Position numbers and translations under genes: made by a program. The notes beneath the pieces are model-generated. The model saw nothing but the letters and a program-made list of their open reading frames with translations, was not told the origin of the DNA and searched no databases. A stretch of DNA of 40,635 nt from positions 1-40,635 of IMG/VR virus record IMGVR_UViG_3300020000_000004; one strand, written 5' to 3'. Source of the stretch: a virus. The first letter of the stretch is position 1. Each line of letters begins with the position of its first letter. Positions 1 through 40,635 of the stretch are shown here, piece by piece.

Positions 1-127
1 GATACACAGTTTCATTTGAGGCCTATCGCTATCCAATTAGCTTCAATGTTGATAATGCAGGAAATTTCGATGGGACTTTGAATCCTCAATTGAATGAATG
101 GTGGCAATTGCTCGCCTATGGAGCAGC
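1..127. repeat. Terminal overlap of a circular genome, copy 1
   Basis: These 127 bases are identical to the last 127 bases of the window (40509-40635). An exact repeat of 127 bp is the usual signature of an assembler k-mer overlap at the join of a circular contig. The open reading frame that runs off the right end continues in frame at base 3 here. The unique genome length is therefore 40,508 bp. Confidence 0.95.
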
Positions 128-317
128 TGATAAAATCTTTGCTGATAATGCTGATTTCGAAAATATGGCGAAATTTAGACCTCTACTTGATGAACAGATG
201 AATTTGGTTCTACGAAGAACGATTGTTCAGCAGACAAGCGAAAGAACTGCGACTATTTATACCGAACAGCAAGGTGGTGGACAGTTTCCTTTTGGCAACC
301 TCTCGAATAATTTCTAG
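1..317 (+). CDS. Head-tail adaptor-like structural protein, 3' part (continues from 39722)
   Basis: This is the C-terminal 105 residues of the protein that begins at 39722; the reading frame enters with its first whole codon at base 3 and stops at 317. Joined across the circle the protein is 367 residues. This part is helical and charged, with NPQLNEWWQLLAYGAADKIF followed by a helix ending in TSERTATIYTEQQGG, a pattern common at the end of podovirus-type head-tail connector proteins. It sits directly upstream of the tail proteins. The structural role is inferred from position and composition; the exact family is not certain. Confidence 0.85.
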   Translation, partial: YTVSFEAYRYPISFNVDNAGNFDGTLNPQLNEWWQLLAYGAADKIFADNADFENMAKFRPLLDEQMNLVLRRTIVQQTSERTATIYTEQQGGGQFPFGNLSNNF

Positions 318-371
318 TTAAAATAATTATTTGATACGATGAGGTAAATAACAACCTTTTTCAGAGGATCT

Positions 372-965
372 ATGACTTTTAATCCTGCAATTCCTGGTGC
401 TACAGATCTCATATCTCAATCACAAGCTCAAATCCAAACCAATTTCTCCCAAGCAGATACAGCATTTGGGATTGATCATACTCCTTTTAGTACCCTAGCC
501 AATCAAGGCCAGCATAAACAACTTACCCTTATTGCTCCAATTTCAAATCCAAATCAAGCTGGAAATATATCTTCTGTTTACACAAAAACATCTGGAACTG
601 GAGTTGAGCTCTTCTATCAACACGGAACAGCAAATAATGGCGTCAGTCAATTAACAGGTGGAGGAGTTACAGCGGCTGCTTGGTGCGTTTTTGATGGAAC
701 AGCAGGATCTCCAATAGCTCCTGGAGCCAGTTTTAATGTAACAAATATCACTAAAACAGGGACAACTTATACTATCAATTTCACTCGTTCATTTTCTTCA
801 TCTAATTATGTAATTTCAATAAATCCTAGTCTAAACGTGAGTCAAGCAATTGCAATTCAAGTTACAGCAAGCGCTGCAAGTTGTGATTTTGTATTACGAT
901 TGAATGGGGTGGCTTCTTCTGCTGGAAATCGAGTAAGTGTTACGTGTTTCGGAGTACTCGCTTAA
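372..965 (+). CDS. Probable tail fibre or adhesin-type structural protein
   Basis: A 197-residue protein preceded by a GAGGA ribosome binding site 3 bases before its ATG. The N-terminal third contains polar helix-forming sequence (DLISQSQAQIQTNFSQAD). The remainder is rich in Gly, Ser, Thr and Asn with alternating beta-strand patterns such as TYTINFTRSFSSSNYVISI, as in trimeric fibre tips. It lies between the adaptor-like protein and the large hub protein, and its stop codon overlaps the next start (TAATG). A virion role follows from position and composition; no catalytic motif is visible. Confidence 0.75.
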   Translation: MTFNPAIPGATDLISQSQAQIQTNFSQADTAFGIDHTPFSTLANQGQHKQLTLIAPISNPNQAGNISSVYTKTSGTGVELFYQHGTANNGVSQLTGGGVTAAAWCVFDGTAGSPIAPGASFNVTNITKTGTTYTINFTRSFSSSNYVISINPSLNVSQAIAIQVTASAASCDFVLRLNGVASSAGNRVSVTCFGVLA

Positions 966-3268
966 TGAGCGGATCATTCGCAATTGTAAATATTCGAGAT
1001 GGAATTCGAAAAGATGTCGAATCCTTTCTGGTTGAAAATGACTCATTCCCAATTTTAGAAAATGCTTATCTATTTCGTGGTCGAATTGAAAGACGTTCAT
1101 GTTTCACAGCTGTTGGAACTGACGGAAGATTGAAATGGTCTTTAGGCAACACCGGAGCTTCTCCATTTGTAGCAATTTTGTTAGATGGAACTCCTCCATT
1201 TGTTATCCCTACGGGAGTGGCGAGTTTCCGAATTGGCAATGTCATTTTAACCGATCCAGGTGGAGCTTCTCCAGTTGTTTTGATCAGCACAGATCCTCTT
1301 TATTCAGGAACGCTTAATCGAACAACAGGCGCTCTAAGTATTACTCATCCTGTCATTGCTCCAACTCCAGTTATCTATGTTCCAGGTCTTCCTGTAATGG
1401 GACTAAAAGTTAGAGAACAAGATGCCCTAAATGATGAACTGCTGTTAGCTTTCGATACCAGATATTCCTATATGTTTGATGTAGGAACAAATGATTTCAT
1501 AGATGCGACATTTTTTAAAACGACAGGAACTCATTTCATTTGGACCGGATCAGATTCAGATTTATTTTGGACAGCCAATTATAGAACTGTTCTTTGGGCT
1601 ACCAATAATATAGCTGGATTTCATGCAGCTGAAGAGGCTAGCCCTGTTGCTGAAAGAGATGGAATTCGTTGGTATGATGGGCCAGGTGTTGGACTTGGTT
1701 GGGTTAATTTCAATCCTCAATTAACTGTGGCACCTACCTATTTGACAGGGGGATTAATCATCCTACCTTATAAAGACAGATTGGTCGTTCTTAATACTTT
1801 GGAAGGTGCTAATTTAGCGGGGACTATTCGATTCCCTCAAAGAGCAAGATGGTCACAAAACGGAACCCCTTTCTATAGTATTTTCCCTGCAAATCAAACA
1901 CCACAAATTGATGCCTGGAGAAGTGATATTGTCGGCAAAGGTGGTTTCATTGATGCACCGACCGCTGAATCTATCGTTTCTGCTGAGTTCATCAAAGATA
2001 CGCTAATTGTCTATTTCGAAAGATCAACTTGGCAACTCGTTTACACGAATAATGAAACACTCCCATTCATTTGGCAAAAGATAAATACGGAACTTGGAAC
2101 TGAATCTACATTTAGCATTATCCCATTTGATAGAGGTGTTTTTGGAATTGGCAATTATGGGATCATTTCATGCGATTCTGTGAATGTCATTCGAATTGAC
2201 CAAAAGATCCCTGATGAAGTTTTCCAAATTCAGAATATCAATGATGGCGTCAAACGCGTCTCTGGAATTCGTGATTACAATGCTCAATTAGCCTATTGGT
2301 CATACCCCATTCGAATTGATGAAGATGGTGATTCAGTAACCTACGACTTAACATTTCCCAATCAAGTTCTCGTCTATAACTATTTGGACGGCTCATGGTC
2401 TGAATTCGATGATTGCTTCACATGTTTTGGATATTGGCAGAAATTTTCAGATGTCACTTGGGTCCAACTTCCAGTCTCATGGCAATCTAAACAAGTTGCT
2501 TGGAACTCTGCTGTTCTTCAAGGAAGATATCCTGATGTTATAGGAGGGAATCAACGAGGCTTTGTTTTGGTTTTCTCACAACTACAAAAAAACGGTCAGA
2601 ATGTTCCTAGCATACCTATTTCGAATATTACAGTTGCGTCATATACAATTTTTGCTCCTGATCATAATTTTACTAATAATCAATATGTTATGTTCACAGG
2701 AATCCAAGGGGTTACTAGCACCAATACAGGTGGCACCCCAAATAATATTATTTATAAAGTTAGCCAAGCTGCTGTCGATACATTCGTCGCAGTCCCAGTA
2801 AATCCACTTTTAGATGTCTGGTCAGGCATATATATAGGTGGCGGAGTAATTACTCATATTCCGAATATCGCCATTAAAACGAAAGAATTCAATCCTGCAT
2901 TTCAAGATGGAAAATCGATGCGCGTGAATTACATTGAAATGTACACGGATCGTACTACTGATGGTGAAATGACTGCACAGTTTTTCACAGATGATAACAC
3001 CTCAAATCCAATTGAAACAATCACCATTTCAACAGCGCCAGAACCTATGCCAACCTATCAAACTCCAAGTCCAAGTACCAATTTCGGATTGCAGCAAAAT
3101 AAGATTTGGCACCGAGTTTATACAAATGCTTATGGATCTTTTGTGCAGAATCTTTTCACTTTAAATGACACCCAAATGCGGGATTTGAGCATCGCAACAT
3201 CAGACATTACAATTCATGGTCTGATCTATTATGTGTCAGCGACTGGAAGGATTTCATATGACCTTTGA
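965..3268 (+). CDS. Large tail hub or stabilisation protein, propeller-like
   Basis: A 767-residue protein. The ATG at 965 overlaps the previous stop and is preferred to an in-frame GTG at 944, which would overlap the upstream gene by 22 bases. The middle has repeated beta-rich blades with Trp and Gly turns (WTGSDSDLFWTANYRTVLWA, GGLIILPYKDRLVVLN, GFIDAPTAESIVSAEF, LVYTNNETLPFIWQKINTE). These resemble the tail needle/stabilisation or nozzle proteins of podoviruses (P22 gp10 and T7 gp12 class). Around residues 552-610 it carries a module (TIFAPDHNFTNNQYVMFTGI) like the FCCH-type module of the capsid-proximal protein at 37852. The gene overlaps the next one by 11 bases. The role is inferred from size, position and repeat pattern. 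Confidence 0.75.
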   Translation: MSGSFAIVNIRDGIRKDVESFLVENDSFPILENAYLFRGRIERRSCFTAVGTDGRLKWSLGNTGASPFVAILLDGTPPFVIPTGVASFRIGNVILTDPGGASPVVLISTDPLYSGTLNRTTGALSITHPVIAPTPVIYVPGLPVMGLKVREQDALNDELLLAFDTRYSYMFDVGTNDFIDATFFKTTGTHFIWTGSDSDLFWTANYRTVLWATNNIAGFHAAEEASPVAERDGIRWYDGPGVGLGWVNFNPQLTVAPTYLTGGLIILPYKDRLVVLNTLEGANLAGTIRFPQRARWSQNGTPFYSIFPANQTPQIDAWRSDIVGKGGFIDAPTAESIVSAEFIKDTLIVYFERSTWQLVYTNNETLPFIWQKINTELGTESTFSIIPFDRGVFGIGNYGIISCDSVNVIRIDQKIPDEVFQIQNINDGVKRVSGIRDYNAQLAYWSYPIRIDEDGDSVTYDLTFPNQVLVYNYLDGSWSEFDDCFTCFGYWQKFSDVTWVQLPVSWQSKQVAWNSAVLQGRYPDVIGGNQRGFVLVFSQLQKNGQNVPSIPISNITVASYTIFAPDHNFTNNQYVMFTGIQGVTSTNTGGTPNNIIYKVSQAAVDTFVAVPVNPLLDVWSGIYIGGGVITHIPNIAIKTKEFNPAFQDGKSMRVNYIEMYTDRTTDGEMTAQFFTDDNTSNPIETITISTAPEPMPTYQTPSPSTNFGLQQNKIWHRVYTNAYGSFVQNLFTLNDTQMRDLSIATSDITIHGLIYYVSATGRISYDL

Positions 3269-3743
3269 TCCTTCTAATTCACTTGCTCCTTATTTACAGA
3301 CCAGCGTTTTCTTTCCGGATGAATTCGATGAATTTAGAGTCAAATTCCTATCTCTTTATAGAGATATTTCAAGTAACATCAATGTTAGGCAAATAGGAAT
3401 ATTTGATTTTCAAGAATTCCTAACTGGTGAACGCTGGTTTACAACTGGTGATCCTCAAAAGAAAAGACAGACATTTCGAAAAGTATTTGAATTGGGAGCG
3501 ATCGCCCCAGGCGCCATTTCAACAACAGCACATGGATTAACTGGAGTTACAGCCTACACTCATATTTATGGAACTGCAATTACATCTGTTCCTGATAATA
3601 GACCTATTCCATTTTCAAGCACAAACCTAGTCACAGATCAGATAATGGTTCTGACTGATGCCATAAACTTGAATGTGTTCAATGGAGCTACAGCTCCTGC
3701 TATTACATCAGCAATAATAGTTTTAGAATACCTCAAGAACTAA
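3258..3743 (+). CDS. Small virion-associated protein, unknown function
   Basis: A 161-residue protein. The ATG at 3258 has a GGAAGG ribosome binding site 7 bases upstream, inside the end of the hub gene, so translation is probably coupled; a start at 3231 lacks such a site. The N-terminal half is acidic/aromatic (FFPDEFDEFRVKFLSLYRDI). The C-terminal half is a beta-rich hydrophobic domain ending IIVLEYLKN. This end-of-cluster position is typical of small tail or baseplate-like proteins. It is the last plus-strand gene before the tRNAs. Confidence 0.7.
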   Translation: MTFDPSNSLAPYLQTSVFFPDEFDEFRVKFLSLYRDISSNINVRQIGIFDFQEFLTGERWFTTGDPQKKRQTFRKVFELGAIAPGAISTTAHGLTGVTAYTHIYGTAITSVPDNRPIPFSSTNLVTDQIMVLTDAINLNVFNGATAPAITSAIIVLEYLKN

Positions 3744-3816
3744 AGCTTGATGAAGGAATCGAACCTTCGTCTCTACATTTAGAAGTTTAAGCGCTCTACC
3801 ATTGAGCTAATCAAGC
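3744..3816 (-). tRNA. tRNA, anticodon probably TCT (Arg), divergent anticodon stem
   Basis: The reverse strand folds as a 73-nt tRNA: a perfect 7-bp acceptor stem (GCTTGAT/ATCAAGC), a D arm GCTC-AATGGTA-GAGC, and a T arm GAAGG-TTCGATT-CCTTC. The loop CTTCTAA is the usual tRNA-Arg(UCU) loop and gives anticodon TCT. The flanking anticodon stem pairs poorly, however, with several mismatches. The tRNA body is certain; the isotype and functionality are not. CCA is not encoded. Confidence 0.75.
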
Positions 3817-3818
3817 AT

Positions 3819-3891
3819 TGCTGACAGTAGGAATCGAACCCACGACCTTCAAGTTACAAACATGTTGCTCTACCAACTGAGCTATGTCAGC
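3819..3891 (-). tRNA. tRNA-Thr (anticodon TGT)
   Basis: The reverse strand gives a 73-nt tRNA with acceptor GCTGACA/TGTCAGC, D arm GCTC-AGTTGGTA-GAGC, anticodon loop TTTGTAA (anticodon TGT, reading ACA) and T arm GTGGG-TTCGATT-CCTAC. The overall sequence resembles bacterial tRNA-Thr. The anticodon stem has two apparent mismatches (A-A and T-T). It lies only 2 bases from the other tRNA, and its 5' end directly abuts the T-tract of a minus-strand terminator. CCA is not encoded. Confidence 0.88.
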
Positions 3892-3920
3892 AAAAAAAGG
3901 AGGGAATTTCTCCCCTCCTT
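3892..3920 (-). terminator. Minus-strand rho-independent terminator next to tRNA-Thr
   Basis: A perfect 8-bp inverted repeat (AAGGAGGG at 3897-3904, CCCTCCTT at 3913-3920) with an 8-base loop. On the minus strand it is followed by seven T residues (3898-3892). It would end transcripts coming from the 4163-5295 gene pair or from the repeat region. The tRNA-Thr gene begins at the very next base, so the tRNAs need read-through, processing or their own promoter. Confidence 0.75.
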
Positions 3921-3935
3921 CAAAACTAAACTATA

Positions 3936-4162
3936 CACGACTCCACACCTCATCAGATCAGAGAACAAAACAAGACTCCACGGTATTCTACAAGACTTCA
4001 CTTGACTACATGGCACCGCAAGTCTTGTAGATGGTATAGAAAAAATAATAAAAATGGCCAGAATTTCTTCTGGCCATCTTAATTTTACTGTACTTTTCTG
4101 GACTCCACTCTGCGGAACATGACTCCACACCACATGGCTAATCACGACTCAACACGACACCA
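3936..4162. repeat. Array of seven GACTCCAC-type short repeats and a 12-bp inverted repeat
   Basis: I see seven copies of GACTCCAC or close variants, at 3939, 3974, 3994, 4004, 4101, 4121 and 4146; four are exact. All are in the same orientation, often as CAnGACTCCACnC. Within the array a perfect 12-bp inverted repeat (TCTACAAGACTT at 3987-3998, AAGTCTTGTAGA at 4020-4031) encloses 21 bases. No convincing gene is present. It could be a protein-binding array or a small structured minus-strand RNA ending at the 3892-3920 terminator. Confidence 0.6.
4040..4077 (-). terminator. Strong minus-strand terminator hairpin
   Basis: A perfect 10-bp stem (4054-4063 with 4068-4077). Read on the minus strand it has a GAAA tetraloop and is followed by a T-rich run (4053-4040). 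It lies 86 bases downstream of the minus-strand gene ending at 4163 and is its likely terminator. Confidence 0.8.
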
Positions 4163-4654
4163 TCATATAAAAATGCGTTTGAAAAGTATTTTCTGTTGAA
4201 ATAACGAAATTTCAGCAGCTTTTCGTTGAACAAAATTATATTTTTTTTGGCTTTCTTCGTCCAATTTAGAAATGTCATGACCAGTCATAATATCTGTGAT
4301 TTTATCATTAGCTCGATTATTTTTTTTGATTTTTTTAAGACCATAATCGGCCATTTCAATTGTGGAAAGAATTTTAAACCCAGGTGCTTCAATTCCTGAA
4401 GATGTTGTAAAAAAATATTCTTCATGGATTTTTTCCTTAAGCGCTAAGAAAGGCCCTAAAAATTTCCATGGTTCAGGACTAAATTGAGAATATTTGATTT
4501 GTAAGGCTTCTTCAATTATATTTGCTGGTAAGATAGCACCTGGAAAAATCATTTTTTTGTCTTTTAGAAATCGCAGCGCTGTAATAGCTCTTTCGCTCTG
4601 GGAAGAATCTATTTCAGGAATATCTTGAAATTCTATATCGAAATTTGCACTCAT
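4163..4654 (-). CDS. Hypothetical protein, partner of the 4651-5295 gene
   Basis: A 163-residue mostly helical protein. Its ATG overlaps the stop of the upstream gene (ATGA), so the two are translationally coupled. It has an acidic N-terminus (FDIEFQDIPEIDSSQSE) and a lysine-rich C-terminal half (KKIKKNNRANDK, RKAAEISLFQQKILFKRIFI). I do not recognise a family. Coupling to a possible nucleic-acid-binding protein suggests a shared role, such as DNA or RNA handling or host takeover. Two terminators follow the gene. Confidence 0.75.
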   Translation of the reverse strand: MSANFDIEFQDIPEIDSSQSERAITALRFLKDKKMIFPGAILPANIIEEALQIKYSQFSPEPWKFLGPFLALKEKIHEEYFFTTSSGIEAPGFKILSTIEMADYGLKKIKKNNRANDKITDIMTGHDISKLDEESQKKYNFVQRKAAEISLFQQKILFKRIFI

Positions 4655-5295
4655 TTTTCACCTACAAGGATTTTTGTTTTACCACTCTCACCATCAATAT
4701 GAACGAGAGATTCAATAATGAATTTTCCATAATGACCTGGCTTTGGACTAGAGGGGCGCCATACGCCTAATCCAGTTTTATCACACATGGTCAACAGAAT
4801 TGTCATTATCTCACGCTCATCAATTACCCCAGGGTCGATTTCTAAGTCAAATTTTATCTGCCATTTATTGAATATAGGACGAGAAGATAAAACCATGTTT
4901 TTCCCGATTTTTACCAATCTAACAAACTTATTATTATCATTTTCTTTTAATTTGTTTAGATTTTTATGATCATCTGTTATCAATTCATATCCAAGGGGAT
5001 GATTAAAAACAACTCCTATTGTTTTTTTCCCAAGTTTATGAATTGTGGCTGCTTTATGAAAACTTGCGCTAAGCATTTCAGAGGGTATATATAATCCCAT
5101 TTCATCAGTCCAATATAATCCCAATTCCCATTGAAGTTTTAAGATTTCTTTTGTATCTTTTTCTGTTTTTTTTCTTGCCCCAGTTAAACTTTTGAGAAGA
5201 TTTACTCCAGGATCAAGAACATTTGCCAGGCGTGGATTACAAATTATTAGAGGGGTAACTCCTTTAATGGTGATATTAATTCTGTCTCTTATCAT
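4651..5295 (-). CDS. Phage protein with possible RAMP/Cas7-like fold
   Basis: A 214-residue protein preceded by AGGAG and 4 bases before its ATG. Three features recall a widespread, uncharacterised phage family: an N-terminal strand INITIKGVTPLIICNPRLA, a central ELGLYWTDEMGLYIPSEMLS with a following helix (KAATIHKLGKK), and a C-terminal glycine-rich segment (TGLGVWRPSSPKPGHYGKF). The first strand plus the late Gly-rich loop resemble RRM/RAMP-type nucleic-acid-binding proteins. No Cas1, Cas2, effector complex or CRISPR array is present. The RAMP link is an inference from pattern, not an alignment. Confidence 0.75.
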   Translation of the reverse strand: MIRDRINITIKGVTPLIICNPRLANVLDPGVNLLKSLTGARKKTEKDTKEILKLQWELGLYWTDEMGLYIPSEMLSASFHKAATIHKLGKKTIGVVFNHPLGYELITDDHKNLNKLKENDNNKFVRLVKIGKNMVLSSRPIFNKWQIKFDLEIDPGVIDEREIMTILLTMCDKTGLGVWRPSSPKPGHYGKFIIESLVHIDGESGKTKILVGEK

Positions 5296-5357
5296 ATATC
5301 TCCTCGTATGTAAAAACTTTTATTTTTATAGAGATATGACAAATAAGGATTTCTTTC

Positions 5358-5376
5358 ATCTAAAATAATTTCTTAC
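5358..5376 (+). promoter_or_regulatory. Extended -10 promoter candidate upstream of the ejection genes
   Basis: TGC-TACAAT at 5368-5376 is an extended -10 element, about 30 bases before the ATG at 5406. The -35 region is weak. A similar TGCTA element recurs at the 9575 promoter and near 18683 and 24840. It would drive 5406-8587. Confidence 0.45.
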
Positions 5377-5405
5377 ATGCTACAATGCAGAAAAACGAGG
5401 TATCT

Positions 5406-6020
5406 ATGTCTATTCTTGCCGCGCTTCTACCAGCTTTAATTTCAGGTGCTTTCGGTGCTGCTTCTGCTTTAACATCTAAAAAGCCAGGGCTTAAAAAAGT
5501 CCCTACAATGTCAAAGCCACAGCAAGGGTTTCAAAATCAACTTCTTCAAATGCTTCAAGGGCAAATGGGACAAGGGGGCTCTTTTAACCAAGCCCAAGGA
5601 TACCTTCAGAATCTTTTATCAGGAAGTCCTCAATCTACGCAAGCATTTGAAGCCCCAGCAATGCGTCAATTTAACGAACAAACCATTCCTGGTATAGCTG
5701 AACGTTTTTCAGGATTAGGAGCTGGAGCACAAAGTTCATCTGCCTTTCAACAAGCATTAGGACAAGCTGGAGCAGGTTTATCCGAGAACCTTCAGGCTTT
5801 ACGATCTGGATTACAAGGTGGTGCTGCTTCTCAATTATTAGGACTCCCTGGTCAATTCTTAGGAACTGCGATGCAAAGTCCTTTTGCTTATATGCAAAAA
5901 CAGGGTGGAGGAGCTCTCTCAAATACATTGGGGTCATTTGGGCAAGGTATTTCACCAGGGCTTGGACAACTCAGTGGTCTCATGGCTTTAAAAAACATTT
6001 TCCCTAACGCGTTCGGATAA
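5406..6020 (+). CDS. Small ejection/internal virion protein candidate
   Basis: A 204-residue protein. The ATG at 5406 has a GAGGT ribosome binding site 5 bases upstream and is preferred to one at 5385. The N-terminus is an amphipathic/hydrophobic stretch (SILAALLPALISGAFGAASA). The rest is very rich in Gly, Gln, Ala and Leu (FQNQLLQMLQGQMGQGG, QQALGQAGAGLSENLQAL, LGSFGQGISPGLGQLSGLMA). Such sequences are typical of podovirus DNA-ejection proteins that leave the capsid and enter the envelope. It is followed at 2 bases by the large ejection-type protein. Confidence 0.65.
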   Translation: MSILAALLPALISGAFGAASALTSKKPGLKKVPTMSKPQQGFQNQLLQMLQGQMGQGGSFNQAQGYLQNLLSGSPQSTQAFEAPAMRQFNEQTIPGIAERFSGLGAGAQSSSAFQQALGQAGAGLSENLQALRSGLQGGAASQLLGLPGQFLGTAMQSPFAYMQKQGGGALSNTLGSFGQGISPGLGQLSGLMALKNIFPNAFG

Positions 6021-6022
6021 AT

Positions 6023-8587
6023 ATGGTACAATTTTTTCAGCAACTTCCAGATCCAGGCCAGCAGCATGCCCAAGAGATTGCTAAAGGGTTTGGCGGTGGA
6101 TTTAGTCAAGGGATTCAACAAGGAATTTCAGCGCAACTGAGTGGATTATTGGCTAAGAAAAAAGAATTGGGAAAGATACGTTCAAATGTTGGTCAGTTGG
6201 TCAAAAGATCTGAAAAATATAAATATAGTGAAGCCACACAAAATCAATTAGAAAAAAGAACCAAAGAATTAGTTGAATCTGGGTTAGGAAACGCAGATGA
6301 AGCAAGCCTTTTTGCCTTTGAAGAATACAATCAAGGTCTTTCCCCCTGGTTGCAAGAAAAGAAAAATTCTGGACTTGCAGCATTAAACGAAAAAAAAGAT
6401 CAAAAAATAGAATCTGATGCCATTCCTAATTCTAAAACTCAAATCCCTTTAAACTTTCTAAATGAACCTAAACCAGAAGGGTTTTGGCAAAGAGTATTAC
6501 AAGGTACTGGTGGTGGTGCTGCCATGCAGGCCCATGCATTAGAACAGCAACGGGAAGCAATCCCACAGTCAATTGCTGGAGGGATAGAGGGAAGCACTTT
6601 AGGAGCAATTAAATTACCAAAAGCACAAACAGAAGCTGGGGAAATTTACAGAGAGCTATTTAAATATGGCGGATTTGGTAAAACAGCTGGAAGGGTTCAA
6701 GGCAAAATTGAAAAGATAATTAAACCTACAGGTCCAGGTGGTAAATTGGCATCAGCTGCTATCACCGGTACTACTGTTTCGGCTGCCCAGCAATTGATTA
6801 ATAAAGGTGAGGTCGATCCAAAAGAATTGGGCATCGAAACTGGAATTTGGACAGGCCTTGAAGGCTTATTTATAGTTGCGCCTAAAGTAATGCGCATCTT
6901 TAAAAAACCGATTGAAGATATAGCCAAGAAAACAGGACAAACCGCGGAAGAGATTTTACAGCCTGCAATAAATGATGCAAAAACAGATTTCGAAGCTGTT
7001 TTAAATGGCGATCAGAAAGAAATAAACAAACTAAAGAATAGAATCACTCAACAAGCACCAGGATCTGAAAAGGTAGCTAAAACTGAGAAGACCGTTTTTA
7101 ATAAAGAGGCTGCTATTGAAGCACGCGAAGTCCATGGTGAAAAGCTTAAAGCAAGTCCTTTTGGTGAATATTTTAGAATAGAGCAAAAGAAAGTCGCCGA
7201 TGAAGCAAAAAAGACACCAGAAACTTTAGCTAAAGAAGCTGAAACAAAAGCACGTATTCAGCCTGAAGTTGAAAAAATTGAAAAAAGTATTTCGTTAGAT
7301 AGAAAAGAAATTAAGGAATTTGAGAATTTAAGAAAAAATGCACAAGGAAATACCGCAGAACGGCTTGATTTAAATATTGCTGCCAAGCAAAAAGCCATAG
7401 AAAAGAAAATGGAAGAATTGAAAAACCTTCGCTATGAAATGAAATATGGCAAAAAACGTCCTACTGAATCTGAATTAGAAATAGCAGCCGAAAAAAGTGC
7501 AAAAGAGCTCGTTGACCAAATTCGAAATCCTACGCCTGAAAATCAAAAGGCATTAGCTAGACAACTTGAGCTTGATAAGCAGTTTTTGGAACGTGCAGAG
7601 AAAATTAAGAATCGCGGTGAATTCGAATCAGAATATAGTCCAGACGAGCATATTCGCATTATGGAAAAATATTCGAAAGCTTATGATGCTATGATTAATA
7701 CTTTAAAAGATGAAGTCAAAGGTCTAAAAGGTGCTAGGGATGCTGAATCACTCAAAAAGATAACAGATAATCGAGAAGCCATCAAACATTTAGAGTCTCG
7801 TCAAAAACGGCACAATGCTAATATTACAAATCAAAAAGATAAGATTATTGCTCTGAAATCTATTGAAGGACCTCCAGGGGCTTTTTTCAAAAATCAACTT
7901 CGAAAATCTAAAAATGAACTTAAAGAATTTGAAAAAGATCTTTTTGCTTTCAAATCAAAACCAGAAACGAAGGCTGAAATAGGAACATCGCATAGGGGAC
8001 AAGAAAAAATCAAAGAAGCAGGCGAATCATTTGAAAAAATCGAAAAGATTGGTGAAAAAATTGCTAAAGATCCAAATTCTAAAAATTTAGAAGTTGCTGC
8101 TGAAGTAACGGGGCAAAAACCTGCTGAAGTCAAAGAAGAAACTGATAAAATGGGAAATCTGTTCAAGGATCGTTCAGAAAGAATTGAACAAGGCAAAGGG
8201 ACTGAGAAACAAGTTGCTCAAACAGCGAATGAAGTGAATAGAACGCTTTCAAATTGGCAGAAGAAAATGATAGCTTTGCCTTTTAATCTAGCCAAAGGAT
8301 TTGGTTTAGGTGTTGCATCAGGATTAATAGAAGAATATTTTGATATTAAGCTTCCATCCTATTTATTAGGAGCATTGGTTCCAGGTAGAACGTTTAGCAG
8401 GATTGGAACGGGATATACAGCCAGTCTTGGCTATAAATGGATTTCAGAAGCTTATACAAAAAAAGAATCTAATAAGTTGCGTGAGTTGAGAAAAAAACCA
8501 TTACAATATGATGAATATGTTAAAGATTTGAGACTTAGATATAAACCTGCGCGAGTGAATAAAATATTATCTGAATCAAGAGAATAG
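6023..8587 (+). CDS. Large coiled-coil internal virion (ejection) protein candidate
   Basis: An 854-residue protein. Its N-terminus (QQHAQEIAKGFGGGFSQGIQ) is Gly/Gln-rich like the preceding gene. Residues about 130-300 carry Gly/Ala-rich segments compatible with membrane insertion (TGGGAAMQAHALE, GLEGLFIVAPKVM). Residues about 300-730 are highly charged Lys/Glu coiled coil (for example EKSISLDRKEIKEFENLRK). A hydrophobic C-terminal part (IALPFNLAKGFGLGVASGLI, LLGALVPGRTFSRIGTGY) follows. Size, composition and place between tail and fibre genes fit an injected internal core protein. No lytic transglycosylase motif is seen. Its end overlaps a convergent microgene by 12 bases. Confidence 0.65.
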   Translation: MVQFFQQLPDPGQQHAQEIAKGFGGGFSQGIQQGISAQLSGLLAKKKELGKIRSNVGQLVKRSEKYKYSEATQNQLEKRTKELVESGLGNADEASLFAFEEYNQGLSPWLQEKKNSGLAALNEKKDQKIESDAIPNSKTQIPLNFLNEPKPEGFWQRVLQGTGGGAAMQAHALEQQREAIPQSIAGGIEGSTLGAIKLPKAQTEAGEIYRELFKYGGFGKTAGRVQGKIEKIIKPTGPGGKLASAAITGTTVSAAQQLINKGEVDPKELGIETGIWTGLEGLFIVAPKVMRIFKKPIEDIAKKTGQTAEEILQPAINDAKTDFEAVLNGDQKEINKLKNRITQQAPGSEKVAKTEKTVFNKEAAIEAREVHGEKLKASPFGEYFRIEQKKVADEAKKTPETLAKEAETKARIQPEVEKIEKSISLDRKEIKEFENLRKNAQGNTAERLDLNIAAKQKAIEKKMEELKNLRYEMKYGKKRPTESELEIAAEKSAKELVDQIRNPTPENQKALARQLELDKQFLERAEKIKNRGEFESEYSPDEHIRIMEKYSKAYDAMINTLKDEVKGLKGARDAESLKKITDNREAIKHLESRQKRHNANITNQKDKIIALKSIEGPPGAFFKNQLRKSKNELKEFEKDLFAFKSKPETKAEIGTSHRGQEKIKEAGESFEKIEKIGEKIAKDPNSKNLEVAAEVTGQKPAEVKEETDKMGNLFKDRSERIEQGKGTEKQVAQTANEVNRTLSNWQKKMIALPFNLAKGFGLGVASGLIEEYFDIKLPSYLLGALVPGRTFSRIGTGYTASLGYKWISEAYTKKESNKLRELRKKPLQYDEYVKDLRLRYKPARVNKILSESRE

Positions 8588-8713
8588 GCGCGTTATTACA
8601 TGAATTAAGATACAAAAACCTACAAAGACAATAATATCTATATACCAAGATTCTTCATATCCTTCTTTCTCAATTATCAAATCTAATTTCCTGTTAATCT
8701 CTTCATTTTCCAT
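8576..8713 (-). CDS. 45-residue single-pass membrane microprotein
   Basis: The reading frame runs from an ATG at 8713 with AAGGA 7 bases upstream. The product begins MENEEINRKLDLIIEKEGYE, a charged helix, followed by one transmembrane segment (YIDIIVFVGFCILIHVITRL) and a short tail. It is the last of four overlapping minus-strand microgenes and overlaps the end of the large ejection gene on the other strand. Size and topology fit a holin, antiholin or small membrane effector; no homology is recognised. Confidence 0.6.
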   Translation of the reverse strand: MENEEINRKLDLIIEKEGYEESWYIDIIVFVGFCILIHVITRLFS

Positions 8714-8861
8714 AAATTTTCCTTGATTCATGTTCAATTTCTTCTTGTTTCGTTATCGTTAGCTTTTTCGTCATATATTCATCTACTTCTTCATAAGTAG
8801 GCTGTCTATCAAGTTTGATGAATAGTTCTTCTTCAAAAATAAAGAAGATGTCGTCGATCAT
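8703..8861 (-). CDS. 52-residue acidic microprotein
   Basis: ATG at 8861, overlapping the stop of the previous microgene (ATGA), with a GAGGA site about 10 bases upstream. The product is acidic and helical, starting MIDDIFFIFEEELFIKLDRQ and ending in a charged HESRKIYGK tail. It overlaps the downstream 45-residue gene by 11 bases. Unknown function; the tight coupling to membrane microproteins suggests it acts with them. Confidence 0.55.
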   Translation of the reverse strand: MIDDIFFIFEEELFIKLDRQPTYEEVDEYMTKKLTITKQEEIEHESRKIYGK

Positions 8862-9061
8862 TTTAACTTATCCTCTATGGATTTTAATCTTTTTTCGTGC
8901 CCAAAATCAGACTCCAGTTTTGTTGTCCTTTCCCGATGCTTTATTTCATCATTTTTTAATTGATATAAGAACGTCAGTAGTGTCAAGAAAAGAATTGTCA
9001 GGGATATATATAATCCCATTTTTTCATAATTTGTAGCAGATTTGGGTTCATTATTTTGCAT
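8858..9061 (-). CDS. 67-residue membrane protein with coiled-coil tail
   Basis: ATG at 9061 lies inside the end of the preceding 25-residue gene, with GGAG 8 bases upstream. One transmembrane helix (MGLYISLTILFLTLLTFLYQ, about residues 15-34) is followed by a charged coiled coil (LKNDEIKHRERTTKLESDF) to the C-terminus. This N-in, single-pass plus helical-domain design is like small spanins (Rz-type i-spanins) or holin partners. Function is inferred from topology only. Confidence 0.6.
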   Translation of the reverse strand: MQNNEPKSATNYEKMGLYISLTILFLTLLTFLYQLKNDEIKHRERTTKLESDFGHEKRLKSIEDKLK

Positions 9062-9128
9062 GTGGGAGACTCCAGTAAATTCCCCAAAAAGCTATAAAAA
9101 CACTAATACCTGTTATCAACCAGAACAT
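9051..9128 (-). CDS. 25-residue hydrophobic leader gene of a microprotein operon
   Basis: ATG at 9128 is preceded by a near-perfect GGAGGG ribosome binding site 6 bases upstream. The whole product is essentially one transmembrane helix: MFWLITGISVFIAFWGIY, then WSLPHAK. Its stop overlaps the start of the 67-residue gene by 11 bases. The strong site and the coupling make it more than chance. It may be a pinholin-like peptide or a coupling leader. Confidence 0.5.
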   Translation of the reverse strand: MFWLITGISVFIAFWGIYWSLPHAK

Positions 9129-9152
9129 AATTTACCCTCCTTTACATATCTT

Positions 9153-9177
9153 AAAAATGGGAGTCTTGCGACTCCCA
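9153..9177 (-). terminator. Minus-strand terminator/attenuator before the microgene operon
   Basis: An 8-bp perfect stem (9158-9165 with 9170-9177) has, on the minus strand, a GCAA tetraloop of the GNRA type followed by five T residues. It lies 25 bases upstream of the first microgene start. It would end any RNA from the structured region to its right or attenuate the microgenes. Confidence 0.65.
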
Positions 9178-9480
9178 AAATCCCCGTAAGGGGCTTGTAA
9201 CGGAACAGAGATGACTTTCTCTATTCTCTCCCCTCGACAATGTTGTAAAGCGGCACTTGGTCTAATCCGTTTCGTGCGTACCCTCTTGCTTGTCTGCAAC
9301 AAGACCTTCCAGAGCCTAGAACTGAGGAAGCATTCTAGGGTGGGTCTTTGGCCTCTATACAACGTAGACTCTTCAGCACTTGTCAAGCTCCGAGTCTTAG
9401 TCTGGACAATCAAAACTTGAGTTTTATCCCAAGCCTCTCCCTTTAGGGAGGGGTCATTGACACCATATCACGCCCATATC
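9178..9480. ncRNA. Heavily structured noncoding region with an IS200/IS605-type end hairpin
   Basis: This stretch has no convincing gene on either strand but is packed with hairpins. They are: CCCC-GTAA-GGGG (9182-9193); a nested stem pairing 9301-9306 with 9343-9348 around 9315-9321 with 9333-9339; AAAAC-TTGA-GTTTT (9412-9425); and an 8-bp stem CCTCTCCC-TTTA-GGGAGGGG (9434-9453) followed by TCATTGAC. The last hairpin, preceded by AAG, closely resembles right ends of IS200/IS605-family elements, whose adjoining RNA is the omega RNA of TnpB. No tnpB, iscB or tnpA gene is present. Candidates are a solitary omega-RNA-like relic, a MITE of that family, or a phage RNA of unknown type. The transcribed strand is undecided. 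Confidence 0.4.
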
Positions 9481-9551
9481 ATGAAAATCATACCCTAATA
9501 AGCCCAATTAACCAAGTCATAGAATTTTCTTTTCCTGTATAAAATAATATT

Positions 9552-9580
9552 TTGACAACCCTCTCAACTCATGCTAATGT
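9552..9580 (+). promoter_or_regulatory. Promoter of the tail fibre cluster
   Basis: TTGACA (9552-9557), 17-base spacer, TAATGT (9575-9580), with TGC immediately before the -10 (extended -10) and an A/T-rich tract upstream. The bases after the -10 (AAAGTAAAATCTTTAA) are nearly the same as after the portal promoter at 29681. The first fibre gene starts 37 bases downstream of the -10. Confidence 0.75.
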
Positions 9581-9616
9581 AAAGTAAAATCTTTAACCAC
9601 CTTTAGAGGTCAATTT

Positions 9617-11953
9617 ATGACAGAGTCTCAGCAAGCTTATGGTTTTCCACAACCTACGCAAACTATTTTCCCTTCACCAGTTATAGCAAACAGAGATCCT
9701 ACAACTAATGATGGTAGAGCAAAAGGTTTTGTAATTGGTCAGTTATGGATAAATAGCGCAAATAACACAGTCTTTTGTCTAACTAATGATGCTGTTGGAC
9801 TTGCAACCTGGTCTCTTACTATTGCTGGATCTTCAAACCTCGACACTTTAACAGCAGATTCTGGAGGAGCGATTACACCATTAGTTGGTGATATTTCTAT
9901 TTTAGGAACTGCAAATGAAATTACAACTACTGGCACACCTAATACAATCACATTCTCTATCCCATCATCCTTTGTAGCACCTGGCAGCGCTTCTGTGACC
10001 ACAACTTTAACATCAGCTGGCGCAACAACTTTGGCTACAACAGGCGCCTCAGTCAATACTTTTGGTAATGCGACAGGAGCAACTTCAGTCACGATTACCT
10101 CTGGAACAGGCGGTGTAGCTTTAGTTTCAACAGGAGCTGGTGATATTACTGCTGCTTCAAGTGATACGCTTTTGCTTGATTCTGTAGGAGTTCTTGAATT
10201 GAACTCATCTGGCGGAAATATCAATATTGGTAACGATGCTGCTGCTCATGCAATTAATATCGGAACAGGCGCTGCTGCCCGTACAATCACTGTTGGTAAC
10301 GTAACCACAACGACTGGATTAGTCCTTAATTCAGGAACAGGTGGAGTCGCTATCAACACAACCACAACTGGAGATGTTGTCGTAACATCAGCTGATACCG
10401 TCCTTATTGATGGTGCTGGTGTTGTCGAGATTAATTCATCTGGTGGAGTCATTGGAATTGGTAATGATGCCGTAGCCCAAAATATCAATGTCGGAACTGG
10501 CGCTGCTGCTAGAACCATTACAGTTGGTAATGTCACTTCAACAACTGGCATTGTTCTTAACTCTGGAACTGGTGGAATTGCAATGAATACCACCACAACA
10601 GGTGATGTTGTTGTAACATCAGCCGATACAGTGCTTATAGACGCAGCTGGTGTTCTAGAACTTAATTCCTCAGCAGGTGTTATCGGAATCGGAAATGACG
10701 CTGTAGCACAGGCTATCAATATTGGAACAGGTGCTGCCGCTCGTGTAATAACTATCGGTAACGTTACAAGTACGACAGGTATCGTATTAAATTCAGGAAC
10801 AGGCAACGTCGCGATAAATACTACGACTACAGGCGATGTCATTGTTAATTCTGCTGATACAGTCTTAATCGATTCAGCTGGAGTCTTAGAACTCAATTCA
10901 TCTGCTGGCGCGATCTCGATCGGAAATGATGCAGTTGCACAGGCTATCAATATCGGAACTGGCGCTGCCGCTAGAACAATTTCAATCGGAACAGGCGCTG
11001 CTGTTGTTGAAACAATCGCAATTGGGGGGACTGGCGCTAACGTCATAACAATTGGTAATACTCAAACAGGAGGATCAATCGCAGCTGGAACTGCAATGAC
11101 CACTGGCACAGTATCTATTGGTGGTACAGGGCTTCATGTAGGAACATTTGATCTGGCTCCAGGTACAGGCGGCCAAACAGTCTCTCTTGCTAATGGAAGC
11201 GGAATTAAAATCCTCCAAATTGGTAATGGTGTTTCAGGAAATACGATCACAATCGGTAATGGTATTAATAGTGTTGCTCAAACGGTGTCAATTTCTGGTG
11301 GTGCAGCTGCTGCTAACTCGACTGTAAACATTCTTTCAGGAAATGCTTCAGCTGGAACGCAGACTTTGAATTTAGCTACTGGAACAGGTGGGAAAACAGT
11401 TCATATCGCAGATGCTGCTGCCGTTAATGCTGTGACAATTGGTTCAACTACTTCAACATCTGCCACAACGATTAACGCTGGTTCGGGAAATATTACTTTA
11501 GTGGGTAGCGTAATTAAATCAACAAATCCATGCTTCATGGGATATCTTGCTGGTACAGCAGTTAATAAAACTGGAGATGGAACATCTTATACATTAGGAA
11601 CAGATGTCCTAACAGTTGTATTTGATAGAGGAACTAACTTTACAACTGGCGGCTTATTTACAGCTCCTGTCACAGGTCTATACGATCTAAGAGCTCAAAT
11701 AGCAATTACCGGTTCAACAATTTCCACTACATATGTAATCAATATCGTAACGACTCTTGCGACTTACACAAAAACATTCATTAAAGCAGCAGGATCACAA
11801 GACGAAACTGTAGACATTAGCGTAATTGCAAATATGACAGCTACAAATACAGCTCTCGTAACAATTGCTGTGAGCGGTGAAGCAGCTGCAACAGCTGATA
11901 TTCTCGGTGGAGCAACAAGAACCACATACTTCTGCGGAAGACTTGTAGGTTAA
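9617..11953 (+). CDS. Tail fibre with 77-residue repeats and C1q-like head
   Basis: A 778-residue fibre. Residues 1-70 form an anchor domain with RDPTTNDGRAKGFVIGQLWI, matched by the fibre at 15303. A single LTADSGGAITP shaft module follows. From residue 163 there are about 3.6 copies of a 77-residue repeat (starts at bases 10103, 10334, 10565, 10796), each with DTVLID, GVLELNSS and AINIGTGAAAR motifs. Repeat DNA differs widely at third positions, so the duplications are old. The C-terminal about 140 residues (FDRGTNFTTGGLFTAPVTGL, then YDLRAQI) look like a C1q/TNF-type jelly-roll head. Probably trimeric, host-binding. It has its own promoter and an AGAGG site. Confidence 0.85.
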   Translation: MTESQQAYGFPQPTQTIFPSPVIANRDPTTNDGRAKGFVIGQLWINSANNTVFCLTNDAVGLATWSLTIAGSSNLDTLTADSGGAITPLVGDISILGTANEITTTGTPNTITFSIPSSFVAPGSASVTTTLTSAGATTLATTGASVNTFGNATGATSVTITSGTGGVALVSTGAGDITAASSDTLLLDSVGVLELNSSGGNINIGNDAAAHAINIGTGAAARTITVGNVTTTTGLVLNSGTGGVAINTTTTGDVVVTSADTVLIDGAGVVEINSSGGVIGIGNDAVAQNINVGTGAAARTITVGNVTSTTGIVLNSGTGGIAMNTTTTGDVVVTSADTVLIDAAGVLELNSSAGVIGIGNDAVAQAINIGTGAAARVITIGNVTSTTGIVLNSGTGNVAINTTTTGDVIVNSADTVLIDSAGVLELNSSAGAISIGNDAVAQAINIGTGAAARTISIGTGAAVVETIAIGGTGANVITIGNTQTGGSIAAGTAMTTGTVSIGGTGLHVGTFDLAPGTGGQTVSLANGSGIKILQIGNGVSGNTITIGNGINSVAQTVSISGGAAAANSTVNILSGNASAGTQTLNLATGTGGKTVHIADAAAVNAVTIGSTTSTSATTINAGSGNITLVGSVIKSTNPCFMGYLAGTAVNKTGDGTSYTLGTDVLTVVFDRGTNFTTGGLFTAPVTGLYDLRAQIAITGSTISTTYVINIVTTLATYTKTFIKAAGSQDETVDISVIANMTATNTALVTIAVSGEAAATADILGGATRTTYFCGRLVG
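10103..10990 (+). repeat. 231-bp tandem repeats inside the first fibre gene
   Basis: Units of exactly 231 bp start at 10103, 10334, 10565 and 10796; the fourth diverges after about 190 bp. They encode the 77-residue shaft repeat. The protein is well conserved but synonymous sites are not. Confidence 0.85.
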
Positions 11954-11963
11954 AGGAGGCATT

Positions 11964-12308
11964 ATGGCTTTTGGTACAAGAGCAGAATTCGATGCTGTCC
12001 GAGAGGTAGCTTTCGGAGGCATATCAGGAACATATGCAGTAATCGGTGGTCCTTTAACAGATCATGCGCGGATTGTGATCTTCACAAATAGCACGAATGC
12101 TGAAGTCTATATTACTGATGACCTTACTAAGAATGAACTTAGAATGGCTGCAAATAGCTTTAAATTGATTGACTTCTCAACTAATAAAATCCGTGATGAT
12201 GGTCTCTTTGTAGCTATCGGAACCCAATTCTATGTCAAACAAGTCTCCGGAGCTCCTGCATCTGGCGGGGTATGGATTGAGGTGATCTCCGCTGTCGGAG
12301 GCGTCTAA
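11964..12308 (+). CDS. Small fibre-associated structural protein
   Basis: A 114-residue protein with an AAAGGAGG ribosome binding site 5 bases before its ATG. It is beta-rich (ARIVIFTNSTNAEVYITDDL, GLFVAIGTQFYVKQV) with no catalytic motif. It lies between two fibre genes and its stop overlaps the next start (TAATG), so it is probably made in step with the spike. It may be a connector or a small fibre subunit. Confidence 0.7.
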   Translation: MAFGTRAEFDAVREVAFGGISGTYAVIGGPLTDHARIVIFTNSTNAEVYITDDLTKNELRMAANSFKLIDFSTNKIRDDGLFVAIGTQFYVKQVSGAPASGGVWIEVISAVGGV

Positions 12309-13972
12309 TGTCCCAACAGGGTCAATTAACAACTGCTGGAAGTGGTGGTGCTGTTGTCGAGACCCTCACTGGGAATAGTGGTGGTCCCGTTGGTCCAGAC
12401 GCAACATTTAATATCAATATTTTAGGCAATAATACTACAGGCATTAATGTTGTAGGAATGCCTGGAACAAATACTCTTTCAATTGTCGGAATTCAAGCTA
12501 CAACTACCCAACGCGGAACTGTCACTTTAGCAACTAATGCCGAGACTATAACTGGGACAGACACTTCTAAAGTTATAACTCCTGATGATCTTAATGCAAA
12601 GCTTGGCGCTCAAACTCTACATGGCCTTCCTATTGGAGCCGGATCTACAGCCGCTTTACTTTGGACTGCTGCCCCAACAAATGGACAACTATTAATAGGA
12701 AATACAGGAAATAATCCCACCCTGGGCAATATTACTTCAACTGGTGGGACTATAACTATCACAAATGGGCCTGGAACAATCAATCTAGATCTTGCCGGTG
12801 GTGGTATAGCCATAGATCAAATCTTTGTTGATTTTAGCAGCGGAACAGGAACGAATCCTGTGGTTCCTAATGCTGGAGGTCAAATCTCTGTTACAGGCGC
12901 TCAAGTAGCAACTGGCACAGTTGGGACTAATGTCATTAGAGCAGCTTCTCTTGTTGCTAATTCTTACACGATGCAGATTCAGAGATCAACCGCAGTTGCT
13001 GCAACCGATGTAACAAAAAATGGAGTTTCTCATTTCAATTCCACAGAGTTCACAGTTGATGGAAATGGATTCGTTTCTTTGGCAGATAGCCCATATTTCT
13101 CATTGACTCCATATATTGTCGGACCCGACATTCATTCTCAATATGCGACAATAGCAGCAGCTATTGCAGCGGCAGTTGGAGCGGGAGCATCTACTGCGTC
13201 TCCTGCCAATATTTATGTTAAACCTAAAAATGGTGGATATACAGAAAATAACACATTATCTGATGGCATAAATATTGTTGGTTTTGGTGGACAGGTATAT
13301 GTGACGGGTAAATTTTCGATGACAGGAAATGGAACAGCATCCCTTTCTAATTTATATCTAACCACCAATTCTGATTATATCATATCCCTTACAGGAGCAA
13401 ATAGTCCTCAACTTAATATTTATAATTGTTATTTCAATTGTAGTAATAATACTGCAATTCTTTATTCTGCTGCTGGAGGAGGAGCAATCTTTATTTATAA
13501 TAGTAATGGTAATCTTGCTACATCCGGTATTGCTTATTTTAATGATAGTTCTGTTGGTAAAATAACATTTATTGGGGGTTTTTATCAAAATCAGGGAGGT
13601 TCCTCGACTGCATCTACAAATAGTGGAACCACCGCATGTCAATTTTATCAAATGGGAGAATTTGGTAATGCCGTAACCACAAGTGGTAGCGGGATATTAG
13701 GAGTTTTTCAATCAAATATGAGTGGTGCACTCATAGTGAATGGTACTACGGGAGCCGATGCAATAACTTTATCCAATATAAATGGAGGCACAAGTTCTGC
13801 TTTAAGTATTGGCGCTGGTGCTACCTGTCAAGTCACTCATACAGATGCGTATTCTTCTAATACTAATGTTATTACAGGGGCAGGAACTTTAATTTATGCA
13901 ATCATTAGTTTTTCTGGATCTTCTTCAACTGTTAATACAAGCACGGTAACACCATTAGCAACTTTAATTTAG
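12308..13972 (+). CDS. Tailspike-like protein with beta-helix domain
   Basis: A 554-residue protein. Residues 17-60 repeat the shaft module of the other fibres (LTGNSGGPVGPDATFNINIL). Residues about 275-480 have the HSQYATIAAAIAAA motif that opens pectin-lyase-like beta-helices, followed by short repeating rungs (LTGANSPQLNIYNCYFNC, GAIFIYNSNGNL, SVGKITFIGGFYQN). Such spikes bind or cleave surface glycans; no catalytic acid pair can be assigned by eye. It lies between the small fibre protein and the glycine-rich adhesin. Confidence 0.8.
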   Translation: MSQQGQLTTAGSGGAVVETLTGNSGGPVGPDATFNINILGNNTTGINVVGMPGTNTLSIVGIQATTTQRGTVTLATNAETITGTDTSKVITPDDLNAKLGAQTLHGLPIGAGSTAALLWTAAPTNGQLLIGNTGNNPTLGNITSTGGTITITNGPGTINLDLAGGGIAIDQIFVDFSSGTGTNPVVPNAGGQISVTGAQVATGTVGTNVIRAASLVANSYTMQIQRSTAVAATDVTKNGVSHFNSTEFTVDGNGFVSLADSPYFSLTPYIVGPDIHSQYATIAAAIAAAVGAGASTASPANIYVKPKNGGYTENNTLSDGINIVGFGGQVYVTGKFSMTGNGTASLSNLYLTTNSDYIISLTGANSPQLNIYNCYFNCSNNTAILYSAAGGGAIFIYNSNGNLATSGIAYFNDSSVGKITFIGGFYQNQGGSSTASTNSGTTACQFYQMGEFGNAVTTSGSGILGVFQSNMSGALIVNGTTGADAITLSNINGGTSSALSIGAGATCQVTHTDAYSSNTNVITGAGTLIYAIISFSGSSSTVNTSTVTPLATLI

Positions 13973-13979
13973 GCACAAC

Positions 13980-15074
13980 ATGACAATAGGATCAAATACT
14001 AGTGGGCATCTTTTCGATACAACCTTTACCACTGATGGAATTTTATTTGCAGGTGCTTCCGGAGTTATTACCTCAACCGCAGCCGGAACCGCAGGACAAG
14101 TTTTAACTAGCAATGGGCCAGGAGTGGCTCCAACCTATCAAGCAACAGGAGCGCCCCCCGTGCAAGCTTTAGTCACAACATTTGATACTTCTACAACATG
14201 GTCAAAAAATGCCTTAACAGTTGCCGTAACTCTTATTATATATTCTGGTGGTGGCGGGGGTGGTTCTGGAAGACAAGCCACATCGACAACTTCAGGTGGT
14301 GGTGGTGGCGGAGGAGGAGGATCAACACGAGTTATTCATCGAATCCCAGCTTCATCTTTTACAAGCCCAGAAACTGTGACTATTGCAGCTGGCGGAACTG
14401 GCGGTGGAACACAAGCAGGTCAGAATACCAATGGAATTAATGGTGGTGTCGGGGGAACTTCTTCATTGGGTGGAATAGGTTCACTTGCACAGGGAAATGG
14501 TGGAGTTGGCGGAACGACAACATCAGCAGCTGGAGGAACATCTCTTACCACTAACTATGTCTATTCCTGGGGAAATGCTGTGGTACCTATAACCGCAACA
14601 GGTCTCGGTGGAGGAGCAGGAAACAATACAGCAGGAAACAATGCAAACGGTTTAGCAATAGGCTCCGTAGCCGTTGCTGGTATTCAATCAATAGGAAACT
14701 TTCCCAGTGGTGGTGGCGGTGGATCAGGAGCAGATTCAGTTACGCCCAGACAAGCTGGAAATGGTGGCACACTTCAAGATGGCCTGGGATCTGCAAATAA
14801 TATTGTTGTTGGTGGATCTGGTGGTATAGAAACCGGAACTATTAATGGAACTGTTGGAAATCCTGGTGTTAGCCAAGGCGGTTATATTTACGGTGGATCA
14901 GGCGCGGGTGGTGGCGGTGGGCAAAGCGTTGGTGTAGTAGCCGGAACTGGAAATACAGGTGGAGCAGCAGGAGGAGGCGGTGGTGGCGGGGGTGGTTCTA
15001 TTAATTTAACAACCTCAGGCGCTGGCGGTCATGGTGGAACTGGTCGAATAATCGTTATAGAATGGTTCTCATAG
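13980..15074 (+). CDS. Polyglycine-rich adhesin
   Basis: A 364-residue protein. A short N-terminal fibre-type domain (GSNTSGHLFDTTFTTDGILF) precedes a strand segment (VQALVTTFDTSTTWSKN). From about residue 90 it is extremely Gly-rich, with runs such as SGGGGGGSG, GGGGGGGGGS and AGGGGGGGGGSI. The end GTGRIIVIEWFS is a typical closing strand. Gly runs separated by variable loops recall the polyglycine-II sandwich of T-even gp38-type adhesins (phage S16). The Gly runs are spelled with mixed GGT/GGC/GGA codons. Receptor binding is inferred. Confidence 0.75.
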   Translation: MTIGSNTSGHLFDTTFTTDGILFAGASGVITSTAAGTAGQVLTSNGPGVAPTYQATGAPPVQALVTTFDTSTTWSKNALTVAVTLIIYSGGGGGGSGRQATSTTSGGGGGGGGGSTRVIHRIPASSFTSPETVTIAAGGTGGGTQAGQNTNGINGGVGGTSSLGGIGSLAQGNGGVGGTTTSAAGGTSLTTNYVYSWGNAVVPITATGLGGGAGNNTAGNNANGLAIGSVAVAGIQSIGNFPSGGGGGSGADSVTPRQAGNGGTLQDGLGSANNIVVGGSGGIETGTINGTVGNPGVSQGGYIYGGSGAGGGGGQSVGVVAGTGNTGGAAGGGGGGGGGSINLTTSGAGGHGGTGRIIVIEWFS

Positions 15075-15082
15075 GAGCAAAT

Positions 15083-15283
15083 ATGGATAGATGTGCAGTT
15101 GTAAATTCTGAGACTCATGAAGTGATGAATGTCATTATTATCGAGGGGGAATTAGAAGCCCACGCATGGCAGCCTCCCAAAGGACATTATACTATCAAAG
15201 ATCCTCATTGCGATATCGGAGATAAATATCATCCTACGACGAAAAAATTAATCAAAAATATAGTGATTGCAAAAGACCCTTAA
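15083..15283 (+). CDS. Small fibre-cluster protein, unknown function
   Basis: A 66-residue protein. The ATG at 15083 has AGGAG 6 bases upstream and starts 8 bases after the adhesin stop; an earlier start at 15062 would overlap it. The sequence starts MDRCAVVNSETHEVMNVIII and contains GHYTIKDPHCDIGDKYHP. This resembles short proteins often found after fibre genes, sometimes related to fibre-assembly factors. The role is inferred from position. Confidence 0.65.
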   Translation: MDRCAVVNSETHEVMNVIIIEGELEAHAWQPPKGHYTIKDPHCDIGDKYHPTTKKLIKNIVIAKDP

Positions 15284-15302
15284 AATGTTAGGCAAGTAAA
15301 TT

Positions 15303-17015
15303 ATGGCATATATTAACCGATCTACACTTACTTATCCTGCAACTAATGCCTTTCCTAACGGCATATGGGAAGATACTCGTGATCCAACAATTGCTGATTT
15401 TAGAAACTTCGCCATCGGTGTAATTTGGATTAATTTTGCTGCTGATAGAGCGTGGATCATGGTTGATAAAACTGTAACCACTGGCATTTGGATTTTAATG
15501 GCAACCACAGGCACTGGAATCCTGACAATGACAGGAGATACAGGCGGAGCTGTCGGCCCAGATGGTGCAAATAATATTAATCTGCTTGGCGGCCCATCTA
15601 TCGTTGTTTCAGGGGTTCCTGGAACTAATACACTCACAATCGACGTCTCTGCTGCGGTTCCACTTCAATTTGACGAAGATGTTGGATCTGCTGCACCTGC
15701 TCTTAACATTCTTAACATTGTTGGAGCTGGGGGTATAACAACTTCAGGAGCCTTAGATACAGTTACGATCACAGCTGGTGGAACATTAGCTAGCCATTTC
15801 ACTGAAGATTCTGGGACTGCCACACCAGTAGCTCATAATTTAAATATTCTTGGTGGTGTTGGTATCACAACATCTGGAGCAGGGTCGACAGTCACTATTG
15901 ATGCTTCTGGCGATGTTGCTACACTTTATACTGAAGATGCGGGGACTGCTGCCCCATCAGGGAATAATCTGAATATTGTTGGTTCTGCTGGAATTACGAC
16001 TTCAGGCGCCGGATCCACTGTTACAGTCACAGCAGGTGGAACAATACCAACTCAATTTACGGAAAATACTGGGACTGCAATTCCAGCTGGTAATGTTCTA
16101 AATGTTCTTGGATTTTCTGGCATTTCCACTACCGGCGCTGGAAATACTATCAGCATAACTCCTGGTTCAACATTAGCGACTCTTTATACTGAAGATGCAG
16201 GAACAGCTGCTCCATCTGGAAATAATTTAAACATCAAAGGATCTGGAGGCATTACAACTTCAGGCGCGGGATCAACTGTAACTGTAATAGCTGGTGGAAC
16301 TATACCAACAAGTTTTGTCGAAGATGCAGGAAGTGCCATACCTTCTGCTCATGTTTTAAATGTCATAGGTGGAACTGGTATCAGCACATCAGGCGCTGGA
16401 AATACGATCACGATCACGAATACTTCTACATCATCCACCACTTTTAATGAAGACGCAGGAAGTGCAACACCATTAGCTGGAGTTTTGAATGTTCTTGGTG
16501 GTTCAGGTATTTCGACGACCGGCGCTGGCAATACGATTACAGTTATAAATAATCTGAATACCGGCAAAGCAGGATTTTTAGCTTTTCTTTCAGCAACTGT
16601 TAATAATGTAACTGGCGATGCAACAGCTTACACCGTAATATTTGACACCGAAGTTTTTGATATTGCTGGGAATTATAATAATGCTACAGGAATTTTCACA
16701 TGTTCTGTTGCAGGTACATATATATTTTCAACTAGCATAAATTCATTTGGATATACAGCTGCTATGACAGATGGGTCAGTTAATTTGTTTATAAATGGCG
16801 TTATTTATAGAGGATTAGGAGGAAGTCCCTTTAGGCAGGCAGCCGGTGCAGCAGGAGATGGGGGTTTAAATTGGGACGCTGTTACAATTGTTCATCTATC
16901 AATAGGAGATACAGTATTGTCTCAAATTGTGATAGCTGGAGGAACAAAAACTGTAAATATTATTGGAGATCTTACTCAAAAGGTTACGAATTTTTCTGGG
17001 GCGTTGCTCTTCTAA
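15303..17015 (+). CDS. Tail fibre with seven 43-residue repeats and C1q-like head
   Basis: A 570-residue fibre. Its N-terminus (TRDPTIADFRNFAIGVIWIN) matches the anchor of the fibre at 9617. One shaft module (MTGDTGGAVGPDGANNINLL) is followed by seven repeats of exactly 43 residues (bases 15657-16559), each with EDAGTA, LNILG and GITTSGAGSTVT motifs. The last about 150 residues, with VFDIAGNYNNATGIFTCSVA then GTYIFS, show the C1q/TNF jelly-roll pattern. It is probably an alternative or second receptor-binding fibre. The ribosome binding site is weak, suggesting lower expression than the first fibre. Confidence 0.85.
   Translation: MAYINRSTLTYPATNAFPNGIWEDTRDPTIADFRNFAIGVIWINFAADRAWIMVDKTVTTGIWILMATTGTGILTMTGDTGGAVGPDGANNINLLGGPSIVVSGVPGTNTLTIDVSAAVPLQFDEDVGSAAPALNILNIVGAGGITTSGALDTVTITAGGTLASHFTEDSGTATPVAHNLNILGGVGITTSGAGSTVTIDASGDVATLYTEDAGTAAPSGNNLNIVGSAGITTSGAGSTVTVTAGGTIPTQFTENTGTAIPAGNVLNVLGFSGISTTGAGNTISITPGSTLATLYTEDAGTAAPSGNNLNIKGSGGITTSGAGSTVTVIAGGTIPTSFVEDAGSAIPSAHVLNVIGGTGISTSGAGNTITITNTSTSSTTFNEDAGSATPLAGVLNVLGGSGISTTGAGNTITVINNLNTGKAGFLAFLSATVNNVTGDATAYTVIFDTEVFDIAGNYNNATGIFTCSVAGTYIFSTSINSFGYTAAMTDGSVNLFINGVIYRGLGGSPFRQAAGAAGDGGLNWDAVTIVHLSIGDTVLSQIVIAGGTKTVNIIGDLTQKVTNFSGALLF
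15657..16559 (+). repeat. Seven 129-bp tandem repeats in the second fibre gene
   Basis: Seven contiguous units of exactly 43 codons without indels. Units 3 and 5 are nearly identical in protein (LATLYTEDAGTAAPSG), while units 1 and 7 are the most diverged. An invariant length argues for a defined structural unit in the shaft. Confidence 0.9.
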
Positions 17016-17016
17016 T

Positions 17017-17310
17017 TTAATTGTAATATAATTTATATTCATATAGACAATCCAGATCATCTTTAATCAATTGTTGTAATGCCTCTCTAGGATTTTCATC
17101 ATTTGTAAAAATTGTTAAGGCCGCTAAAAAATGAAGCCTGTCAATATTTGATATTTCTTCTTCTAAAAGAGTGGTGCACATTTTAATGGCTACTTCTTTT
17201 TCTCCATGGTTGAATAGTTCCCAGGCTATTTTGTAAACTGGCTCATTTCCAGTAGAAAGATCCCCAAAACAGCTAATGGTTATCAACAAGAATGCTATGA
17301 TTTTTTTCAT
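17017..17310 (-). CDS. Small secreted helical protein
   Basis: A 97-residue protein with a clear signal peptide (MKKIIAFLLITISCFG). The mature part is helical with a repeat-like pattern (AWELFNHGEKEVAIKMCTTL, REALQQLIKDDL) like a TPR/Sel1-type unit. A cysteine sits at the end of the signal, but the lipobox is poor. It is convergent with the last fibre, with the two stop codons 1 base apart. Possibly an envelope-acting accessory gene; function unknown. Confidence 0.65.
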   Translation of the reverse strand: MKKIIAFLLITISCFGDLSTGNEPVYKIAWELFNHGEKEVAIKMCTTLLEEEISNIDRLHFLAALTIFTNDENPREALQQLIKDDLDCLYEYKLYYN

Positions 17311-17420
17311 GAATTTGCCTTTTTGCCAAGAATATGTTAGATGAATATTTATGACCTACTTAAATTTGATAGCCATCGGGTTCATCATCTCATTCGTCAG
17401 TCATCTAATGTATTGGGTCT

Positions 17421-17735
17421 CTAAGAATTCTGAGTAGAATCCGAATCTTTCTTCTTCTCTCTGTATTTCCTAATGAAACCTAAAAGAATATTCCCAGTTT
17501 CATCTCTTCCAACATCAATCGAAATCCTAGGTGCTATCTGCTTATGAATCTCTATGAGAAATTCAATGGCCAGCGATCTTGATACTTCGTCAGACATTTC
17601 GGGAGCAAATGTTTTACACCACAAAGCCCAAATGAAGATGCTATTCTCGATCTTCTCATAGCAGAACTCAAGCATATCCGCTTCGTCTTCGAAACACGTA
17701 TGTGAAAATTCTTCAAGATCGGAGTTTTCGGACAT
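17421..17735 (-). CDS. Hypothetical helical protein downstream of the replication gene
   Basis: A 104-residue protein. The ATG at 17735 with AAGAGG 5 bases upstream is preferred over a GTG at 17765 that overlaps the previous stop. It has an acidic N-terminus (ENSDLEEFSHTCFEDEADML), an aromatic centre (SIFIWALWCKTFAP) and a basic C-terminal tail (RKYREKKKDSDS). Its place just after the replication-type gene would suit a loader or partner protein; this is a guess. Confidence 0.65.
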   Translation of the reverse strand: MSENSDLEEFSHTCFEDEADMLEFCYEKIENSIFIWALWCKTFAPEMSDEVSRSLAIEFLIEIHKQIAPRISIDVGRDETGNILLGFIRKYREKKKDSDSTQNS

Positions 17736-17761
17736 TCTGGCCTCTTGTACATTTGCATACC

Positions 17762-18433
17762 TCACAGGGTTCTTTTTTTATATATGATATTTTTTAATGT
17801 CCCAAGAAAATAACCAGTCGGATTTCTAACTCCTCCATGATGTTGTCGATAGTGGCAAGCTTCAATGCTTGTATAGATTTCATAATCTGTAGCTTTCTCT
17901 GTTGCCCAGATTTTGACTGCCTTATCGATCTTGATTTCTTTCAATAAATAATGAACGGACGCTTCTTGTTCTTTAAATTCTTTACTAAAGGAATAGTCCT
18001 TACTAAGAGGGGTGAACTTTTGAGGGGTGGGGGGGTGAACTTTTTCTTCATTTTGCATAGACAAAATAATGGATTCGGTCTTTTTCTTGGGTGAGTTCAA
18101 AAAGCCATGGATTTCTAACCAGTCCATGCTCATTTTAAAAGATTTATTTAATACATATTGATTAGTTGTATTTCCACCTCTTTTGTTATAACGTGGGCTT
18201 ACAGTTAAATAAAATTCTTTAATGTTTTTATTTTTTAATTTAGCGAAGAATTTCTGAACAGCCCTTATCGAAAGACCAGAAAAAAGAGCAATTTTTTCCA
18301 TTTTTGGAAAAGCTTTATCCGGATATCGATTCTGATACCAACGCAGATATTGAAAGATCTTTCGTTGTCCTGTCGTGAGTTGAAGGTAAAAGAGGGCGTA
18401 AGCTGAGAGAGGAAGGTCTAAATTCAAGTTCAT
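17762..18433 (-). CDS. Winged-helix replication-type protein
   Basis: A 223-residue protein. The N-terminal region (TGQRKIFQYLRWYQNRYPDK, FPKMEKIALFSGLSIRAVQK) is a helix-turn-helix of the kind found in phage replication initiators and primosome proteins. The middle is a lysine- and proline-rich linker (KVHPPTPQKFTPLSKDYSF). The C-terminus (GVRNPTGYFLGTLKN) is typical of such Rep/DnaD-like proteins. The ribosome binding site GGAG is buried in a hairpin (18438-18458), so translation may be controlled. Origin recognition is inferred. Confidence 0.7.
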   Translation of the reverse strand: MNLNLDLPLSAYALFYLQLTTGQRKIFQYLRWYQNRYPDKAFPKMEKIALFSGLSIRAVQKFFAKLKNKNIKEFYLTVSPRYNKRGGNTTNQYVLNKSFKMSMDWLEIHGFLNSPKKKTESIILSMQNEEKVHPPTPQKFTPLSKDYSFSKEFKEQEASVHYLLKEIKIDKAVKIWATEKATDYEIYTSIEACHYRQHHGGVRNPTGYFLGTLKNIIYKKRTL

Positions 18434-18437
18434 TTGA

Positions 18438-18458
18438 TCTCCATTTTTATAATGGAGA
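18438..18458 (-). promoter_or_regulatory. Hairpin sequestering the ribosome binding site of the replication gene
   Basis: A perfect 8-bp stem (TCTCCATT at 18438-18445, AATGGAGA at 18451-18458) has a 5-base loop. On the minus-strand transcript its 3' arm contains the GGAG ribosome binding site, 4 bases before the ATG at 18433. Folding would hide the site. Confidence 0.6.
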
Positions 18459-18482
18459 CCCCGCTTGGTAACTTTTTCTTTG

Positions 18483-18508
18483 AAGATATTTCGCTTTTCG
18501 AATATCTT
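18483..18508. other. Palindrome in the replication gene leader
   Basis: AAGATATT (18483-18490) and AATATCTT (18501-18508) pair over a short inner CG/CG step with a one-base bulge. The region 18459-18553 otherwise holds no gene. It could be a protein-binding palindrome, part of an origin, or part of a structured leader or antisense RNA. Confidence 0.4.
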
Positions 18509-18553
18509 GAAGTTATCTAAGATAGAGACATTCTTACGTATCTCATATCAAAT

Positions 18554-18577
18554 GGGGGCCTTGCGGGGCCTCCTTTT
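18554..18577 (+). terminator. Plus-strand terminator with no gene before it
   Basis: GGGGGCC (18554-18560) pairs with GGCCTCC (18567-18573) with one G-T pair, and is followed by TTTT. No plus-strand gene lies to its left, which makes a short antisense RNA over the replication gene leader possible. It also protects against leftward read-through interference. Confidence 0.6.
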
Positions 18578-18648
18578 GTGTTTCTAGAGTCCATCCTAAT
18601 CAACATATCTAAAACTTGTCTATCACTGTTTTCAACTGAACATTTCAC

Positions 18649-18677
18649 TTGATCAATTAAAAATTTCTTCCTAAGAT
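18649..18677 (+). promoter_or_regulatory. Promoter candidate for 18707-19560
   Basis: TTGATC (18649-18654), 17-base spacer, TAAGAT (18672-18677). The ATG follows 30 bases later with an AGGAG site between. Confidence 0.5.
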
Positions 18678-18706
18678 ATTAAGTGCTAATAAAAAGGAGA
18701 GCCCTT

Positions 18707-19123
18707 ATGCAAGATAATCTTGAATCCCATCTTGAAACCAAAATTAAAACATACAACGAAAAATCTTTCCAACACGCACAGAATTGGAAGAAAATTCGTG
18801 CTCTAGTCAACTATTCCAAGACAATCGATGGATTTAAGGAATGGGAAGCCCTAGAATTCATTATCAGGTACTTTGAGAAGGATTACCTTGATGAACCACA
18901 AGAATCGTTTCTAAACTATGTTCTATCAAAATATGGGATTGACTACGATAAGTGGTGCTATCGGACTTATTGGGTCAAAAAACAGTTCAAGAAGGCAGAA
19001 AATGAAGCTCAGATGGAATTTTTCTTCCCAGATCTAGAGCAAGCGCAACTTGAAGCTAGATTGAAAATGCCACTTTTTTCTAAACTTGTCCCCTTCAAAC
19101 TTTATCAAATCGAGGCCATTTGA
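18707..19123 (+). CDS. Hypothetical protein, early region
   Basis: A 138-residue protein. The ATG at 18707 has AGGAG 7 bases upstream; an in-frame GTG at 18683 lies before that site. The sequence is helical, charged and aromatic (QNWKKIRALVNYSKTIDGFK, FIIRYFEKDYLDEPQESFL, YDKWCYRTYWVKKQFKKAEN). It has no known motif. It is followed after 62 bases by a membrane protein gene; both run towards the convergent recombination operon. Confidence 0.7.
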   Translation: MQDNLESHLETKIKTYNEKSFQHAQNWKKIRALVNYSKTIDGFKEWEALEFIIRYFEKDYLDEPQESFLNYVLSKYGIDYDKWCYRTYWVKKQFKKAENEAQMEFFFPDLEQAQLEARLKMPLFSKLVPFKLYQIEAI

Positions 19124-19185
19124 CAAGGGAAGAATTGGGGTTATATCACTTAGATGGCCTTGATATTATACAACCCGAGGACTTT

Positions 19186-19560
19186 ATGTTGATTTTACTC
19201 ATAGCAATAGGGATATTCGTTTTAATTCAAATCGTCAATGGGATCATGAACATTTTAACAGCTAGACAATTTAAGAAAATGGCTAGGCGTGAGCAGGAAA
19301 TTAGAGACGATGATGCGAGATTAATGTCTGAGCAATGGGAAGAGGTTATTAGAAAATTCAGTGATATCGTTGAGATGAACATTGAAACGAATGAGAAACT
19401 GGACTATCTGGAGAGTTATTTTGATGATCTTAGAGAGGCTTCGGAAGTTATTGATCAGGCTCAAAAAATAAAGACTCGCAAAAGAGGACCTTATGCGCCT
19501 AGAAAGCCAAAAGTGATTGAACATAAGATGGATATTCAAGAAAAAAACCCCACCAGATAA
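19186..19560 (+). CDS. Membrane-anchored coiled-coil protein
   Basis: A 124-residue protein starting at 19186 with GAGG 5 bases upstream; a longer in-frame start (TTG, 19120) has no site. One N-terminal transmembrane helix (MLILLIAIGIFVLIQIVNGI) is followed by an acidic coiled coil (ARREQEIRDDDARLMSEQWE, NIETNEKLDYLESYFDDL) and a basic tail (KTRKRGPYAPRKPKV). The topology suggests a cytoplasmic domain tethered to the inner membrane. Its last codons are made of the stem of a minus-strand terminator. Confidence 0.7.
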   Translation: MLILLIAIGIFVLIQIVNGIMNILTARQFKKMARREQEIRDDDARLMSEQWEEVIRKFSDIVEMNIETNEKLDYLESYFDDLREASEVIDQAQKIKTRKRGPYAPRKPKVIEHKMDIQEKNPTR

Positions 19561-19569
19561 CCGATGGGG
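19541..19569 (-). terminator. Terminator of the recombination operon
   Basis: On the minus strand CCCCATC (19569-19563) pairs with GGTGGGG (19554-19548), followed by seven T residues (19547-19541). It lies 34 bases after the exonuclease stop. It overlaps the last codons and stop of the convergent membrane protein gene. Confidence 0.75.
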
Positions 19570-19602
19570 CCCAAGAAGGATCGATATGAAAAAAGAAGTT
19601 TT

Positions 19603-20457
19603 TTAGGCTCCATCTTCATTAATAACAGTGATGCGCCATTTTTCGCAAGGTGGCTTACGATATGGCTCTAGGTTCACTCCGATGAGTTCCGGAACAAGCT
19701 TCATGTCAACTTGCCCTTTGCTGAAAGATTTAGTCATCTTACCTTTAGTGCAGATCGCGTTCTTATTTTTTGCCAGTGCAATCAATTTCTCACGAATCAC
19801 TTGTTCGCAGTCCTTCAAAATATCCAACTCATGTTTCACATCTTTATATTCAAGCATCAGATCAATAAACTCCTTGTCTTCGATAACAACGTAGTCTTTA
19901 TCAGTCAGCGGAGGAGGCTCTTTACTCATAAGATACTCATAAAACTTCTCATTTTCTTCTCGTATCTCTTTTATCAGATCTTGATCTGGGAACACTTCAA
20001 CATAGGCATCTTTCTCTCCATCAGATACCACGTAATAGCATTTTGCTGCCCCTGTCGTATCCAAAGCATGTTGAATCTGGATGTTGTAGTAATCTGGAAG
20101 ATCACCTTGTTTAGCCCTTTCAAACACTTCTCTATTGGCATGTTTGATCTCTAGAATGGATGTACCATCAAAAGAGATCCCATCTAAGCTAGCCATTTGC
20201 CAAGCGTTCTTCTGACTAACTACAACTTTAGGCATCATCATGATTCCCATTTTCTCTTGGAATCTTTGTCTGGCTGATTCTTCTAAAGCAACACCTCTAG
20301 CCATAGCAGGAGTTTGTTCTTGTGTAGCTCCCGTGACCTTTTCAAACCATAATTCATAGGCCGTTTTCCAGGGGCTCGCTCCCATAATTATTGGCGCGTC
20401 ACTTGATCCGATACGCGTTCTTCTTAAGTCATGCCATTCTTGCGATCCTTGTTCCAT
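19603..20457 (-). CDS. YqaJ/lambda-type recombination exonuclease
   Basis: A 284-residue protein of the YqaJ viral recombinase family. It degrades one strand of double-stranded DNA from ends to make 3' overhangs for the annealing protein. Family features are clear: the N-terminal GSQEWHDLRRTRIGSSDAPI, then MGASPWKTAYELW; RGVALEESARQRF; SLDG with the metal-binding Asp; LEIKHA with the Glu-x-Lys pair; and YYNIQIQHAL with the conserved Gln. The C-terminal part is an extra helical domain ending near KWRITVINEDGA. Its start overlaps the stop of the Bet gene (TAATG), so the two are coupled and share a terminator. Confidence 0.93.
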   Translation of the reverse strand: MEQGSQEWHDLRRTRIGSSDAPIIMGASPWKTAYELWFEKVTGATQEQTPAMARGVALEESARQRFQEKMGIMMMPKVVVSQKNAWQMASLDGISFDGTSILEIKHANREVFERAKQGDLPDYYNIQIQHALDTTGAAKCYYVVSDGEKDAYVEVFPDQDLIKEIREENEKFYEYLMSKEPPPLTDKDYVVIEDKEFIDLMLEYKDVKHELDILKDCEQVIREKLIALAKNKNAICTKGKMTKSFSKGQVDMKLVPELIGVNLEPYRKPPCEKWRITVINEDGA

Positions 20458-21203
20458 TATTTTGCCTCCAGCGTAGCGAGTTGCTTGTTGATAGATTTCA
20501 AAACGGCCTCATATTTAGCAACAGGAAGTTGGGAAAATCCTTTCACCTGTGCCCAATCCAGTAATTTTTCTATGTAATCAATATCTAGAGGCTCTAAGAG
20601 TCTGCTTATTTCGTCACATTGGTCCTGTGAAATAACTTCAGATTTTGGTTTTTCTTCAACATGAGCTTGCGCCATCTCTTCTTGAGTATATAGACCGCTA
20701 AGTTCTGCTGGAAATGCCTTGCGTAGGGCTAAACTTTCAGCGCATTTAGCAAGCATCACATGAGGCATTCTGTCCCAAAATTGGGTTGGTTTCCCATCTT
20801 TAGTGAGCTGAACATATTCTTCATAAAAAGCAGTGACAGCCACTTCATGCCATGTTCCATCTTGAGTGCATTTCTTAACGTAAGCAGTCGCAGAGATCAC
20901 TTCATTTTTATCATTATAAGCATAGTCAGCCTGTTTGCCTGGTGCATAGCGACCTGTTCTTTCAGCGATCAATCTAAATCCATCAATAGATGTTTGAAAG
21001 CTGAATACGTTCTTCCCAAGCTTTGAATCCCATCTTGGAACTGGATAAATCTGCTTCATCTCTGGACTTAATCCAGTACGCTTGCATACATTAGCGAATA
21101 AGGTCAGCTCATCTGGAGTCGCGCCTTTCATATAGGTATTCGTCCAGGTAGCTAATTGTCTTGCAAAATCGTCACTCTCTTCATAGTGTTGTAATGATGT
21201 CAT
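20457..21203 (-). CDS. bet: Bet/RecT single-strand annealing protein
   Basis: A 248-residue protein of the Bet/RecT annealing family, which coats and anneals single-stranded DNA produced by the exonuclease. The ATG at 21203 has an AGGAG site 7 bases upstream and is preferred to 21257. Typical motifs are PDELTLFANVCKRTGLSPEM, IDGFRLIAERTGRYAPGKQ, TWHEVAVTAFYEEYV, and MLAKCAESLALRKAFPAELS with GLYTQEEM. The C-terminal tail (SQDQCDEISRLLEPLDIDYI) is the usual variable partner-binding region. The gene overlaps both neighbours, forming a three-gene minus-strand operon. Confidence 0.92.
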   Translation of the reverse strand: MTSLQHYEESDDFARQLATWTNTYMKGATPDELTLFANVCKRTGLSPEMKQIYPVPRWDSKLGKNVFSFQTSIDGFRLIAERTGRYAPGKQADYAYNDKNEVISATAYVKKCTQDGTWHEVAVTAFYEEYVQLTKDGKPTQFWDRMPHVMLAKCAESLALRKAFPAELSGLYTQEEMAQAHVEEKPKSEVISQDQCDEISRLLEPLDIDYIEKLLDWAQVKGFSQLPVAKYEAVLKSINKQLATLEAK

Positions 21204-21429
21204 AATCTCTCTCCTCTTCTTGTTTACGAGCGTTAAAGTATGCGTCCTCGCCGTCATCTATTTCCTCTCCTGTTTCATCAATCCACTCTTCGTATTCCCA
21301 ACCGTAAGCATTCATAAGCACATCCTTGTTTTGTAATAACACGGCTGCCAATAAATTCAAATTTTGTGTTGATTCGAAACTTCTGCTATCGAGAAATTCC
21401 CAAAGATTGATATCTTGTTGTGCAGACAT
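21181..21429 (-). CDS. Small acidic protein leading the recombination operon
   Basis: An 82-residue acidic protein with a GAGGT site 4 bases before its ATG. It contains a helical stretch (NLNLLAAVLLQNKDVLMNAY) and a strongly acidic region (WIDETGEEIDDGEDAY). It overlaps the Bet start by 23 bases. By position it may modulate the recombinase or host nucleases (a Gam-like role in place, not in sequence). Unknown family. Confidence 0.7.
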   Translation of the reverse strand: MSAQQDINLWEFLDSRSFESTQNLNLLAAVLLQNKDVLMNAYGWEYEEWIDETGEEIDDGEDAYFNARKQEEERDYDIITTL

Positions 21430-21467
21430 GTGTACCTCACTTGTTCGGTAGTTTCAGATTGCTACCT

Positions 21468-21497
21468 GCCCCCTATTCATGTAGGGGGCTTTTTTTT
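21468..21497 (+). terminator. Strong plus-strand terminator upstream of the early switch
   Basis: A perfect 8-bp stem GCCCCCTA (21468-21475) / TAGGGGGC (21482-21489) with a 6-base loop is followed by eight T residues. It faces rightward, so it stops transcripts antisense to the recombination operon from reaching the right operon. On the minus transcript the same hairpin lies in the leader of the recombination operon. Confidence 0.85.
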
Positions 21498-21506
21498 ACG
21501 ATTTTG

Positions 21507-21536
21507 AGTTTACGATATTGTCAGATTAATCGTCAA
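21507..21536 (-). promoter_or_regulatory. Leftward promoter of the recombination operon
   Basis: On the minus strand: TTGACG (21536-21531), 18-base spacer, TAAACT (21512-21507). It overlaps the rightward promoter at 21518-21546 almost completely, so the two probably compete. Confidence 0.55.
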
Positions 21537-21546
21537 GTGTTACAAT
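21518..21546 (+). promoter_or_regulatory. Rightward early promoter with central palindrome
   Basis: TTGTCA (21518-21523), 17-base spacer, TACAAT (21541-21546). The spacer contains the palindrome GATTAATC (21524-21531), a candidate operator for the Cro-like protein encoded just downstream. Confidence 0.7.
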
Positions 21547-21570
21547 GAAAAATATGTAAATTGGAGGCAT

Positions 21571-21759
21571 ATGAAATTAAAAGACTACTTTACAACTCAT
21601 TGTGTCAATAAGACCAAATGGTGTAAGAAACATGGGATCAGCCGTCAGACTATAAATATTATAGAAAGGGGAGCCATTCCAACTCTTGATCTGGCGATTA
21701 GAGTGTATAAGGCGACAAATAGGGAAGTTTCGCCTAAAGAAATGGGGGTTTTACCATGA
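21571..21759 (+). CDS. Cro-like helix-turn-helix regulator
   Basis: A 62-residue protein preceded by a TTGGAGG ribosome binding site. The helix-turn-helix (NKTKWCKKHGISRQTINIIE, then RGAIPTLDLAIRVYKATN) is of the Cro/CI XRE type. It is the first gene after the overlapping divergent promoters and so probably represses one or both of them. No CI-type repressor with a protease or oligomerisation domain is found. The stop overlaps the next start (ATGA). Confidence 0.85.
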   Translation: MKLKDYFTTHCVNKTKWCKKHGISRQTINIIERGAIPTLDLAIRVYKATNREVSPKEMGVLP

Positions 21760-22277
21760 CAGGAAAACATATATTTACTAGTGAACAAAAACTTGAATGG
21801 TGGGGGCATGGTGAATGGGTAGAAGAGATTGATATTCTTGAGTGGGAATTTAAAAATGTAAAATGCAAGGTTTTTCGGATGGCGGCTAATGATGCAGTAA
21901 AAAATGATGGAACTGCTCATATTTTTGGTGGCTATTTTAACGGATATATTCAAGTTCCCGATAATCATCCCTGGAAAGAAATGGACCCATTTGAAATTGA
22001 TGCTGATGTTCATGGTGGCATAACCTTTGGTAAGAAAGATGAAAAAAATGGTCAATATTGGATTGGATTTGATTGTGCCCATTTAAATGACATTTTACCT
22101 AGTATGGAATTGATAAAGAAAACATTCCCTCAGCTCCAATTTTCAAAAGATTTGGAAGAAATGAAAAAAAGATTTCCTGTCAGCCTGCTTTTCAATCCTA
22201 GTTATAAAAATATTAATTATGTGAAATATGAATGCGAATCCCTGGTCGATCAGATGCTAGCCATAAAAGTTCAGTAG
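21756..22277 (+). CDS. Conserved phage/plasmid-type hypothetical protein
   Basis: A 173-residue protein with motifs seen in a recurrent phage and plasmid family: WWGHGEWVEEIDILEWEFKN, GYIQVPDNHPWKEMDPFEID, VHGGITFGKK and YWIGFDCAHLNDI. The ordered Gly-His, Val-His-Gly-Gly and Phe-Asp-Cys-Ala-His residues could form a metal or active site. To my knowledge this family has no assigned function. It is coupled to the regulator gene by an ATGA overlap. Confidence 0.75.
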   Translation: MTGKHIFTSEQKLEWWGHGEWVEEIDILEWEFKNVKCKVFRMAANDAVKNDGTAHIFGGYFNGYIQVPDNHPWKEMDPFEIDADVHGGITFGKKDEKNGQYWIGFDCAHLNDILPSMELIKKTFPQLQFSKDLEEMKKRFPVSLLFNPSYKNINYVKYECESLVDQMLAIKVQ

Positions 22278-22310
22278 ACTAAAAAAACCATTCGGTCTAA
22301 ATAAAGACTT

Positions 22311-22730
22311 ATGATCGAACTTCGTCTTGATTGTGATCCAACCCCATGGGTAGCCCCGACAAAAGGGCGCAATGGATTCTACGATAAAAAGTCTAAAGAA
22401 AAAGAATTCATCCGCTGGCAGATAAAGAGCCAATATAAAGGACCGCTTCTCAATTGCTTTGTGGCACTGGAATTCATTTTTCTGATACCTCTTCAAAAGA
22501 ATATTTCAAAACGAGATCTAAAAAGAAAGATTGATCGAGAAATTCTGCCCACTTCACCCGATACTACCAACATGCAAAAACTCTATGAAGATTGCCTGCA
22601 AGGTATCGTAATCGAAAATGATCGCTTGAGTTATAAAATAACATCATCTAGATACTACTCTGAAAGGCCAGGAGTAGAGATAAAAGTGCACCCATGGCCT
22701 GAAACACAAAACAATAAAGGAGACATATGA
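22311..22730 (+). CDS. rusA: RusA-like Holliday junction resolvase
   Basis: A 139-residue protein of the RusA family, homodimeric endonucleases that cut Holliday junctions. Visible features are an N-terminal PTPWVAPTKGRNGFYDKK, a Lys-rich strand, and the catalytic-region pattern PTSPDTTNMQKLYEDCLQGI followed by VIENDRL, which carries the conserved Asp residues. The end ERPGVEIKVHPW is typical. It would act with the exonuclease and Bet in recombination and in resolving replication products before packaging. A start overlap (ATGA) couples it to the next gene. Confidence 0.85.
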   Translation: MIELRLDCDPTPWVAPTKGRNGFYDKKSKEKEFIRWQIKSQYKGPLLNCFVALEFIFLIPLQKNISKRDLKRKIDREILPTSPDTTNMQKLYEDCLQGIVIENDRLSYKITSSRYYSERPGVEIKVHPWPETQNNKGDI

Positions 22731-22936
22731 CCCCAGATCAACTCAAACAAGCCATAAACTATGATTATCAATTGATGACATTTGCTATCGGCCTGCATCA
22801 ATATTTTTTACCAACTAGCGAAAAGGGAGCCATGCTTTCCGCTGAACTTATCGACTTTGCTCAAAAGTTCGGAAACTTCGTTCATCAAGCAAGACAAGAA
22901 GGCTTTATTGTGACTAAAACTGAAGCGGTGAACTAA
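22727..22936 (+). CDS. Small helical early protein
   Basis: A 69-residue all-helical protein (TPDQLKQAINYDYQLMTFAI, LSAELIDFAQKFGNFVHQAR). Its ATG overlaps the RusA stop. AAAGGAG lies 5 bases upstream. Unknown family. Confidence 0.65.
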   Translation: MTPDQLKQAINYDYQLMTFAIGLHQYFLPTSEKGAMLSAELIDFAQKFGNFVHQARQEGFIVTKTEAVN

Positions 22937-22959
22937 CGTAGCTGGCAAAATTCTCACAA

Positions 22960-22972
22960 ATTCGATATAATA
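22960..22972 (+). promoter_or_regulatory. -10 element before the HNH gene
   Basis: A perfect TATAAT hexamer (22965-22970) follows an A/T-rich spacer and a weak TGGCAA-like -35 about 18 bases upstream. It lies 21 bases before the HNH start codon. Confidence 0.4.
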
Positions 22973-22991
22973 CCACTAAAGGGTGGTTTTA

Positions 22992-23651
22992 ATGTTAAAT
23001 TTATGTCATCTTTGTCAGAAACCAATAGAATTTGGTCAGAAATTTTGTTCGCGCCTTTGTTATCACATCTCTACTAGAGGGAAATACAATAAGGGCCATA
23101 AAAATATTAAAGGTAAAGCATTTCCTAAGGGGAAAAGTGGATATAATCATCTTGAAAAAGTTCGAGTATGCAAATTGTGCAATGAGAACTTTACTAAGAA
23201 AGCTGCTTATGCCCTTTATTGCTCCGATGCCTGTAAAGAAAGAAGTAGGCCTGATGCACAAAAAAAAGATTTTATATGCAAATTCTGCCAAATACCCTTT
23301 AAAAGAAGGGCTTTCAATAATGCCTGTTATTTTTGCTCTAGAGATTGTAGTGGTTTTTTTCAGATGGTTCATTCAAATGTTGCATATTTCTACAAAGCAT
23401 TTTCTTGGTTACCCCATGAATGTGAAATTTGTAAAATTGATGATTACCAGGTTCTCTGTGTTCATCATAGAGATAAGGACCGGAAAAATAATGAAATCAA
23501 AAATTTGCAAATTTTATGTGCCAACTGTCACTACAGAATTCATTTTGGTATAGGAAGGGAAAGAAGAATTAAAATAACAAAAATTAAAAATTCACAGGAG
23601 AAATTCAATGCCTTTAAAAAAAGGAACTTCGAAATCTGTAATCGGTCATAA
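22992..23651 (+). CDS. HNH endonuclease with three zinc-finger repeats
   Basis: A 219-residue protein starting at the ATG at 22992. The first about 125 residues hold three related cysteine units of the form C-x2-C ... C-S-x2-C or F-C-S-R-x-C (CHLCQK/FCSRLC, CKLCNENF/YCSDAC, CKFCQIPF/CSRDC). The C-terminal half has an HNH nuclease signature: CEICKIDDY, VHHRDKDRKNNEIKNLQILC, ANCHYRIHFG. Such proteins are homing-type nucleases or packaging-linked HNH proteins. The separation from terminase argues for a homing-like or host-acting role. The gene end overlaps a 48-residue gene. Confidence 0.85.
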   Translation: MLNLCHLCQKPIEFGQKFCSRLCYHISTRGKYNKGHKNIKGKAFPKGKSGYNHLEKVRVCKLCNENFTKKAAYALYCSDACKERSRPDAQKKDFICKFCQIPFKRRAFNNACYFCSRDCSGFFQMVHSNVAYFYKAFSWLPHECEICKIDDYQVLCVHHRDKDRKNNEIKNLQILCANCHYRIHFGIGRERRIKITKIKNSQEKFNAFKKRNFEICNRS

Positions 23652-23754
23652 CATAAAGATGGAGAAAGGCGCGGGGAAAGGGACTAAACAGGCAATAGCC
23701 ATAGCTCTTAATGTTGCCAGAAAATCTGGGGCTAAGATTCCAAAAAAGAAGTAA
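23608..23754 (+). CDS. Small DUF6496-like phage protein
   Basis: A 48-residue basic protein with AGGAG 7 bases before its ATG; it overlaps the HNH gene by 44 bases in another frame. The pattern PLKKGTSKSVIGHNI, then KQAIAIALNVARKSGAKIP matches a very common small phage protein (DUF6496-like, often written PLKKG...QAIAIAL). Function unknown; often found near head genes. Confidence 0.7.
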   Translation: MPLKKGTSKSVIGHNIKMEKGAGKGTKQAIAIALNVARKSGAKIPKKK

Positions 23755-23801
23755 TATCTTTTAAGGCCAGGTTAAGGCTTGGCCAAAAAAACAGCGAGTT
23801 A

Positions 23802-23857
23802 TACCCACAAATTATAGGTTATAGCTACTTTTGGGTATATATGGGTAGAAATGGGTA
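23802..23857. repeat. TGGGTA array with exact 10-bp spacing
   Basis: Three direct copies of TGGGTA start at 23832, 23842 and 23852, exactly one helical turn apart. One inverted copy (TACCCA) lies at 23802-23807. An A/T-rich stretch and a promoter-like sequence follow. This is a candidate operator or iteron-type origin site. The rest of the gap 23755-23903 holds a short inverted repeat (GGCCA/TGGCC near 23766-23784) and no gene. Confidence 0.6.
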
Positions 23858-23867
23858 AATATCAAAA

Positions 23868-23895
23868 TTGATTTTTACAACATAATACATATTAT
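23868..23895 (+). promoter_or_regulatory. Promoter candidate giving a nearly leaderless transcript
   Basis: TTGATT (23868-23873), 16-base spacer, TATTAT (23890-23895). The ATG at 23904 is only 9 bases after the -10, so the mRNA would have almost no leader; only a weak CGGA precedes the ATG. Confidence 0.4.
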
Positions 23896-23903
23896 CGGAC
23901 TAT

Positions 23904-24113
23904 ATGACAAAAAAGAAACCTGATCCGGATGAAGCTCTTGATTTGGCTAATCAACTTTTGATGTCGCTTGATCAAACCAAAACAGATCCAGTTTTAGCTT
24001 TTGCAGCCCTAGGATGTGGATTTATTCAGCTTCATAAAGCGCTAGGACATTCAAAAGAAGATTTTATAAATTGGTCTAAAGAAATGGCAGAAATTGCCTG
24101 GGAGCAAAAATGA
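23904..24113 (+). CDS. Small helical protein behind the TGGGTA array
   Basis: A 69-residue protein with a basic start (MTKKKPDPDEALDLANQLLM) and two helices (VLAFAALGCGFIQLHKALG, EDFINWSKEMAEIAWEQK). It has no strong ribosome binding site. Its stop overlaps the next start (ATGA). Unknown family. Confidence 0.65.
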   Translation: MTKKKPDPDEALDLANQLLMSLDQTKTDPVLAFAALGCGFIQLHKALGHSKEDFINWSKEMAEIAWEQK

Positions 24114-24286
24114 GACTTAAATTTCCTGATTTGACACAGATTCACGCGAATTTCGAAAATCCAAATATGCTTAGAATGAGAGCATCAGAGATTTCGCAAA
24201 TGGCCTCGAAAGTGATTAAAAAGGTTGAAGATCCGAAATTGTTTAGAAGATTGAAAGATAGGATATTGGAGATTTGGAGGGCATGA
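24110..24286 (+). CDS. 58-residue basic helical protein
   Basis: Starts at an ATG overlapping the previous stop and has GGAGC 5 bases upstream. The product runs MRLKFPDLTQIHANFENPN then helices with ASEISQMASKVIKKV and LFRRLKDRILEIWRA. Too short for a family call; the coupling on both sides supports expression. Confidence 0.6.
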   Translation: MRLKFPDLTQIHANFENPNMLRMRASEISQMASKVIKKVEDPKLFRRLKDRILEIWRA

Positions 24287-24363
24287 CGGATTTTCAAGCA
24301 ATTTGTATATCTGTAGGTGCATTTATGTTTTTAATAGGTTTTATAATGGGGTTAAATGGCTAA
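24283..24363 (+). CDS. 26-residue membrane microprotein
   Basis: The ATG overlaps the previous stop (ATGA) and has GGAGG 5 bases upstream. The product is a single hydrophobic helix (FQAICISVGAFMFLIGFIMG). Its stop codon overlaps the stop of the convergent gene at 24360. Possibly a small holin-type or regulatory peptide. Confidence 0.5.
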   Translation: MTDFQAICISVGAFMFLIGFIMGLNG

Positions 24364-24530
24364 ATCTCAATATCAATTTGCATGCCCAAAAACTTGCGAA
24401 ACCCTTCAATTTGTCCCTTAGTCAAGCTACGACGATTCAGCAATTGACAGAGCCAGATTGAGGCTTCGCAGTTAGGATAATAGCGATAGCGACACCCTGT
24501 GTATTTACGGAGCAATTTTAGAGAGCGCAT
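24360..24530 (-). CDS. 56-residue basic Cys-rich protein
   Basis: The ATG at 24530 with AAGGAG 7 bases upstream lies inside the end of the preceding gene. The product is basic with aromatics and three Cys (RKYTGCRYRYYPNCEASIWL). It has a helix-turn-like end (NRRSLTKGQIEGFRKFLG). Unknown. Confidence 0.55.
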   Translation of the reverse strand: MRSLKLLRKYTGCRYRYYPNCEASIWLCQLLNRRSLTKGQIEGFRKFLGMQIDIEI

Positions 24531-24741
24531 TAATATTCTCCTTAAGCCGTTGACCTGTTTCATTCATTTCAATTACATGATTTTTAAATCCTACAAAATC
24601 ATCTGCTTTCAAAAACTTCATACATAAAGATGCAGTACCATAACAATCCGCACCAATGAGATCTGCAAGCAAAGAACTTTTTTCAATATCAGACATTCGT
24701 GGTAAAAACTGGCACACTTTTATGTAATTTATGCTACTCAT
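24505..24741 (-). CDS. Hypothetical helical protein
   Basis: A 78-residue protein; the ATG at 24741 has AGGAG 8 bases upstream, so a start at 24789 is rejected. It is helical, with a Cys-containing centre (LADLIGADCYGTASLCMKFL). It overlaps the next minus gene by 26 bases. The 127-base gap to its right (24742-24868) separates it from a divergent gene. Confidence 0.6.
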   Translation of the reverse strand: MSSINYIKVCQFLPRMSDIEKSSLLADLIGADCYGTASLCMKFLKADDFVGFKNHVIEMNETGQRLKENINALSKIAP

Positions 24742-24868
24742 TGGCTTTCTCCTTTTTGGTTTTCTCAAGATATATACTTGATTATGCATTACATAATAAC
24801 CTAATGGTCAGATTAAATCTAGACATAAAAATTCTTTTAATGCTACACCTTAAGCAATAGGAGCATCT

Positions 24869-25054
24869 ATGCAAAAAAGAGACAAAACGGGTCGGTTTTT
24901 AAACAAATCTGTTACTAATTGCAGAGCGAAGAAAGTGAAAGTTAAAGTCAAGAAAGCAGCTTCAAAAAAGCGCATAATGGACATCTCAGATTTAACCTTC
25001 TATGACCTCAAAGATATGATCTCGGCTGAAGTCGCACTTCAAATGAGGTATTAA
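24869..25054 (+). CDS. Small basic protein, possible DNA binding
   Basis: A 61-residue protein with an AGGAG site 6 bases before its ATG. The first 35 residues are strongly basic (MQKRDKTGRFLNKSVTN, KVKVKVKKAASKKR), followed by an acidic helix (DISDLTFYDLKDMISAEVAL). A possible TACACC -10 with preceding TGC lies 30 bases upstream. It heads the operon that ends with terminase. Confidence 0.65.
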   Translation: MQKRDKTGRFLNKSVTNCRAKKVKVKVKKAASKKRIMDISDLTFYDLKDMISAEVALQMRY

Positions 25055-25056
25055 AC

Positions 25057-25221
25057 ATGTCAAATCTGCCTAAAGAACTGCAAGATGCTTTAGATAAGAA
25101 GATACAAGAGTGCATGATATTCATTCATGAGAAGTTTCAAGAAATGGAATTTAGATTGAAATCTGAAATGGCGAAGGAAATCAATAAGAAGAAAAGCTTA
25201 TTCCCGAAATGGTGGAAATAG
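25057..25221 (+). CDS. 54-residue coiled-coil protein ending in a WW motif
   Basis: ATG at 25057, 2 bases after the previous stop. The helical product starts MSNLPKELQDALDKKIQECM and ends KKKSLFPKWWK. The tail resembles that of the next gene (KSFWKWWE). Its stop overlaps a GTG start (TAGTG). Confidence 0.6.
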   Translation: MSNLPKELQDALDKKIQECMIFIHEKFQEMEFRLKSEMAKEINKKKSLFPKWWK

Positions 25222-25475
25222 TGAAGCACGAGCAGATAGTTGACCTTCAATGGACTATCGAAGATAACGTATCTAAATATGTTGATGAATGGGTAATGGA
25301 ACAAGTTGAAAAGCTTGTTGATGAAAAATTGGCTGATATCAGAGATGAGCGTCAAAATCTGATTGATGAAATCAAAGAAGAATTGGTTTACGAAATGTAT
25401 AAGATGAAAAAGGAATTGGAAGATCAAATTCAAATGCAGCCGAAAGTGAAATCATTTTGGAAATGGTGGGAATAA
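25221..25475 (+). CDS. 84-residue acidic coiled-coil protein ending in a WW motif
   Basis: The GTG at 25221 overlaps the previous stop and has GGTGG upstream; an ATG at 25209 lacks a site. It is a long acidic helix (NVSKYVDEWVMEQVEKLVDE, NLIDEIKEELVYEMYKMKKE) ending in SFWKWWE. Its stop overlaps the small terminase start. It probably forms a pair with the preceding protein. Confidence 0.65.
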   Translation: MKHEQIVDLQWTIEDNVSKYVDEWVMEQVEKLVDEKLADIRDERQNLIDEIKEELVYEMYKMKKELEDQIQMQPKVKSFWKWWE

Positions 25476-25885
25476 TGGCAGGCGCTCCTAAAGGCAATAA
25501 GAACGGAACGAAATTGAAAGAGCCAAGTATTCGTCAAGAAGCCTACCGTCAATATTGCCAACACATAGCCTCTGGAGAATCTAAAGAAGCTTTTGTATTT
25601 AAGCATGAAACTTTGACTTGTACACACCAAACCATCGAGAAATACATTCTTGCTGATCCAATTGAGTTCCCGCCCATACACAAAGAAGTCGCTCAAGCTT
25701 TGTCATTTCTGCATTGGACAGGACTTGGAAAGCAAATGATGCTAGGCCAAATTGAGAAATGTCAGCCTGCTATATTTCAAATGTTCATGCGAAATAAATT
25801 CGGATGGGATAAAGAAGATATCAATGAGGTTGCAGATTGTGCAGCAGATAAGATATTGGAGATGATCCGAAAAGGAGATAAGTGA
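25475..25885 (+). CDS. terS: Terminase small subunit
   Basis: A 136-residue protein; the ATG at 25475 overlaps the previous stop (TAATG). The N-terminus MAGAPKGNKNGTKLKEPS is a frequent start of phage terminase small subunits. Helices with a DNA-binding pattern follow (AYRQYCQHIASGESKEAFV, THQTIEKYILADP). The C-terminal part (NKFGWDKEDINEVADCAADK) matches the oligomerisation/large-subunit-binding end of these proteins (the KFGWxD motif). It recognises the packaging site and hands DNA to the large subunit encoded 445 bases downstream. Confidence 0.82.
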   Translation: MAGAPKGNKNGTKLKEPSIRQEAYRQYCQHIASGESKEAFVFKHETLTCTHQTIEKYILADPIEFPPIHKEVAQALSFLHWTGLGKQMMLGQIEKCQPAIFQMFMRNKFGWDKEDINEVADCAADKILEMIRKGDK

Positions 25886-26085
25886 TGAGTGATTGGAATA
25901 CGCTTCCAAATGAAATCCCAAAATTCGGCGAAATGGTCTTAATTGTAGATATGAATTCACCAGATCCAATTATTGATTTCGGTTCCTATTTCGGCGATGA
26001 CGATTGGACAAGTTATGGAGCTAATGTAGTCACACCAACTCATTGGATACATTTGCCTGAATTACCAATTTGGGATGTAAAATGA
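25885..26085 (+). CDS. DUF551-like small protein 1
   Basis: A 66-residue protein; AGGAG lies 7 bases before the ATG at 25885. It has the DUF551-like frame: SDWNTLPNEIPKFGEMVLIV at the start and VVTPTHWIHLPELPIW at the end. Such proteins are common in phages, without known function. It sits between the terminase subunits and overlaps the next gene (ATGATAG). Confidence 0.7.
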   Translation: MSDWNTLPNEIPKFGEMVLIVDMNSPDPIIDFGSYFGDDDWTSYGANVVTPTHWIHLPELPIWDVK

Positions 26086-26333
26086 TAGAATACCAATCAA
26101 ATTCAAAAGGCAAAAATTTTGGGGATTGGCATTGGTTTATAGACAAAATGCCCCGTGATTTGCAGAACGTTTTAGTCAGAACCTCTAACAATGAAATGTT
26201 TGTCATGACTCATCGAAAAAGTGATAAAGGTGAATCATATTTCAATTTATCAACCTATAGTCCCAATTTCAAACTCGGTGATTGGTATCTTGAAGATCTT
26301 CTTCAATGGCATCCAATTCCTGGCTTTGAATGA
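26082..26333 (+). CDS. DUF551-like small protein 2
   Basis: An 83-residue protein with a similar plan: DWHWFIDKMPRDLQNVLVRT near the start and LGDWYLEDLLQWHPIPGFE at the end. It probably arose by duplication of the previous gene or a relative. Its stop overlaps the terminase start (ATGA). Confidence 0.65.
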   Translation: MIEYQSNSKGKNFGDWHWFIDKMPRDLQNVLVRTSNNEMFVMTHRKSDKGESYFNLSTYSPNFKLGDWYLEDLLQWHPIPGFE

Positions 26334-27640
26334 GTGGCATATCCGACTATTTCTCGCCCAAACAACTCTTTTCAATTCGCAATTCACATGCCTCTATCAA
26401 TATTTGGGAAGGTTCGATAAGGTCTGGTAAAACACACGCATCACTATGGAGATTCGTTGATGAAGCAAATCTTGGCCCTGCTGGTGACTTTGCTATTATT
26501 ACTCGTACTTATGACAGCTTTGAGCGCAATATTCTCCCTGAGCTTCAGAAGATCCTTGGAAACCACGTTAGGTATTTCAGAGGTAAACGCCAGCTCTACA
26601 TTAAAACCCGTAAATGCCATGTAATCACAGCCGATGATGCAAGTGCCGAAGCCAAAATCCGAGGATGTACACTCAGCGGTGCGTACGTTGATGAAGTTAC
26701 AATTATCCCTGAAAACGTTTTCATTATGCTGCTCGGTAGGCTATCTATCGATGGCGCTAAGCTTTTCGGGACCACTAATCCGGACTCACCTTATCATTGG
26801 TTTAAAATATGGATGGAGGGCAACCCCGATCTTGTATCGTTTCAATTTGTGATGGATGACAATCCCTCACTCAGCGAGAATAGAAAGGATTTATTTAAGA
26901 GACAATACAAAGGCCTTTGGTATCAACGATTCATCTTAGGCAAATGGGTTCAAGCTGAAGGCGCAGTTTATGACTTTTTCGATGAAAAGATTCACGTTAT
27001 CGACTTTCCTTTATCTACTGCTACCAATTATATTGTAGGGGTTGATTATGGGACGACTAATCCTTGCTCTTTCGTCTTGGTTGGGATAAATAAACATAGG
27101 TATCCAAATGTCTGGGTCGAGGATGAATATTACTATAACTCGAGAGTTATACAGCGCCAAAAGACTGATTCAGAATATGCGGAAGATCTTCGAAACTTTA
27201 TTGAAGGACGAGCTGTTACAGCCATTTATCTTGATCCATCTGCTGCATCTTTTAGAGCAGAGATTATTAGAGGCGGAATTAGCAATCTGCATGACGCAGA
27301 AAACGACGTTATTGACGGAATCAGATTCGTTGCCAAGCTGCTCAATCAAGGGACATTCAAAATCTGCCGTAAGTGTAGAAACCTAATCGCCGAGTTCCAA
27401 TCATATGTATGGGATGAGAAGAGTTTAAAGTCAGGGATTGATAAGCCTAAGAAAGAAAGTGATCATGCCTTAGATGCGCTCAGGTATGCACTATATTCTC
27501 ATTTTTTCTTGAGCGAGCAAGGTGGGCTGTCTGCCAAAGATATTGATCGCAGTTATAACGAGGCTATGGGTGTAGGGCCGGATTTACCTCCGTTTTTTCA
27601 ACAGCCTAATGACGGCTTTGGGCCTCCGAGAAGGTTTTAG
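26330..27640 (+). CDS. terL: Terminase large subunit (PBSX/Terminase_6 type)
   Basis: A 436-residue packaging motor with ATPase and nuclease domains. Walker A is GSIRSGKTHAS near residue 28. Walker B is SGAYVDEVTIIP near residue 116. The coupling motif is LFGTTNPDSPYHWF. The RNase H-like nuclease shows VGVDYGTTNPCSF, AIYLDPSAASFRAEI and DHALDALRYALY, which carry the three expected acidic residues. Length is normal for the family. It translocates DNA into the prohead through the portal encoded at 29745 and cuts the concatemer. It is translated with the gene upstream (ATGA). Confidence 0.96.
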   Translation: MSGISDYFSPKQLFSIRNSHASINIWEGSIRSGKTHASLWRFVDEANLGPAGDFAIITRTYDSFERNILPELQKILGNHVRYFRGKRQLYIKTRKCHVITADDASAEAKIRGCTLSGAYVDEVTIIPENVFIMLLGRLSIDGAKLFGTTNPDSPYHWFKIWMEGNPDLVSFQFVMDDNPSLSENRKDLFKRQYKGLWYQRFILGKWVQAEGAVYDFFDEKIHVIDFPLSTATNYIVGVDYGTTNPCSFVLVGINKHRYPNVWVEDEYYYNSRVIQRQKTDSEYAEDLRNFIEGRAVTAIYLDPSAASFRAEIIRGGISNLHDAENDVIDGIRFVAKLLNQGTFKICRKCRNLIAEFQSYVWDEKSLKSGIDKPKKESDHALDALRYALYSHFFLSEQGGLSAKDIDRSYNEAMGVGPDLPPFFQQPNDGFGPPRRF

Positions 27641-27644
27641 TTAC

Positions 27645-27869
27645 CTAGATCTTTTTCATCTTCCTTTTATGCAAAAAGGCTCTTATGGCAGTTAAATCAT
27701 CCGGACAGCCTTTAAAGATTAATAAACATGTGGTTTGTCCTAAGTTTGTACCACCAATCATAGCTCTTTCGGTCGGTGCGGGGATATCGGCTTCCCTTTC
27801 CCAACAGTCATAACGCTCTAACAAAAGCTTTCCAGTTTCTCTAAATAATTCATCTTCGCTGAGTTTCAT
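27645..27869 (-). CDS. Small hypothetical protein, last gene of the 29-kb minus operon
   Basis: A 74-residue protein with AAGGG upstream of its ATG. It contains LFRETGKLLLERYDCWERE and a Gly-rich centre (RAMIGGTNLGQTTC), and ends in a basic tail (FLHKRKMKKI). Unknown. The 143-base gap behind it (27870-28012) shows no gene. Confidence 0.6.
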   Translation of the reverse strand: MKLSEDELFRETGKLLLERYDCWEREADIPAPTERAMIGGTNLGQTTCLLIFKGCPDDLTAIRAFLHKRKMKKI

Positions 27870-28012
27870 TTTAACCCTTATTTAATTTCAAACCGCCAAG
27901 ACTTGCACTTGGATAGCAGATTCTCATAACCCAAGATAATGTATGAAACAAATTCTCAAAGTTTTCTGCTGTTTTCACTCTCATATCTTACCCATTGAAA
28001 GAGATGATTAAA

Positions 28013-28285
28013 CTACGGTTTGGTTAATTTATAAAGTGCTATAGCTGCTTCGGGACTAGCTATGATTTGTGTTTTGTAGCCTGTATGGGGAAGGTCAGGG
28101 ATATCAGCCCATAGCAAAATGTCATAGATCGGTTGGCTAAAATCATCAGTGTATTGATCATGATCTGAATCCCATGTTCCAATTGTCCAATGTCCATTCT
28201 TTGTGATAAAGAATAGCCTAGTTGAGTCGGGTGCTGATTTTTCTGAGAGCAAAAACCAGTGTATGCTTGAATGAATGTTTCTCAA
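28013..28285 (-). CDS. DUF551-like small protein 3 (TTG start)
   Basis: A 90-residue protein; the likely start is a TTG at 28285 with GGAG 5 bases upstream. The segment RLFFITKNGHWTIGTWDSDH and the closing DILLWADIPDLPHTG follow the DUF551-like plan of the neighbouring genes. A 30-residue extension follows. Confidence 0.55.
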   Translation of the reverse strand: MRNIHSSIHWFLLSEKSAPDSTRLFFITKNGHWTIGTWDSDHDQYTDDFSQPIYDILLWADIPDLPHTGYKTQIIASPEAAIALYKLTKP

Positions 28286-28306
28286 ACTTCTCCAATATAT
28301 GATTGT

Positions 28307-28447
28307 TTATAGCCTCTCCATGATCTCAATTTGTTTGTCCTGAATTGTACGGATTCTGCACCATAAGTCAAAGAGGAAAATGTAGGTGATAGCAAAGAGA
28401 AGAATGAGGGTAAAATATTTCAATCGTTGTCTAGCCTTTCTTTCCAT
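28307..28447 (-). CDS. 46-residue membrane protein with helical tail
   Basis: ATG at 28447 is preceded by GAGGGG and overlaps the end of the upstream gene by 28 bases. A basic N-terminus (MERKARQRLKY) is followed by a transmembrane helix (FTLILLFAITYIFLFDLW). A short charged helix (RTIQDKQIEIMERL) ends it. Topology is spanin- or holin-like; there is no sequence match I can name. Confidence 0.6.
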   Translation of the reverse strand: MERKARQRLKYFTLILLFAITYIFLFDLWCRIRTIQDKQIEIMERL

Positions 28448-28620
28448 GGCCCCTCGCTTGCATATCTCGTATTCAGAAAAGCAATAATGAATTCTTCTAG
28501 ATCATGCAAAGTGTCCGTGTCCTTAAAGTTTCTTTTCAGCATCGCTATTCCAAAGTCTCTTAAGATAATATGATAGAGAGTCTTGCCTTCTTTCCACTGG
28601 GCTACTTCCCAATTATTCAT
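28420..28620 (-). CDS. Small hypothetical protein
   Basis: A 66-residue protein whose start overlaps the stop of the upstream gene (ATGA). It begins MNNWEVAQWKEGKTLYHIIL and contains an acidic helix (TDTLHDLEEFIIAFLNTRY). Unknown family. Confidence 0.6.
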   Translation of the reverse strand: MNNWEVAQWKEGKTLYHIILRDFGIAMLKRNFKDTDTLHDLEEFIIAFLNTRYASEGPWKERLDND

Positions 28621-28934
28621 TTCGGTGGCTCCTTAGGTGGGGATGGGAGGGGGATCCAATGGGTAACTTTGGCATTAAAAAAAAGATCTGTTCTAAAAGA
28701 ACCACCTTCTATTCTTCTTTCTATTGCTGCATATCCTTCATATTTTTCAAACATTGTATTTTCCCCTCCATTCGAAATACACCAAGTTATTACATCGATT
28801 TGGATGTCAGGCAATCTGTCCTTAACACTTATCCATCCATCAGGCGCTTTAAACGTTTTCAGATCTATCACTTGGTTGCATTCTTCACATGTTGTGAATA
28901 GCCTTCGATGGCCTCTTTTTTGGCATTCGTTCAT
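28617..28934 (-). CDS. DUF551 protein 4 (best match to the family)
   Basis: A 105-residue protein. Residues 34 to the end are a clear DUF551 domain: WISVKDRLPDIQIDVITWC to VTHWIPLPSPPKEPPK. An N-terminal extension carries a Cys pair (TTCEECNQVID) that could bind metal. Its start overlaps the stop of the upstream gene. Function of DUF551 is unknown. Confidence 0.8.
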   Translation of the reverse strand: MNECQKRGHRRLFTTCEECNQVIDLKTFKAPDGWISVKDRLPDIQIDVITWCISNGGENTMFEKYEGYAAIERRIEGGSFRTDLFFNAKVTHWIPLPSPPKEPPK

Positions 28935-29113
28935 ATTTTAGCCCAGTGGGTTGGCGCACCTTGATATGTCGGCTCATCAAACTGAAGCGTAGCGCATTCA
29001 GCATTACCATAGATAATCACCTTTTGAATCGTACCATCGGGATAAAGCAACTTATATTTATTAGGTCTTTTTCCCCACGCTTCTTTATCTTCTAAGCTGA
29101 TCCATTCAGTCAT
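28931..29113 (-). CDS. DUF551-like small protein 5
   Basis: A 60-residue protein that keeps the N- and C-terminal hallmarks (MTEWISLEDKEAWGKR; YQGAPTHWAKI). The middle, KYKLLYPDGTIQKVIIYG, is beta-rich. It overlaps both neighbours by ATGA junctions. Confidence 0.65.
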   Translation of the reverse strand: MTEWISLEDKEAWGKRPNKYKLLYPDGTIQKVIIYGNAECATLQFDEPTYQGAPTHWAKI

Positions 29114-29349
29114 TTGGTATCATCCTTTTCCCCATGAATCTGCATAAAAACACCAGCAGCAGTATGTGCTTCTTTTTTAGCCTTGTCGTCTATGCTTTGA
29201 CTAACAACCTGATTAATATCAGTGGGGCGATATGAATGGAATCTTTGGGATCTTTGTAATGGGTATGGATTTGAAGGTTTTACATCCTTTCTTCTTCCAA
29301 AACATGAGCAGCAAGTCGATTTATCGGTTGATCCAATTTTAGATGCCAT
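29110..29349 (-). CDS. Cys-containing small hypothetical protein
   Basis: A 79-residue protein with GGAG 5 bases before its ATG. It has a Cys cluster (STDKSTCCSCFGRRKD) and a helical end (DDKAKKEAHTAAGVFMQIHG). Unknown; coupled to the DUF551-like gene downstream. Confidence 0.6.
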   Translation of the reverse strand: MASKIGSTDKSTCCSCFGRRKDVKPSNPYPLQRSQRFHSYRPTDINQVVSQSIDDKAKKEAHTAAGVFMQIHGEKDDTK

Positions 29350-29362
29350 TGTGTCTCCGAAT

Positions 29363-29662
29363 TTAAATTATTTCGCATGAACTTTTTGACGAGGAGTCGT
29401 ATTTCCATTCAATGACACCACCGGCAAATTCATTTTCAGAAATACTATATTTTGCTTCTATTTTAACACCTTTGCTATCAATCCATCCTACATCAGTAAA
29501 AGATCCCTTTATACACTCAAATTCATCAAAGTGTCTTTGGATCTTAAGAAGACAAACATAGCCTTTTTCTGGCGTGGCCTGCTTAAGAGATGTCCAGTCT
29601 TTGCCAACCTGATAATAATAATTGTAAAGGCTGTTGAAAGAATCAAAAATTATTGAGCTCAT
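29363..29662 (-). CDS. DUF551-like protein 6, first gene of the minus operon
   Basis: A 99-residue protein. After a helical start (FDSFNSLYNYYYQVGKDW) it has TSLKQATPEKGYVCLLKI and a closing AGGVIEWKY, a DUF551-like layout with a weaker end. It is divergent from the portal gene; its promoter would lie in 29663-29744. Confidence 0.6.
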   Translation of the reverse strand: MSSIIFDSFNSLYNYYYQVGKDWTSLKQATPEKGYVCLLKIQRHFDEFECIKGSFTDVGWIDSKGVKIEAKYSISENEFAGGVIEWKYDSSSKSSCEII

Positions 29663-29680
29663 GCGAATGCATCCTTATCT

Positions 29681-29709
29681 TTGAAAAGAAATTCTATATC
29701 GTTTAATGT
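29681..29709 (+). promoter_or_regulatory. Portal promoter sharing its leader with the fibre promoter
   Basis: TTGAAA (29681-29686), 17-base spacer, TAATGT (29704-29709). It is followed by AAAGTAAATTCTTTAA, nearly identical to the sequence after the promoter at 9552. Both genes also have a similar GGTCAA-type sequence before their ATG. Confidence 0.75.
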
Positions 29710-29744
29710 AAAGTAAATTCTTTAATCCATAGGTTTAGGTCAAA

Positions 29745-31787
29745 ATGACACTCTTTCCCCAACTTTCGGATAGCTATTATACAGGCCAAGACAATTCAAT
29801 CCTAAAGTTAATGGATTATACATATGCCAAAAACATCACAATTAATCAATCTTTTTGGTCAGAAGCGGAAATGGATCAGCGATTTAGAGCTGGCGATCAA
29901 TCCATGTGGAATGACATTTATGGCAACATTCCTGCATTTCGACGCAGATCTTTCAATTTCAATCGAATTCGTCGCATAACGAATATGATCACAGGGCATC
30001 AAAGGCAGCATCGCAAGTCGACTATCTGCACTCCTGTTGAGAATTCTGATCAACAAACGTCTGATCAATTTAGCAAAATCCTTCTTTGGGATGATCAAAA
30101 GAATCATGTATTGGAAACGATTTCAGACGCATTTGATGGGGCGATTGTCACAGGCATGAATTTGCTTTCGGTCTGGATGGATTATCGAAATGATCCAGTC
30201 AATGGTGATATTGCAGTTGATAACGTCGCGTTCAATGGCTATCTCATTGATCCCTATTTCAAGAAGATGGACTTATCTGATTGTAATAATATTTGGACGC
30301 GCAAATACTTATCTCGAAATCAGGTGAAATCGCTGCTTCCTGGTAGAGAATCTGAAATCCTGGATATGAAGGGATGGGGCAATCGTGATGGTAAATTTCA
30401 GTTTATGCCTGAATCTTACAATTATGGAATGCAGGATCTATTAACCTATGACGAATTTTGGTACTTAGATTCAAGGAAACAAAAGCTGCTTTGCGATGTG
30501 CAAACAGGCGAAACGATGGAATGGAGAGGACAAGATGAAGACCTTAATGACTTTATGCGGGCGTATCCACAAATACACACTCTCGATCAAGAAATCCAAA
30601 CCGTCAAGCTTGCCATTGTGGTACAGGGCAAAGTTATGTATAATGGCCCTAATCCTCTTGGTATCGATCGTTATCCTTTTGTTCCGGTTTGGGCTTATTA
30701 CGAGCCCCAAATGGCTGACTTTCCTTGGAGAATCCAAGGTGTGGTCCGAGGTCTCAGAGATGCCCAATATCTTTATAACCGTCGGCGAATAATTGAATTA
30801 GACATTCTAGAATCTCAAATGACATCTGGCTTCATGTATAAGGAGAACGCTTTAGTCAATCCTAAAGATGTCTTCTTGCAAGGTCAAGGTAGAGGGCTTG
30901 CTCTTAAAGCTAATGCTCAGCCAGGCGTTGATGTTATCAGAATTGAACCGCCTCAAATCCCTCCTTCGATGATTCAACTCTCAGAATTACTCGGCAAAGA
31001 AGTTCAAGAGATATCAGGTGTTTCAGAAGAACTGCTCGGTATGGCTCAAGATGATAAAGCAGGCATTCTTTCTATGCTGCGTCAAGGCGCTAATTTGACT
31101 ACACTTCAGGGTCTTTTCGACAATTTAGACTACGCTCAAAAGATGCTTGGCGACATACGAATATCACTTGTTCAGGCTAATTGGACTCCAGGAAAAGTTC
31201 AGCGCGTTATAGGAGAAGAGCCTTCACAGCAGTTTTATAATCGAGCCTTTGGTAAGTACAAAAGTATCGTCGAAGATGGTTTGAATACCTCGACTCAAAG
31301 ACAAATGCAATTTGCTCAATTATTACAGCTTAGAGAACTTGGCATACCTGTTCCTGCTGAGATATTGGTTGAATCTTCAACATTGCAAAATAAGGAGAAA
31401 CTCACAAATGCCCTTACTCAACAAGAGCAGCAAGCGTCACAAGCAGCACAAATGCAACAGCAAACCCAAATTGAACTTCTTAAGGCACAAATCGAAGACC
31501 TGCATGCTAGAGCCGTCGCAAATCAGGGACTTGGCCACGAACGTGCAAGCCGTATTCAAGAGAACCAGGCTTTGGCAGTTGAACGAAGAGCCGCAGCCCA
31601 TAAAGATATGGAAGAGGCTGAACTTAGTAAGGTTAAAGCCGTCAAAGAACTCACTACAATTGATTTGGAACAACTTCATAAAGCAGTTGAGATTTTGAAA
31701 TTGATCACTGAAAAGCCTGAAGAGAAACAAACAGCCGCCCCCGAAAGGAAAAAACCAAGAGCGACTGCCAAAAAAACCGCTGCCTAG
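29745..31787 (+). CDS. Portal protein (P22-like)
   Basis: A 680-residue portal, the dodecameric ring at the packaging vertex. The N-terminal region has the P22-like NMITGHQRQHRKSTICTP and DAFDGAIVTGMNLLSVWMDY. The middle has PYFKKMDLSDCNNIWTRKYL, RYPFVPVWAYYEPQMADFPW, GVVRGLRDAQYLYNRRRI and SGVSEELLGMAQDDKAGIL. The last about 120 residues are a Gln/Ala-rich coiled coil (QEQQASQAAQMQQQTQIELL) with a basic tail (ERKKPRATAKKTAA), like the barrel extension of podovirus portals. It is unusually separated from terminase by the reverse operon at 27645-29662. Confidence 0.92.
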   Translation: MTLFPQLSDSYYTGQDNSILKLMDYTYAKNITINQSFWSEAEMDQRFRAGDQSMWNDIYGNIPAFRRRSFNFNRIRRITNMITGHQRQHRKSTICTPVENSDQQTSDQFSKILLWDDQKNHVLETISDAFDGAIVTGMNLLSVWMDYRNDPVNGDIAVDNVAFNGYLIDPYFKKMDLSDCNNIWTRKYLSRNQVKSLLPGRESEILDMKGWGNRDGKFQFMPESYNYGMQDLLTYDEFWYLDSRKQKLLCDVQTGETMEWRGQDEDLNDFMRAYPQIHTLDQEIQTVKLAIVVQGKVMYNGPNPLGIDRYPFVPVWAYYEPQMADFPWRIQGVVRGLRDAQYLYNRRRIIELDILESQMTSGFMYKENALVNPKDVFLQGQGRGLALKANAQPGVDVIRIEPPQIPPSMIQLSELLGKEVQEISGVSEELLGMAQDDKAGILSMLRQGANLTTLQGLFDNLDYAQKMLGDIRISLVQANWTPGKVQRVIGEEPSQQFYNRAFGKYKSIVEDGLNTSTQRQMQFAQLLQLRELGIPVPAEILVESSTLQNKEKLTNALTQQEQQASQAAQMQQQTQIELLKAQIEDLHARAVANQGLGHERASRIQENQALAVERRAAAHKDMEEAELSKVKAVKELTTIDLEQLHKAVEILKLITEKPEEKQTAAPERKKPRATAKKTAA

Positions 31788-32716
31788 AAGCGGAAACCAA
31801 AAGAGAGACGAGAGCCTAGGAGGTGCATTCTTTTACCATTTGGGATTTGCATATAGTAAGGCTCTAACTGGATTTCCCAGTTCTTAGTCTCACCTAAGTG
31901 CCAAATAAATGGCATGCCAACTTCCAACATCCAACTCGCGTCTTTAAATGAAACTGTTTTAGCCTCTAGTTTTGCTATGACAGTCTCTGGATTTGGCAAT
32001 TGCGGGACTTCAGGAATGGGCTGCATAATAACGTTATCTTTATCTACCTGTAACTTCCCATTGACAAGAATAAGCTTATTTCCCATCTTATCTTGCATTT
32101 TTACTTTATTAGTATTAATTATGACTGGATGAGGCTTCTTTTTTTTTGCCTTAACCACAGAAGTTCTTTTCTCCTGAATACTTCGGTATGCTTTAACATT
32201 CAGGCCCATTTCAAATATTTCGCCAAATTGGTGGAGATATTTTGCTCCTGCTGTTGCATAATTCCAATCTCGAATTTTTCCTTCTTTTTTCTCAAACTTA
32301 AAGACAGAAAATCCAATTCCACCATAAGGAATAAGCTGATCGTTTTTAGTAAATGAGTGATTATATCCCATTCTCAATTCGCCATTAATGAAATAATTTA
32401 ATGTATGGTGACTATCTGCGTCATAATTGTAAAATGGTGTTAGTTTTACATCGGCCCCCACATAGGTTGAGTTTGGCATAATTCTTTCATATCCAAGATT
32501 CATAAACCCAAAATTTAAACGATGTTCATGAGGCTCTTTAGCTATTGGCTGTAAATCGCCAGAGCAAATAGAAGGCTCGTCTTTGATTCTAGCATAAGAA
32601 GCTGCTGGTGCTGGTCTTCCATCGGGCAATTTTTGCGGTGGTTGACAAGCACCATTATCAGCTAACAAAATCAGGGGAAATAAAATAACGATATTTGACA
32701 AAACGAATTTTTTCAT
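31784..32716 (-). CDS. Outer-membrane beta-barrel protein, phage-encoded
   Basis: A 310-residue protein. The ATG at 32716 has AGGAG 6 bases upstream; the longer frame to 32755 is rejected. It has a signal peptide (MKKFVLSNIVILFPLILLAD), alternating amphipathic strands (HRLNFGFMNLGYERIMP, YFINGELRMGYNHSF, WNYATAGAKYLHQFGEIFEM), and a basic insert near residue 200 (VKAKKKKPHPV). The C-terminus SRLSFGFRF ends in Phe, the signature recognised by BAM for outer-membrane insertion. It likely changes the host surface (exclusion, receptor masking or virulence). Its stop overlaps the portal end. Confidence 0.75.
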   Translation of the reverse strand: MKKFVLSNIVILFPLILLADNGACQPPQKLPDGRPAPAASYARIKDEPSICSGDLQPIAKEPHEHRLNFGFMNLGYERIMPNSTYVGADVKLTPFYNYDADSHHTLNYFINGELRMGYNHSFTKNDQLIPYGGIGFSVFKFEKKEGKIRDWNYATAGAKYLHQFGEIFEMGLNVKAYRSIQEKRTSVVKAKKKKPHPVIINTNKVKMQDKMGNKLILVNGKLQVDKDNVIMQPIPEVPQLPNPETVIAKLEAKTVSFKDASWMLEVGMPFIWHLGETKNWEIQLEPYYMQIPNGKRMHLLGSRLSFGFRF

Positions 32717-32805
32717 AGCTCTCCTTTTGAGGTTAGAATTCAAAAATAACAACATAGCTTATTGCCATTTCCAAAAAAAGACTAAAAATATTTTTATATA
32801 TATAG

Positions 32806-32811
32806 TATAGT
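32806..32811 (+). promoter_or_regulatory. -10 element before the 32847 gene
   Basis: TATAGT lies in a very A/T-rich stretch with alternating TA, 36 bases before the ATG. No good -35 is visible. Confidence 0.35.
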
Positions 32812-32846
32812 GAGGTTCAAGAACACCATACACAGGAGATTGTCAT

Positions 32847-33062
32847 ATGGGTAAAGCACAAATGCACGGAGAGTCAGAAAAAGAAGGGAAAGCTTGGGGC
32901 CATGGCAAATTTGCTAATATGCCAACCGAAGTTAAAATGGACACCTATTCTAAAGCTGTTGAATATGGTCCAACCGTAGAAAATGACACGATGACACGTA
33001 TTGATGAAGAGAACAAACGATCAGATGGTCGCGCTCGTAGTCATATGTCTAATCAACACTAG
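32847..33062 (+). CDS. FANMP-motif small protein A
   Basis: A 71-residue hydrophilic protein with AGGAG 7 bases before its ATG. It starts MGKAQMHGESEKEGKAWGHG, continues with KFANMPTEVKMDTYSKAVEY and ends in a charged tail. The FANMP[TS]E motif recurs in the next gene, so they are paralogues. Unknown function; possibly a minor head component. Confidence 0.65.
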   Translation: MGKAQMHGESEKEGKAWGHGKFANMPTEVKMDTYSKAVEYGPTVENDTMTRIDEENKRSDGRARSHMSNQH

Positions 33063-33070
33063 GAGTTTTT

Positions 33071-33352
33071 GTGGCTAAAGGTCGTAATGGTTCTGTTAAG
33101 CGCTACAACGTGGAAAAAAATCATAAGGAATTTGGGGTTACCAAAAACTATGATTTTGAGAAGCAGATGGAGCCTGATAAAAGAATGGGTGACGAAAGCT
33201 TTGCTAACATGCCCTCAGAGCCCATGATCAAGAATTTCTCACGTTCACATAATAAAAGAAGTGGCGTGATTAATGATTTTTCTTGCGGTTTAGAAGAAGA
33301 ATCGGGCATTCATGAGAACAAATGGTATAAAAACGATCAAGAGTTCCCCTAA
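33071..33352 (+). CDS. FANMP-motif small protein B (GTG start)
   Basis: A 93-residue hydrophilic protein. The GTG at 33071 has AGGAG 6 bases upstream. The basic start (MAKGRNGSVKRYNVEKNH) is followed by GDESFANMPSEPMIKNFSRS, sharing the core motif of the preceding gene. Unknown function. Confidence 0.65.
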   Translation: MAKGRNGSVKRYNVEKNHKEFGVTKNYDFEKQMEPDKRMGDESFANMPSEPMIKNFSRSHNKRSGVINDFSCGLEEESGIHENKWYKNDQEFP

Positions 33353-33353
33353 T

Positions 33354-33488
33354 ATGGCGATGATTAGACCCAAAGGGAAAGCTGGAAAGATTGCTGCAAC
33401 CGTGCTTAAGAATAAGGGCGTTGAAGTACCAGGATCTGGCGGAAAAAAACAGAAAGTTAAAGACCAAATACCCTTTTTACAACATTAG
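33354..33488 (+). CDS. 44-residue basic protein
   Basis: ATG 1 base after the previous stop. The product is strongly basic with MAMIRPKGKAGKIAATVLKN and SGGKKQKVKDQIPF. It resembles small head-cluster proteins of the PLKKG type in composition only. Possibly nucleic-acid binding. Confidence 0.55.
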   Translation: MAMIRPKGKAGKIAATVLKNKGVEVPGSGGKKQKVKDQIPFLQH

Positions 33489-33494
33489 GTTGAT

Positions 33495-33629
33495 ATGGAT
33501 AAACAAATTCGCAAGATTGAAAAAAAGGTAAAAGGAACTGAAAAGAGCCTGAAATCTTTAGAGAAGATGGATAAGAAAAGAGATAAGGTCTGCGACTATG
33601 GGGCCAAAATGATGAAGAAAAAGAAATGA
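33495..33629 (+). CDS. 44-residue lysine-rich coiled coil
   Basis: It starts 6 bases after the previous stop, inside a run of closely packed small genes. The product is a charged helix (MDKQIRKIEKKVKGTEKSLK) ending KMMKKKK. The stop overlaps the next start (ATGA). Unknown. Confidence 0.55.
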   Translation: MDKQIRKIEKKVKGTEKSLKSLEKMDKKRDKVCDYGAKMMKKKK

Positions 33630-33805
33630 CTTCCATATATGGACTTACCGAACAAGAATATCAAAATATTGAATGTGAGCTGACTTCTCTTTGTTTGAGA
33701 GGGATTTCTTTGGATGAAGATTCGCCAGATCATGAAGAGATTCAAAAAGCAATCACTGAATGGCATAAGAAATATGACCATATTTTTGATGGTAAGAACG
33801 AATGA
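33626..33805 (+). CDS. 59-residue acidic small protein
   Basis: Overlapping ATGA start. It has TEQEYQNIECELTSLCLRGI and DHEEIQKAITEWHKKYDHIF. The previous gene end supplies an A/G-rich upstream sequence. Unknown; coupled to both neighbours. Confidence 0.55.
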   Translation: MTSIYGLTEQEYQNIECELTSLCLRGISLDEDSPDHEEIQKAITEWHKKYDHIFDGKNE

Positions 33806-33972
33806 CCACTTCTTGGGAAGGTGCCAAACAATCTCTTCTTTTGCATCCAGAGTTTAGGGAATATGAATCAATTGCTAAGGAAATTAGAGAAAAAAAAGCC
33901 AGTCAGCTAGGAATGTCTCTTGAAGAATATGATGATAAGCTTCACTGGGGCTTCTCAGAATTTTATGACTAA
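33802..33972 (+). CDS. 56-residue small protein
   Basis: Overlapping ATGA start. The product is helical with LLLHPEFREYESIAKEIREK and LGMSLEEYDDKLHWGFSEF. It lies 12 bases before the second barrel gene, so they probably share one transcript. Confidence 0.55.
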   Translation: MTTSWEGAKQSLLLHPEFREYESIAKEIREKKASQLGMSLEEYDDKLHWGFSEFYD

Positions 33973-33984
33973 TATAGGAATATC

Positions 33985-34902
33985 ATGAAAAAAACATTTG
34001 TTATCGGGATCTTAAGTCTACTTTCGCTTTCTGCTGATTATCATGAGCCATCCGTTGGATTTAACATTGATGCTCGTTATCCATTTTCAATGCCTAAAAT
34101 CAGTTTAAACCTTGAACATCAGTCTACTTTAGAGCTTGATGATGATAACATAATTATTTTACATGCTTTAACTCATCCCTATTCGCATAAAGTGTTCCAT
34201 CATGAGCTAGGAGTCGGCTATCGCAAGTTCTACGATAATTTCGGCTTTGGAAGCAATTTCGTCTATGGCAATCACAATTCCTGGGGATTTTTCAATCATC
34301 AACTGATTCCTGGTGTAGAGATCTTTTATGATCATTTCACTCTGGTTTATAATAGATACATCCCAGTTAAAACTAGCGTAGAATTCGAAGATAATAAATA
34401 CTTGTTTCATGATGTATCTGAAATCTGCTTATCTTATCGGCCTTCGAAAAAATACGAATTTAGTGTTACTACGAATTTCAACCATCAAACAAAGCGAGTT
34501 GGGTATGGTGGAACAGTTAGCGCATTTCTTTTTGACAACATCAAGCTTTCTGTAACCCCTTATTGTGAACCTCAAGTTCGAAGTGGTATTGCCTTTTCAA
34601 TCGGCTATCATTTTGGTGGCGTCACGAAATTGATCAATCAGAAATTAACCAAGTCCCATCGTTTCTTCTACACTTCTGAGAAAAAAGAAGTTGAGAAGTT
34701 TATAGATAAATCTGTTGGGTATCTTATGCCAACACATGCTCCTGTTGTTTTAACACCCGTTCAATTTGATCCTGATAATTTCGTGATAGAGAATCCACCT
34801 GAACCAGTCGTTGAAGAAAAGCCAAAAGACAAACCTAAAGATCCTACTAAAAGCTGGTGGGAATGGGTTGTCACTCCTCCTCAAACGAAGCCTAAGGCTT
34901 GA
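33985..34902 (+). CDS. Inverse-autotransporter-like beta-barrel protein
   Basis: A 305-residue protein with a short signal peptide (MKKTFVIGILSLLSLSA). The barrel part has GVGYRKFYDNFGFGSNFVYG, FFNHQLIPGVEIFYDHF and LVYNRYIPVKTSVEF. These resemble the inverse autotransporter (intimin/invasin) beta-domain pattern of paired Gly-Tyr strands. Further strands (SGIAFSIGYHFGG) close the barrel at about residue 212. A helix and a Pro/Lys-rich tail (PKDKPKDPTKSWWEWVV) follow. No Ig-like passenger is present. Assignment is by pattern; a surface or exclusion function is inferred. Confidence 0.65.
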   Translation: MKKTFVIGILSLLSLSADYHEPSVGFNIDARYPFSMPKISLNLEHQSTLELDDDNIIILHALTHPYSHKVFHHELGVGYRKFYDNFGFGSNFVYGNHNSWGFFNHQLIPGVEIFYDHFTLVYNRYIPVKTSVEFEDNKYLFHDVSEICLSYRPSKKYEFSVTTNFNHQTKRVGYGGTVSAFLFDNIKLSVTPYCEPQVRSGIAFSIGYHFGGVTKLINQKLTKSHRFFYTSEKKEVEKFIDKSVGYLMPTHAPVVLTPVQFDPDNFVIENPPEPVVEEKPKDKPKDPTKSWWEWVVTPPQTKPKA

Positions 34903-34933
34903 TTTTAAAATAATTTATTGATAACTAGAGGTG

Positions 34934-35461
34934 ATGGTAATACATCGCCTCGAAAAAAATCTTGTAGTCTCTCGTGATAAAATCAAAAAAAATCCCGCCA
35001 AGCTTGGACAGGCTGTCTATGATATTTTATCTAAAGAAAATCAGCCGATCCAGACTGTAGAAGAAACTGTTGCGTCGATGACTCCGAAGTATTTCGAAGA
35101 GCTCATGAAAGCGGTTGATGAGGGTTGTAAGAGGTTTGATCCTCCCTTTTATATCATTGTTCAAAGGAAGAAAGAGACAATCGCAGGGATGGTGAGCAAT
35201 GTCCTACATCATAAATACATCACACGTCAGACAAGACCACAGGCTTCTTTTCTACGATATGAATGGCCAAACGCTGATCATGATCTTTACGAAGTGGATA
35301 ACAATAAGGGCACAATGACTTTAGTCTATACACTTCCTAGTGCACAAGACGCAAAGACAATTCTGAAGAATGCTGATTGCTATGATCCCAAGCTTGTCGA
35401 ATGGATCGTGGCCTATAATCGAGGTGTTCTAGATCACAAAGAAGTTGACCCTGATAATTAG
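34934..35461 (+). CDS. Hypothetical protein before the scaffold region
   Basis: A 175-residue protein; start at 34934 (or GTG 34931) is uncertain because the GAGG is very close. It has KNPAKLGQAVYDILSKENQP, PKYFEELMKAVDEGCKRFDP, and a beta-rich PFYIIVQRKKETIAGMVSNV with LHHKYITRQTRPQASF. It is often the sort of gene found before scaffolds in podoviruses, but I name no family. Its last 125 bases overlap a convergent gene. Confidence 0.7.
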   Translation: MVIHRLEKNLVVSRDKIKKNPAKLGQAVYDILSKENQPIQTVEETVASMTPKYFEELMKAVDEGCKRFDPPFYIIVQRKKETIAGMVSNVLHHKYITRQTRPQASFLRYEWPNADHDLYEVDNNKGTMTLVYTLPSAQDAKTILKNADCYDPKLVEWIVAYNRGVLDHKEVDPDN

Positions 35462-35603
35462 CCCAGGCTGTAACTTCAAAGTCCCTATCTCCAAGACCGA
35501 ACGAATCGTTTTGGAATAGTCTAACTATAGGTCTTTTCCCAGGTATTTTTACCCAGACTAAAGATCCGTTTTCTGGCAGTTCATCTAAATAGTTCCAGTT
35601 CAT
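35337..35603 (-). CDS. DUF551-like protein 7 with an antisense-overlapping tail
   Basis: An 88-residue protein; its ATG overlaps the upstream stop (ATGA). Residues 1-48 follow the DUF551-like layout (MNWNYLDELPENGSLVWVKI to EVTAWANY). The remaining 40 residues are encoded opposite the end of the 34934 gene. They may be a chance extension after loss of a stop. Confidence 0.55.
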   Translation of the reverse strand: MNWNYLDELPENGSLVWVKIPGKRPIVRLFQNDSFGLGDRDFEVTAWANYQGQLLCDLEHLDYRPRSIRQAWDHSNQHSSELSLRLVH

Positions 35604-35935
35604 AAAAACCTCATTCCCATTTTTATTTTTATTCCAATGGTATGCATATCTCCTGGGTGGTTTGTCATTTTTGGCTTTAAAACCAATTCTTGTTCCATCG
35701 GAAAATATTCATAATTCCTTTTCTCATATTTATGTTCCTCAAAGCGACGTGTGAAACAATAAAAATCTCTCCATTTCACAAGATGTTTCATTGATTCATA
35801 AAGATCTTCTAAATCTATAAACGGAAGCCAATACCCATATTGATCACTAATCCAATCCGAATTGGGATCGTCTGGAATTCCAAAAATTTTATCTAAATCT
35901 TTCAAAGCTTTTTTCCAGTATTCTTCATTTTCCAT
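35600..35935 (-). CDS. Hypothetical acidic protein
   Basis: A 111-residue protein starting MENEEYWKKALKDLDKIFG and containing YGYWLPFIDLEDLYESMKHL and a basic C-terminus (GIKIKMGMRFL). GAGGT lies 7 bases before the start. It forms a two-gene minus unit with the DUF551-like gene. Unknown. Confidence 0.65.
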   Translation of the reverse strand: MENEEYWKKALKDLDKIFGIPDDPNSDWISDQYGYWLPFIDLEDLYESMKHLVKWRDFYCFTRRFEEHKYEKRNYEYFPMEQELVLKPKMTNHPGDMHTIGIKIKMGMRFL

Positions 35936-35994
35936 AATTACCTCTTAGCAATCTTAAACAATTCTCCTCATTCCGTTCTATATATAAAAATAAT

Positions 35995-36023
35995 TTGACA
36001 TCTTATTGCCCAATGCATCAAAT
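35995..36023 (+). promoter_or_regulatory. Scaffold-capsid promoter
   Basis: A consensus TTGACA (35995-36000), 17-base spacer, TCAAAT (36018-36023), preceded by an A/T-rich tract (AAAAATAAT) that could act as an UP element. The leader of about 105 bases before the scaffold start is structured. Confidence 0.65.
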
Positions 36024-36043
36024 TAAAATTTGAAGTTGATAGT

Positions 36044-36133
36044 TGAGGGTGACCCTCTTCGCGCTAAGCCTGCGTAAGGTTATCAGCTTCTCTTATAGGC
36101 AGAAAAGAGACTCGCCATCTCAAAGGAATGCAC
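36044..36133 (+). promoter_or_regulatory. Structured leader of the scaffold-capsid mRNA
   Basis: It contains the hairpin GAGGG-TGA-CCCTC (36046-36058) and an imperfect larger stem around CCT-gcgta-AGG (36068-36078). No reading frame covers it. It may stabilise the most abundant late mRNA or carry a site for a regulator; alternatively it has no function. Confidence 0.35.
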
Positions 36134-36862
36134 ATGCCAGATGAAACTAACGAGGGTGTAGAGCAAGACCCTGAAGTCGCTCAAGCTGTCCCCACAGCTG
36201 AATCTAATGATAGTGCAGAAGAAAAGCAGAAGGCGGAAACCTTTGCGAAGAAGTCGGAAGACCAAGATCGCAACTGGAAAGAAACCCGACGCAAAATGCA
36301 AGACCTTGAAAGAAAGTCAAAAGAACAAGAAGAGCTGATAGCTCAGTTAAAGGCGCCTCAAAGGCCACCAGAAATAGATGAACTAGACAAACTCGGCGAC
36401 GAAGATATCGTCACAAAAGGCCAAGCAAAAAAGCTGGCCGCAAAAATGGCCGAAGAAATTGCCTCAAGAGTCATCCGTGAGCGTGAAAACGCAACTGTAG
36501 AAGAGCGGCTTTCTTCAAAGTTCAATGACTTCAATCAAGTGGTTACAAGAGAAAACATTGAATTATTAAAAGAAACCGAACCAGAACTTGCAATGTCCTT
36601 AGCGCAAAATACTGACCAATATAGTCAGGGTGTTGCGGCCTATAAGTTACTAAAACGTCTCGGAATAGGAGTAGAAGAAGTGGCGAAAGAACCTGTCAAA
36701 GAAAAGCAGAAAGCCTTAGCTAATTCACAAAAACCTCTGTCTGTTAATGCGGTAACTAAATCTAGTGCCATCGGCAACGCGCATATGTTTGAAAATGGAC
36801 TCACTGATGAACTTAAAAAATCCCTCAGAGAAGAAATGGCCAAAGCGATTAAGGGCTTTTAG
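36134..36862 (+). CDS. Scaffolding protein
   Basis: A 242-residue protein; AAAGGA lies 6 bases before the ATG at 36134, so the ATG at 36128 is rejected. It is highly charged and helical: an acidic start (MPDETNEGVEQDPEVAQAVP), a coiled coil (TRRKMQDLERKSKEQEELIA), and a C-terminal basic/helical capsid-binding end (DELKKSLREEMAKAIKGF). Composition and location immediately before the major capsid protein match scaffolds of podoviruses. It directs prohead assembly and leaves before DNA packaging. Confidence 0.85.
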   Translation: MPDETNEGVEQDPEVAQAVPTAESNDSAEEKQKAETFAKKSEDQDRNWKETRRKMQDLERKSKEQEELIAQLKAPQRPPEIDELDKLGDEDIVTKGQAKKLAAKMAEEIASRVIRERENATVEERLSSKFNDFNQVVTRENIELLKETEPELAMSLAQNTDQYSQGVAAYKLLKRLGIGVEEVAKEPVKEKQKALANSQKPLSVNAVTKSSAIGNAHMFENGLTDELKKSLREEMAKAIKGF

Positions 36863-36891
36863 TTTTGGTTCCTAACAAAGGAACATGACTT

Positions 36892-37839
36892 ATGTCAGTA
36901 ACGACAACAAGTACTCTTCCAGCGCCTGTCCAACAGTCGTTCAGCTTTAAATTGCTGAGCGTCGCAGTTCCTTACATGATCCATAAAATCCCTGCGGATT
37001 TGAAGGCCATGCCAAGAAACGGCGGTACTACGCTGAGAATGAGACGATACAACCCGCTGGCTACTGCGCCAGTACCACTTGGGAACAGTGGAATTACACC
37101 ACCTCCCCAACAATTGACCGCCGTAAACATAGATGCCCAAATGGACTTCTATGGAACTTATATTTTGCTCAACGAACAAGTCACTCTTCAAAACCAAGAC
37201 CCAGTTTTGAATGAAGCTACTCAACGTTTAGGCGTTTCTCTTCGGGAAACTGAAGACCAATTGATGAGCTCTATGCTTGCATCAACTGCGTCCTTTATTA
37301 ACGCTGTTGGCGGAACTAACGGAGATAATCCTACTGAGATTACTCGGTCTGATATTGATGTTGTTGTACGAACACTCCGTGGAAACTCGGCTTATTCGTT
37401 CATGACAGGCGTAGAAGGCGAAAACAAATTTGGTACAGCACCAGTACGTGATGCGTATTTTGGTCTTGGCCATACAGACCTTATTGGTCAATTGGATAAC
37501 GTTAATGGATTCATCCAAAAATGGAACTATCCAAACCAGTCTTCTACTCTGGATTCAGAGTGGGGAACTGTAGCCAATATTCGTTTCTTGTTATCCCCAA
37601 TTGGTAGCACGACTCCAAATGCTTCATTATTAGGTGCAACAGTCTATAACGTTTTCTGTGTCGGTCGTGAAGCTTATGCTTCTATCGAGCAAGATGGATA
37701 TAGCGCTTCTTTCATCTATCGTCCGCCTATTTATGATTCACCATTAGCGCTCAACGCTTCTGTTGGTTACAAATTCGCTGAAGTACCAAGAATCTTAAAC
37801 GATACGTGGGTATTTAACCTACGTGTGACGCTGGCATAA
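36892..37839 (+). CDS. Major capsid protein (N4-gp56 family)
   Basis: A 315-residue HK97-fold capsid protein with AAAGGA about 9 bases before its ATG. The N4-gp56-type pattern is visible in LLSVAVPYMIHKIPADLKAM, then TLRMRRYNPLATAPVPLGNS. It continues with MDFYGTYILLNEQVTLQNQD, TQRLGVSLRETEDQLMSSML and the closing FAEVPRILNDTWVFNLRVTL. Length is in the family range, without an N-terminal delta domain, so a separate scaffold is expected and present. Codon choice is somewhat richer in C-ending codons than neighbours, as for a highly expressed gene. Confidence 0.93.
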   Translation: MSVTTTSTLPAPVQQSFSFKLLSVAVPYMIHKIPADLKAMPRNGGTTLRMRRYNPLATAPVPLGNSGITPPPQQLTAVNIDAQMDFYGTYILLNEQVTLQNQDPVLNEATQRLGVSLRETEDQLMSSMLASTASFINAVGGTNGDNPTEITRSDIDVVVRTLRGNSAYSFMTGVEGENKFGTAPVRDAYFGLGHTDLIGQLDNVNGFIQKWNYPNQSSTLDSEWGTVANIRFLLSPIGSTTPNASLLGATVYNVFCVGREAYASIEQDGYSASFIYRPPIYDSPLALNASVGYKFAEVPRILNDTWVFNLRVTLA

Positions 37840-37851
37840 GGAGAAAAAAAT

Positions 37852-38847
37852 ATGAGTTCACCAGTCAACGCACAAGTAACAGGTAGTTTTGTTTCTGATG
37901 GAAATCCGCTGATGATCAGCATTCCTTCAGGCTACTCTGATTTTAGACTAATAAATCTCACTGACATCGGTTCTACAGCTGCTAGTACGCCTGTCATGAG
38001 AGCAGAAGGCACATCTTTGATGGCTGCCGGATCTGCTTATTATAATACCAAAACTAACGGCGCTGCAACATTAGACCTTGAAATTACAACTACTACAGGT
38101 GGTTTTACTTTCATTGCTGATAGCGCGCTTTTAACTATTGGACCATCTACAGCCCTTAACGGAACTGAGGTTAACAGAGCTAATCCTGCTGTTGCAGATA
38201 CTGCGACAACAACGAATTTAGTTGCTGGATCTACAGTCGTAAGGATGTTTGGGACAACCGGAATGCTTCAAATTGCAGGATGGGATTTTACTGTTGGTAC
38301 AATCGTAGCAAGCACAAGTTTCCAATTAAAATATTTGGATAACACTGGCTTTGCTGCTGATGCTACTGCTGGTACTTTCCGTATCATCAATGCAATAGAT
38401 CGTTATTATCCAAGAGTTAGATTGATCACTGCAATTACATTAGCTACACAAGCCGTAATTACATTGTCTGTAACTCATGGATATACAGTCGGACAAGAAG
38501 TTCGGATCGTTGTTCCTGCCGCTTTTGGCATGACACAGATCAACGGACTTCTCGGAGTCATTGTTGCTGTAACAACAGGATCAACCAACACCATCACAGT
38601 GGATATTGACAGCACAGGCTTTACAGCTTTTGCTTTCCCAACATCTGCTATTGCTGCTGGCGGAGTATCCTTCCCACAAGTCGTTCCAGTTGGCGAAGCT
38701 GCTATCAATAGCATCTCCCAGCCATATGGAAACTTACTTGATGACAGAACAAGAAACGTCTCTATTACTGGAGTATTGATTGGCTCTACTGTCCAAACGG
38801 CAGATAAGCGCTATCAATGGTTCGCTAATAAAGCTACGTCGATTTAA
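37852..38847 (+). CDS. Capsid-associated protein with FCCH-like module
   Basis: A 331-residue beta-rich protein 12 bases after the capsid gene, with AAGGAG upstream. The first half has Gly/Thr-rich strands (FVSDGNPLMISIPSGYSDFR). Residues about 200-265 (TLATQAVITLSVTHGYTVGQ, then EVRIVVPAAFGMTQINGL) look like the module often annotated as a ubiquitin-activating-enzyme FCCH-type domain in phage virion proteins. A decoration or minor head role is likely from position. It is followed by a terminator, giving high expression with the capsid. Confidence 0.75.
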   Translation: MSSPVNAQVTGSFVSDGNPLMISIPSGYSDFRLINLTDIGSTAASTPVMRAEGTSLMAAGSAYYNTKTNGAATLDLEITTTTGGFTFIADSALLTIGPSTALNGTEVNRANPAVADTATTTNLVAGSTVVRMFGTTGMLQIAGWDFTVGTIVASTSFQLKYLDNTGFAADATAGTFRIINAIDRYYPRVRLITAITLATQAVITLSVTHGYTVGQEVRIVVPAAFGMTQINGLLGVIVAVTTGSTNTITVDIDSTGFTAFAFPTSAIAAGGVSFPQVVPVGEAAINSISQPYGNLLDDRTRNVSITGVLIGSTVQTADKRYQWFANKATSI

Positions 38848-38856
38848 TTAAACTTT

Positions 38857-38878
38857 GCCCCTCTTCGGAGGGGCTTTT
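38857..38878 (+). terminator. Terminator with UUCG tetraloop inside the head operon
   Basis: A perfect 7-bp stem GCCCCTC (38857-38863) / GAGGGGC (38868-38874) with the very stable C-TTCG-G loop is followed by TTTT. It lies 10 bases after one head gene and 19 before the next start, so it should lower expression of genes downstream relative to capsid. Confidence 0.85.
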
Positions 38879-38892
38879 ACTAAGGAGTAAAA

Positions 38893-39378
38893 ATGGCAAA
38901 GAATTTGAATATTGCAGCATCTATCCTTCCTACAAATGGCTCTCATATTACTAAAGAAGCGAAAGAGCTTACGAAAGAGAAAATCAAACAGTTGATTGCT
39001 GAAGAAACAGTGATTGTACGAGGAACATTTATTTGTTTTGAGAGTCCTGGTGGATCAACAGTTGTTACTGTCGGAAAATATCCTGGAATCCCTGTATTTA
39101 AGAAAACGATGAAAGATGGCGAAATGTATGACATACCTCTTTATGTCGCTAGATTTCTAAATGGAATTGATATTTCAGCAGCTGCTTTGGATACAAAACC
39201 AAGAGCTAACCAAGTTATTGGAACCTGCCAATATGGAGTTCATGGCTGGAAAATGGATAATTCTAATGATCTTAAACAAGGTCAAAGCACTGGAGATTCA
39301 GTCGTTCCAATGTCCGGCGTTACAAAACATGTCAAACGTTATGGATTCAATTTCGAATACATGGGTGGAACTGTTTAA
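38893..39378 (+). CDS. Head protein, unknown function
   Basis: A 161-residue protein with AAGGAG 6 bases before its ATG. It has KELTKEKIKQLIAEETVIVR, GTFICFESPGGSTVVTVGKY and PVFKKTMKDGEMYDIPLYVA, then FNFEYMGGTV at the end. It is a basic/beta-rich protein typical of small head-completion or decoration proteins in this position. Its stop is directly followed by the GTG of the next gene. Confidence 0.7.
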   Translation: MAKNLNIAASILPTNGSHITKEAKELTKEKIKQLIAEETVIVRGTFICFESPGGSTVVTVGKYPGIPVFKKTMKDGEMYDIPLYVARFLNGIDISAAALDTKPRANQVIGTCQYGVHGWKMDNSNDLKQGQSTGDSVVPMSGVTKHVKRYGFNFEYMGGTV

Positions 39379-39720
39379 GTGGCCACTCCAATTTGGAAGT
39401 CAGTCCGAAATTCTATAACTGCGATTACAAACGCAAATCCTGGGGTAGTCACGACATCAACTGCTCATGGCTACTTCTCAGGTTTAATTGTCCGATTTGA
39501 ATTCTTTGCTGATTTTGGTATGCAGCAACTTTTAGGCAATATTTACCCCATAATTGTCCTATCTCCAACAACTTTTAGCATAGATGCTAATACCACAACT
39601 TATGATCCATTTTTCATTTCATCCACTGTTCAAGTCCCTCAAGTCGTTGCAGTCGGTGAAATAGCAAGCACTCTGAAAAATTCAGAACAAAATTTATTAA
39701 CTCCAATTGGAGGACCTTAA
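39379..39720 (+). CDS. Small virion protein with FCCH-like module (GTG start)
   Basis: A 113-residue protein starting with a GTG immediately after the previous stop, so probably coupled. The central TNANPGVVTTSTAHGYFSGL, then IVRFEFFADFGMQQL, resembles the FCCH-like module in the 37852 and 965 proteins. The C-terminus VPQVVAVGEIASTLKNSEQN, then LLTPIGGP, also parallels the 37852 protein (FPQVVPVGEAAINSI). The two may share ancestry. Confidence 0.7.
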   Translation: MATPIWKSVRNSITAITNANPGVVTTSTAHGYFSGLIVRFEFFADFGMQQLLGNIYPIIVLSPTTFSIDANTTTYDPFFISSTVQVPQVVAVGEIASTLKNSEQNLLTPIGGP

Positions 39721-39721
39721 A

Positions 39722-40635
39722 ATGCCAAACGGTTTACCAAATCAATTAAGAGATATCATCGCCAAAGTCAGAAAAGTTACAGGACGGCCATCTAATGCCC
39801 AAATCTCTGACGCTGAAATTGTGAATTATATCAATACCTTCTATGTCTATGACATGCCACAGCATTTGAAATTGATTTCACTGCTCTACAATTATGAATT
39901 CGTCACAACTGCGAATATTCCTGCTTATGATTTCCCGACAGATACCTATTTGACTGAAATGCCCCCTGTTTATATTGGTGGCTATCAATCTTACATGACT
40001 CAAAGTCGTCAAAACTTTTTCAGAATTAATCCACAGCTCAATTTCCTACAACAGCAGGTTTATACAGGCGATGGTACTGATGGAAGTGGTGGTACATATA
40101 CAGGCCAATTTTTAACTCAAACTCCAATTTTGCCAGGATTTAAAACCAATCCACCAGGGGCATATTCAAATTCTTCTGTGGTAGATATTGAAGCAAAGTT
40201 TCTTAATTGGAATGTTTTAGTCTCAGCTTCAGGAACCCCTGATGCAACCTCTGGTATTTCACCATCTATTTCATTAATTGATGATGGCCAAGGAAATTTA
40301 TTTGATCCAACTGATAATTCAACTGATCCTACCGTCAATAGAGGAACCATAAATTATATCACAGGGGCAATCACCATAACTCTATTTTCTGCTCCAATTC
40401 CAACTGGGAATGCGATCAATGTTCAATATGTTCCCTATGTCGCATCTAGACCTACGACAGCTGTTTTCTTCCAAGATCAAATCTTGCTTTATCCAATTCC
40501 AGATCAAGGATACACAGTTTCATTTGAGGCCTATCGCTATCCAATTAGCTTCAATGTTGATAATGCAGGAAATTTCGATGGGACTTTGAATCCTCAATTG
40601 AATGAATGGTGGCAATTGCTCGCCTATGGAGCAGC
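39722..40635 (+). CDS. Head-tail adaptor-like structural protein, 5' part (continues at 1-317)
   Basis: It starts at the ATG at 39722, 1 base after the preceding stop, with GGAGG 9 bases upstream. The frame is open to the window end and continues in frame at 1-317 for a total of 367 residues. The N-terminal helices (LPNQLRDIIAKVRKVTGRPS, ISDAEIVNYINTFYVYDMPQ) match the general pattern of podovirus connector/adaptor proteins. They are followed by a long beta-rich part with Gly/Asp loops (VYTGDGTDGSGGTYTGQFLT). The adaptor role is inferred from position after head genes and before tail genes. Confidence 0.82.
   Translation, partial: MPNGLPNQLRDIIAKVRKVTGRPSNAQISDAEIVNYINTFYVYDMPQHLKLISLLYNYEFVTTANIPAYDFPTDTYLTEMPPVYIGGYQSYMTQSRQNFFRINPQLNFLQQQVYTGDGTDGSGGTYTGQFLTQTPILPGFKTNPPGAYSNSSVVDIEAKFLNWNVLVSASGTPDATSGISPSISLIDDGQGNLFDPTDNSTDPTVNRGTINYITGAITITLFSAPIPTGNAINVQYVPYVASRPTTAVFFQDQILLYPIPDQGYTVSFEAYRYPISFNVDNAGNFDGTLNPQLNEWWQLLAYGA
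40509..40635. repeat. Terminal overlap of a circular genome, copy 2
   Basis: Exact second copy of bases 1-127. It lies inside the coding sequence of the adaptor-like protein that starts at 39722. A true packaged direct terminal repeat cannot be excluded, but it would not be expected to equal a standard k-mer length or to sit in the middle of a structural gene. Confidence 0.95.

What the first reader, a model, noticed from the sequence alone, without database searches (positions are those of the whole stretch)
9153..9480. Structured noncoding locus resembling a solitary omega-RNA or IS200/IS605 relic
About 330 bases hold at least five strong hairpins, including a nested long-range stem (9301-9348). 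The last, AAG-CCTCTCCC-TTTA-GGGAGGGG-TCATTGAC, looks like an IS200/IS605 right end next to which TnpB omega RNAs are encoded. There is no tnpA, tnpB or iscB in the genome. A guide-like RNA without its nuclease in a phage, next to receptor-binding genes, could use a host TnpB/IscB, could be a MITE, or could be a new phage RNA. Read on the other strand, the RNA would end at the GNRA-loop terminator at 9153-9177.
Basis: partly seen in the sequence, partly recalled or inferred. Interest (0 to 1): 0.66.

Follow-up and report, generated by a model that had tools for sequence, protein, structure and literature searches.

The report
Phage-borne IscB guide RNA lacking nuclease
A phage genome carries a complete guide RNA of the IscB (Cas9-ancestor) type without the cutting enzyme, and its guide matches the uninterrupted version of the same spot in a sister phage, as if the phage could borrow a bacterial nuclease to attack or convert its rivals.

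Summary
The locus is real and is a HEARO/IscB omega RNA (Rfam RF02033, 104.5 bits, gathering 83, all 211 model positions). It lies on the minus strand, with scaffold at 9461-9223. The window is a complete phage genome (127-bp exact end repeat) with no IscB and no TnpA. Three syntenic sister phages lack the segment (~9142-9483), so it is a recent insertion; its GC is 47% against 30% in the flanks.

Layout in transcription order: a weak promoter-like site (9515-9487), a ~15-21-nt guide (9482-9462), the scaffold, the conserved 3' hairpin that precedes iscB elsewhere, then an intrinsic terminator (9177-9153) where iscB and the right-end hairpin would be. The 15 TAM-proximal guide bases plus ATGA (the likely TAM) match one IMG/VR contig exactly: the empty site of a sister phage, between the -35 and -10 of the promoter for a small operon. 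The phage's own copy of that site carries four mismatches, three of them in the seed.

Best reading: a trans-acting omega RNA gene that would need an IscB from the host and would target empty alleles in co-infecting relatives. Identity is firm; activity is inferred, and a dead relic remains a serious rival.

The parts
9142..9483 (-). Inserted segment: absent from three syntenic sister phages; edges uncertain by about 10 bases on the left and about 20 on the right
   Evidence: homology to L008, L048 and L052 stops at 9141 and resumes at 9484; GC 47% against 30% and 29% in the flanks
9487..9515 (-). Promoter-like site upstream of the guide: -35 TTGGTT (9510-9515), 17-nt spacer, -10 TATGAT (9487-9492)
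   Evidence: 8 of 12 to consensus, below the scan's cut-off; in all three sister phages the orthologous site is TTGGGA-N17-TATGAT, with TG before the -10 in L008 and L052. Inferred start near 9480
9488..9506 (-). The phage's own diverged copy of the target site, TGGGCTTATTAGGGT|ATGA, with mismatches to the guide at -4, -7, -8 and -10
9462..9482 (-). Guide: ATGATATGGGCGTGATATGGT; the 15 bases next to the scaffold (9462-9476) match the empty site of L008 exactly
   Evidence: Position from established IscB anatomy (guide is 5' of the scaffold, PMC9640706); match
9223..9461 (-). Omega RNA scaffold (HEARO, RF02033), complete
   Evidence: 62 of 65 highly conserved columns kept; 52 of 58 pairs standard
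9181..9203 (-). 3' extension CCGTTACAAGCCCCTTACGGGGA, equivalent to CCGTTACAAGGCCCGTAAGGGC just before iscB in L070 and L072
   Evidence: sequence comparison
9153..9177 (-). Intrinsic terminator TGGGAGTCGCAAGACTCCCA-TTTTT, in place of the iscB start
   Evidence: absent from sister phages
8576..9128 (-). Downstream operon of small ORFs (25, 67, 52 and 53 aa; the first two hydrophobic by eye) whose ancestral promoter is the targeted site
   Evidence: orthologues of the first two in L008, L048 and L052

Best explanation
This is a free-standing omega RNA gene of the IscB (HEARO) kind that inserted into the promoter/leader region of a small operon in a podovirus-like phage and no longer carries iscB or transposon right-end sequences. 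It is probably transcribed from the operon's promoter copy just upstream (9515-9487), so the RNA would begin with a ~19-21-nt guide, continue through the scaffold, and stop at the terminator at 9177-9153. In a cell that contains a compatible IscB (from a host IS element or another phage), the RNA would load that protein and lead it to the empty allele TGGGCGTGATATGGT|ATGA in co-infecting sister phages. Cutting there would destroy the rival or provoke repair from the inserted allele, a homing-like drive. The phage itself is spared because its guide copy has no adjacent TAM and its remaining copy of the site is mismatched in the seed. Shown here: RNA family, strand, insertion, absence of iscB and tnpA, terminator-like site, guide identity to a sister's empty site, and mismatched own site. 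Inferred: promoter use, supply of IscB in trans, cleavage, benefit.
For: Full-length RF02033 match at 104.5 bits. 62 of 65 columns that are at least 90% conserved in other HEAROs are kept, against 90 of 154 other columns. Closest omega RNAs (~79%) are IscB-linked Caballeronia loci. Helices covary: 159 cells changed on both sides, against 58 in shuffles and at most 49 when slid. The window is a complete genome, 127-bp exact end repeat, without IscB or TnpA. The insertion is absent at the orthologous site of three relatives, and none of 41 related records has a HEARO. Guide plus NTGA occurs in 1 contig of IMG/VR, the syntenic empty site of L008; 15 of 15 bases match, which covers the 13-15-nt effective guide length of IscB (PMC13180657) and the ~14 TAM-proximal pairs needed for cleavage (PMC9640706). 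In seven of eight right ends read elsewhere the element end is followed by ATGA. Terminator found on the correct strand.
Against: No host is known, and no compatible IscB was found that could be tied to this phage. The copy comes from a single genome. Six of 58 pairs are non-standard. The window's promoter is weaker than the sisters' (8/12, no TG; not called by the scan). The guide match may be a mere trace of the insertion event rather than a selected target. The local tandem copy of the site (guide copy plus resident copy) is not explained by a simple insertion 5' of ATGA.
Confidence: 0.5

Rival explanations
1. Decaying relic: an IscB element inserted at this site and lost iscB and its right end; the RNA has no present function, and the guide match only records where it once inserted.
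For: No iscB and no right-end hairpin (for comparison); six non-standard pairs; 3 of 65 conserved columns changed; weak promoter; single copy.
Against: The scaffold is complete, and one of the broken pairs (U-U at pair 2-56) appears also in the IscB-linked L060. A terminator sits where iscB would start, and a promoter-like site stands ~20 nt upstream of the scaffold. The guide copy is still identical to the sister site, while the phage's own copy of that site has diverged by 4 of 15 bases.
Confidence: 0.33
2. RNA-guided repression: the RNA leads a nuclease-dead or non-cutting IscB-like protein to the promoter of the small operon in relatives or in itself, in the manner of TldR.
For: The target lies between the -35 and -10 of a promoter conserved in all three sister phages, and TldR shows that phages use guide RNAs for transcription control (PMC13418256, found, abstract only).
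Against: No effector gene is present in the phage, whereas TldR phages encode theirs. The promoter position follows automatically if the site happened to be the insertion site. The phage's own site is mismatched in the seed.
Confidence: 0.08
3. Non-autonomous transposon (MITE) of an IscB/IS605-like element, moved by a TnpA in trans.
For: Solitary HEAROs with a right-end hairpin and an ATGA flank do exist in bacteria (L063, L067) and in a 116-kb viral contig (L075).
Against: This copy has no right-end hairpin, ends in a terminator, and has no close copies among viral contigs or in the bacterial hits (best ~79%).
Confidence: 0.07
4. An unrelated phage RNA that resembles HEARO by chance.
For: None beyond general caution.
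Against: E = 1.2e-20 over all model positions; none of 14 control genomes reached the family cut-off.
Confidence: 0.01

Closest known systems
HEARO / IscB omega RNA (Rfam RF02033), as in IscB-linked loci of Caballeronia (L070, L072)
   Same: Scaffold structure and conserved bases, guide position, and the conserved hairpin between scaffold and iscB
   Different: No iscB downstream; an intrinsic terminator replaces it; located in a phage; no right end
Solitary HEARO elements in bacteria and in viral contig G042 (L063, L067, L075)
   Same: HEARO without an adjacent iscB; G042 also holds a HEARO with IscB, so a solitary RNA and an IscB can share one genome
   Different: Those have a right-end hairpin and look like mobile non-autonomous copies; this one has neither a right end nor an IscB in the genome
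Homing / gene-drive use of OMEGA nucleases (TnpB on plasmids, PMC11870625)
   Same: The guide records the insertion site and matches the empty allele
   Different: There the nuclease is encoded in cis and activity was shown; here the nuclease is missing and activity is inferred
TldR, phage-encoded RNA-guided repressors (PMC13418256)
   Same: Phage guide RNA whose match lies on a promoter
   Different: TldR is TnpB-derived and encoded by the phage; no effector here

Membership tests
HEARO / IscB omega RNA (RF02033) | Covariance-model score above the curated cut-off over the full model | tested here: met
   104.5 against 83 bits, positions 1-211 of 211
HEARO / IscB omega RNA (RF02033) | Homologues lie 5' of iscB genes | tested here: met
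   Most bacterial homologues have an IscB reading frame directly downstream
HEARO / IscB omega RNA (RF02033) | Covarying helices | tested here: met
   34 pairs changed on both sides; score 0.368 against 0.154 shuffled and at most 0.119 slid
Autonomous IscB OMEGA system | iscB encoded next to the omega RNA | tested here: not met
   tblastn with IscB proteins and PF14239 find none in the complete genome
Autonomous IscB OMEGA system | Guide matches a target followed by a TAM | tested here: met
   15 of 15 bases plus ATGA in the empty site of L008. That ATGA is the TAM is inferred from element ends, not assayed
Autonomous IscB OMEGA system | RNA-guided cleavage | not testable with these tools
   Needs biochemistry or an interference assay
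IS200/IS605-type element or MITE | Left-end and right-end hairpins | tested here: not met
   Left end present; nothing like the right-end hairpin CCTRAAGG..TCTCGCG..ATGA between 9222 and 9142 (compare)
IS200/IS605-type element or MITE | TnpA in cis | tested here: not met
   PF01797 not found
TnpB omega RNA / IS605 right end | Match to a TnpB-associated RNA family, or a tnpB upstream | tested here: not met
   Rfam search of the region lists only HEARO above its cut-off. No dedicated TnpB protein search was run

The most novel reading that the evidence does not exclude
The phage has turned an IscB omega RNA into a stand-alone weapon or homing gene. It carries only the guide RNA, uses a nuclease already present in the host, and targets the promoter of a small operon in rival sister phages, while its own copy of the site has changed in the seed to escape.
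Probability: 0.27. Interest if true: 0.86.

Novelty: new variant of a known kind. Interest (0 to 1): 0.62.

Why it matters
OMEGA guide RNAs are usually studied together with their nuclease inside transposons. A phage that keeps only the guide RNA, with a guide matching the empty allele of a sister phage, would show that RNA-guided homing or phage-phage exclusion can work with a borrowed nuclease. It gives a concrete, testable pair: one RNA and one natural target with natural target variants.

Tried and rejected
TnpB/IS605 right-end reading: rejected, since the hairpin is the first hairpin of a HEARO scaffold. MITE with close copies: pattern for the scaffold core gave 0 other viral contigs and 16 bacterial loci, none above ~79% identity. 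BLASTN of the region against annotated phages: no match. Plasmids: only distant Cupriavidus hits over half the RNA. Host search failed: relatives cannot be drawn for a virus record; the portal and terminase are only remotely like those of known phages; RecT likewise; an outer-membrane-like protein has no plasmid match. A DNA search of 369 genomes of one class and 388 of one phylum found no closer omega RNA. No covariance model was built because Rfam already has one. A simple insertion 5' of ATGA explains the guide but not the second, upstream copy of the site; this stays unexplained.

Full report
WHAT IS THERE. The flagged stretch contains a complete match to the Rfam family HEARO (RF02033), the omega RNA of IscB nucleases, on the minus strand at 9461-9223: 104.5 bits against a cut-off of 83, all 211 model positions, E = 1.2e-20 over the window (alignment; repeated). 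The last hairpin (9434-9452) is the first hairpin of the scaffold, the nested stem (9301-9348) is its central conserved hairpin, and the GNRA-loop hairpin is an intrinsic terminator on the same strand.

IS THE SCAFFOLD INTACT? Of 58 model pairs, 52 are standard pairs in the window. Of 65 alignment columns at least 90% conserved in 20 other HEAROs, the window keeps 62, but it agrees with the majority in only 90 of the 154 other columns. Across 19 sequences the structure is supported by covariation: 159 cells changed on both sides against 58 in shuffles, and at most 49 when the partner is slid by 1-3 columns. The closest RNAs found, about 79% identical, come from Caballeronia loci where iscB follows. 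Beyond the Rfam model the window also keeps the hairpin CCGTTACAAG-CCCC-TTAC-GGGG that precedes iscB in L070 and L072; a terminator then follows instead of iscB.

WHERE IT SITS. The window has exact 127-base end repeats, so it is a complete phage genome. It encodes a P22-like portal, a terminase, RecT and a YqaJ nuclease. It has no IscB by tblastn with five IscB proteins or by PF14239, and no TnpA by PF01797. The RNA lies between the tail-like gene at 9617 (+) and a small operon on the minus strand (9128-8576).

INSERTION. Three sister phages cover the locus (L008, L048, L052). Their flanks are about 75% identical to the window, and all three lack the segment 9142-9483. None of 41 related records contains a HEARO. 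The segment is richer in G+C (47%) than its flanks (30% and 29%).

GUIDE AND TARGET. In IscB systems the guide is the 5' end of the omega RNA, directly before the scaffold (PMC9640706). Here that reads ATGATATGGGCGTGATATGGT. The pattern GGGCGTGATATGGT-NTGA occurs in one contig of IMG/VR (the window's own record may be left out of such searches): L008, at the orthologous empty site. The match is 15 of 15 bases next to ATGA. Published work gives 13-15 nt as the effective guide length for one IscB (PMC13180657), and requires the ~14 TAM-proximal pairs with a seed at -8 to -1 for another (PMC9640706). In L048 and L052 the same site keeps the seed but differs at -10, -11, -12 and -14. The phage's own upstream copy differs at -4, -7, -8 and -10. 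ATGA as the TAM is supported by element ends elsewhere: seven of eight right ends read here are followed by ATGA, which agrees with my memory of the original HEARO description (not available in the library).

PROMOTER. In all three sisters the target lies between a -35 (TTGGGA) and a -10 (TATGAT), 17 bases apart, just upstream of the small operon. In the window a weaker version (TTGGTT-N17-TATGAT, 8 of 12) lies upstream of the guide, so transcription would start near 9480 and give a guide of about 19-21 nt. The scan did not call this site, so promoter use is an inference.

MECHANISM. The best-supported reading is a guide RNA that works in trans. If the cell holds a compatible IscB, the RNA would lead it to empty alleles in co-infecting sister phages, either destroying them or converting them by repair, much as TnpB drives insertion sequences through plasmid populations (PMC11870625). 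The phage is protected because the guide copy is followed by GTCA rather than ATGA, and its other copy is mismatched in the seed. The nuclease supply, the cleavage and the benefit are not shown. A dead relic is the main rival: loss of iscB and of the right end is exactly what decay would give, and a guide that matches the empty site is automatic after insertion.

UNEXPLAINED. The window carries two neighbouring copies of the target region: the guide copy, identical to L008, and a diverged copy with promoter and ATGA. A single insertion 5' of ATGA would give one copy, with ATGA on the far side of the element. A tandem duplication before insertion, or recombination with a sister phage, could explain it, but three relatives are too few to decide.

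NOVELTY. Solitary HEAROs are not new: one bacterial genome here has 15 HEARO matches and another 8, several without iscB, and a 116-kb viral contig has one besides an IscB-linked copy. Those look like transposon derivatives with right ends. A right-end-less, terminator-bearing omega RNA in a phage with no IscB, with a guide against a sister's empty site, is a new variant of a known kind.

Noticed in passing
window 3744-3816 (-): Second of two adjacent phage tRNA genes: ARAGORN reports a four-base anticodon (tcta) and the anticodon stem pairs poorly; either a degenerate Arg(TCT) tRNA or an unusual decoder.
   Followed up: no
viral contig G042 (L073, L075): A 116-kb viral contig carries a HEARO with IscB and, 14 kb away, a solitary HEARO with a right-end hairpin inserted directly before an ATGA start codon.
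   Followed up: partly
G056 (L065, L067, L069) and G057 (L063): Bacterial genomes with 15 and 8 HEARO matches, some solitary and two inserted exactly at the ATG of a gene (one looks like bioD, by eye).
   Followed up: partly
window 22983-23651 (+): Free-standing HNH protein with zinc-finger-like cysteines, possibly a separate homing endonuclease (PF13392, E = 0.003).
   Followed up: no
window 15303-17015 (+): Repetitive tail-like protein with a C1q domain at its C-terminus, next to other repetitive proteins at 9617-15074.
   Followed up: no
window 31784-32755 (-) and 33985-34902 (+): Two proteins with signal-peptide-like starts that look like outer-membrane barrels by eye; no Pfam match, and the second has no plasmid match. 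They might point to the host.
   Followed up: partly

Follow-up and report, generated by a model that had tools for sequence, protein, structure and literature searches.

The stretch of viral DNA analyzed here (hereafter the window; 40,635 nucleotides, positions 1–40,635 of IMG/VR virus record IMGVR_UViG_3300020000_000004) contains at 23802–23903 what we favor, on balance, as the attachment region, or at least the Xer-recombination region, of a tailed phage that would use the XerC and XerD proteins of its host, with an array of TGGGTA repeats as accessory binding sequence. The conserved element of the region is best read as a dif-like attP, or at least as an Xer resolution site for host XerC/XerD. 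The use of XerCD, integration and a function for the array are suggested by the sequence comparisons presented below, in which L and G numbers are our handles for loci and genomes. The features of the region and its neighborhood are as follows.

22983–23651, plus strand: HNH endonuclease gene, with no match at the same place in L005/L006
23608–23754, plus strand: small DUF6496 protein on the array side (profile match)
23802–23807, minus strand: inverted TGGGTA copy, belonging to the inverted pair TATACCCACAA / TTTTGGGTATA
23832–23837, 23842–23847 and 23852–23857, plus strand: three direct TGGGTA copies with a 10-bp period (motif search, shuffles)
23868–23895, plus strand: promoter candidate TTGATT-16-TATTAT, overlapping the dif-like site and not above chance
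23879–23900, plus strand: dif-like Xer site AACATAA-TACATA-TTATCGGAC, putative attP, kept in position in relatives and matching a Chlamydiota motif (XerD-type half, 23879–23885; central region, 23886–23891; XerC-type half, 23892–23900)
23904–24113, plus strand: 69-aa gene with relatives in L005/L006; other genes stand here in other relatives
24110–24286, plus strand: conserved 58-aa small protein near the site (64–83% in five relatives)
26330–27640, plus strand: large terminase subunit (TerL; profile match), the census query

The dif-like site in phages and Chlamydiota

We take the names of the XerD and XerC arms, and the correspondence of halves and center, from comparison with known dif sites. 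A nucleotide search of 22800–25200 against phages returned nothing, and relatives were collected via their RusA and RecT proteins. The region is syntenic in L005, L006, L009/L010, L015 and L017, and more distantly in L007. The site is held in place in the syntenic relatives although the upstream DNA differs. Both halves are exact in L007, L011 and L017, carry one change in L006 and L015 and two in L010, whereas the site of L005 has a 7-bp center. The L018 record has no site within two mismatches; L008 stops short of the site position and its record has just a two-mismatch site elsewhere. The genes immediately behind the site vary among relatives, and the element is therefore independent of any single gene. 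The 58-aa protein encoded nearby is predicted to form three helices, at low confidence (mean pLDDT 70). A GroES-like gene (Cpn10, tested in L010) lies near the Xer site at L010:1687–1953 and was also noticed by eye near the site in L015, L017 and L262; none was seen near that of the window. We also considered the sequence GTCYGATAA, which resembles a serine-resolvase half-site, and dropped this candidate: dif accounts for both the spacing of 6 and the presence of the motif in Chlamydiota, and the window gave no match to PF00239.

Of the 80 viral loci selected by TerL, 79 entered a census (872 kb, L009 left out), which recovered 13 sites with at most one mismatch, against none for the mirror pattern and one for swapped halves; at up to two mismatches the counts were 19, 2 and 4. 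Eleven of the 13 sites, one of them on the window's twin contig, lie 1.9–4.0 kb upstream of TerL on the same strand, at least 4 kb upstream of TerL being available in 43 of the 79 loci. Two rows of the query alignment (A1), L039 and L079, had been selected by the motif, and two of the 13 sites come from their records. We also searched a set of 48 longer records (≥20 kb), 40 of them picked by protein similarity and eight by the motif. Within two mismatches, the site is present in 28 of these 48 and the mirror pattern in two; at one mismatch or less, 14 of the 40 similarity-chosen records have the site and 26 do not. A tyrosine recombinase domain (PF00589) was found in one of the 48, and that record has no site within two mismatches.

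A two-armed motif with a variable 6-bp center, occurring mostly once per genome, is the look of dif. Of 116 Chlamydiota genomes, 91 have the exact pattern AACATAA-N6-TTATCRGAC: 82 have it a single time and nine have it two to three times. The mirror pattern, used as a control, was absent from all 116 and, with one mismatch allowed, appeared in one of 12 Chlamydiota genomes (G208). For Chlamydiae, the accessible text of Kono et al. (PMC3025954) gives dif predictions in 14 of 14. From the sequence pattern we infer that the Chlamydiota motif is dif; in most Chlamydiota genomes examined, the position of dif is probably given by AACATAA-N6-TTATCAGAC, and the phage site is probably a copy of the place where chlamydia-like bacteria separate their chromosomes. 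The 79 sites on fetched Chlamydiota stretches have the consensus yAACATAA-N6-TTATCAGACGTT. The XerC-type half reads CAGAC in 76 of these 79 and CGGAC in the window. The central region of the window site, TACATA, recurs unchanged in five of the Chlamydiota genomes listed (G009, G014, G015, G017 and G019). Phage and host centers differ in three MAGs (TGGATA/TATATA, GAACAA/TATACA and GATATA/GATCAA). One Chlamydiota genome has two exact dif-like sites in direct orientation 793 bp apart (L230:9382 and 10175), possibly a small Xer cassette.

The most likely host, judging from relatives and the site, is an environmental chlamydia. Ranked by E-value, the four best bacterial or archaeal genome matches to TerL lie in one contig from a bin labeled Methanomicrobiales (62%) and in three MAGs of Chlamydiae (56, 51 and 46%); the remaining 64 TerL loci bear other titles (29–50%). 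No site was found in the Methanomicrobiales-binned genome or in the 40 kb examined of its contig. The major capsid protein is 76% identical in one of the three Chlamydiae MAGs, a Simkaniaceae MAG, and at most 27% identical in the 20 listed of 25 matching phage records. The binning of MAGs may err, and the host may lie outside Chlamydiota. Among 26 other genomes chosen for holding TerL relatives, three have the motif, all as CGGAC; a host outside Chlamydiota is conceivable because the window has this same form. As a separate observation, the major capsid matches are split into five pieces in L248:15830–18568 and four in L383:11883–14034, with one piece in L246; the gaps in L248 and L383 have no Rfam match and could be introns, inteins or assembly trouble.

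Genome content and the search for integration

The window ends in an exact 127-bp terminal repeat and therefore is probably a complete circular assembly, that of a 40.6-kb tailed phage with a P22-type portal. Besides the portal, its genes include those for the large terminase, RusA, RecE/RecT and a small Cro-like HTH protein whose PF01381 match falls below the cut-off. The PF00589 model, which matches 14 of 14 control genomes, found no tyrosine recombinase in the window; PF00239, which matches 10 of 14, found no serine recombinase there. Pfam and PHROGs scans of most of the larger ORFs named no integrase. This probably complete genome thus combines a dif-like site with no recombinase of its own that we could find, two of the features of an integrative mobile element exploiting Xer (IMEX), and integration via host XerC/XerD is proposed because none was found. 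An IMEX would further be expected to share bases of its center with the host dif, to turn up integrated there between two sites and to recombine by XerC/XerD. Two RNA features of the window stand apart from this question. A HEARO RNA, which we take to be the guide-RNA type of IscB-like elements, maps to 9223–9461 on the minus strand (RF02033, 104.5 bits); the ORF list shows no large ORF immediately after it, so it is possibly an orphan. Two adjacent tRNA genes lie at 3744–3892, also on the minus strand; one is for Thr, and the anticodon of the other was called, unusually, as tcta.

Mobile elements that carry a dif-like site and rely on host Xer include VGJphi, CTXphi, TLCphi, the gonococcal genomic island, LME-1 and the NO16 'Asemoviridae' (PMC5357621, PMC9966536, PMC9765430). 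As far as the accessible portions of these reports go, IMEX elements resemble the window in the dif-like site and in their dependence on host Xer, which is proposed here. They differ in that those named are filamentous, tailless, phage-like or islands, whereas the window represents a tailed phage that has a P22-type portal, links to Chlamydiota and putative integration. Similarly, the filamentous Xanthomonas phage XacF1 is described in the accessible part of its report as integrating at dif through XerC/D, with attP inside a possible regulator gene (PMC5666396); its morphology and host set it apart from the tailed phage of the window. Among the matches listed in the open-access literature, a scope that leaves most subscription papers and bioRxiv preprints outside, there was no tailed Chlamydiota phage using dif.

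We also looked at phage contigs within Chlamydiota genomes. A P22-type portal is present in 12 of 232 such genomes and lies on a contig of at least 14 kb in eight. One of these, a 125-kb contig of G050, holds remnants only (RecE, a portal piece and terminase). The other seven portal contigs range from 14.7 to 40.7 kb. Four of them, from G001, G003, G117 and G201 (the last with one mismatch), bear the site and belong to genomes with another site on a different contig; the phage contigs of G002, G263 and G303 lack it. Exact terminal repeats occur in two, G001:C102 (99 bp, site present) and G263:C2 (173 bp, site absent). Across 81 Chlamydiota stretches that together hold 79 sites (58 of these sites with at least 5 kb on both sides), no prophage of the family was seen between two sites, and no phage-host junction was seen at contig starts near the site in five close relatives. 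Two sites of G002 (L249:3450–3515 and L456:13454–13519) agree over the site itself and about 44 bp on one side (90%) while the other flank differs, which may reflect a strain mixture or an insertion; phage-like matches occur near the L249 site. Two further chlamydial contigs, both with phage-like genes, were rejected as integrated prophages because they look plasmid-like. One (G067:C12, L410) is a 96-kb chlamydial contig with ParA, a primase-helicase and a RecT-like gene; the other (G115:C3, L238) is 81 kb long, has an exact Xer site and shares the G067:C12 gene order by ORF lengths and tblastn.

These contigs bear on an alternative that we consider possible though rather unlikely, namely, that the phage never integrates and has a circular, plasmid-like genome whose dimers are resolved to monomers at the site, with the array as accessory sequence. 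The plasmid Xer sites cer and psi consist of a dif-like core and flanking accessory DNA, a layout that the window shares. Consistent with resolution, the portal contigs in Chlamydiota other than that of G050 stay within the size range given above and two have exact terminal repeats, the plasmid-like G067:C12 carries an exact site beside recombination genes and has its gene order in common with G115:C3, and the window's RecE/RecT could produce multimers. However, unlike cer and psi plasmids, the window has no ParA or other partition gene named among its scanned ORFs (small ORFs covered in part). Furthermore, a headful packager, as the P22-type portal leads us to infer, would hardly need monomers.

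The TGGGTA array and other readings of the region

The starting point for this analysis was an earlier note that described repeats resembling an iteron origin or a cooperative operator, followed by a candidate promoter of an almost leaderless gene. The three TGGGTA copies at an exact 10-bp period are indeed present, starting at 23832, 23842 and 23852. The inverted copy is present as well, although the gap to the first direct copy is 24 bp and not 25 bp as claimed. The hexamer by itself is not clearly enriched, with 18 occurrences in the window against 11.9 expected (18 was reached in 7 of 100 shuffles). Three copies at a constant period are nevertheless rare. When any 6-mer with at least two G/C and three kinds of base was counted, three-copy arrays arose in 3 of 100 whole-window shuffles at periods from 8 to 25 and in none of the 100 at period 10; 2000 intergenic shuffles gave none. 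The array lies 21 bp beyond the XerD-side half of the site.

The note had named loss of the motif in relatives among the findings that would refute its reading, and this was observed for the array, which is absent from the syntenic relatives examined and from all loci compared except the window itself and an identical twin contig. Arrays of three TGGGTA copies are present on 46 viral stretches and, apart from the twin, one of these (L364, two mismatches) has a dif-like site within 400 bp; all other exact arrays outside this phage and its twin lack a close dif-like site. The array is, therefore, no general companion of dif-like sites. We also compared repeats within 110 bp of 17 sites with shuffles. 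The longest repeat pairs near the window's site are unexceptional (36/200 and 109/200). Notable XerD-side repeats occur at a few sites (L005 inverted, 0/200; L264 direct, 2/200; L010 direct, 4/200; L218 direct, 9/200) and are missing from most of the 17. Such repeats are not peculiar to the XerD side, since they also turn up on the XerC side at some sites (L218 inverted, 0/200; L264 direct, 4/200).

Of the two identities that the note had offered for the repeats, the cooperative operator holds up as the best reading (a candidate array for an operator or for a recombination directionality factor, RDF), while the iteron origin found little support. The comparison with phage 186 points the same way. 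Its Apl protein uses 6-bp operators in direct repeats 10–11 bp apart, located at attP and between promoters, and efficient binding needs three adjacent copies, according to the accessible text of that report (PMC7498355). Among the RDF operators considered (phage 186 Apl, lambda Xis and P2 Cox), those of Apl share, in the same partial source, the 6-bp direct repeats at the attachment site. The window likewise has three direct repeats with a 10-bp period beside a putative attachment site; it differs from these systems in that no integrase was found and the array is confined to one phage among those examined. By this analogy, the array may bind a protein of the phage and so control recombination or transcription, or the two together. 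The Cro-like protein probably does not bind it, since that protein is 87% identical in L005/L006, both of which lack the array. The rep-type HTH protein (17762) stays a possible binder because it is lineage-specific like the array. Two candidates for an RDF-like protein were looked at, and neither was identified as a winged-helix RDF.

A conserved promoter, with TATTAT as the –10 box, the array as an activator site and the likeness to dif as a by-product, appears improbable. In its favor, the region is A/T-rich and the site is followed by an ATG after 3–13 bp in the window, L005, L006, L007, L010 and L011. The distance is 3 bp in the window (23904) and L006, 12 bp in L005 and L007, where the first ATG follows AAGGAG, and 13 bp in L011. 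However, conservation falls on the letters of the Chlamydiota motif (AACATAA within the spacer, CRGAC after the box), and TATTAT combines the final two bases of the central region with the inner XerC-type half. The box changes with the central region, to GATTAT in L007/L298, GTTTAT in L266 and GCTTAT in L281, and no –35 box conserved by eye was found across relatives. Promoter-like matches in 22700–25200 are at chance level (10 versus 8.9 expected), and –35 and –10 boxes that are both above chance and conserved, as expected of a sigma-70 promoter, were not found. The promoter that the earlier note had placed behind the array is thus better explained by an Xer-type recombination site.

Iteron origins have repeats next to or inside the initiator gene together with a DnaA box. 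An iteron origin bound by the 17762 HTH protein is very improbable: protein and repeats are both lineage-specific (at the 17762 place, L005 has another HTH_36 protein and L014, from the genome of L010, a third without a Pfam match), but the array lies 5.4 kb from the rep-type gene, lacks a nearby DnaA-like match (the only ones found, at 2981 and 9643, are at least 14 kb away) and coincides with no turn in GC skew, while the rep-type gene holds its own repeat pair near the most A/T-rich stretch. This pair, a 13-bp repeat occurring twice, 23 bp apart, at 18009 and 18032 (18009–18044) near the most A/T-rich 100 bp of the window, is a candidate phage origin.

Proposed mechanism and implications

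In the attachment-site reading that we prefer, the core at 23879–23900 would imitate the dif of the host chromosome, host XerC and XerD would bind one half each and exchange strands around the central 6 bp, and the phage would integrate at dif as IMEX do. The XerD-side TGGGTA array would cooperatively bind a phage-encoded accessory protein, an RDF or a regulator of that type, which would steer Xer recombination and might also influence how the 23904 gene is transcribed.

A broader proposal, which we regard as speculative and on present evidence unlikely, is that a lineage of tailed Chlamydiota phages lives as prophages through dif mimicry and borrowed XerC/XerD. Integration would then separate the array from the first gene of the terminase-side block (from 23904), the array could act on these genes only while the phage is circular, and host-driven Xer recombination would itself be the lysis-lysogeny switch. 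More generally, if a tailed Chlamydiota phage does use dif, tailed phages would have a means of persistence in hosts that are obligately intracellular and difficult to manipulate. Such use would also define a 22-bp chromosomal target in these hosts and extend Xer hijacking to tailed phages.
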